From contig JAGCGH010000153.1 of NCBI GenBank assembly GCA_017649705.1, forward strand, positions 1 through 36,325: a stretch of 36,325 bases of DNA, given 5' to 3'. This DNA comes from a bacterium (GTDB lineage Bacteria; Auribacterota; UBA3054). This document shows positions 1 to 36,325 of the stretch, piece by piece; the first letter of the stretch is position 1; each line of letters begins with the position of its first letter. Below the pieces are notes generated by a model, which had not been told where the DNA came from, did no database searches, and was given only the letters and a program-made list of their open reading frames with translations. Made by a program: the position numbers and the translations under genes.

Positions 1-26
1 AAAAGAGATATCGCCGTAAAAGCCGC

Positions 27-2660
27 ATGGAAGCCAGAAAGATCATAGGAGCCGTCCTTTTCCTCGCCTGCTGCGCCCTTGGCGCCCGCTGCGAGCTTCC
101 GTCCAATCTTGTGCAGGCCAACTGGGTCGAATCTCAGGGCGGATACATAAAGACCGGCGTTACTCAGTCCGGAGCCAGCCTCGTCGAACTCGAATGCGTT
201 CTCGAGCTGACCGAGCTGGACTACGGCAAAAGGCGCCTCATGGGCTTCGACGGCGCCGGCCCCAAGAACTATTTCGGCGTCAACGCCACCAACCATTTCG
301 ACATCTGGCACGCTTCTAAGATCGAGGCGGAAGCGAACGTGAAATACCGCCTGTACCTCACCCAGACCAAAACGACCACCACCCTCTGCGTATACGAAAA
401 CGAGAGCGGAGCCCTTCTAGAGACGCTGTCGGGAAATTCCAAAGGCATCAACACTTCGGAATGCCAAGTCTTCACCATAAACAGCAGCGCCAACTATCTC
501 TGCTACGGCATGAGAGTCTACAATTTCAAGGTCAGCATCGACGGAGACCTTAAAAGAGATCTATGCCCTGTTTTCGACGTCTCGCAGAGCAAGGCCGGGA
601 TGTACGACAGCGTGAGCGAAACTACCTTCTACGCCTACGGGAGCGGTAAGATCGTCTGCGACGCCTTCCGTTTTCAGTACGGCTCGGGAGACACAAAAAT
701 AGTTTGCGACAATGGCTGCATGTATTTCCCCGCCCACGTCAGTTTTTCCGACCTCTCGGAACTGCGGCTCGATGCAGGCACAACTCTTTCCGGCACGGTG
801 GAAGGCAGAAGCCTCGCCTTCGGAACGGATCCTCTCGACATGCATGAGATCTTCGGGGAAATGGAGCCCGGCGTCAAATACGACCTTAAGATCGACTACC
901 CTTCCGGCTTCCGGACCAACTTCTTCATTGCCAAATCTGATAACATATCAGCCATTTACGTCACCTTGGACGACCACGACATCGCTTACCTCAACAGAAG
1001 CAAAAAGAACGAAGCGAAGGGCGCGGCCTTGAAGATAAAACCGGACGGAACGAGTTCCGGGCTTTTGCAGGTGAAGAAGATCGCCGGCAGAGGCAACGCC
1101 ACCTGGACTTATTCCGGCGACAAGAAGCCTTACAAGATAAACCTTAACGAAAAATACGCCCTCATAGAAGGAGCAGCCAAGAGCAAAAAGTTCGCGCTTC
1201 TTTCCCTGAACCTTCAGGACAGAAAAGACCGAAGCGGACTGAAAGAGTGGATCGCCCACGAGCTGGCGGACGCCATGGTAATGAACTTCAATCCCGCCAT
1301 GGAGTTCGTGGATCTCTACATCAACGGCTCCTACCGCGGCTTCTACCTAATGAAAGAGCGCGTGACTATAGATTCCAAAAGGATCAACATCAACAAGCCT
1401 GATTTCACTTTTGAGGATGAGGAATCGACCACCAGGGTCGTGCAAAGAAACGGCATCAAAGGCGTTGGCGGAGCCTCGGGCGATCCTGACGACATCGCCA
1501 CCTACAACGTATCAAGCTGGAACATTCCCTCCCCCACCGAGACGGTCAACATTGAGGACGATTCCGCAGACCCCGCCCTGGCAGCCGGCCTCCAAGCCTA
1601 CCAGTACGCCACGAATTCCAGGATCGCCGCCGGATCTGAAGGCGGGCTTGTCATAGAAATGAACGTCTGCTACGGCGTGTACTGTCAGGACGAAATAAGT
1701 TTCATCATCACCCGCCGGGGGCACATCTACACCCTGAAAGAACCTGAGGCCTGTACCAAAGAACAGGTCCAGAGGATAGGCGTTTTCGTCCAGGAATTTG
1801 AGGACGCGCTCTTCGATCCCCAGGGCTTCAACTCGAAGGGCAGACACTACTCCGACTACATAGACGTTTCAAGCATGGCCAAGCATTTGATGCTGGACGG
1901 CTTTTTGTGCAACTCCGACTTCTGCATACTCTCCACCTTCTTCTACATCGACGCCGATCCCGTAAGCGGAGAGTTCATCGGGAAACTTATCGCCGAGCCA
2001 GTCTGGGACTACGATTTCTCCCAGATCAGTTCCAGCCATCTCTATACCAACAACTCCTCCCCGGCGTTTTTGATCCCGCAGTTTCTAAAAAAAGCGGATT
2101 TCGTCAAGGCGCTCTATGAGCAGCAGATTGCTTCACCGGGATTCTCCACCAGGTTATACGAGCTTAATTCCGGCGAGACCGCGCAGAAGGGGGAGCTTCT
2201 TGCGGCCGCCCATCAGCTGAACTATCTGCGCTGGGGCAGCGATTCCCTAGCCGACGTCGAGACTATCAAAAGCCACATGGCGAGCAGAAGGACGAGCTGG
2301 AACAACATTTGGAATGACAGCGGCAAGCTTTTCGGCGCCTGGATCGAGGAAAGGAAAACTAGGTCTCACGGCGGGTATCTTTCCGTCGAGACCTACGGCA
2401 CTCCCATTTCCTTCCAATGGTACAAAAAGAATTCCGAGAGCGGTTCCCTCGAGGAACTGGAGGGCGAAACAGCCTCGTCCCTTGATCCCCAGATTTACGG
2501 CAAAGGGGAATACGTCTGCGAAGTCTACGGCAAAAATCTCGAGAGCCAGGCGGGCGGAAGCTATATCACCCTCGCCACCTCTCCCTTTGCCTTCGGCGTT
2601 CCGGAACCCATGTCCGCGGCTCTCATAGCCGCGCTGGCGCTGCTATTGAAAAGGCGCTGA
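27..2660 (+). CDS. Secreted CotH-kinase family protein with LamG-like, Ig-like and PEP-CTERM-like regions
   Basis: 877 residues. A signal peptide (about residues 1-22) is followed by a LamG/concanavalin-like region (about 25-210, beginning with a GGYIKTGV segment). A CotH-kinase-like domain spans about 305-670: the GRGNATW motif is at 354-360, a GFYLMKER segment near 436, and a WDYD motif at 660-663, matching the family's terminal acidic WD-D motif. A short Ig-like module (FQWYKK to YVCEVYG) lies at about 795-840. The protein ends in VPEP, a hydrophobic helix and KRR, which is PEP-CTERM-like sorting architecture. CotH-family proteins are known atypical secreted kinases acting on proteins; the substrate here is unknown. 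I see no Shine-Dalgarno before ATG 27; the promoter may lie left of the window. It converges on the GH35 gene with only 3 bases between stops and no terminator hairpin. Family assignment is confident; catalytic activity is inferred. Confidence 0.85.
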   Translation: MEARKIIGAVLFLACCALGARCELPSNLVQANWVESQGGYIKTGVTQSGASLVELECVLELTELDYGKRRLMGFDGAGPKNYFGVNATNHFDIWHASKIEAEANVKYRLYLTQTKTTTTLCVYENESGALLETLSGNSKGINTSECQVFTINSSANYLCYGMRVYNFKVSIDGDLKRDLCPVFDVSQSKAGMYDSVSETTFYAYGSGKIVCDAFRFQYGSGDTKIVCDNGCMYFPAHVSFSDLSELRLDAGTTLSGTVEGRSLAFGTDPLDMHEIFGEMEPGVKYDLKIDYPSGFRTNFFIAKSDNISAIYVTLDDHDIAYLNRSKKNEAKGAALKIKPDGTSSGLLQVKKIAGRGNATWTYSGDKKPYKINLNEKYALIEGAAKSKKFALLSLNLQDRKDRSGLKEWIAHELADAMVMNFNPAMEFVDLYINGSYRGFYLMKERVTIDSKRININKPDFTFEDEESTTRVVQRNGIKGVGGASGDPDDIATYNVSSWNIPSPTETVNIEDDSADPALAAGLQAYQYATNSRIAAGSEGGLVIEMNVCYGVYCQDEISFIITRRGHIYTLKEPEACTKEQVQRIGVFVQEFEDALFDPQGFNSKGRHYSDYIDVSSMAKHLMLDGFLCNSDFCILSTFFYIDADPVSGEFIGKLIAEPVWDYDFSQISSSHLYTNNSSPAFLIPQFLKKADFVKALYEQQIASPGFSTRLYELNSGETAQKGELLAAAHQLNYLRWGSDSLADVETIKSHMASRRTSWNNIWNDSGKLFGAWIEERKTRSHGGYLSVETYGTPISFQWYKKNSESGSLEELEGETASSLDPQIYGKGEYVCEVYGKNLESQAGGSYITLATSPFAFGVPEPMSAALIAALALLLKRR

Positions 2661-2663
2661 CTT

Positions 2664-4712
2664 TCAGTTTTTCCAGTCCACCAGGACGTAGGAATAGGGC
2701 TCCAGCTCGCATTCGAGATCCGAGGAGCCGATGGAGATCTTCTCGGCCACCGGGACGGGATGGATGTTCAGAACAAAGGCCTTGCCGTTGGCTTTCGGTA
2801 TGACTCTGAGAAGATCCTGGCCCTCCACAGTGGGCGCTTTGCCGAGCCTGGCAATCAGCTTCTTTATCAAAACGGCCTGGCTCTTGAAATGATTGGCGAA
2901 CATCACGGGGAAGATCTTGGCGGTGCCTGTCCCCTTCCTGACGGAGACGATGGCGGGGCGGCCGGGCTCCGTGCGGCCCAAGGTCTCGCCCTTCTTGTCG
3001 ATGTCGATGTTCTGGATGGTCTTGCCGAGATAATATTCCTGGCCTTCGTAAAGGACTTTTTCCTGGTCCACGCTCTTCTTGGGGAAAGTTCCCCCCAGAA
3101 CGCCCAGTTCGTCCGCCAGCACGTGGCAGTAGTGATCGGTCTCGTCCTTGGTGGGCAGTGAGCCCATGAGCAGCAGGTTTCCTCCGGCTTCCACGTAGGA
3201 GGCCAGCTTCTCCTGGACTTCCCTCGCCATCCAGCGGTCGTTCACCACCACCAGTACGGGGTGCTTCAGAAGCTCTTCCAGAGTCTCGTTTTCAAAATCG
3301 ACAAGCTTGGGCAGGAAACCCTGCGACCTTAAGGCGTAGAAAACTTCCGTGGTGGCCGGGCCGACAGGCTTGAGGCTGACCACGGGCTCCCTCTTCACGC
3401 CTAGGGCGATATCGTAGACTGAATCGGCGCGGAAATCCTCCGCGTGCTTTTCAATTTCGGCAAAGGAGCGCCTGATGGCGTCGAAGGAAGGCCTTTTCGT
3501 TCCGTTCTGATCCACCGGCGCCTGCCAGTTGTGGTCAGTGCCGTAGAAGCCCAGTCCCTGACGGTTGCTGCCGGAGCCCCAAAGATACATGTTGAGCCCC
3601 TTGTAGCCGCCCGCGGCCGCCCAGACGTTCCAGATGAAAAGCTCGGGGGCGTAGACTCTGGGGAAGTCGAACCAATATCCGCTCTCCTGCTCGATGACCC
3701 AGGGAGTGCTGAAGAGGATGCTCTTGAGATATTCGGGGCCGTACTCGCAGAAATAGGTGCCGCTGGTGAGATTCAGATTCCCGCTCATGGAGTAGTAGCA
3801 GTCCACTCCGATGTTGAGCCAGGGATTGAGCTCCTTGTTTTTGATGTGCAGCGACAGCGCGCGCGGGCAGTAGGCGTTATGCGTCATGGGCGTCGTTATG
3901 CCGCAGCCCTCCAATATGTCTCTCAGTTTCTGGAAATACTTCGGATAATAGCAGCCGTAGTAGTATTCCCTGCGCTCTATTTCGTAGAGCGTCTTGTTCG
4001 CCTGTTCCAGCATGTAGGGAGGGATCCTCGAGAAATCGCCGAAGCTGCAGCCGTAAACGTTGTTGATCTTTTCAAGCGTGCCGTATTTTTCCCGAAGATA
4101 CGTCGGCCAGATGCCGTCTTTCTTTTCGAGGCCCAGGTTGACGGGATTCTCGTCGCTGTAGTCGTCGCCGGGAATCTCGTTGCAAAGCTGCGTCATGACG
4201 ATGAAGCCGCCCGGAGCCTGGTAGGGCTTTATGACTTCCGCCACCGCGGCGTACCACTTCTCCACGGCCAGGAGGAAATCCGAGTTCATGTGCGCGACGG
4301 CGTTGACGGCGGAGCTGGGGATGTACTCCCCGTCCTCGTAGCGCATCACCATGCTCTGGGGATTTTTCTTGGTGAACCATTTGGGGATCCCGAGATCGGT
4401 GGCTTCGGCGTAAATATAGGGGCCCGGGCGCCAGTAGCAAAGGAGCCCGCTCTTTTTCACCAGTTCCAGGAAAGATTTGAGATCGTTGCAGGGGTGATAG
4501 AGCCCGGTGAAGTCGAAACGGCCCTCCTCCGGTTCGTGCACCAGCCAGGGGGTGTAGAAGGAGACGGCGTTGCAGCCGGCTTCCTTCACGCTGTTCAAAA
4601 CTTTTTCCCAGCTTTCCCTCGGGGTCCTGAAATAATGGACTTCAGCGCAGGAAAGGAAGATCTCCTTTCCGTCGAGGAAAAACGAGCCTTTTTCGATCTT
4701 GAGTTCCGACAT
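2664..4712 (-). CDS. GH35-type beta-galactosidase-like glycoside hydrolase
   Basis: 682 residues with no signal peptide, so probably cytoplasmic. The N-terminal TIM barrel carries family hallmarks: an AEVHYFRTPRESW segment near residue 23, an acid/base glutamate at E179 in the sequence QLCNE, and a likely nucleophile E341 in IEQESGYW, which fits the GH35 pattern of Glu followed four residues later by Gly and an aromatic. The GH35 family mainly removes terminal beta-galactose. The central region (about 450-560) resembles the trimerisation-like domain of GH42/GH35 enzymes. The gene starts 15 bases after the GH2 stop, so the two glycosidases look co-transcribed and probably handle the same imported oligosaccharide. 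Exact substrate cannot be read from sequence. Confidence 0.85.
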   Translation of the reverse strand: MSELKIEKGSFFLDGKEIFLSCAEVHYFRTPRESWEKVLNSVKEAGCNAVSFYTPWLVHEPEEGRFDFTGLYHPCNDLKSFLELVKKSGLLCYWRPGPYIYAEATDLGIPKWFTKKNPQSMVMRYEDGEYIPSSAVNAVAHMNSDFLLAVEKWYAAVAEVIKPYQAPGGFIVMTQLCNEIPGDDYSDENPVNLGLEKKDGIWPTYLREKYGTLEKINNVYGCSFGDFSRIPPYMLEQANKTLYEIERREYYYGCYYPKYFQKLRDILEGCGITTPMTHNAYCPRALSLHIKNKELNPWLNIGVDCYYSMSGNLNLTSGTYFCEYGPEYLKSILFSTPWVIEQESGYWFDFPRVYAPELFIWNVWAAAGGYKGLNMYLWGSGSNRQGLGFYGTDHNWQAPVDQNGTKRPSFDAIRRSFAEIEKHAEDFRADSVYDIALGVKREPVVSLKPVGPATTEVFYALRSQGFLPKLVDFENETLEELLKHPVLVVVNDRWMAREVQEKLASYVEAGGNLLLMGSLPTKDETDHYCHVLADELGVLGGTFPKKSVDQEKVLYEGQEYYLGKTIQNIDIDKKGETLGRTEPGRPAIVSVRKGTGTAKIFPVMFANHFKSQAVLIKKLIARLGKAPTVEGQDLLRVIPKANGKAFVLNIHPVPVAEKISIGSSDLECELEPYSYVLVDWKN

Positions 4713-4727
4713 AATATGATGAGCCTT

Positions 4728-7331
4728 TTAGGTTAAATTCTCCATATACGTTAATATCTTATCAAAAAGGTACCTTCCGAAGACATTGTTTCGGAAGGTG
4801 GAAGCTTCCCTGCCCCTGCCGCCGGAGAGTTTCAGAGTCGTCGCTATGAGCGTTCCCTTCCCGTAGGAAAATTCCGCCAGATATTCCGTTATCTCCCATT
4901 TCCTGGCGTCGCAGCGCCTCAATACGGGGCGTTTCATAGCGAACCCCATATCCGATGCCTTTTTCGCGCAGACGGCCCTTTCCGGGGCGACTGAGAAGTA
5001 TCTGAGGTCCTCCGTGAAGAAGGATCGCCTGAGCCCGGCCGTTACGGGGTGCTGGAAACTCATCGGGAAGCTCTCCCGCCAGAAGGAGACCTCCTCCGTC
5101 GGGAAAGTTGGATCGCTTCCCTGCATGAGGAAAACCCTTCCTCCATTGGAGAGGAATCTTTTGACATCCTCGTCAATCTGGTCCGTTACGATGATCTTTT
5201 CGCTTTTCTCCGAGCCGCTCAAACCCCGGAAGACCCCGGTGTGGTCACGCAGGATGAAGCGGGGGGCCATTTCCCGGGGCCTGGGATAAACGAAGATGGG
5301 CCAGAAATTGCTGTAATTCCCCGCTCTGGCCGTCAGTTTGAGGTTGGCGGGAGCCGACACTTCCGGAAGGAGGGCGTTGAAATAGCAGACTTCCTTTATT
5401 TCGCCTCTCGCGACTTTCGGCAGCAGCCGCTCCTCCCAGGCGATGAGCCTTTCGGAATCGTCGCGCAGCTCGAGCCGCAGGAGTTCCCCTTTCATATCGG
5501 ATCCGGAATAATTGGAAACGAGGATGTGCAGATCGTAGGGAGCGCCGCTCCAGAAACTGTAGCGGTCCTTCGGGCAGACGCGGTCGCCGCAGATCCAGGT
5601 CCTTCTCAGATCCCAAGCCGGCAGGATAGCGGCGTCGCTGTTGAAGCGCAGGAATTCCTCAGCCGGGAATTTCAGGCTCCCTTGGTCGTCGAAAATTCCG
5701 CTGGTGGCTATGGGCACGTCCCTTATGGCGGTGATGTCGTAGCCCGAGATCTCCCTGTAGCACCTCGTCTCCTCCAAGGTTACTTTGCGGTGCGTCAGGG
5801 CGTGGTCGCAGGAGATCTTTCTCAGCTTTTCGAAATCTTTCCTTAAGTTCGTTCCCCTGATCTTTTCCTCGAAGCCGTCCAGGTAGAAATCGGGCTTCAG
5901 TTTTTTTATGGGGTTTTTCTTAATGTCCCCGCTTTCCCACCAGATACGGGAGACCTTCTTCCCCTCCCTTGTTTTTTTGATATCCCTCAAGGTGTCGCTG
6001 TCGCAGAATTCCCCGTAGAGCCAGGGCTTCCCGGCGCGGTAGGAGGGCGTGAAATGATCCATCAGGTCCTCCATGTTCTGGAGTTCCCCGTAGAAATGAT
6101 AGTCGTAGAAATCGCCGTGGGAGATCTTCAGGCCGCCGTAGCATTCCCCGGAACCGGAGTTGTCCTTGACGGGAACGCCGAGCTTCTTTTTCAGTTTGAG
6201 GTACGTCTCCTTCAGAATGTCTGATTTGACGACGGAATTCATCTCGCAGCCCAAAGTCAGAAGGGCGACGCAGGGGTGGCCCAGAAGCTCTTCGCTTATG
6301 GCGTCGTACTCCCTTCTGATCCTGTTCTCCAATTCGGGATTCGCTTCGGGAAGCCACAGGGGGAACTCTATCCAGCAGAGCATGCCCTCCTCGTCGCAGA
6401 TGTCGAGATATTTTTCGCGCGGGATGTAGAGGCAGTGCTTCACGGCGTTGAAGCCCATTTTTTTGAGAGCCTTCACTTCGGAGCGGATGGCGTCCTCGCC
6501 GGGGTTCGGCGCTATAAGTTCGTCGTAGAAACCCCAGTGAAGGATCCCCCGCCAATAGATGGGCTTTCCGTTGAGGAGCAGCGCATTCTCTTTGCAGCAA
6601 AATTCCCTGCGCGCCCAGAAGGTCTTGCCTTCCACGCGGTCTTTGGCGCCTTTTATTTTGAAAATTATCTCATAGCGTTTGGGATTTTCGGGAGACCATT
6701 TTTCCAGCCTGCCGGGATTCAGCGGGACCACGATTTCCCTTAAGCCTTTTTTCAGCTCCCACCTTCCCCTGATATCCCTCAGGCCTTTTATTTTTCCCTC
6801 GAGGTAATAGACGCCGTCCTTTTTTATTTCCAGCTCGATCTTCAGCGAGCAGTTGTCCGCGTGGCAGCGCAATAGGAGCGCTTCGTCATAGCCCTCAAGG
6901 GTTATGTCGTCCCAGATCCCGCCGAAGGTGCAGCAGACGTCCGGCACGAAGCCGGAGAGCACCTGCCTCAGGGGATACGGGTCGCCCTTATGATAGCCGG
7001 GCTTGGCGATCTTGAAAACGAGCTCGTTTTCGCCGTCGATCAAATGCCGCGTGACGTCGAAGGAGAATTCGTCCCACATCCCTTCATGTACGCCGACCGT
7101 CTTTCCGTTGAGCGTGATCTCGCAAAAGTAGCTGACGGCCTTGCAGCGCAGAAGGTAAAACTTGAAGCGTTTTTTCAGCGGGAAGGTCCGCCTCAGGGTG
7201 AAATATCCGCCGAAGTCTTTCCTCTCCGTAAATCTCTCCACGGCGCAGGGAATTTCCGCGGCGAATCTTTCGCCGTCCAATTCGGCCTGCCAGGAGCCGC
7301 CGAGATCTAAAATGTTCGGAATATTTTTCAT
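4728..7331 (-). CDS. GH2-family glycoside hydrolase (beta-glycosidase)
   Basis: 867 residues. It has the GH2 layout: an N-terminal sugar-binding jelly roll (about 1-150, LGGSWQAELDGE start), an Ig-like sandwich, then a TIM barrel. The acid/base glutamate is E363 in LGCEMN and the nucleophile is E441 in LYGEF, both in the expected contexts. No signal peptide is present, so a cytoplasmic location is likely. The beginning overlaps the recX stop by the 4-base ATGA arrangement, implying translational coupling. The C-terminal roughly 350 residues, with an IFVYPRP segment and a ThuA/GATase-like stretch, are unusual for a simple beta-galactosidase and suggest a beta-galactosidase, glucuronidase or related specificity that I cannot resolve. 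Confidence 0.85.
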   Translation of the reverse strand: MKNIPNILDLGGSWQAELDGERFAAEIPCAVERFTERKDFGGYFTLRRTFPLKKRFKFYLLRCKAVSYFCEITLNGKTVGVHEGMWDEFSFDVTRHLIDGENELVFKIAKPGYHKGDPYPLRQVLSGFVPDVCCTFGGIWDDITLEGYDEALLLRCHADNCSLKIELEIKKDGVYYLEGKIKGLRDIRGRWELKKGLREIVVPLNPGRLEKWSPENPKRYEIIFKIKGAKDRVEGKTFWARREFCCKENALLLNGKPIYWRGILHWGFYDELIAPNPGEDAIRSEVKALKKMGFNAVKHCLYIPREKYLDICDEEGMLCWIEFPLWLPEANPELENRIRREYDAISEELLGHPCVALLTLGCEMNSVVKSDILKETYLKLKKKLGVPVKDNSGSGECYGGLKISHGDFYDYHFYGELQNMEDLMDHFTPSYRAGKPWLYGEFCDSDTLRDIKKTREGKKVSRIWWESGDIKKNPIKKLKPDFYLDGFEEKIRGTNLRKDFEKLRKISCDHALTHRKVTLEETRCYREISGYDITAIRDVPIATSGIFDDQGSLKFPAEEFLRFNSDAAILPAWDLRRTWICGDRVCPKDRYSFWSGAPYDLHILVSNYSGSDMKGELLRLELRDDSERLIAWEERLLPKVARGEIKEVCYFNALLPEVSAPANLKLTARAGNYSNFWPIFVYPRPREMAPRFILRDHTGVFRGLSGSEKSEKIIVTDQIDEDVKRFLSNGGRVFLMQGSDPTFPTEEVSFWRESFPMSFQHPVTAGLRRSFFTEDLRYFSVAPERAVCAKKASDMGFAMKRPVLRRCDARKWEITEYLAEFSYGKGTLIATTLKLSGGRGREASTFRNNVFGRYLFDKILTYMENLT

Positions 7332-7678
7332 TCCTTGTTAAGATCCTTCATGACTTCCGCGGCCGCTTCCAGATACTCCTCGATGAGTTCCTCGGAGAAG
7401 CCTTTCCTGGAAAGGTAGGCCGCCAGAGAGGAGAGAAGGGAGGGCTTCATAGTTTTCCCTTTCTTCTCCAGATATTCCCTGGCGGCCGCCTGCAGGGCCT
7501 CGCGGTCGTTGGAGCCGATCTTTATCAAGCCCAGCTCCGTCAGCCTGTCGGCGGCGGCTTCGCTTTCCTCAAGGGAAAAGCCCCGCCTTATCAGGCGCGC
7601 TTTCATTTCCTCCCGGGAGTAGTCGCGCACGCCCAGGAGTTCCGCCCCCACTTTCAGGGCGTCCTTGGAGCCTTTCAT
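7328..7678 (-). CDS. recX: RecX family regulatory protein
   Basis: 116 residues, rich in Arg/Glu/Leu helices. The segment LLGVRDYSREEMKARLIRRG followed by DRLTELGLI matches the RecX repeat (x-YSR-E-L---L--RGF, then a -L-E-GLI- step). The C-terminal repeat (LSRKGFSEELIEEYL) matches the final RecX module. It is shorter than typical RecX (about 150-170 residues). It lies 9 bases downstream of recA on the same strand, the usual position. RecX binds RecA filaments and limits their activity. The stop overlaps the start of the GH2 gene by ATGA. Confidence 0.8.
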   Translation of the reverse strand: MKGSKDALKVGAELLGVRDYSREEMKARLIRRGFSLEESEAAADRLTELGLIKIGSNDREALQAAAREYLEKKGKTMKPSLLSSLAAYLSRKGFSEELIEEYLEAAAEVMKDLNKE

Positions 7679-7687
7679 GGCGTTTTT

Positions 7688-8737
7688 TTATTTCTTTTCC
7701 TTGGCGGGGGCTTCCTCGCCGGGAAGCTCGCCTTTCAGAAGGCCGTACTTCTCCCTGATAAGGCCTTCTATCTTCTTGGCGAATTCGGGGTCGTTCTTGA
7801 GGTATTCCTTGCAGGCGTCGCGGCCCTGGGCCAGGCGCTGGTCGCCGAAAGAGAACCAGGCGCCGCGCTTCTGGATGATGTCCATGGCGGTAGCGACGTC
7901 GACGAGCGTTCCCTCGTAGGAGATGCCCTCGTCGTACATGATGTCGAACTCCGCTTCCTGGAAGGGGGCCGCCACTTTGTTCTTGACGACTTTCACCTTG
8001 GCCCTGATGCCGTTGGAGTTGCCGTCGCTGTCCTTCAGCGTGCTCATCCTGCGGATGTCCAGGCGGCAGGAGGAGTAGAATTTCAGGGCGCGGCCGCCGG
8101 TGGTGGTCTCGGGATTGCCGAACATCACGCCGATCTTTTCCCTGATCTGGTTGATGAAGATGCAGGCGCAGCGGGAGCGGCCGATTATGGAAGTAAGTTT
8201 CCTCAGGGCCTGGGACATCAGTCTCGCCTGGAGACCCACGAAGGAGTCGCCTATTTCGCCCTGGATCTCAGCCTTGGGAACCAGCGCGGCCACGGAGTCT
8301 ATTACCACCACGTCCACGGCGTTGGAGCGGACCAGCGTCTCGGCGATGGACAAAGCGTCCTCGCCGCAGTCCGGCTGGGAAATGAGAAGGCTGTCCAGAT
8401 CCACGCCTATTCTTCTGGCGTAGCCGGGATCCACCGCGTGCTCGGCGTCGATGTAGGCCGCCACGCCGCCCATCTTCTGGGCGTTGGCCACCACGCTAAG
8501 AGCAAGGGTTGTCTTGCCGCTGGATTCCGGGCCGTAAACTTCCGTGATCCTGCTTCTGGGAATGCCGCCCACTCCCAGGGCCAGGTCCAGGGTCAGGGCT
8601 CCGGTGGGGATGACCGGGATGTTGGCCACATGGTTTTCGCCCAGGCGCATGATGGAGCCCTGGCCGAACTGTTTCTCGATCTGGCCGATGGCGGCTTCCA
8701 GCGCCTTAAGTTTTTCGTTTTTTTCAGCAGATGCCAT
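7688..8737 (-). CDS. recA: Recombinase RecA
   Basis: 349 residues, normal RecA length. It contains the Walker A motif GPESSGKTT at 69-77, [15 protein letters not shown] (Walker B and following), the L1/L2 DNA-binding loop region around [21 protein letters not shown], and an acidic/lysine-rich C-terminus. RecA forms ATP-dependent filaments on single-stranded DNA for strand exchange and SOS induction. The reading frame stays open upstream, but the start at 8737 is chosen because homology begins with [10 protein letters not shown] and an AGGAG Shine-Dalgarno sits at 8745-8749. It is 23 bases after cinA and 9 bases before recX. No LexA box was recognised upstream, because recA sits inside a run of genes. 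Confidence 0.97.
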
Positions 8738-8760
8738 AATTTTTCTCCTGTATGTAAGTT

Positions 8761-9246
8761 TTAAATGATCTCGTCTATCATATCCAAGGCGGCCAAGATG
8801 GTGGAGCGCCTGATGTGCTCCCTGTCGCCTTTGAAAAGGAATTTTTTCGCGACGGTCCTGGACCTTATGGCCAGGCCGATCCAGACCGTGCCCACGGGGT
8901 TGGCGGAACCGTCGCCGCCGGGGCCCGCGACGCCGCTCACCGCGACCGCGATGTCGGTGTCGAAGAGCCTGAGCGAGCCCTCCGCCATGCGCCTCACGCA
9001 TTCCTCGCTGACCGCCCCTTCGCGGTCCAGCACTTCCTGCGGGACTTTCAGCAGGTCTCTTTTTATCTCGTTCTGGTAGGCCACGGCGGAACCCTTGAAC
9101 CAGGAGGAGCTGCCCGGCACGGAGACCAGGCAGGCCGAAAGGCCGCCGCCGGTCAATGACTCGGCGGTGGAGATGGTGAGCCCCTGGTAGAGAAGGCTCT
9201 CCCCTATTCTCCTGGCCAGTTCGGATTCTTTGCTGCCGTAGATCAT
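8761..9246 (-). CDS. pncC: CinA C-terminal domain / PncC-type nicotinamide-nucleotide amidase
   Basis: 161 residues, the size of a stand-alone CinA-C domain. Visible motifs are [32 protein letters not shown] and [11 protein letters not shown] followed by [10 protein letters not shown], all diagnostic. Family members deamidate nicotinamide mononucleotide in pyridine-nucleotide recycling. The reading frame is open further upstream, but the start at 9246 overlaps the stop of the preceding O-antigen ligase-like gene by ATGA and matches the family N-terminus. A cinA-recA neighbourhood is common in bacteria and supports both calls. Confidence 0.93.
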
Positions 9247-11798
9247 TCCCCGGCCTCCCCGCCGTTCTTTTCGCCTTCCCCCGGCTTGGCGTCCTGCCAT
9301 TCCTCCATGGCCACCGCCACGCCCAGGGAGCGGTCGTCCTGGAAGCCGTAGTGCCTGGGCATCCATTGCCGCGAGACGATTATGTCCAAAAAGTTGCGCG
9401 TCCTTTTGGGAATGTCGTCGGGTATGTCGTATTCGAAGGTCCGCCAGACTCTGTCGCCCAGCACCACCGTGTCGAGGTAATAGCCGTTTATGTAAAGCGC
9501 AGCCGAGACCGGATAATGGCGCAGCAGTGGATTCTGGGCCATCATTTTCAGTTTCAGCTCCTTCTTTTTCTTAAGCGCGAATTCGTGGTGGGCCTCCCCC
9601 TTGGTCCAGGCGTAAACGAGCCCGTCGGGAGTCCGCTCCTTGTCGTAGAAGCCGCCCTCGGGATCCGGCTCCTTGGTCCAGCGGAGATGGTCCATGGCCA
9701 CGCCCAGTACGCGCTCGTCCCCTTCCACGCCGTAATCCGCCGGCCGCCAGGTCTTCTCGCACTCCAGCCTGAAGGCGGTGCACTGTTCCGTCACCGCGTC
9801 GAATGGGAGAGCGTAGCTCACGGGCAGCTGGATGCGGCAGGCTTCCCCGGGGGTGGAGAGCGTCACGTTGGTCCGGCTCTCGCCGTTAATATAGACCGTC
9901 ACCCGCTGGGGATCTTTCTCCAGATCGGGATAGTTGCTGATCAGATTGAAGCTCACCCAGTCGTTCATCTTCTTGACGCAGAGGTATCCCTCTTTCCCGC
10001 ACCATCTCCAGGGACGGGACTGGGCGTGCCAGTTCTCCCAGGGATAGAAACCCGTCTCCCCTATCTGGCCGATGGAAGCCTGGCGCCTTTCGGCGTTGAG
10101 TTCTCCTATGTTGATCCGGCGGTAGAAATAAAAGGAGGAGGCGATGACCAGAACGGCGAACAGAACGCCCATGAACCTGGCCTCGCCGTGCCAGGTCACG
10201 TTGAGCCGCGACTGGATGGTCAGGGACGCCAGCACGGCGCCCAAAAGAATGTGCCAGGGAATGGAAACTTCCATGACCTCGGTGTGAACTCCCAGGATAA
10301 GCAGCAAGGAGAAGACCAGAAGGGGCGTGAAGAGAGCCCAAAGCTTGCCCAAAATTTCGTTCTCCCCGCGGCCCTGGAACCAGGAGGAGGCGAAGGAGAA
10401 GAAGATGCCTCCCATGAAGAGCGCGAGGCCCAGAAGGCCGAAGAGCCCGGTTTCCGCCTTCACCTGCAGATAAAAATTGCAGGCGTTGTCGGGAGCCCTC
10501 AGGTTCTCCTCCTCGTAGCGGGCAAAGTTCGGAAGCTCCACCACGAAGCTGCCGACGCCCACCCCGGAGGGCCAGGTCCTCTCGGCCGTCAGCTGCGCGA
10601 AGCGGGGGTAGAGCTGGCGCCGGCTGTCGTTGAATATGCGGGAAATGTGCCCGGAGTTCCTGATGCTCCTGATGTCTTTTTTCAAGCGGCGCTGCAGAGC
10701 CGGGCTCTTGGTGGTCCCGGTCAGTATCTTGTCCGCCTTGTTGACGAGCGTCATGCTGTACATGCCGGCGCCGGAAACAAGGACCAAAAGCGCCACCGCG
10801 ACGATCCCCAGCCTGACCAGCGGCCTGGCTGGCAATATGAGCTTGGTGTTGACAAAAAGGCCCGCCAGAAGGAATATGACCGTCAGCGCGATGGCCAAAA
10901 AGGCGCTTCGGGATCCGGAGTAGTTGATGCCCAGGCCGCAGAGCACGAGCCAAAGGAGGACGAGGGCGGGCTTGAGATATCCCTGGCGCGGACGCCAGGC
11001 GCTGAAAAAGGAAAGCCCGAAGGAGAAGGCCAGACCCAGCATCACGCCCAGGGCGTTGGGATCCTGGCAGGTGCCGTTGATCCGGCCCATCCTGACCCAG
11101 TAGAAGGAGCGGTTGGCGCAGAATTCGATGCTCACGTGGCGCTGGTAGAAAGCCGCCGCCAGGGCGACGGTGCAGCCCGCGGCGAAAAAGAGCCAAAGCG
11201 TCTTCACAAGCTTCAGATTGTCTGCTCCTTTCTCGGATTCGCGCATCGCCATCCTGTAGGCGAAGGGAATAAGCGAAAGCGAGGCCACCAGCTGGGAGGC
11301 GTTGAAGATTATGTATTTGACCGCGGTGATCCGGCTCCACTCCTTGTCGTTCACCACCTGATTGAGAAACTCCCTGTTCGAGACGACCCATTCCGGAGCG
11401 TAGCGGCTCAGGGAAGCCCAGACGCCCACCAGCACCACGCCGAACCAGATGAGCCAGCCCAGGGAGCCGCAGAAGGGTTCGATAGAATCCTTTTCGAAAA
11501 GCTCGTGCCAGCAAAGCCCCGCAAGGGCGGCCAGCATGACGAAGATGTGCATGGGATGAGTGCTTCCGCCGGTGGCCAGGAGCGGGACGGCGATCAGCCA
11601 CGGCGTGACGAAAAGCATCAATGAAAAAGCGTGCTTCGGACGCCAGACGGCCAGGAGGAAGACCGAAAGGGATATTCCCAAAAGGGGCGGCCAGACCCAG
11701 AGGTTCAGCGGCGCGAAATAATGGCAAAGCGCCGCTTCCCAGGCCAGGAAAAGCGAGCCCAAAAGAAACATGAAAACTTTAAAGAATATTCCAAACAT
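9243..11798 (-). CDS. O-antigen ligase/polymerase-like membrane protein with a duplicated C-terminal beta-sandwich
   Basis: 851 residues. About a dozen hydrophobic segments cover residues 5-560. Family signatures are the [14 protein letters not shown] segment (238-251), NYSGSRSAF (292-300) and the GVGVGSF ... [18 protein letters not shown] region (412-457), matching the Wzy/WaaL pattern of a PN--G motif, an SR-A/G motif and a loop ending in E-GL-G. The histidine often found before N-YL is replaced here by C440. After the last membrane segment come two similar modules, about 582-707 and 713-834, each ending in W-P--YG---D-R-LGVA. These enzymes transfer or polymerise lipid-linked glycans on the periplasmic face. 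The start has no Shine-Dalgarno; see the promoter 7 bases upstream. Confidence 0.82.
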
Positions 11799-11805
11799 TA
11801 ATCAA

Positions 11806-11814
11806 ATTATACCA
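11806..11814 (-). promoter_or_regulatory. Extended -10 promoter immediately before the O-antigen ligase-like gene
   Basis: On the minus strand TGGTATAAT (TGN-extended, perfect -10) ends 7 bases before ATG 11798, so transcription would start at or next to the A of the start codon. No -35 match and no Shine-Dalgarno are present. This predicts a leaderless mRNA for the membrane protein, separate from read-through out of the sigma-factor gene. Confidence 0.5.
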
Positions 11815-11817
11815 TAT

Positions 11818-12363
11818 CTAAAGAAGCGTCCCTTTTCCCTCCATGCTGCTGGCCAGCTTGGCGTAGATCTTCTTCAGGCGGCGCAGCACCGTGGTGGTGT
11901 GAAGGTTCCTTTTCTCCGCCATGGCGTTGAGAGTCAAGCGCTCGTCGAAATATTCGCTGAGAAGCCTCCTTTCCTCCGGATCGAGCTCTTTTTGCGCCTC
12001 TTCCAGAAGGGCGTAAAGCTCGTCCCGCTCCGCCAGGAAAGAGGCCGCCGGCTCCAGGGAGACGTCCTCGTAGATCAGGCGGTGCGGGCGGCGGCGGGAA
12101 TGGTGCATATAGAGGCTTATGATGTCCGAAAAACGCCGGGAAACGACCTTGGCAAGCGGAACGCCCGCCGCCTCCTCAAGGCCTCCCGTGACGAGCTCCA
12201 CAATAAGCTCGGCGAAAAAATCGTCGAAGTTTGCCTGGCAGTTGTAGCGTTTGGCAAGCGAATAGCAAAGCGGACGGTAGAGTTCCAAAAACTCACGCCA
12301 GGCCTTCCCTTCCCGTTTCGCAAGCCTTTTCACGAAGCGCGCTTCCTCTTTGGGGGAAAACAT
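11818..12363 (-). CDS. Sigma-70 family (ECF-like) RNA polymerase sigma factor
   Basis: 181 residues. Region 2-like helices lie at about 25-65 (FLELYRPLCYSLAKRYN, then DDFFAELIVELV). A region 4-like helix-turn-helix is at about 125-170 (LDPEERRLLSEYF, then LNAMAEKRNLHTTTVLRRLKKIY). Spacing and length fit an ECF sigma factor, though region 2 is divergent. It would direct RNA polymerase to a small regulon. No anti-sigma factor gene adjoins it. A Shine-Dalgarno AGGAG at 12373-12377 supports the start. On the minus strand a possible -10 TACAAT lies at 12412-12417. It is immediately upstream of the O-antigen ligase-like gene (19 bases) and divergent from the GT2 operon, making envelope genes plausible targets. 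Confidence 0.75.
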   Translation of the reverse strand: MFSPKEEARFVKRLAKREGKAWREFLELYRPLCYSLAKRYNCQANFDDFFAELIVELVTGGLEEAAGVPLAKVVSRRFSDIISLYMHHSRRRPHRLIYEDVSLEPAASFLAERDELYALLEEAQKELDPEERRLLSEYFDERLTLNAMAEKRNLHTTTVLRRLKKIYAKLASSMEGKGTLL

Positions 12364-12483
12364 GTCTGCTCTCTCCTGGGGGTGTGTATTCGCGCCAGTA
12401 TCTACGCATTAATTGTAGGAAGCCCGCGCCGCTTTTGGAAGAGATCGCCAAAAACACAGCGAAAAAGCAAGCGAATGTCGGTA

Positions 12484-12524
12484 TTTTTTCCCGGAAAAAA
12501 TTTTCCCACTTGGAGACGGGAAAA
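12484..12524. repeat. Two short palindromes in the divergent sigma-factor/GT2 intergenic region
   Basis: The 238-base gap between the sigma-factor gene and the GT2 gene holds TTTTTTCC-C-GGAAAAAA (12484-12500) and TTTTCCC-N10-GGGAAAA (12501-12524) back to back. Neither is followed by a T tract on the plus strand. Both lie 25-70 bases upstream of the GT2 -10 element, where an operator would sit. A regulator is not identified. Confidence 0.35.
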
Positions 12525-12549
12525 CACCCTTATATCTTTTTGAGCGGTT

Positions 12550-12558
12550 TGCTATAAT
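12550..12558 (+). promoter_or_regulatory. Extended -10 promoter for the GT2-CstA-GT-C operon
   Basis: TGCTATAAT is a consensus extended -10. No convincing -35 lies 16-18 bases upstream. The expected transcription start near 12565 would give a leader of about 37 bases ahead of ATG 12602. Confidence 0.55.
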
Positions 12559-12601
12559 AAAAAATTAAAGCAACTATTATCCACAATCACTTTGAGATCC
12601 C

Positions 12602-13513
12602 ATGGACATTTCCTTCGTCATTCCTGTCTACAACGAAGAGGGCGACCTGCTTCAGCTCCATTCCGAGATCACCGCTCAGATGGCCAGGCTGGGCCGCTCC
12701 TACGAGATCTACTTCATTGACGACGGCAGCACCGACAGCTCCCTTGCCCTGATCAAAAAACTATCAGGGGAAGACGGCCATGTGCGCTGCGTCTCCTTCC
12801 GCCGCAACTTCGGCAAATCCGAGGCCCTCTCCGCCGGCTTCAGGAGAGTGACGGGGAAATACGTCTTCACCATGGACGCGGACCTGCAGGACGACCCCTC
12901 GGAAATACCCGCTTTCCTCGCCATGATGGAGGAGGGCTACGATCTGGTCTCGGGCTGGAAGAAGGAAAGGCACGATCCCCTGGAAAAGCGGCTGCCCTCC
13001 AAGCTCTTCAACGCGACCGTCTCCTGGATGACGGGCCTCAAGCTCCACGACTTCAACTGCGGTTTCAAATGCTACACGAAAGAGTGTACCGAGGAGCTTG
13101 ACGTTTACGGCGAGCGCCACCGCTTCATGCCGGCCCTGGCCAACGAAAGAGGCTTCAGGGTGGGAGAGCTGGCGGTGAACCACCGGGCCAGGATCCACGG
13201 CAAATCGAAATTCGGCCTTGAGCGCTACGCGCGCGGCTTCCTGGATCTTCTGACCGTTTCTTTCCTGGCAACCTACGCCAGGAGACCCGCCCACCTTTTG
13301 GGCGGCCTGGGCTTCCTCTCCCTGGCGCTGGGGGTCCTCTCATTCATCGTGGGGATCTTCCCCTTCCGCTTCAATCATCTCTTCCTTTTCCTGGGCTCCG
13401 CGCTGCTGGTCTTCGGCGGCCTGTCCGTCCTTCTCGGCCTCCTGGCCGAACTCGTCGTGGCCCGCTCCCGCGCGCCTCAGAAAACCATTCACTCTGTCAA
13501 GGAAGAATTTTAA
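12602..13513 (+). CDS. GT2 polyprenyl-phosphate sugar transferase (DPM1/GtrB/ArnC-like)
   Basis: 303 residues. The GT-A domain begins SFVIPVYNEE, with YFIDDGSTDSS at about 37-47 and an intact DAD at 92-94 (MDADLQDDP). The RRNFGKSEAL segment and HDFNCGFKCY are typical of dolichol/undecaprenyl-phosphate sugar synthases. Two membrane helices follow (about 233-255 and 262-290). Such enzymes load a sugar onto undecaprenyl phosphate on the cytoplasmic face, producing the donor for GT-C enzymes outside; a GT-C gene is encoded three genes downstream. The Shine-Dalgarno is weak (GAG only). The next gene starts 7 bases after this stop. Confidence 0.92.
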   Translation: MDISFVIPVYNEEGDLLQLHSEITAQMARLGRSYEIYFIDDGSTDSSLALIKKLSGEDGHVRCVSFRRNFGKSEALSAGFRRVTGKYVFTMDADLQDDPSEIPAFLAMMEEGYDLVSGWKKERHDPLEKRLPSKLFNATVSWMTGLKLHDFNCGFKCYTKECTEELDVYGERHRFMPALANERGFRVGELAVNHRARIHGKSKFGLERYARGFLDLLTVSFLATYARRPAHLLGGLGFLSLALGVLSFIVGIFPFRFNHLFLFLGSALLVFGGLSVLLGLLAELVVARSRAPQKTIHSVKEEF

Positions 13514-13520
13514 GGAATAA

Positions 13521-14951
13521 ATGACGACTTTTTTGATCGGACTTGGCATTCTCATAATAGGCGGCGCCCTCTACGGGCGCTTCATGGAGAGATTTTTCGG
13601 CGCGGACGACCGTCCCACGCCGGCTGTGAAATACAACGACGGCGTGGACTACGTTCCCATGCCCACCTGGAAGAACTGCCTCATCCATCTTCTCAACATC
13701 GCCGGCACCGGCCCGGTCCTGGGCCCCATCCAGGGCATCCTCTTCGGGCCCGTGGTCTTCATAACCATTCCTTTGGGCTGCGTGCTGGCCGGCGCCGTTC
13801 ACGACTTCATGATCGGCATGATCTCTCTTAGGAACGACGGCGCCCAGATGCAGGAACTGGTGAGGCGCTATCTTGGAAAACAGGTGGCCTACCTCTTCAA
13901 CGTCTTCATCTGCGTCATGGCGCTTTTGGTTGTGGTGGCCTTCACCTACTCCCCCGGCGATATCTTCGTCATCAGCTTCATGAAGCAGCAGGCCGCCGTG
14001 ACCAATCCCTGGACCTGGGCGGCCTACGGGCTCGTCTTCGTTTATTATCTTTTGGCCACTTACATGCCCATCGACAAGCTGATCGGCAGAGTGTATCCCG
14101 TGATCGGCAGCCTCTTCATCATTTCCGCGGTCATCATCTTCGTTTTGATCTTCACCGACCGGCTGCCCTTGCAGAACCTGACCCTTGAGAACTGGCGGGG
14201 CCTCAAACCCAACATGATCCCCTTATTCTTCGTGACCGTGGCCTGCGGCATCGCCTCGGGCTTCCACTCCACCCAGGCGACTTTGATCGCCCGCTCCGTC
14301 ACCCATGAGAAGTGCGGCCGCAAGGTCTTCTTCAACATGATGCTGGTGGAGGGCTTCATCGCCATGATCTGGGCGGCGGTCGCCATGGGCGTCATGGGCA
14401 AATACGGGCTCAGCAACGCCAGCAACGCCAACAAGACTCTCGTGGAGATCGTGAACACGCTGGTGGGCACGAAGGCCGGCATCATCGTCATGGCGGGCTT
14501 CATCGTGCTGCCCATAACCACGGGCGGCACCACCATGCGCATCCTGAGGATCATGCTGGGAGAACTGCTGAAAATTAAAAACGAGAACAAGCTCGGGAAA
14601 TTCTTTCTGGGCGTTTCCATCGTGGTGGCTTCCCTCTCGCTTCTTCTTTTGGTGAAATTCCAGCCCGACGGATTCTCCATCATCTGGCGCTACTTCGCCT
14701 GGTCCAACCAGGTGCTGGTGGTCTTCACCCTGGCGGTGGCCACCGCCTGGTGCGTCATGAACGACAGGACCATCCTCCTGACCGTGATTCCCGGCGCCTT
14801 CTATCTTTTCGTGGTCTCGAGTTTCATATTGAACGCCAAGGTCGGCTTCAACCTCTCCTGGGATCTCAGCTATCTGATCTCCGGCGTGCTGTCGCTGGCC
14901 TTCATCGGCTTCTTCAGTTACAAAAAACATACTTTCAAAGCGGTGGAATAA
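13521..14951 (+). CDS. cstA: CstA-family transporter, first of a tandem pair
   Basis: 476 residues, very hydrophobic, about 12 membrane segments. Hallmarks are DGVDYVPMPTW, LLNIAGTGPVLGPIQG and ACGIASGFHSTQATLIAR. CstA proteins import pyruvate or peptides under carbon limitation. This is the short form (E. coli CstA is about 700 residues). An AAGGA Shine-Dalgarno overlaps the upstream stop (13512-13516). It is followed after one base by a close paralogue; the two share a 49-base identical stretch (14333-14381 and 15765-15813), pointing to a duplication. Substrate is inferred from the family only. Confidence 0.9.
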   Translation: MTTFLIGLGILIIGGALYGRFMERFFGADDRPTPAVKYNDGVDYVPMPTWKNCLIHLLNIAGTGPVLGPIQGILFGPVVFITIPLGCVLAGAVHDFMIGMISLRNDGAQMQELVRRYLGKQVAYLFNVFICVMALLVVVAFTYSPGDIFVISFMKQQAAVTNPWTWAAYGLVFVYYLLATYMPIDKLIGRVYPVIGSLFIISAVIIFVLIFTDRLPLQNLTLENWRGLKPNMIPLFFVTVACGIASGFHSTQATLIARSVTHEKCGRKVFFNMMLVEGFIAMIWAAVAMGVMGKYGLSNASNANKTLVEIVNTLVGTKAGIIVMAGFIVLPITTGGTTMRILRIMLGELLKIKNENKLGKFFLGVSIVVASLSLLLLVKFQPDGFSIIWRYFAWSNQVLVVFTLAVATAWCVMNDRTILLTVIPGAFYLFVVSSFILNAKVGFNLSWDLSYLISGVLSLAFIGFFSYKKHTFKAVE

Positions 14952-14952
14952 C

Positions 14953-16446
14953 ATGATAACTTTTATCATCGGTCTCGTGATCCTCGGCATAGGCGGTCTT
15001 TCCTACGGCCTTTTCCTTGAGCGTTTCTTCGGCGTCAGCGACAGGCCCACGCCTGCCATGACCAAATCCGACGGCGTGGACTACGTTCCCATGGCCAGCT
15101 GGCGCAACGGCCTCATCCATCTTTTGAACATCGCCGGCACCGGCCCCATCCTGGGCCCCATCCAGGGCATTCTCTTCGGGCCTCTGGCCTTCGTGACCAT
15201 TCCCCTGGGCTGCATCCTGGCGGGCGCGGTCCAGGACTACATGGTGGGCATGATCTCCATCAGGAACGACGGCGAGCAGATCCAATCCCTTGTGAAGCGC
15301 TACCTCGGCAAGCAGGTGGCCCTCTACTTCGGCATCTTCGTCTTCCTGGCGGTGCTGCTGTTCGGCGTGACCTGCGTCTACACTCCCGGCGACATCTTCG
15401 TGAAAGGCGTGCTCCGTCAGAGCACCGCCATGAGCAATCCCTGGCTGTGGGTCATATACGCCGTGATCTTCATATATTACCTGATCGCAACATTGCTCCC
15501 CATCGACAAGATCATCGGCAAGGTCTACCCCTACATCGGGGCCTTCTTCATCTTCACGGCGCTTCTGCTCTTTTTTTACATCTTCCTGAAGAAGCTGCCC
15601 CTGGAGGAGCTCAGTCTCTCCAACTGGAAGGGCCTCAAGCCTAATTTCTTCCCGCTCTTTTTCGTCACCGTGGCCTGCGGCATAGCCTCGGGCTTCCACT
15701 CCACCCAGGCCACCATAATCTCCAGGACGCTGCGCTCTGAAAAGAAAGGCCGCTTCGTCTTCTACAACATGATGCTGGTGGAGGGCTTCATCGCCATGAT
15801 CTGGGCGGCGGTCACCATGGGCGTCATGAAGCTCTACGGCATCGACACCACAGGAGGCGCCACGGGCATGCTGGCCGAGATCATCGACAACGTTCTCAAG
15901 GTCTTCGACATCGGCAACGCCTCCCCGCATAACGACCTTGTCCACATCGTCGGCACGCTCTTCACCAACGGCATCGACATCATCGTAATTTTGGGCGTCA
16001 TCGTCCTGCCCATCACCAGCGGCGACACGGCGCTCCGGGGCTGCCGCCTGATGGCCGGAGAGATGCTGGGCATCGACCAGAGCAAGCCCGCGAACCGCCT
16101 GCTCCTGGGCGCCGCCATCTTTACGCTGACCGCCATTCTCCTGATCGTCGCCAAATTCAGCAACAGCGGCTTCCAGCTTCTCTGGCGCTACTTCGCCTGG
16201 GCCAACCAGACCATCGTGGCCTTCTCTCTGGCGGTGGCCACCGCCTGGTGCGTCAGGGAGGGCAAGGCCATCTGGGTCACGGTTCTGCCCGGCGCCTTCT
16301 ATCTGGCCGTCACCTCCTCCTTCATACTGAACGCCAAGATTGGCTTCAACCTGCAGTGGCCCGTGGCTTACATCATCGCCGCGGTCCTCGCTGTGGCCTA
16401 TATTCTCTACTTCGTCAATCTGAAGAAAAAAGCCTCCCTTAAATGA
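14953..16446 (+). CDS. cstA: CstA-family transporter, second of a tandem pair
   Basis: 497 residues. It aligns along its whole length with the preceding gene (same DGVDYVPMASW, NIAGTGPILGPIQG and GIASGFHSTQATIISR blocks). It carries an insertion of about 20 residues around residues 295-335 (TTGGATGMLAEIID, then GNASPHNDLVHIV) absent from its neighbour. It begins one base after the first copy's stop and overlaps the GT-C gene by ATGA, so all are probably translated from one mRNA. Divergence in the insertion region suggests the two copies may differ in substrate or form a heteromer; that is inference. Confidence 0.9.
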   Translation: MITFIIGLVILGIGGLSYGLFLERFFGVSDRPTPAMTKSDGVDYVPMASWRNGLIHLLNIAGTGPILGPIQGILFGPLAFVTIPLGCILAGAVQDYMVGMISIRNDGEQIQSLVKRYLGKQVALYFGIFVFLAVLLFGVTCVYTPGDIFVKGVLRQSTAMSNPWLWVIYAVIFIYYLIATLLPIDKIIGKVYPYIGAFFIFTALLLFFYIFLKKLPLEELSLSNWKGLKPNFFPLFFVTVACGIASGFHSTQATIISRTLRSEKKGRFVFYNMMLVEGFIAMIWAAVTMGVMKLYGIDTTGGATGMLAEIIDNVLKVFDIGNASPHNDLVHIVGTLFTNGIDIIVILGVIVLPITSGDTALRGCRLMAGEMLGIDQSKPANRLLLGAAIFTLTAILLIVAKFSNSGFQLLWRYFAWANQTIVAFSLAVATAWCVREGKAIWVTVLPGAFYLAVTSSFILNAKIGFNLQWPVAYIIAAVLAVAYILYFVNLKKKASLK

Positions 16447-18809
16447 ACCCGAAGGAAAAAGTTCTGAACTTCCTCGAGAAGCGCGGCGCCGCCCTTATCT
16501 TCGCGGCGGCCTCGCTGCTTTTCCTTTTCGTGAGGTTCAGGCTTTTCTTCAAATACGGCCTCTCCCAGGACGAGGTTCTCATAATTTCCCAAATAAAGAC
16601 CTGGCCGCTTTCCAAGATCTGGTTCTACTACGGCTTCGGCGGCCAGGGCTTCTTCCTGCAGCATTTCATCTTCTACGTAATGTCCCTCGGAGGCCTTTTG
16701 GGCGGAGAACAGTATTTCCGCCTCATATGCCTTCTGGAATCATATCTCGGCTTCTTTATTCTCTACAAGCTGACGAAAAGGTTCTTCGGATCCTTCGCGC
16801 TTCTGCTTGCCCTGCTTTTGTACGCCGTAAGCCCGTATCAGATCCTCTACACGCTCTACATCCGCTTCTACGCCCTTGTGATGACGCTTGTGCTGGCGGA
16901 GATCTATTTTTATTTCCGCGCGCTGGAAGACAAAAGCAGAGTTGATCTGAAGTTCGCCCTCCTGGCTTTGCTTTTCGCCGCTCTCTCCTACGTCTGCCAC
17001 CAGTTCAGCGTCTTTCTGCAGCCTGTCTTCCTAGCGCATTTCATCCTCTTCCTGCTGTGCCGCGGATATGACCGGGAAAAGCCCGCCCGCTCACTTGCTT
17101 TTTATTGCGTGGGAGCCGCCCTGCTTTTATTAAGCGCGCTCTTTTTCTATTTCTATTCGGACGCGCTTATGCAGAAGACCGGGCTTTCCTGGGGCGTGAA
17201 AGACGCCTGGCTTCCGACCCATTGGGGAAAGGCGGGAATGAGGCTGAAGACCATCTTCTGGTCCCAGGCGCTTCCCTTCCGGCTCTGCTCGCTCATTTTC
17301 ATTTGGATGAGCCTGGGTTTGAGCGTCTGCGCCAGGATCTGCCGCCGCCAAAAGCGCTTCCCGGAAGTCTTCCTGGCCCTGGCTGTCGTAATCCCCTATT
17401 TTTTCCTCAGCCACCTGCATTTCCAGCACTTTTTCGCCACCCGCTATTTCGCCTTCTGGCTCCCCGTCTGGTGCCTTGTCTGGTCGGTCTGGCTGGAGTT
17501 CCCGGCCGCCATATTGGAAAACCTGAAGCCCCTGCAGGACAAGCTGGTCATAAGAAACATCGGATTGGGGATCTTTCTTCTGGCTTTCTTCATCCTGTTC
17601 TTCAGCTGGCGGGAGCTCGACAGCATCCGCTGGCTCGAGTACGGCAACCGGGAGGCCGTGGAATATCTTGAGGAGGCCGCCGCCGAAAAAGATCTTCCTT
17701 TGGTCATTATAACGGAGCCGGACGCCGCCTCGAAAAACTACATCCTGCCCCAGTATTATTTCGACGTCAAAGGCCATCAGGGTGAAATTGTAAGCGACCT
17801 TCTCACGGTCATGCGACGGGGCGCCGCCTTAAAGGAGATGGAGCCCTCCGTGGTGGTCTGGAGCCAGGCCGCCAAAAGGCTGAACAACCCCTCCCGTTAC
17901 GAAAAGAAACAGTTCGGCTCCCACGAGCTTCTCCTTGGCGGCGTCTTCACCAACTGGAACGCCGTGGCCGCCGCCACCGCGAAGATAATCCCCTCCGCCG
18001 GGAAGCTGTGCCCGCCGCTGCCGGACAACGCCCCCTGCGTCCTGGACGTGGGCGCTCCGGAAGCCTCACCGAATCTGCTCTCCGGTTTCTCCCAAAACGA
18101 ATACATAAGCGCCGAGGAAAACTACGCCTGGTGCGAGGGCACAAACATCTTCGCCCGCTTCAGCTACCAGGGCGGCGATTCCTACGCGCTGTGCATGCGG
18201 GTCCGCTCGCTCGGGGAAATAAAGGCCAGCTTCTATCTGAACGGAAAATTCTCAGGCAGCGCAAACGTGGGGCGCGACTTCACCAACCTGCTCATAAGAG
18301 TTTTCAGCGTCCCCAGGCCCAAAAGCGGAGCCCCCCTGGTCCTGAACGTAAGGACCTCGGGCTTTGTCGTCCCCGGCCGCGTAAACGAACAAGTTTTCGA
18401 CCCCAGGCCCCTCTCCCTGTGCTTTGACAAACTGGCCGTCCTTCCCCTTTCAAGCGAAGGCGACAGAAGCGCCTCCCTGTTTTTGAAAAAAACTCCCAAG
18501 AGCCTGAAGGCCGGTTCGCCATGGGAAGCGGACGTCACGGCGGTCAACACCGGTCTCCTCAACTGGGGCGCCGGCGGGCCCACGCCGGTGCGCCTCTCCG
18601 TCCGCTGGTACAACGAAAAGGGAGAGGAAAAAAAGGACGACAGGATCTGGCTAAAAGCGGACGCCCCGAAAGGAGCGATCGTTTCCATCCGGGAAAAACT
18701 CACCGCGCCGAAAGATCCCGGCCGCTACAGAGTTGAACTGGACATGGTCCACGAGAACGTCTGTTTCTTCCGGCTGCCCCTGGTCCTGGAGATCGACGTG
18801 ACGGAATAA
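16443..18809 (+). CDS. GT-C superfamily glycosyltransferase (GT39/ArnT-like) with extracytoplasmic C-terminal modules
   Basis: 788 residues. Multiple membrane segments cover about 15-405. The first external loop has the GT-C acidic pair D43-E44 in GLSQDEVLI, and SPYQILYTLYIRFYAL later matches the PMT/ArnT family. These enzymes take sugars from polyprenyl-phosphate donors to lipids, proteins or glycans outside the membrane, a good match for the GT2 upstream. The remaining half is soluble: a beta-sandwich around 549-666 (YLNGKFSGS, then FDPRPLSLCFDKL) and an Ig-like domain with VNTGLLNWG (about 680-788). The start overlaps the cstA stop by ATGA. Confidence 0.85.
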   Translation: MNPKEKVLNFLEKRGAALIFAAASLLFLFVRFRLFFKYGLSQDEVLIISQIKTWPLSKIWFYYGFGGQGFFLQHFIFYVMSLGGLLGGEQYFRLICLLESYLGFFILYKLTKRFFGSFALLLALLLYAVSPYQILYTLYIRFYALVMTLVLAEIYFYFRALEDKSRVDLKFALLALLFAALSYVCHQFSVFLQPVFLAHFILFLLCRGYDREKPARSLAFYCVGAALLLLSALFFYFYSDALMQKTGLSWGVKDAWLPTHWGKAGMRLKTIFWSQALPFRLCSLIFIWMSLGLSVCARICRRQKRFPEVFLALAVVIPYFFLSHLHFQHFFATRYFAFWLPVWCLVWSVWLEFPAAILENLKPLQDKLVIRNIGLGIFLLAFFILFFSWRELDSIRWLEYGNREAVEYLEEAAAEKDLPLVIITEPDAASKNYILPQYYFDVKGHQGEIVSDLLTVMRRGAALKEMEPSVVVWSQAAKRLNNPSRYEKKQFGSHELLLGGVFTNWNAVAAATAKIIPSAGKLCPPLPDNAPCVLDVGAPEASPNLLSGFSQNEYISAEENYAWCEGTNIFARFSYQGGDSYALCMRVRSLGEIKASFYLNGKFSGSANVGRDFTNLLIRVFSVPRPKSGAPLVLNVRTSGFVVPGRVNEQVFDPRPLSLCFDKLAVLPLSSEGDRSASLFLKKTPKSLKAGSPWEADVTAVNTGLLNWGAGGPTPVRLSVRWYNEKGEEKKDDRIWLKADAPKGAIVSIREKLTAPKDPGRYRVELDMVHENVCFFRLPLVLEIDVTE

Positions 18810-18866
18810 ATTTAAGGAAAGATAAAAAAGAGCGAAAGACAAAACAACAACGAACCCATAAGCATT

Positions 18867-20006
18867 ATGAGCATCCGCATTCCTTTCAACAAGCCTTACA
18901 TGACGGGCAAAGAACTCTACTACATCGCCAATGCCCACGCCTCCAGGCATCTTTCCGGCGACGGCGATTTCACCAGAGCCTGCAACAAATGGCTGCAGAA
19001 GCTCTCCGGCTCCCCCACCGTGCTTCTGACCCACTCCTGCACCGCGGCGCTGGAAATGTCCGCCCTTTTGTGCGACATCAAGCCCGGGGATGAAGTCATC
19101 GTTCCCTCCTTCACCTTCGTCACTACCGTCAGTTCCTTCGTGATGCGGGGCGCCGTGCCGGTCTTCGTGGAAATAAGGCCGGACACCCTCAACATGGACG
19201 AGAAGCAGATAGAAGAGAACATAACGGAAAAGACCAAGGCCATCGTGCCCGTGCACTACGCGGGCGTCGGCTGTGAGATGGATACGATCATGAGGATCGC
19301 AAAGGATCACGGCCTCAGGGTCGTGGAAGACAACGCCCAGGGCGTCATGTCGTCCTACAAGGGCAAGCCTCTGGGCTCCTTCGGAGATCTGGCGGCGGTC
19401 TCCTTCCACGAAACGAAAAACATCATCTCCGGCGAAGGAGGAGCCATTTACATCAACGACACAAGCCTTAAGGAAAAGGCCGAGATAATCAGGGAGAAAG
19501 GCACCAACAGGGCCCGCTTCTTCCGCGGGCAGGTTGACAAGTACACCTGGGAGGACCTCGGTTCTTCGTACCTGCCCAGCGAGATCCTGGCCGCCTTCCT
19601 CTACGCCCAGATGGAAGAGGCGGACAAGATCACCAATACGAGGCTCGCCATTTGGGACAGGTATCACCAGGCCTTCGAGGATCTGGAAAAGAAAGGAAAG
19701 CTGCGCCGCCCCATCGTCCCCAAGGAATGCCAGCACAACGCCCACATGTATTATCTGTTGCTGAATTCCCTGGAAGAGCGCACCGAATTCATCGCCAAGA
19801 TGCGCGAAAAAGAGATCGGCTGCGTTTTCCATTACCTGCCATTGCACGATTCTCCCGCGGGGAAAAAATTCGGACGCTACGCGAAAGAACTGCCCGTAAC
19901 AAAAAAAGTCAGCGATACACTGGTCCGCCTTCCCCTCTGGGTGGGTTTGGAGAAAGACGGAAACCAGGACTACGTCATCGAGAACGCCTTGAAAATACTG
20001 GGCTGA
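18867..20006 (+). CDS. wecE: dTDP-4-amino-4,6-dideoxygalactose transaminase (WecE/RffA type)
   Basis: 379 residues, full length for this PLP-dependent DegT/DnrJ family. It follows E. coli WecE closely: LSGDGDFTRACNKWL, VLLTHSCTAALEM, PVHYAGVGCEMDTIM, the PLP lysine K184 in SFHETKN, and IREKGTNRARFFRGQVDKYT. The reaction aminates dTDP-4-keto-6-deoxyglucose to dTDP-4-amino-4,6-dideoxygalactose (dTDP-Fuc4N), a sugar for envelope glycans. The start at 18867 has no nearby Shine-Dalgarno; an A-rich stretch with CAACAA precedes it. It lies 57 bases after the GT-C gene and ends the operon at a terminator. Confidence 0.95.
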   Translation: MSIRIPFNKPYMTGKELYYIANAHASRHLSGDGDFTRACNKWLQKLSGSPTVLLTHSCTAALEMSALLCDIKPGDEVIVPSFTFVTTVSSFVMRGAVPVFVEIRPDTLNMDEKQIEENITEKTKAIVPVHYAGVGCEMDTIMRIAKDHGLRVVEDNAQGVMSSYKGKPLGSFGDLAAVSFHETKNIISGEGGAIYINDTSLKEKAEIIREKGTNRARFFRGQVDKYTWEDLGSSYLPSEILAAFLYAQMEEADKITNTRLAIWDRYHQAFEDLEKKGKLRRPIVPKECQHNAHMYYLLLNSLEERTEFIAKMREKEIGCVFHYLPLHDSPAGKKFGRYAKELPVTKKVSDTLVRLPLWVGLEKDGNQDYVIENALKILG

Positions 20007-20042
20007 CCGCTTATCGGCGAAAGTTGAAAACCTTCGATCCGA

Positions 20043-20068
20043 GCCGCCTTACAAAGGCGGCTTTTTTT
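20043..20068 (+). terminator. Rho-independent terminator after wecE
   Basis: GCCGCCTT-ACA-AAGGCGGC (20043-20061) followed by seven T residues. It closes the GT2-cstA-cstA-GT-C-wecE unit. Confidence 0.9.
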
Positions 20069-20196
20069 ATTCAATGTTTTCTAAATTAAAAAATCAAATC
20101 CAGCCGAAAACATATCTTATATATATTTTCACGAGGCGGTTTTTGCGATTATATTGCTTATTTAAAGTATTTTACCTTTTAGAGCTTTCACAATGC

Positions 20197-20225
20197 TTGT
20201 TTCTTAACTTAATTTCTGCTATTAT
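20197..20225 (+). promoter_or_regulatory. Promoter for the AraC-family gene
   Basis: TTGTTT (20197-20202), a 17-base spacer, and TATTAT (20220-20225) preceded by TGC. The surrounding 20070-20250 is notably AT-rich; I see nothing else in this gap. Confidence 0.5.
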
Positions 20226-20252
20226 TAATCGAACAAAATTTAGGAGTCAAAC

Positions 20253-21245
20253 ATGGGCAGAAAGAAACTTGAAAAGACCAAAGCCCGGGAATCCGCGGCC
20301 CCGAGGCGCAAATACGAGCGCCGTCCGAAACAATTCAAAGAGCTCCCCTCCCCGGAGATCATCCCCATCAACCAGGAGATCATCAGCCTGACCAGCGATC
20401 CGGAAATGTATTTCCTGCCGATGGCCCAGGACGAGATCTTTTTGATCAACCCTTACGCCTGCGGCGTCTCATCCTGGCTTCCCAAAGCCAAGCTTCACCG
20501 CCGCAACTGCGCCTTCTTCTCCATGGAACTTGTCCTGGAGGGCGAAGGCGAATTGAGCGTCAACGGCAACACCTACTCCCTGAAACCCCACGACGTCTTC
20601 CTCCTTCATTTCAACGAGGAGCACACTTACCAGAACGTGGGCACGGGCCGCTGGAAAAAAGTCTGGATCGCTTTCCGCCACAGCCTGATGACTCCAGGCC
20701 TCACCCAGCTCGGGCTGGACATGATCTCAAAGATCACCTTGAAGGATCAGGATTTCGAGCAGATCAGGCGCCTTTTCTTCGACGTGCTGGACGAAGTCAG
20801 GGACCGCGGCCGGGACTTCAGGATCGAATCCTCCGCCACCTGCTACAAGATCTTCCATCTCCTGGCCCGCTACGCCAAGGCCATCAGCTCACAGAGGACC
20901 AACGTCGTGCCCGCCCAGATCCAGGCCGTGGTATCCTACGTTGAGAAGCACTTAAGGGAGCCCATCTCCATGGAAGACCTGGCCAACGTGGCCGGCTGCT
21001 GCAGAGTCCATCTGACAAGGCTCTTCAAGAAGCACATGGGCATCCACACCAGGGACTGGCTCATCCAGCTCAGGATGCGCCACGCCTGCATGATGCTGAA
21101 GACCACCAACCTTCCCGTGCACATAATCGCCGAGGAAGTGGGATTCGACGATCCCTACCACTTCAGCACGGCCTTCCGCCGCACCGTGGGCCAGCCTCCC
21201 ACCAAGTTCCGCAAACAGGCCAAGGGATCAAGCGACGCGGAGTGA
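20253..21245 (+). CDS. AraC family transcriptional regulator
   Basis: 330 residues. A basic, disordered N-terminus (1-35) precedes a cupin sensor domain (about 70-150, with SVNGNTYSLKPHDVFLLHF). A C-terminal AraC DNA-binding domain (about 222-322) has two helix-turn-helix units: MEDLANVAGCCRVHLTRLFK and the signature VGFDDPYHFSTAFRRTVGQP. This layout is typical of one-component sugar sensors. A Shine-Dalgarno AGGAG lies at 20242-20246. No sugar-uptake operon adjoins it; the glycosidases are 13 kb away, so its target is unknown. No terminator with a T tract follows; a hairpin at 21257-21279 overlaps the tRNA promoter. Confidence 0.93.
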   Translation: MGRKKLEKTKARESAAPRRKYERRPKQFKELPSPEIIPINQEIISLTSDPEMYFLPMAQDEIFLINPYACGVSSWLPKAKLHRRNCAFFSMELVLEGEGELSVNGNTYSLKPHDVFLLHFNEEHTYQNVGTGRWKKVWIAFRHSLMTPGLTQLGLDMISKITLKDQDFEQIRRLFFDVLDEVRDRGRDFRIESSATCYKIFHLLARYAKAISSQRTNVVPAQIQAVVSYVEKHLREPISMEDLANVAGCCRVHLTRLFKKHMGIHTRDWLIQLRMRHACMMLKTTNLPVHIIAEEVGFDDPYHFSTAFRRTVGQPPTKFRKQAKGSSDAE

Positions 21246-21256
21246 TCCCATGCCAC

Positions 21257-21279
21257 GGCTCCCCTTGACATTGGGAGCC
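21257..21279. repeat. Palindrome enclosing the -35 box of the tRNA-Asn promoter
   Basis: GGCTCCC (21257-21263) and GGGAGCC (21273-21279) are perfect inverted repeats; the 9-base loop contains the TTGACA -35 element. It could be an operator or the end hairpin of the araC transcript. Confidence 0.4.
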
Positions 21280-21293
21280 AATTCGGCTAGAAT
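21265..21293 (+). promoter_or_regulatory. Promoter of tRNA-Asn
   Basis: Perfect TTGACA (21265-21270), 17-base spacer, TAGAAT (21288-21293). Transcription would begin around 21300, 15 bases ahead of the mature tRNA. Confidence 0.8.
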
Positions 21294-21314
21294 TAGTCCT
21301 CGTAAAATTTGAGC

Positions 21315-21389
21315 GCCGCAGTAGCTCAATGGCAGAGTACCTGGCTGTTAACCAGGGTGTTGTTGGTTCGAGTCCATCCTGCGGCGCCA
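21315..21389 (+). tRNA. tRNA-Asn (anticodon GUU)
   Basis: A 75-base cloverleaf with acceptor stem GCCGCAG/CTGCGGC, discriminator G and encoded CCA. The anticodon stem CCTGG/CCAGG encloses CTGTTAA with anticodon GTT. The T loop is TTCGAGT; the T stem has one T-T mismatch. Confidence 0.97.
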
Positions 21390-21400
21390 TTTTATAAAAA

Positions 21401-21434
21401 GGCCTTCGCTTCGGCGGAGGTCTTTCTTTTTTTT
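21401..21434 (+). terminator. Rho-independent terminator after tRNA-Asn
   Basis: A 9-bp stem (GGCCTTCGC with GCGGAGGTC, two G-T pairs) closed by a TTCG tetraloop at 21410-21413, then TTTC and eight T residues. Confidence 0.9.
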
Positions 21435-21442
21435 GCTAGAAT
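21434..21442 (+). promoter_or_regulatory. Extended -10 promoter for the secreted metalloprotease-like gene
   Basis: TGCTAGAAT directly follows the terminator T tract. No good -35 is seen. Transcription would start near 21449, about 22 bases before ATG 21471. Confidence 0.5.
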
Positions 21443-21470
21443 AGTAGTGAATAAAATTAAGGATGGCTCT

Positions 21471-24359
21471 ATGAAAAAGACTTTTGCGTTTCTGGCTCTT
21501 TTATGCTGCGCCGCCGCTTTCGGCGAGACTTCCAAATTCACCTTCGAGGACAACTCCGGCTCCATAGACGGGCAGGACGGCTGGACCGCCTCCGGGAACG
21601 TCAGGGTCGTCGAGAGCATGGCCGCTTCCTCCACCAACGACATTCTTGTTTCCGCCTGGCACGCCTACGGCGCCAAGGCGCTCGAAATGGAGGGCTCCTC
21701 TTCCCTCTCCCGCTCCGTTTCCATATCGGCTGGCAGCGAGCAGAGGCTCGCCTTCGACTTTTACGCCGCCTGGCCGGATGAGGAAAACACGAGATCTCTT
21801 GTCTTCAAGCTTGGCGATGTTCCCATCTTGAAACTGGAATCGGGCGGCACCAACGTCGTCTCCGCCCTTGTCTTCGGACATTATTTCGGCGGCGAAGCCG
21901 AATGGCAGCCCGTTCCCGGCGTGCAGACGCTCTTCCACCGCAAATGGCAGCACATCGAAGTCCTCTTCGATAGAGATCACCTCCTGAAGCTGAAAGCCCC
22001 CAATATGGACGCCGAGCTCGTCGGATTCGCCTTCTCCGGGCAGATCCCCGCGGCCGAGACTACTTTTTCCGCGGAAAGCGATTATGAAAAGATCTATCTC
22101 GACAATTTTAGATTTTTGGAAGAGCCCGCCGCCCATGAAACGCTCATAGACGACCGCGCCGGCGCCGATCTGGGGCTCGGCCAGTCTTATGAAACTTCCT
22201 TCGCAACGAAAACTTCCTTCGGCGGTCTGGAGCTTAGCTGCGCCCTTAATATCCCGGCAAACTGCATGGGCTTCATCACTCTCAACGGTTTTCCCGTCCC
22301 TTTGAGCGAGCTTCCCCTCTCCGCCGGAGAGAACGTCATATCATTTGGATTCCTAAAGGACAGCCGTTTGGTCAAGGCCCAGGTCAACGGAGCGGACGTC
22401 GACGCGAGCGCTCTGAGCCTTACTCTGCCTGACACTGTGAATATAAAGATAACCAGCCTTTCCACCGGCTCCCTGAAGGTCAAGGGCGTCTTCGCCCAGA
22501 ACTGCCTGCCCGTTGTCTACGGCGAAACGGCCTCCATAGATCTATTGATGGTGGCCTACACCGGCGGCGGCAACAACACGCCTCCCGAAAACTACACCAA
22601 TTTGTATTATCCCAAGGTGCAGGATTTCTATTTCCGCAATTCCAACGCCCAGCTTCTTTTGAAATACGATCCCGTCTACCGCCACATCATCCCGCCCGCG
22701 GAAACTTTCTTCCGCGATTATGAGAACGAATTCGGCGAAAAGGAAGTAGGCGGCAGGATCATGGCCAGGGATCTGAGGAAAACGCTGGGCGTTTGGAACC
22801 AGGAGTACGATCTTTTCGTCTTCACCTGCGGCAACGGCTGGAACAGCTGGGGCGGCAACTGGGGCGGCGGCTCCTACGGGTATACCGGCATGGGCATGAT
22901 CATGTGCTCGCAGGTCGGCAACTACGGCGGCAGCGGCACGGGCTTCGTGACAGTCCACGAAGTCATGCACTCCGTCGACCAGATGTACTCCTACAGCGGC
23001 TACCAGGAATACTCAAGCTCGCACCCGGACGGCTGCAGCTACGGCTGGGCCGGAGGCGGCGACACCTGGTCCTGGTGCGGCACCGCCATGCGCCCCTTCA
23101 CGAATTACTTTAAGCTGCGCACTCCCTGGAAAAGCACCTATGTCTTCCGCGACAGCGACCTGGACGGCCTGGCCGACAACGATCCCGTCCTTCCCATAGA
23201 CGAGGTGAGGATGAGTTCCGATCCCACCAAAACGGACACGGACATGGACGGCCTCGACGACCTTAAGGAATATCTCGTGGGGCTCTATTATCCCAGCGAC
23301 GCCAACGATCCTGACACTGACAAAGACGGGTTGAAGGACGGCGACGACCCATATCCCATCATTCCTTACAACAAGAGCATTCCGAGGCTTCTTGTGGAAC
23401 CAACTATCGACGGCTTCATCGAAGAGGGCGAATGGACTTACTGGGGCTCCGGCACGGGAGACAGCGAGGATCCGGAATTTGAGGTGACGGCTTACGCCGG
23501 CTGGCGGGACGACGCTTTGTACCTCGCCTTCAAGACCAACAAGAAGTGCTCCTTCACCATGGAGGTGGACGGCTCGGCCTGGTCCGGCCCCTGGCACGGC
23601 GGCGACTACTTCAAGTTCAAAGCCCACAACCAGTATTACAACAGGATATACGCCGCCGCCAACGACGAGAACAGCGTTCAGGACTGGAAGTGCGGAAACG
23701 TTCCCGCCGGTTCCCGCTGCATCAAAAAGGACAACGAGCTGGGCGGCGTGACCGCGGAAGTCAAGATCCCCTGCAACCTGAGGTCCATAAAGGGCTACAC
23801 TTGCTGGCCCGGCGAGGAGCCCACCAACTGCTTCAAGTGCGTCTCCGGAGGACAACTGGGACTTCTGGTAAGCTATGAAGGCATAGGTCTTGATAGAGTC
23901 GATGTCGACGACTATCATCCCGAACCCTGGGCCTCTTCCTTCGAAAGGATGGACTGGCACGTCTTCGACCTGGTGGAAGCCGACACCTCCTTCGCCCTGC
24001 TTTCCGCCAAGCCTGAGAACACGGAACTCCACTTGGGCGAATTTGAGCCCATCGACCTCACCTTCGTAAACTACGGTCCCACGGGCGATGCCGACGTCAC
24101 GATCGAATCGGCTGGCCCGGTCTACTATTCCGGCATGGCAACGATCACCCTGGAAGGCTTGGGAGCGACCACCGCCGTCACGGCAGCCTTCCCCATTCCC
24201 GAAAACGAGGAAGCCGCCGGCCTGACCGACTTCAACATCATAACGTCCATGAACGGCAGGGCCGTGACCAACACCTATTCCTGGGTCGTGGTGCCGGAAA
24301 GCACGTCCCTTGCGGCCCTCCTGCTTCTCCTGGCCCTTGCCATGAAAAGATCGCGTTAA
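21471..24359 (+). CDS. Secreted zinc-metalloprotease-like protein with calcium-binding repeats, CBM9-like domain and PEP-CTERM-like tail
   Basis: 962 residues. The open frame runs back through the tRNA, but ATG 21471 is chosen because it has an AAGGA Shine-Dalgarno (21459-21463) and opens a signal peptide (MKKTFAFLALLCC, cleavage likely after AFG). An N-terminal LamG-like region lies at about 20-215. A putative protease region holds HEVMH at 496-500, the zincin HExxH pattern. Three thrombospondin-type-3-like DxDxDG segments are at about 560-628 (DSDLDGLAD, DTDMDGLDD, DTDKDGLKD). A CBM9/DOMON-like domain is at about 640-830. The tail is VPES, a hydrophobic helix and KRSR, a variant of VPEP. 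The role is probably a surface-anchored enzyme; the third zinc ligand is not identified, so proteolysis is inferred. Confidence 0.82.
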   Translation: MKKTFAFLALLCCAAAFGETSKFTFEDNSGSIDGQDGWTASGNVRVVESMAASSTNDILVSAWHAYGAKALEMEGSSSLSRSVSISAGSEQRLAFDFYAAWPDEENTRSLVFKLGDVPILKLESGGTNVVSALVFGHYFGGEAEWQPVPGVQTLFHRKWQHIEVLFDRDHLLKLKAPNMDAELVGFAFSGQIPAAETTFSAESDYEKIYLDNFRFLEEPAAHETLIDDRAGADLGLGQSYETSFATKTSFGGLELSCALNIPANCMGFITLNGFPVPLSELPLSAGENVISFGFLKDSRLVKAQVNGADVDASALSLTLPDTVNIKITSLSTGSLKVKGVFAQNCLPVVYGETASIDLLMVAYTGGGNNTPPENYTNLYYPKVQDFYFRNSNAQLLLKYDPVYRHIIPPAETFFRDYENEFGEKEVGGRIMARDLRKTLGVWNQEYDLFVFTCGNGWNSWGGNWGGGSYGYTGMGMIMCSQVGNYGGSGTGFVTVHEVMHSVDQMYSYSGYQEYSSSHPDGCSYGWAGGGDTWSWCGTAMRPFTNYFKLRTPWKSTYVFRDSDLDGLADNDPVLPIDEVRMSSDPTKTDTDMDGLDDLKEYLVGLYYPSDANDPDTDKDGLKDGDDPYPIIPYNKSIPRLLVEPTIDGFIEEGEWTYWGSGTGDSEDPEFEVTAYAGWRDDALYLAFKTNKKCSFTMEVDGSAWSGPWHGGDYFKFKAHNQYYNRIYAAANDENSVQDWKCGNVPAGSRCIKKDNELGGVTAEVKIPCNLRSIKGYTCWPGEEPTNCFKCVSGGQLGLLVSYEGIGLDRVDVDDYHPEPWASSFERMDWHVFDLVEADTSFALLSAKPENTELHLGEFEPIDLTFVNYGPTGDADVTIESAGPVYYSGMATITLEGLGATTAVTAAFPIPENEEAAGLTDFNIITSMNGRAVTNTYSWVVVPESTSLAALLLLLALAMKRSR

Positions 24360-24393
24360 GGGGACGGTTTAAAAGCAGCGTCCCGCAAAGTTT

Positions 24394-24432
24394 GACCGCC
24401 GTGCGGCCCCTGGGCCCGCGGCGGTCTTTTTT
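24394..24432 (+). terminator. Rho-independent terminator after the metalloprotease-like gene
   Basis: GACCGCCG (24394-24401) pairs with CGGCGGTC (24419-24426), with an inner GGCCC/GGGCC helix, then six T residues. The following 24433-24556 contains no gene; it holds three copies of TATGGCGGC (24441, 24518, 24532). Confidence 0.88.
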
Positions 24433-24556
24433 GACGCCCTTATGGCGGCGCTTGCGATTTATACCGCATCCTTCGCCCGGCCGCTCAAAGACCTGCCTTT
24501 CCGCGCGCCTGCGCTCTTATGGCGGCTGCGCTATGGCGGCCCGCGGCATCAGGGCG

Positions 24557-24588
24557 CAAAAAAAGAGACCCGCTTGCGCGGGTCTCTT
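24557..24588 (-). terminator. Rho-independent terminator of the small secreted-protein gene
   Basis: Read on the minus strand: AAGAGACCCGC, loop GCAA (GNRA type), GCGGGTCTCTT, then a run of T. The stem is 11 bp with no mismatch, one of the strongest in the window. Confidence 0.93.
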
Positions 24589-24617
24589 CCACAAGAATGC
24601 TAGTGATTAGCTTCTTA

Positions 24618-25262
24618 TTATTCGCTCAGCGGATTGACCACGTTCACGTTCTTGGCGGTGTAGACCAGACCAGGAGTGACCATGATGGTGCCGCCAGCCT
24701 GTTTGGCTTTGAAGGCGACCTTCTTGGGGGTCGTGATGCCGGTGCCTTCGACTTCGCCGAACTGGCTGCACTGGATGCTCTTGAAGTTACCAGCGACGAT
24801 GCCTTCGACTTTGCCGACGGCCTTGAGGGCGGTGCCTTTCGCGAAAGCGCCAGCTTCCACGGTGCCGTTAACATTGGCAACCTGAGCGCTCTTCAGACCA
24901 GCGCAAACGACGGTGCCGACGGTGATGCCTTTCAGCTTAAGAGCGACGCCGTTGAAGCCGGAGAAAACGCCGTTGATGGTGCCGGAAACCTTGCCGCCTT
25001 TCTGGGCGATGGCTTTGCCGGTGTCAGCTTTGACGACGATGTTGCCGTTGGCCATGGTGAACTGGACCTGGCCCTTGTCACCCAGCTGGGTGCCGAAATC
25101 GACGAAAGTGGTGCCGGTTTCTTCATCAAAGGTGACAATCGGGGTCACGGCGGGCTTGGCGAAGCCTTCCAGACCTTCGCAGAAGACCTGCGGGGTCTTG
25201 GCAGCGTAAGCGATGGCAGCGATAACGAGTAAAGAAGCAACGATGATCTTAGTAGCTTTCAT
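24618..25262 (-). CDS. Small secreted protein of unknown function
   Basis: 214 residues. I do not recognise the family. A clear signal peptide (MKATKIIVASLLVIAAIAYA, cleavage before AKT) is followed by a mature part rich in Gly, Val, Lys, Ala and Thr. Short beta-prone phrases such as GTVVCAGLKSAQVANVNGTV and KVEGIVAGNFKSIQCSQF suggest an all-beta or beta-solenoid fold. Three cysteines occur in the mature part; there is no lipobox and no PEP-CTERM tail. The start at 25262 is chosen over the upstream in-frame ATG at 25295 because GGAGA lies at 25269-25273 and the signal peptide begins here. A strong promoter, a folded leader of about 190 bases and a strong terminator make this a likely highly expressed single-gene unit. 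Confidence 0.78.
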   Translation of the reverse strand: MKATKIIVASLLVIAAIAYAAKTPQVFCEGLEGFAKPAVTPIVTFDEETGTTFVDFGTQLGDKGQVQFTMANGNIVVKADTGKAIAQKGGKVSGTINGVFSGFNGVALKLKGITVGTVVCAGLKSAQVANVNGTVEAGAFAKGTALKAVGKVEGIVAGNFKSIQCSQFGEVEGTGITTPKKVAFKAKQAGGTIMVTPGLVYTAKNVNVVNPLSE

Positions 25263-25459
25263 TTTATGTCTCCATAAATGTGGTATTTTAAACAATGTCT
25301 CCCAAACGGAATCAACAAATGTGACTCCCCTCCGGTGGGACGTTTCCCCGCCCGGAACCTTCCGGGCTAAGATAAAGGGCTCGTTTCCCTGTATTGAAGG
25401 CCTTAACGCTCGAAGCTGTTATCCGGCCTTTCACTCTGCATTGTTTCAAAGGTCAGAGT
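25263..25459 (-). promoter_or_regulatory. Structured 5' leader of the small secreted-protein gene
   Basis: About 190 bases between the promoter and the start codon. Read on the minus strand, the leader can form: ACTCTG/CAGAGT (25454-25459 with 25433-25438); AAGGCC/GGCCTT (25425-25430 with 25397-25402) enclosing a second small helix with a TCG loop; two similar GGGAAACG-type hairpins closed by CCC; and a perfect GCCCGGAA-GG-TTCCGGGC stem between them. I could not match it to a named riboswitch class. It may be a cis-regulatory RNA or an mRNA-stabilising leader. Confidence 0.45.
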
Positions 25460-25460
25460 T

Positions 25461-25489
25461 AGTGTAGCAGAATAGGGGTTAAAAATCAA
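25461..25489 (-). promoter_or_regulatory. Promoter of the small secreted-protein gene
   Basis: Minus strand: -35 TTGATT (25484-25489), 17-base spacer, -10 TACACT (25461-25466) preceded by TGC. The -35 contains the TGA stop codon of the upstream GtrA-fusion gene (25486-25488), so the promoter is embedded in the end of that gene. Confidence 0.7.
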
Positions 25490-28400
25490 CCCCCTCCCCC
25501 GGGGCCGCCCTGCCGCGGCTCTCTGTTCCCCTCGGACAGCTCGTTTTCCCAGGCGTGCTGCCGTTCCTTTTCCTCCAGGCGCAGCGCCGCCTCATCCTTT
25601 TCCCTGCGAATCACCCAGTTCAGAGGGTCGCGTTTCCACTTTTCAGAGAAATCTCCGTCTATCCTGCGGAAGGAGACGTCCGTGAATTCGACCGCTCCCG
25701 GGCTGGCGACGTTCTCGCTTCCCAGGCAGAAGAAGGAGAGGTTTTCCGCGCTGTTGGTTATGATCATATACTCCTGCGTCCACTGCCCGCAGAGCGTCCG
25801 CCATTTCTTGGCCCGGACCTCCGGAATTCCTCTTTGCCTGAAGCGCATGGATACTTCCGAGGGGGCTTCCCTGCCTTCGGGGATCCTGGCGTACGCGGAA
25901 GCGGCGTAAACGCCGGGGGGCAGCAGCATCCTGACCGTGGCCCCCGCCTTGCCGCCCGGTTCGCCCTGCTCGGAGAGCTTGTATCCGGGGGTGGAGAGGA
26001 AGGTCGTGGGAAGTTTCTCTTCGCTTTCGGATTCGGCGCGCCAGTCTCCCAGGCCTTTGATGAAATAGCCGTTCATCAGCTGTTCGAAGTCCTCGAAAAA
26101 CAAGACCGCGTGCCTGGGCAGGGAGTTGGTTATGATGCCGCCCATTTCTTTCTGGGCGCTTTCCGTGGCCGGCAGATCGTTCCTTTGGGACATGGCGCGC
26201 TTATACTCCTCCCATTCCCTGACGAAGGCCACGTTCTCGGGGCGGTGGAGATAGATCTTGTCGAAGGTCTCCGTGAAAGCCCGGAAGTTCTCGTCCGCGA
26301 AACCGTACTGCTTTTTGAAGAGGCTCGGCGACATGAAGGAGATATCGCCTCTGGCTTTGTAATAGACGTCGAAGAGGAGCCAGGGATCCGGCGTTTCCTC
26401 CCGGAGCAGCTCGAACATGCGTTTGGCGCCGCCGGTGTCGCGGGTCTTTGTGCAATAGAAAAGCCGGCCTATGCTGTTGCGGCTTTTTTTCAGCTCGTCA
26501 ACGGAGGCTCCCTCAAGGCCCTTTACGATCCATTTGCGGTAGGCTTTCCTGACGCTTATGACGGTATAGTCGTCAAGGGACAGGGGCGGCAGGTAAAGCA
26601 GCTGAGTGCTTATTTCATAGAGGGCGTCGGCGCTCCAGGGAGCGCGCGCGCACTCGGCCAGGGCCAGGGTCATGGCAGCCAGCTGCTGGGGGGAGTGGAT
26701 CTTCTCCACGGACTTAAGGAGCGCCGTGGTGTCGTTGAGGGCCATTACGGTGCAGATGTCGCTGACGGAGCGGAAGTCCGGACGGCCTATGGTGGAAATG
26801 AACCACCAGGCGTAGCCCGTCTCGCCCAGGAAATGGTCGTCGGCGGAGAGATAGTCGTTGTTTTCCAAAAACGTCCACTTGCGGGAAAGCTTTCTTCTCT
26901 GCTCATAGCGCAGAACGTCGTAAAGCGAGGAGGAGCCCAGGCGGCCCTCCTCTCCCTTGCCTACGCCGGGAAGGATGATTATGTCTCCGGTCCGGAAGCC
27001 GCTTCCCTGGTTGTCCAGGATCTGGCAGACTTTTTCCATAACGTCCGAAAGGTCGCTGCTCTCAAGTTCGTAGGAGGAGCGCTTGTAACCGAAAAGGAAT
27101 ATGACAAGCGGCAACACTATGATGACCGCCGCCAGAGGCCTGAGGCGCGGGTTCCCAGCGAAGCGGCTGAAGGCCCTGGCCATCAGCGTGGCCAGGCGGC
27201 CTATGAGGATCCCTCCCTGGCCTATGATCGCCGCCAGAAAGACCGCGGAGGCGTAGCCCGCCGTCCCCGGATTCAGCTCGGTCACCCTAAGGTAGAAATA
27301 AAAGAAAACGGAGCTTAAGATGCCGTAGAGCCCGCAGCGCTTCAGATCCGTCAGCCACATCAGAAGGGCGCCAAGAAGGACCGAAAGGCCGCAGAGATAT
27401 TCCGTGTTGTTGAGCCACGGTGTGACCATGGCCGGATTCGGGGAGGAGGCGATCCAGAAGTTTCCGTTCACTTCGAATTTCGTGGGGTCCAATGTCCCGC
27501 AGAAAAAATAGATGGCCGCTATGGGCAGAAGCAGCGGCAGCAATCTGGAGATAGCGAGGACGGCGAAACTGCCGACGGTCTTCTGCCTGGCGTTCCAGAT
27601 AATGCCGATGCTCTGGGTAAGGAAGATCAAAACAAGGCACAGGAACGCAAAGGACGGCATGGCTCCCGGGAAGCCCGCCAGCAGGGAGATCAGAAGGCAG
27701 CGGAAAAGGTAATACTTATATCCGCTCTGGTAGCTTTTCAGCGCGGCGCAGTAGGAGGTCAGGATAAGCAGAAGGATGGTCAGCTGCAAAACGAAAAGTC
27801 CGCCGTCCAGCTGCAGGATGTTTTTCCCGGCCAGGAAAAACACCAACCCCACGGTCACGGCGGTGGAGGCCGAGAGTATCCCCACCAGGCCTTGGATAAG
27901 CGCCAGCACCACAAGGCAGCAGGCGGATATGGCAAAGGACATCAGGCAGTACTGGGTCGGCGTCACCAAAAGCGCGTAGTTCAGCTTAGCGCAGAGCCTG
28001 GCGTAGGCTATCTGCAGCATTGTGAAAACGGCGCCGCTGCGGTCCGCGGATTCGCTCAGGAAGACGTCCTTTAAACTTTCGAACATATGGGCCTGGCGGA
28101 ACACATGCCCCTGGTCCATCGAGAAATTGCTGTAAACGCCCCGGGAGACTTTCCAGAGGCAGAAGACCGCCGCGACGATGATAAGGACGGCGATAACTTT
28201 CGCGCTGATCCCGATGAAAAGACGGCTGCCGCCTATCCGGAAGCCCCGGCTTGGGGAACCCGCTCCCTCCTCGTTTTGCGGAAGCGGGGAAACATAGGCG
28301 TCCTCGCGGTAGTTGTAATAGGCGTCCCCTTCGTTTTTCCTTCTGAAAAGCGAGGCGCACCAGTCCGCGATGTCCGTTATCCTGAAGAAAGCGAGGAAAG

Positions 28401-29097
28401 CGAAAAATCTCTCGGACATGGAAACGCGCTCGCCCTCCGATTCATCCTCGTCCTGGGAAGAGAAGAGAAAGGAGTAAAGGGCGGCGAACTTGTCCTGGCA
28501 GAAATCCTGGGTCATCATCAAGACGGTGTGGAAGGGCCTGGCCTCGCTGTCCAATCCCTCCCCGGCCTCCCCGCCGCTTTCCTCCGCGCTCTCGGAAGCT
28601 TCAGGCGCCGCCTCTTCCTCCGCCGTGCCTTTGAAAACGAACTTCTTGCCCAGGACGTAATTCAAAACAATGACGACGGGCTGGGTTATGTACTTGGCCG
28701 CCACACCGGGATCCAGGATAACGAAAGAGAAACTGCATCCGCCCAGGGCGAAGGCCAGGTCGAAATCTTTGGGAATGACGTAGGCCAGAAGAGTCGTAAG
28801 CGCGACGTCCACCACGCCGGACAAACCCCTTACTATGGCGAAGCGCCCTATCTCGAAGCCAAGCTCCTTGTTGTCTTTGCAATGGGAGGCGAAGACCCAG
28901 AGCTTGTTGGAAACGTAGGCGAAGATCTTCGCGCAAATGACCGAGATGACGCCGGAGGTGGTGACCCCCACCCCGGCCCGGAACAGGACGTGGTACACGC
29001 CCACGTTGACCACGGTGGTCAGTACACCGCAGACAAGGTAGACAAGGAACTCCCTCAGCTTCTTTTTCTTTTTTCGCGCATCGGCCATAAACAGCAT
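25486..29097 (-). CDS. GtrA-domain fusion: polytopic (GT-C-like) membrane protein with C-terminal carbohydrate-binding-like domain
   Basis: 1203 residues. Residues 16-155 form a GtrA domain with four membrane helices and the two family N--WVF/N---FVF ends (NKLWVF at 64-69, NYVLGKKFVF at 146-155). An acidic Glu/Ala/Ser linker follows (160-187). Residues about 293-315 begin a second membrane block of roughly ten helices to about 670, with FSMDQGHVF in its first external loop, reminiscent of GT-C acidic motifs. About 690-1000 is soluble and helical; about 999-1146 looks like a CBM4/9-type beta-sandwich. GtrA proteins are thought to flip polyprenyl-phosphate sugars. Fusion to a transferase-like body would link flipping and transfer; this is inference. 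An alternative start is 29088. Confidence 0.75.
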   Translation of the reverse strand: MLFMADARKKKKKLREFLVYLVCGVLTTVVNVGVYHVLFRAGVGVTTSGVISVICAKIFAYVSNKLWVFASHCKDNKELGFEIGRFAIVRGLSGVVDVALTTLLAYVIPKDFDLAFALGGCSFSFVILDPGVAAKYITQPVVIVLNYVLGKKFVFKGTAEEEAAPEASESAEESGGEAGEGLDSEARPFHTVLMMTQDFCQDKFAALYSFLFSSQDEDESEGERVSMSERFFAFLAFFRITDIADWCASLFRRKNEGDAYYNYREDAYVSPLPQNEEGAGSPSRGFRIGGSRLFIGISAKVIAVLIIVAAVFCLWKVSRGVYSNFSMDQGHVFRQAHMFESLKDVFLSESADRSGAVFTMLQIAYARLCAKLNYALLVTPTQYCLMSFAISACCLVVLALIQGLVGILSASTAVTVGLVFFLAGKNILQLDGGLFVLQLTILLLILTSYCAALKSYQSGYKYYLFRCLLISLLAGFPGAMPSFAFLCLVLIFLTQSIGIIWNARQKTVGSFAVLAISRLLPLLLPIAAIYFFCGTLDPTKFEVNGNFWIASSPNPAMVTPWLNNTEYLCGLSVLLGALLMWLTDLKRCGLYGILSSVFFYFYLRVTELNPGTAGYASAVFLAAIIGQGGILIGRLATLMARAFSRFAGNPRLRPLAAVIIVLPLVIFLFGYKRSSYELESSDLSDVMEKVCQILDNQGSGFRTGDIIILPGVGKGEEGRLGSSSLYDVLRYEQRRKLSRKWTFLENNDYLSADDHFLGETGYAWWFISTIGRPDFRSVSDICTVMALNDTTALLKSVEKIHSPQQLAAMTLALAECARAPWSADALYEISTQLLYLPPLSLDDYTVISVRKAYRKWIVKGLEGASVDELKKSRNSIGRLFYCTKTRDTGGAKRMFELLREETPDPWLLFDVYYKARGDISFMSPSLFKKQYGFADENFRAFTETFDKIYLHRPENVAFVREWEEYKRAMSQRNDLPATESAQKEMGGIITNSLPRHAVLFFEDFEQLMNGYFIKGLGDWRAESESEEKLPTTFLSTPGYKLSEQGEPGGKAGATVRMLLPPGVYAASAYARIPEGREAPSEVSMRFRQRGIPEVRAKKWRTLCGQWTQEYMIITNSAENLSFFCLGSENVASPGAVEFTDVSFRRIDGDFSEKWKRDPLNWVIRREKDEAALRLEEKERQHAWENELSEGNREPRQGGPGGGG

Positions 29098-29123
29098 GCT
29101 AACTTTTCAAAACTATAATAAGA

Positions 29124-29152
29124 ATTTTATCACAAATCCTTTCCCCGACCAA
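29124..29152 (-). promoter_or_regulatory. Promoter of the GtrA-fusion gene
   Basis: Minus strand: TTGGTC (29147-29152), 17-base spacer, TAAAAT (29124-29129) preceded by TGA as an extended -10. It would give a leader of about 20 bases with only a weak ribosome-binding sequence. Confidence 0.5.
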
Positions 29153-29180
29153 GGAAGGCCCTGAAACGCCTCCGCCGCCC

Positions 29181-29209
29181 TTGAAAAAGAAAAGGCTTTG
29201 TGTTACACT
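29181..29209 (+). promoter_or_regulatory. Promoter of tRNA-Ser
   Basis: TTGAAA (29181-29186), 17-base spacer, TACACT (29204-29209) preceded by TGT. Transcription would begin about 8-9 bases before the mature tRNA. Confidence 0.75.
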
Positions 29210-29224
29210 TACTCTCACTACTTT

Positions 29225-29317
29225 GGAGAGATGGCTGAGTGGACGATAGCAACGGCTTGCTAAGCCGTCATACGGTGTTTAACCGTATCGAGGGTTCGAA
29301 TCCCTCTCTCTCCGCCA
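29225..29317 (+). tRNA. tRNA-Ser (anticodon GCU)
   Basis: A 93-base class II tRNA. Acceptor GGAGAGA pairs with TCTCTCC; discriminator G and CCA are encoded. Anticodon stem ACGGC/GCCGT encloses TTGCTAA with anticodon GCT. A long variable arm (TACGGTG-TTTAA-CCGTA region) and a TTCGAAT T loop are present. Confidence 0.97.
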
Positions 29318-29326
29318 CTTTTATCA

Positions 29327-29361
29327 GCCGCTTCCCCTGCTGTAAGGGAGCGGCTTTTTTT
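29327..29361 (+). terminator. Rho-independent terminator after tRNA-Ser
   Basis: GCCGCTTCC pairs with GGGAGCGGC (one T-G pair), 29327-29354, followed by seven T residues. The CPBP gene starts 20 bases later and may depend on read-through or an unseen promoter. Confidence 0.87.
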
Positions 29362-29381
29362 AACCTTCCATAAGGGATATT

Positions 29382-30275
29382 ATGTTTTCATTCCTGAACC
29401 GCGACCTGGACAACTACTCCCCTCCCAAGGAAAGGGAGATCATGCCCCTTGGAAAGCTTCTCTCCTACGCCCAGCCTCACATCGTCCCGTATGTGGTGTA
29501 CGGCGTCTGCACCGCGGTCCTGGGCAAGATCATCAACCCTTATCAGGCTTACATTTTCGCCTTTCTCCTGACGCTTCTGGTCATCGGGATCTATTACGCC
29601 AAGGGCGATTACCCTGAGCTGACTCTAAAGGGCCTCAAGTTCGGCGACTGGCTCCTAGCCTTCGCCGTGGGCGTTGTCGGCATCGTCCTCTGGATCCTCC
29701 CCTATCACTTCGCCTGGAAGGTCATGTTCGCCCGCATCCCCATTTTGGGCAACGACAACATCTATCTTTCCCTGACCTACGGCTTCCAGTTCGCGGAGGA
29801 CGCTTTTCACAAAGCCTCCGGAGCGCTTGTCATGCTTCCCTCGGAATATCCCGAAGCGGCTTATTCCAAGGAAGTCCTCGCGGACGGCGCCGCCAAACTG
29901 AAGGACTTCTTCTCCCTTTCCTGCAGCACTGATCTTCTTTCCGGCCTCCTGACCTCCGTCAGGATCGCCGGGGCGTCCCTCATGGTCCCGCTCTTCGAGG
30001 AGCTTTTCAGCCGCTCCGCCCTGACGCGTTTCTGCGTCGCCGAGAAATATAAGGAAGTGCCCGTGGGCTACTACACCAAGAAAAGCTTCCTCATCGCCCT
30101 GGGCTTCTTCATCCTCTCCCACCCCTGGTGGTTCGTGGCCCTCATCTGGGGCGGCTTGATCTTCTTCCTCTATTACTACAAAAAAAGCCTGCCCCTCTGC
30201 ATTTTCGCCCACGGCGTCTCGAATCTGCTCCTTGGGCTTTATGTGATATCTACCGGCAATTATTACCTCTGGTAA
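29382..30275 (+). CDS. Exosortase-associated CPBP/CAAX protease-related membrane protein
   Basis: 297 residues, about eight hydrophobic segments. The CPBP (Rce1/Abi) motifs are visible: E206-E207---R211 in PLFEELFSRSALTRF, a histidine in SHPWWF (H247), and H277---N281 in FAHGVSNLLLG. The C-terminal stretch LGLYVISTGNYYLW closely resembles the CAAX-related protein family that accompanies exosortase/PEP-CTERM systems. The family is a membrane glutamic-type protease fold; here it may process sorted proteins. An insertion around 120-185 makes it longer than usual. A Shine-Dalgarno AAGGGA is at 29372-29377. No exosortase gene is in the window. Confidence 0.85.
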   Translation: MFSFLNRDLDNYSPPKEREIMPLGKLLSYAQPHIVPYVVYGVCTAVLGKIINPYQAYIFAFLLTLLVIGIYYAKGDYPELTLKGLKFGDWLLAFAVGVVGIVLWILPYHFAWKVMFARIPILGNDNIYLSLTYGFQFAEDAFHKASGALVMLPSEYPEAAYSKEVLADGAAKLKDFFSLSCSTDLLSGLLTSVRIAGASLMVPLFEELFSRSALTRFCVAEKYKEVPVGYYTKKSFLIALGFFILSHPWWFVALIWGGLIFFLYYYKKSLPLCIFAHGVSNLLLGLYVISTGNYYLW

Positions 30276-30300
30276 TCGGAAATCAAAAAAAGCGAAAGCC

Positions 30301-30332
30301 GCCGCTTCCCCTCTATGTTTTTGGGAAGCGGC
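30301..30332 (+). terminator. Hairpin after the CPBP gene (possible terminator)
   Basis: A perfect 10-bp stem GCCGCTTCCC/GGGAAGCGGC (30301-30310 with 30323-30332). The downstream plus-strand tract is poor (TCCCGCTTTCCTT), so intrinsic termination is uncertain. On the minus strand it would be followed by a T-rich run. It shares its 12-base left arm GCCGCTTCCCCT with the terminator at 29327. Confidence 0.5.
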
Positions 30333-30343
30333 TCCCGCTTTCC

Positions 30344-30373
30344 TTGACATAGAAACACGCTTTATGCTAATAT
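30344..30373 (+). promoter_or_regulatory. Promoter of rho
   Basis: Perfect TTGACA (30344-30349), 18-base spacer, TAATAT (30368-30373) preceded by TGC. Transcription start near 30380 leaves a leader of about 145 bases containing GGGCGT/ACGCCC and GCGG/CCGC helices and a C-rich run (about 30440-30470). Confidence 0.75.
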
Positions 30374-30524
30374 GGCGTCAAGAATAAGGGCGTCTCTCCT
30401 AAAAGATATTTATAAACGCCCCCTGCAAGCGGTCAATCCGCGCTTTCCCTCCCCGGTCGCCGTCGCGCCGAAAATTTAAAAATGTTCATTTGCTTTCGAC
30501 GACCATTATTTAACATTAGTATTT

Positions 30525-31760
30525 ATGATCAATTACAACAACAAATTCCGTAAAGGGCGTTTTAACAAAGGACGTCAGAATTCCAGGCCCAAATTTTACG
30601 GACGCTACAGGCATTACAACAACCGTTTCCAAAGAGACCCCATCCTTCAGGATGAAGGCTACGAATTGACGCCGGTGTGCGGATATTACCGCAGAAACGA
30701 AAAGGGCGCCGTCTTAAGGAAAATGGAGCGGTCTTTCAAGCCTGAGGAAAACGAGATCTTCATCCGCCAGGAGCTCTGCCGGCGCTACGGGCTTATCCAG
30801 GGCGCCTACATCGAGGGCAGCATGGCTGAGATAAACGGTAAAAAATGGGTCATCGAGATCGATTCCATCAACGGGCTCATTCCCGAGGTCTTCCGCTTCC
30901 GCCCGCAGCTGACTGAGCTTCCCGCCGTGGCGCCCGTGGAGCGCTTCGACCTTGCAAGCACCGGAGACGAGTCCATGCGCATCGTGGACCTCGTGGCTCC
31001 CATAGGCAAAGGCACCCGGGCGCTCATCGTCTCCCCTCCCAAAGCCGGCAAGACCACCATTCTGGAAAAGCTGGCCAATTCCATCAAAGAAGTTTCCCCG
31101 GAGAGCCACGTCATAGTGCTTCTGGTGGACGAGCGGCCGGAGGAAGTCACCCATTTCCGCCGGGCCCTTCCCGACGTGGACGTCCTGGCCTCCAACAACG
31201 ACCAGTCTCCCAGGGAGCACGTTGAGCTGGTGCGCGCCGTCATGGACATGGTGAAAATTGAGCTGGAGTGTTCCAAGGACGTGGTGGTGCTCATGGACTC
31301 CATAACCAGGATCGGCCGGGCCTTCAACCTGAACAACGTTTACAGCAACAAGCTCATGTCCGGCGGCCTGGCCCCCGGCTCCATGGAGATACCCCGCCGC
31401 TTCTTCGGCATGGCCAGGAAAATAGAAAACGGCGGCTCCCTCACCATAATCGCCACCGCTCTTATAGACACCGGCTCCCGCATGGACGAACTGATCTTCC
31501 AGGAATTCAAAGGGACCGGAAACTGCGAGATAGTGCTCGACCGCTCCCTGGCGGACGCCAGGATCTTCCCGGCCATCAACATCAACCAGAGCGGAACGCG
31601 TAGAGAAGAGCTTCTCTATCCGGAAAAAGAATACGCCAAATTAGTGACCTTAAGGCGCGCCCTGGCGGACGAAAGCACCAAGAACGCCATCGTCTCCCTG
31701 AAGGAATCCGTGGAGCGCAGCGAGACCAACAAGGCTCTCCTGCAGGCGCTGCGGGATTGA
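30525..31760 (+). CDS. rho: Transcription termination factor Rho
   Basis: 411 residues. The ATPase core is canonical: Walker A PPKAGKTT at 171-178, LLVDERPEEVTHFRR, MDSITRIGRAFN, and PGSMEIPRRFFGMARKIENG with ATALIDTGSRMDELIF (Q/R loops). The RNA-binding fold is recognisable from about 45-125. The classical N-terminal helical Rho-N part is replaced by a 36-residue Arg/Asn/Tyr-rich tail (KFRKGRFNKGRQNSRPKF), likely to bind RNA. Rho is a hexameric RNA helicase that ends transcription. No Shine-Dalgarno precedes ATG 30525; the first codons are CAA/AAC-rich. The long C-rich leader is compatible with autoregulation. Confidence 0.95.
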   Translation: MINYNNKFRKGRFNKGRQNSRPKFYGRYRHYNNRFQRDPILQDEGYELTPVCGYYRRNEKGAVLRKMERSFKPEENEIFIRQELCRRYGLIQGAYIEGSMAEINGKKWVIEIDSINGLIPEVFRFRPQLTELPAVAPVERFDLASTGDESMRIVDLVAPIGKGTRALIVSPPKAGKTTILEKLANSIKEVSPESHVIVLLVDERPEEVTHFRRALPDVDVLASNNDQSPREHVELVRAVMDMVKIELECSKDVVVLMDSITRIGRAFNLNNVYSNKLMSGGLAPGSMEIPRRFFGMARKIENGGSLTIIATALIDTGSRMDELIFQEFKGTGNCEIVLDRSLADARIFPAININQSGTRREELLYPEKEYAKLVTLRRALADESTKNAIVSLKESVERSETNKALLQALRD

Positions 31761-31812
31761 TCTTTCGCGAAGTTTTTCCCTTCCGCTCCCCTTTGATTTC
31801 GTCGTCATGCTT

Positions 31813-31845
31813 CGCCCTTCAGGCTAAGGGCGTCTCCCGTTTTTT
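31813..31845 (+). terminator. Weak terminator candidate between rho and ruvB
   Basis: CGCCCTT-CAGGCT-AAGGGCG (31813-31832) followed seven bases later by six T residues (31840-31845). The gap makes this a poor intrinsic terminator. The rest of the 145-base gap is pyrimidine-rich and otherwise featureless. Confidence 0.35.
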
Positions 31846-31887
31846 CGCAAGGCGCCTCCCGATCTGACTTCCTTTTCTTTTCGATTT

Positions 31888-31901
31888 TGCTATCATATAA
31901 T
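31888..31901 (+). promoter_or_regulatory. Extended -10 promoter just upstream of ruvB
   Basis: TGCTATCAT (31888-31896) and an overlapping TATAAT (31896-31901) lie directly before ATG 31906. With the first -10, transcription would start about 2-3 bases before the start codon, giving an essentially leaderless mRNA. Confidence 0.45.
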
Positions 31902-31905
31902 AATT

Positions 31906-32952
31906 ATGATGAATAATAGTTCCCTAATACGCAACATTCCTCAGAAAGACGACTCCGTTGACCTGACCCTCAGGCCGCAGCGCTTCAGCGATTTCACCGG
32001 CCAGGAGAGGATCAAGGAGCAGCTGCACATCGCTGTGGAAGCCGCCAGAAGGCGCGACGAAGCCTGCGACCACATCCTCTTGTACGGCCCTCCGGGCCTG
32101 GGCAAGACGACGCTGGCCAACATCATCGCCCAGGAAAGAGGCGTCAACATCAAGACCACTTCCGGCCCCATAATAGAAAAGCCGGGGGATCTTGCGGGAC
32201 TTCTGACCAACCTTGAGAACGGCGACATCCTCTTCATCGACGAGATCCACCGCCTGGATTCCTCCGTGGAGGAGTATCTCTACTCCGCCATGGAAGACTT
32301 CTTCATCGACATCATGATCGACCAGGGCCCCCAGGCCCGCTCGGTGAGGCTGGACCTGAAACATTTCACCCTGATCGGCGCCACTACCAGGATGGGCAAC
32401 CTCACGGCGCCCCTAAGGGAGCGCTTCGGCATATCCTTGAGGCTGGAGTTTTATTCCATCCCGGAACTCTGCGAGATCGTAAAGCGCTCCGCCAGGATCC
32501 TGAAGACCGGGATCGAGGTGGAGGCTCTTTCGGAGATCGCCGGCAGGTCGAGGGGAACGCCCAGGATAGCCAACTTTTTAGTCCGACGCTTGAGGGACTA
32601 CGCTCAGGTCAAGGGAGACGGAACGATCACTCTGAAGCTGGCCAGGGAGGCCTTGAACATGCTCAGGATCGATTCGCTTGGCCTGGACGAAATGGACCAC
32701 GCTTACCTGCGCTCGCTCATCGAGAAATTCGCGGGACGCCCCACCGGCGTCAACAACATCGCCGTGACCATCAGCGAGGAAGTCTCCACCATCGAGGAAG
32801 TCATAGAGCCTTACCTCATCCAGCAGGGCTTCATCATGCGGACCCAGAAAGGCCGCGTGCCCTTAAAGAAAGCCTACGACCACCTCGGGCTGAGCTACGA
32901 CGGTCCCATCACGGACGAACTTTTCAATTTCAACAACAACAACAACGATTAA
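31906..32952 (+). CDS. ruvB: Holliday junction branch migration helicase RuvB
   Basis: 348 residues, usual length. It has the RuvB core: LRPQRFSDFTGQERIKEQL, Walker A GPPGLGKTT, Walker B FIDEIHRL, GATTRMGNLTAPLRERFG (sensor/arginine-finger region), and RGTPRIANFLVRRLRD. RuvB is the AAA+ motor that drives branch migration of RuvA-bound Holliday junctions. No ruvA or ruvC is adjacent. There is no Shine-Dalgarno; an ATGATG pair marks the start. The C-terminus ends in an Asn run encoded by a CAA/AAC repeat (32931-32946). hisG starts 3 bases after the stop. Confidence 0.97.
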   Translation: MMNNSSLIRNIPQKDDSVDLTLRPQRFSDFTGQERIKEQLHIAVEAARRRDEACDHILLYGPPGLGKTTLANIIAQERGVNIKTTSGPIIEKPGDLAGLLTNLENGDILFIDEIHRLDSSVEEYLYSAMEDFFIDIMIDQGPQARSVRLDLKHFTLIGATTRMGNLTAPLRERFGISLRLEFYSIPELCEIVKRSARILKTGIEVEALSEIAGRSRGTPRIANFLVRRLRDYAQVKGDGTITLKLAREALNMLRIDSLGLDEMDHAYLRSLIEKFAGRPTGVNNIAVTISEEVSTIEEVIEPYLIQQGFIMRTQKGRVPLKKAYDHLGLSYDGPITDELFNFNNNNND

Positions 32953-32955
32953 ACG

Positions 32956-33840
32956 ATGGAAACTTTTGAAGGCAAACTGGTGCTCGGGCTCCCCAAGGGC
33001 AGCCTTGAAGCCGCCACCTGTGAGATATTCCGCAAAGCCGGCTACACCATCAATATCAGCAGCCGCTCCTATTATCCCACGATAAACGACGACGACATCA
33101 AACCTATTCTCATCCGCTCCCAGGAAATGTCAAGGTACGTGGAAGCCGGGCACCTTGACTGCGGCATCTGCGGCCACGACTGGATCGTGGAGAACCAGAG
33201 CGACGTGGTAGAGATCTGCGAGATGATGTATAGCAAGGCCACCGCCAACCCGGTGAGATGGGTGCTCTGCGTGCACAACGACAGCCCCTATAAGAAACCC
33301 GAGGATCTGGAAGGCAAACTGATCGCCACGGAAGCCGTCAACATGACGAAGAAATATTTCGCGGAAAAAGGCATCAATGTTAAGATCGAATTCAGCTGGG
33401 GCGCCACGGAAGTCAAGTGCCCGAACCTGGTGGACGCCATCGTTGAGCTGACCGAGACCGGCTCCTCCATCAGGGCCAACAACCTCAAGATCATCGACGA
33501 GCTGACAACTTCCACCACCCGCTTCATCGCCAACAAGGAAGCGATGAAAGACCCCTTCAAGCGTACCAAGATAGAAAATCTCGCCACCCTCCTTCAGGGC
33601 GCCCTGAGAGCCAGGGACAAAGTCGGGCTGAAGCTCAACGCTCCCCTATCGAAACTTGAGGAGATCTCCTCCATTCTCCCCTGCATGAGGGAGCCCACCA
33701 TCTCCCCTCTCAAAAACAAGGACTGGGTAGCCATGGAAGTGGTCCTGGACGAAGTGACCTCCAGGGAGCTCATCCCGAAGCTCAAGGCCATGGGCGCCCA
33801 GGACATCATCGAGTATCCCCTTTCCAAAGTCATTCCCTGA
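32956..33840 (+). CDS. hisG: ATP phosphoribosyltransferase, long form
   Basis: 294 residues, matching the long HisG with a C-terminal ACT-like regulatory domain (about 220-294). Hallmarks are LGLPKGSLEAATCEIFRKAG at the N-terminus, GHLDCGICGHDWI and the phosphate-binding region LTETGSSIRANNLKII. It catalyses the first step of histidine synthesis and is usually histidine-inhibited. No other his genes are nearby. It has no Shine-Dalgarno; the CAA repeat ending ruvB lies about 10 bases upstream. The next gene starts 2 bases after the stop. Confidence 0.96.
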   Translation: METFEGKLVLGLPKGSLEAATCEIFRKAGYTINISSRSYYPTINDDDIKPILIRSQEMSRYVEAGHLDCGICGHDWIVENQSDVVEICEMMYSKATANPVRWVLCVHNDSPYKKPEDLEGKLIATEAVNMTKKYFAEKGINVKIEFSWGATEVKCPNLVDAIVELTETGSSIRANNLKIIDELTTSTTRFIANKEAMKDPFKRTKIENLATLLQGALRARDKVGLKLNAPLSKLEEISSILPCMREPTISPLKNKDWVAMEVVLDEVTSRELIPKLKAMGAQDIIEYPLSKVIP

Positions 33841-33842
33841 TC

Positions 33843-34085
33843 ATGGCGATAAAAGAATTTGATTTGAATTACCTGGCGGACGAGCTGAAGGACGTTACCT
33901 TCGTCAGCTGGTTCGTGAAAGAAGGCCAAAGCGTCAAGGAAGGCGACGATCTTTGCGAAGTCGTCACCGACAAGGCCTCCCTTACCCTCTCGGTCCCCGC
34001 CGACGGCGTTATATCCAAGCTGAAATGCCAAAAGAACGACAAGCTTGAGGGCGGTTCCGTCCTCCTTTCCATGGAAGTAAAATGA
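33843..34085 (+). CDS. Stand-alone lipoyl/biotinyl-type carrier domain
   Basis: 80 residues that are little more than one lipoyl-like domain: VSWFVKEGQSVKEGD, then EVVTDKASLTLSVPADG, then a LEGGSVLLSME end. The lysine in the hairpin (K44 in TDKA) is the expected attachment site, and the DKA motif favours lipoate over biotin. Lipoyl domains are normally parts of E2 acyltransferases, or GcvH at about 125 residues; neither E2 nor lipoate ligase genes are here. It overlaps the next gene by ATGA and follows hisG by 2 bases, so it is co-translated. The partner enzyme is unknown. Confidence 0.8.
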   Translation: MAIKEFDLNYLADELKDVTFVSWFVKEGQSVKEGDDLCEVVTDKASLTLSVPADGVISKLKCQKNDKLEGGSVLLSMEVK

Positions 34086-35035
34086 TCGTTTTTGCGGATG
34101 ATTACGAAAACGGGCAGCCCATCAAGCGCCAGCCTCTCTCCGAGGGCCTGGTGGCGGTGATCCTTGCCCACAACGACGAGAAGACCATCCAGTCCGTCAT
34201 CAAGAAGACCGCCCGCAAATGCGAGCGCTGCATCGTGGTGGACGACGGATCGGACGACAAGACCGTGGAGATCGCCCAGCAATCAAGGGCGGAGGTCATC
34301 ACCCACGTCAGCTCCAGAGGCATGATCGCGGCCTTCAACACCGCCGTGGCCTTCCTGAGGCCCCTGAATTACAAGTACGCCATTTTCCTTTCAGCCAGCG
34401 GACAGCACGAGCCCGGCGACATGCACCGCTTCGTCAGGGCCGCGCAGATAAGGAACGCCGACGTCATCTGCGGCAGCCGCGAGAAGAACAGAAGAAGCAT
34501 CCCGCGTCTCACCAAATGGGCCAACTACATGGCGGACGGCTGCATCAAGTTCAAGTACGGCTACCGTCTCAACGACCCTCTTTGCAACTACCGCCTGCTT
34601 TCCAAAAAAGCCCTGGACACCCTGCCTCCCTGCAGGCACAATTATTTATTGACCGCCCACATCCTTCGCCACGCCTACGGATTGAAGCTGAGGGTCGGCC
34701 ATTTGGCCGTCACCGTGGGCCACAATTACGTGACGAAGCCCGCCCGGGCCAGAAGGGACTTCAAGCAGAGCCTCTACATGTCGCTCTTCATACTCTTCAC
34801 TCCCAATCCCAGTTTGGAGAAAAAAGAGAAGAAAGCCGCCCGCAAGTTGGCTGAGGAAAGCTCGAAGCCCATCGTGAAGCCCATCGACGAGACGGAAAGA
34901 AAACCCAGGCGCAAAAAACGCCGCTACGGAAACAGAAGGCGCAGCGCCTCCGACATCAGGGAAATGAAAGACCGCATCATGGACAGCAAGAGTCCCGAAG
35001 TCCTGAAAGAGGAACAGGAAGCGAAATTCAGTTAA
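34082..35035 (+). CDS. GT2-family glycosyltransferase-like protein lacking the DxD motif
   Basis: 317 residues. GT-A fold features are present: VAVILAHNDEKTI near the start, IVVDDGSDDKT at 51-61 and a GMIAAFNTAVAFL helix. Where relatives read DADGQH, this protein has SASGQH (S104-A105-S106), so both metal-binding aspartates are absent. There are no obvious membrane helices. The C-terminus (about 250-317) is highly charged, with RKPRRKKRRYGNRRR. It may be an inactive or repurposed transferase, or use another metal site. It overlaps the lipoyl-domain gene by ATGA. Confidence 0.8.
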   Translation: MIVFADDYENGQPIKRQPLSEGLVAVILAHNDEKTIQSVIKKTARKCERCIVVDDGSDDKTVEIAQQSRAEVITHVSSRGMIAAFNTAVAFLRPLNYKYAIFLSASGQHEPGDMHRFVRAAQIRNADVICGSREKNRRSIPRLTKWANYMADGCIKFKYGYRLNDPLCNYRLLSKKALDTLPPCRHNYLLTAHILRHAYGLKLRVGHLAVTVGHNYVTKPARARRDFKQSLYMSLFILFTPNPSLEKKEKKAARKLAEESSKPIVKPIDETERKPRRKKRRYGNRRRSASDIREMKDRIMDSKSPEVLKEEQEAKFS

Positions 35036-35059
35036 AATTTAATCATAGAGGTTATAAAA

Positions 35060-36250
35060 ATGGGCAGGATCCTTATCATCGGCGCCGGCGGCGTCGGCAA
35101 CGTGGCGGCGCACAAATGCGCGGCCAGAACTGAAGTCTTCGATTACATCTGCTTGGCGAGCCGCACCAAGAGCAAATGCGACGCCATCAAGGAAAAGATC
35201 AAACGCAACGTCGGAAGAGACGACATAGTGACCGACCAATTGGACGCCGACGATCCCAATCAGGTCGCCGCCATGATCAAAAAGCACAATGTCGAGACCG
35301 TTCTCAACGTCGCTCTCCCCTACCAGGATCTCTCCATCATGAAAGGCTGCCTAATGGCCGGCGCCAACTACATCGACACCGCCAACTACGAGCCGCCCGA
35401 AGAAGCGAAGTTCTGCTACAAGTGGCAGTGGGACATGCATGACGATTTCAAGAATGCCGGCCTGACCGCCCTTCTTGGCAGCGGCTTCGACCCCGGCGTC
35501 ACCTCTGTCTTCACGGCCTACGCCCTGAAGCACGAACTGGACGAAATCTATTACCTCGACATCGTGGACGCCAACGCCGGCGACCACGGCCATCCTTTCG
35601 CCACCAACTTCAATCCCGAAATTAACATCCGCGAGATCACTCAGCGCGGCAAATATTGGGAAGACGGCCAGTGGAAGGAGACCGATCCCCTCTCGGTGCA
35701 CAAGACCTTCGACTTCCCCTCCATCGGCGACAAGGAAATGTACCTTATGTACCACGAGGAGCTGGAGTGCCTCACCAAGCACATCCCCACCATTAAGAGA
35801 GCCCGCTTCTGGATGACCTTCTCGGAAAACTATCTCAACCACTTGAGAGTCCTCCAGAACGTCGGCATGACCAGGATCGACGAAGTTGAGTACGAAGGCC
35901 ACAAGATCGTCCCCCTGAAGTTCCTCAAGGCCCTCCTTCCCGACCCCGGCACCTTAGGCGTCAACTACACCGGCAAAACCTGCATCGGCTGCATATTGGA
36001 AGGCGTAAAAGACGGAAAACCCAAGACCGTCTTCATCTACAACGTCTGCGATCACGCCCAGTGCTTCAAGGAAGTGGAAGCCCAGGCCGTCTCCTACACC
36101 ACCGGCGTTCCCGCCATGATCGGAACAAAGATGATCGTCGAAAAGAAATGGCAGGGAGAGGGCGTCTTCAACATGGAAGAGTTCGATCCCGATCCCTTCA
36201 TGAACGACCTTAATCTCTACGGTCTGCCGTGGCAAATCAAGCGCTTCTAG
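35060..36250 (+). CDS. Carboxynorspermidine synthase (saccharopine dehydrogenase-like)
   Basis: 396 residues. The Rossmann start ILIIGAGGVGNVAAHKCA, then LASRTKSKCDAI, NVALPYQDLSIM, ANYIDTANYEPP and GSGFDPGVTSVFTAYA match carboxy(nor)spermidine dehydrogenase. The enzyme reductively condenses aspartate semialdehyde with diaminopropane or putrescine, using NADPH. A Shine-Dalgarno AGAGG sits at 35047-35051. The next frame encodes the decarboxylase, completing the alternative spermidine/norspermidine route. Confidence 0.93.
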   Translation: MGRILIIGAGGVGNVAAHKCAARTEVFDYICLASRTKSKCDAIKEKIKRNVGRDDIVTDQLDADDPNQVAAMIKKHNVETVLNVALPYQDLSIMKGCLMAGANYIDTANYEPPEEAKFCYKWQWDMHDDFKNAGLTALLGSGFDPGVTSVFTAYALKHELDEIYYLDIVDANAGDHGHPFATNFNPEINIREITQRGKYWEDGQWKETDPLSVHKTFDFPSIGDKEMYLMYHEELECLTKHIPTIKRARFWMTFSENYLNHLRVLQNVGMTRIDEVEYEGHKIVPLKFLKALLPDPGTLGVNYTGKTCIGCILEGVKDGKPKTVFIYNVCDHAQCFKEVEAQAVSYTTGVPAMIGTKMIVEKKWQGEGVFNMEEFDPDPFMNDLNLYGLPWQIKRF

Positions 36251-36325
36251 AAAATTTCCCGGAACTGAAGACTCCCGTCTTCGTCATCACGGAAGCCGAT
36301 CTCATAAGAAACGGCCAGCTCCTCA
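36229..36325 (+). CDS. nspC: Carboxynorspermidine decarboxylase, 5' fragment cut by the window edge
   Basis: About 32 residues, incomplete at the right edge. The peptide PELKTPVFVITEADLIRN resembles the N-terminus of known carboxynorspermidine decarboxylases (ELKTP-F-I-E--L--N). GTG 36229 is the only conventional start after the in-frame stop at 36211. It overlaps the upstream gene by 22 bases. No Shine-Dalgarno is obvious. This PLP enzyme of the alanine racemase fold would decarboxylate the upstream enzyme's product. Assignment rests on a short peptide plus context. Confidence 0.72.
   Translation, partial: MANQALLENFPELKTPVFVITEADLIRNGQLL

Follow-up and report, generated by a model that had tools for sequence, protein, structure and literature searches.

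A conserved fusion of a GtrA-type flippase domain with a GT-C-like membrane body and a carbohydrate-binding-type end in one bacterial genus

Introduction

Systems in which a GT-A enzyme, a GtrA protein and a GT-C enzyme act together have been reviewed (PMC8035078). The window analysed here, a whole stretch of 36,325 nucleotides (contig JAGCGH010000153.1, assembly GCA_017649705.1), carries a long open reading frame whose product runs from a GtrA domain through an acidic linker, a membrane body with 11 predicted helices and a periplasmic helical region to a CBM4/9/16/22-type sandwich. This arrangement raises two questions, namely whether the frame is one genuine gene and whether its product could couple the flipping of a lipid-linked sugar to the transfer of that sugar.

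Gene structure and conservation of the fusion

The original prediction of a single chain at 25486-29097 was borne out as regards the frame (1203 codons plus stop), but the frame lies on the minus strand. Since all orthologues start at the residue corresponding to Met4 (29088), that is probably the true start, and the protein is probably 1200 aa long. Reading the eight upstream regions by eye reveals an A+T-rich −10-like element (TGATAAAAT / TGCTAGAAT / GCTAAAAT) that recurs shortly upstream in both clades (29089..29133, minus strand, in the window); it was missed by a consensus scan, and these eight regions contain no obvious Shine-Dalgarno sequence. Judging from the upstream regions, the fusion gene probably has its own promoter and a short leader. 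A tRNA-Ser gene (29225-29317, plus strand) is located between it and a divergent CAAX-protease-like gene.

In a whole-genome search of 98 genomes, each of the seven other members of the genus yielded an orthologue (80-82% identity in two, 50-52% in the other five), and no further genome did. Homologues with the same fusion were found within the genus and not across the phylum or beyond it. The fusion is present in 8/8 genus genomes and the frame is open through the GtrA-body junction in every one; six copies are complete and two are cut by contig ends, the junction lying inside all eight. Throughout the chain, on either side of the junction, dN/dS remains well under 1 (about 0.04-0.4 across domains): clade-1 comparisons gave 0.10-0.32 and those in clade 2, some of them with saturated dS, 0.04-0.40. 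By this measure, the fusion is under purifying selection. Compared with its neighbours, the protein evolves fast (about 50% versus 78-98% identity), and between clades GtrA is the best-kept region at 69% identity, ahead of the body (56%), the CBM (55%), the middle region (40%) and the linker (38%).

These observations bear directly on the possibility that an assembly error or frameshift joined two separate genes. Such an error might be suspected in draft genomes of many contigs and with a domain that is normally a separate protein. However, the same open frame occurs in eight separate assemblies with synteny kept and linker residues conserved, and low dN/dS values flank the junction. An artefact would be expected to leave the orthologues consistently broken somewhere from residue 160 to residue 290. 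No such break was seen when they were examined for it; the eight intact junctions rule out an assembly error for practical purposes, and the fusion predicted from the sequence is a true one.

The GtrA domain and the linker

The GtrA domain, of the four-helix lipid-linked-sugar flippase type, occupies residues 16-157 (28627..29052, minus strand). Its recognition in the original prediction is confirmed by a PF04138 match over residues 20-155 (E=3.4e-16; 59.9 bits against a curated cut-off of 26.1), which covers profile positions 2-117 of 117. The domain shares 41% identity with a GtrA protein of Enterococcus in the alignment used, and carries a 19-residue hydrophobic insert before its last helix. 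Eight residues are more than 99% conserved among homologues of Listeria GtcA (A65, N69, V73, F74, F91, R95, K121 and N132), of which R95 and N132 are needed for glycosylation of both LTA and WTA, K121 for that of LTA, and F74 and F91 for that of WTA; substitutions at A65, N69 and V73 have no effect (PMC7389260). In the fusion, these residues correspond to A60, N64, V68, F69, F86, R90, K135 and N146, with identical spacing, and are invariant in the 8 orthologues; all five residues important in GtcA are therefore kept. That the fused GtrA acts as a flippase of a lipid-linked sugar is the strongest functional inference of this analysis.

The domain might instead be a degenerate membrane anchor or dimerisation module devoid of flippase activity, as could be imagined from the length of the protein, its fast evolution relative to its neighbours and the extra insert. 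This is improbable, however, given the invariance of all eight GtcA-type residues and the fact that GtrA is the best-conserved region between clades (69% against 38-56% elsewhere).

The linker (residues 158-293; 28219..28626, minus strand) is acidic, as originally proposed, in its first stretch, beyond which two segments of amphipathic/hydrophobic character (about 189-212 and 229-251) are conserved. It is the fastest-changing part of the protein and is cytoplasmic in the predicted topology.

Topology and affinities of the membrane body

The polytopic body (residues 294-675; 27073..28218, minus strand) was delimited by hydropathy and positive-inside counts. The second helix block of the original prediction is present, although family-averaged hydropathy predicts 11 helices in it (from about residue 296 to about 671) where some ten had been suggested. 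K/R is present and D/E almost absent in the inner loops that precede helices 3, 5, 7, 9 and 11, which places the long loops and the tail outside in the predicted topology. Among the outer loops, the first has 69 residues and the one after helix 7 has 35, the rest being short. This fits the layout of GT-C enzymes, which have 7-13 helices and a catalytic extracytoplasmic domain usually after helix 1 (PMC11127046).

The first extracytoplasmic loop (residues 317-385; 27943..28149, minus strand), defined by topology and alignment, contains the motif [DN]Q[GD]HxFRQAHMFE and is a candidate donor/catalytic loop of a GT-C enzyme. One clade has MDQGH at this motif and the other MNQDH, which puts the acid at residue 328 or at 330, depending on the clade; its position is not fixed. 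E340, D344, D431 and D537, by comparison, are invariant. D431 belongs to a short second extracytoplasmic loop with the sequence NxLQLDGG (residues 426-433; 27799..27822, minus strand), and D537, followed by P, to the other long outer loop, which joins helices 7 and 8 (residues 532-566; 27400..27504, minus strand) and also carries invariant FWI and SSPNP; both loops were located from invariant columns and topology.

The helix spacing of the body (83,23,23,34,20,27,56,23,26,39) runs parallel to that of the PMT_2 protein encoded in the window (52,24,20,20,35,21,29,62,28,33,31). A permutation test, devised post hoc after this pattern had been seen, compared the body with five sets from the genus, four of them groups of GT-C proteins and the fifth a GT-C-like protein from a split operon, and gave a joint p of about 0.0015 over the five sets; three sets matched individually (p 0.0003-0.0025) and two were not significant (p 0.11 and 0.19), as was a non-GT-C control of the CstA type (p 0.30).

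By contrast with the spacing, profile comparisons are negative. No Pfam match to the body was obtained at E<=10 in 8 members, apart from unrelated chance matches in single members, and no PDB sequence match was found, in agreement with the earlier view that the body belongs to no named family. In hhalign, it scored a probability below 1% against PMT_2 sets, while four genuine PMT_2 sets matched each other at 92-98%; neither Pfam nor hhalign thus places it in PMT_2 (PF13231). The structure of residues 290-690, to which the original prediction had looked for a GT-C arrangement, was modelled (pLDDT 49, pTM 0.41, Foldseek TM <=0.21), but the model is too poor to use; the full-length AlphaFold model reached a pLDDT of 41. 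Both models are poor because there are too few relatives and little sequence depth. The proposed GT-C character of the body is accordingly favoured by topology and helix spacing, but not by hhalign. Weighing these two features against the negative profiles, the poor models and the mobile acid, we consider the body likely to be a GT-C enzyme, and assign it to no family.

The periplasmic tail

The body is followed by a periplasmic helical region (residues 676-1004; 26086..27072, minus strand) that matches no named family and in which AF2 models helices at 800-967, where local pLDDT reaches about 80. The remainder of the tail contains a beta-sandwich (residues 1005-1147; 25657..26085, minus strand) whose top Foldseek matches are CBM16, CBM22 and CBM4 (prob 1.00, E about 1e-3), with TM of 0.43-0.50 by target length and a source model of local pLDDT about 50-70. 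There is no direct PF02018 match for this domain, and the link to that family passes through a congeneric two-CBM protein, which matches the region at a profile probability of 87% (E 4e-6; 31% identity) and itself matches PF02018 (CBM_4_9) at 5e-15. The modelled fold matches the jelly roll of the CBM4/9/16/22 superfamily, and together with the sequence bridge it upholds the carbohydrate-binding-like end originally proposed. CBMs on GT-C enzymes are known from EmbA-C, AftD and GT136, and acceptor binding has been shown for EmbC, AftD and a GT136 member (PMC11127046).

Genomic context and candidate partners

The genes run in the order 225-aa gene, fusion, CAAX, Rho-like, RuvB, HisG, GT2 and saccharopine dehydrogenase-like, and this order holds as far as each contig or retrieved stretch goes. 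The downstream co-directional gene (24618..25295, minus strand), encoding a small secreted protein of 225 aa with no assigned function, is a possible partner or acceptor. The conserved GT2 (34082..35035, plus strand) is DPMS/ArnC-like in sequence and has SAS or SGS at the DxD position, as also in five congeners; it is a candidate partner or donor synthase, but possibly not a catalytic one. Another candidate source of polyprenyl-P-sugar is an ArnC/GtrB-like membrane GT2 (12602..13513, plus strand), recognised by its similarity to ArnC (PDB, E=3e-45), GtrB (sll0501, E=3e-27) and PF00535, which lies 12 kb off in another cluster, beside a PMT_2 GT-C gene.

Elsewhere in the same genome, comparable parts are encoded one after another by separate genes (L037 4101-7490): a GT-C-like protein of 432 aa, a CBM-type protein and a GT2-GtrA. 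In congeners, a frame of 434-435 aa that matches PMT_2 weakly (E 0.003-0.01) occurs within a few kb of the GT2-GtrA frame. The genome has only two GtrA domains against about five PMT_2 proteins.

Searches for relatives outside the genus

Profile searches of the phylum and of 384 genomes revealed no relatives of the body outside the genus, and two scans of viral contigs no deeper ones; a plasmid search returned only GtrA matches. Beyond the genus, the best match had E=0.0018; it covers 52 residues of a 69-codon frame that contains a stop, and was taken as chance. GtrA matches occurred in 90 of the 384 sampled genomes, and among frames over 600 aa in this sample no other fusion of GtrA with a polytopic body was found. 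One long GtrA frame (G287) proved to be a GT2-GtrA rather than a flippase-body fusion, and two others, in the unrelated genomes G169 and G305, each consisted of a short stand-alone GtrA gene in an artificially long frame, directly next to a GT-C-like gene. No obvious split ancestor was present around four stand-alone GtrA genes of the phylum. By analogy, the separate-gene and stand-alone neighbourhoods may be regarded as precedents for the association, not as proof of it.

The fusion was met in a single genus of apparently gut-dwelling bacteria, two public records of which are titled as isolates from the gut of water buffalo. Its parts are known and their arrangement was not met elsewhere in the sampled genomes, and the body may represent a new GT-C family.

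Discussion

The explanation that we consider best, and hold to with somewhat more belief than doubt, is that the protein is a flippase and a divergent GT-C-type periplasmic glycosyltransferase in a single chain, working in a polyprenyl-phosphate-sugar system. A feasible model would be that a separate cytoplasmic GT2, for example the ArnC/GtrB-like protein encoded at 12602-13513, makes a polyprenyl-phosphate-linked monosaccharide, which the N-terminal GtrA domain would flip to the outer leaflet. The body, as a divergent GT-C, would then take the sugar off the lipid in a cavity under the first loop and the helix 7-8 loop and transfer it onto a periplasmic acceptor, probably a polysaccharide, held by the helical region and the CBM. 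The tether would supply the transferase with its own flippase, and since normally separate proteins are joined, the chain may pass the sugar directly from flipping to use. In favour of this explanation, we counted the GtrA match and residues, the conservation of the fusion, the positive-inside topology, the helix spacing, the CBM end and the separate-gene neighbours; against it, the negative hhalign result, the poor models, the two non-significant spacing sets, the post hoc test and the lack of DxD in the nearest conserved GT2. The mobile acid of loop 1 (DQGH/NQDH), which would be unusual for a catalytic Asp, also counts against it. It is tempting to go further and speculate that the body is the founding member of a new GT-C family and that the protein is the first described natural flippase-transferase fusion, with direct hand-over into the active site, although we regard this as tentative and more doubtful than the explanation above.

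A different view of the body would make it a transporter, a Wzy/ligase-like protein or a non-catalytic scaffold, with the fused GtrA supplying or clearing lipid-linked sugars. The missing sequence relation to the PMT_2 GT-C sets and the mobile loop-1 acid are compatible with such a role, and the best Foldseek matches of the poor model are MFS transporters, although at a TM of only 0.15 these are meaningless. However, the long loops after helices 1 and 7 and the periplasmic CBM-ended tail reproduce a GT-C layout, and the helix spacing matches that of GT-C proteins of the genus, which makes a body outside GT-C rather unlikely. Another alternative concerns the flippase and is compatible with a single-chain flippase-transferase: the fused GtrA may be a general flippase that also serves other GT-C enzymes, in which case the fusion would merely bind it to one client among several. 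Single GtrA proteins act in this way in Listeria and Lactococcus. One GtrA flippase is reported to serve several GT-A/GT-C pairs (PMC8035078), and the genome shows only two GtrA domains against about five PMT_2 proteins. On the other hand, the genus keeps a second GtrA, the GT2-GtrA, beside another GT-C-like gene, and therefore the sugar supply may be divided; a general role is a possibility to be entertained, short of being the expected one.

If the single-chain flippase-transferase is correct, a stable natural fusion would fix the stoichiometry and pairing of flippase and transferase. Small transporters have been proposed to flip lipid-linked sugars, direct flippase evidence being still missing according to PMC11127046. 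The fusion would offer a larger single structural target, in which flipping and transfer could be separated by mutating one half, and its body would add a genus-restricted candidate GT-C family. It should interest mainly specialists in envelope glycans, within the limits set by the missing structure and by occurrence in one genus.

Comparison with known systems

Three-component Gtr/GtcA systems, such as gtr of Shigella and Salmonella and CsbB-GtcA-YfhO of Listeria and Bacillus, consist of a GT-A polyprenyl-P-sugar synthase, a GtrA protein and a GT-C protein. The fusion resembles them in its key GtrA residues, its GT-C-like body and the presence of lipid-linked-sugar GT2 enzymes in the genome, and differs in that the flippase and the putative transferase form one chain, that no dedicated GT2 gene is directly adjacent, and that no sequence relation links the body to the GT-C proteins with which it was compared. 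The PMT_2/ArnT-type GT-C proteins (PF13231) share the predicted topology and the helix spacing of the body, but not its sequence or profile. As in GT136 (Citrobacter ORF12), EmbA-C and AftD, a membrane body precedes an extracytoplasmic domain with a CBM end; unlike in those proteins, a helical middle region lies between the body and the CBM, there is no detectable sequence relation, and a fused flippase goes unmentioned for them in the part of PMC11127046 that covers this layout. The closest parallel in domain joining is offered by DPMS-like GT2-GtrA fusions, including the genus's own (L037 6405-7490), in which GtrA is likewise attached to a partner of the same pathway. In those proteins, however, GtrA is C-terminal to a cytoplasmic donor synthase, whereas here it is N-terminal to a putative outer-side transferase, so that the two kinds of fusion would stand at opposite ends of the pathway.

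Other Genes in the Window

The RecA protein (437 aa; 7688-9001, reverse strand) carries an N-terminal extension, its RecA domain beginning only at residue 99. Two large secreted proteins encoded on the forward strand end in PEP-CTERM-like C-terminal signals, namely VPEP...KRR at 27-2660, where a CotH kinase match is also present, and VPEST...KRSR at 21309-24359; the true start of the latter frame lies further in, because it overlaps tRNA-Asn (21315-21389).

The Wzy_C/O-antigen-ligase-like protein at 9243-11798 (reverse strand) is a further membrane glycan enzyme of the genus with a periplasmic end domain, and its long C-terminal region looks like two repeated beta domains. Two tandem CstA-domain proteins (13521-16446, forward strand) are encoded in a cluster with an ArnC-like GT2, PMT_2 and a WecE-type transaminase, and their orthologues adjoin PMT_2 genes in congeners; such a cluster is an unusual setting for a carbon-starvation transporter.

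Neighbors and Separate Counterparts of the Fusion

The gene adjoining the GtrA fusion (24618-25295, reverse strand) encodes a small secreted protein of unknown family with 86-96% identity across the genus; the fusion evolves much faster than this neighbor. The DPMS/ArnC-like GT2 at 34082-35035 (forward strand) keeps the VVDDGS motif and has SAS or SGS at the DxD position in the window and five congeners. Judging from these residues, it is possibly a non-catalytic glycosyltransferase throughout the genus.

Elsewhere in the same genome (L037, 4101-7490, forward strand), three genes in a row encode a GT-C-like protein (432 aa), a CBM-type protein (332 aa) and a GT2-GtrA protein (361 aa). These are the same parts as in the fusion, but split over separate genes.
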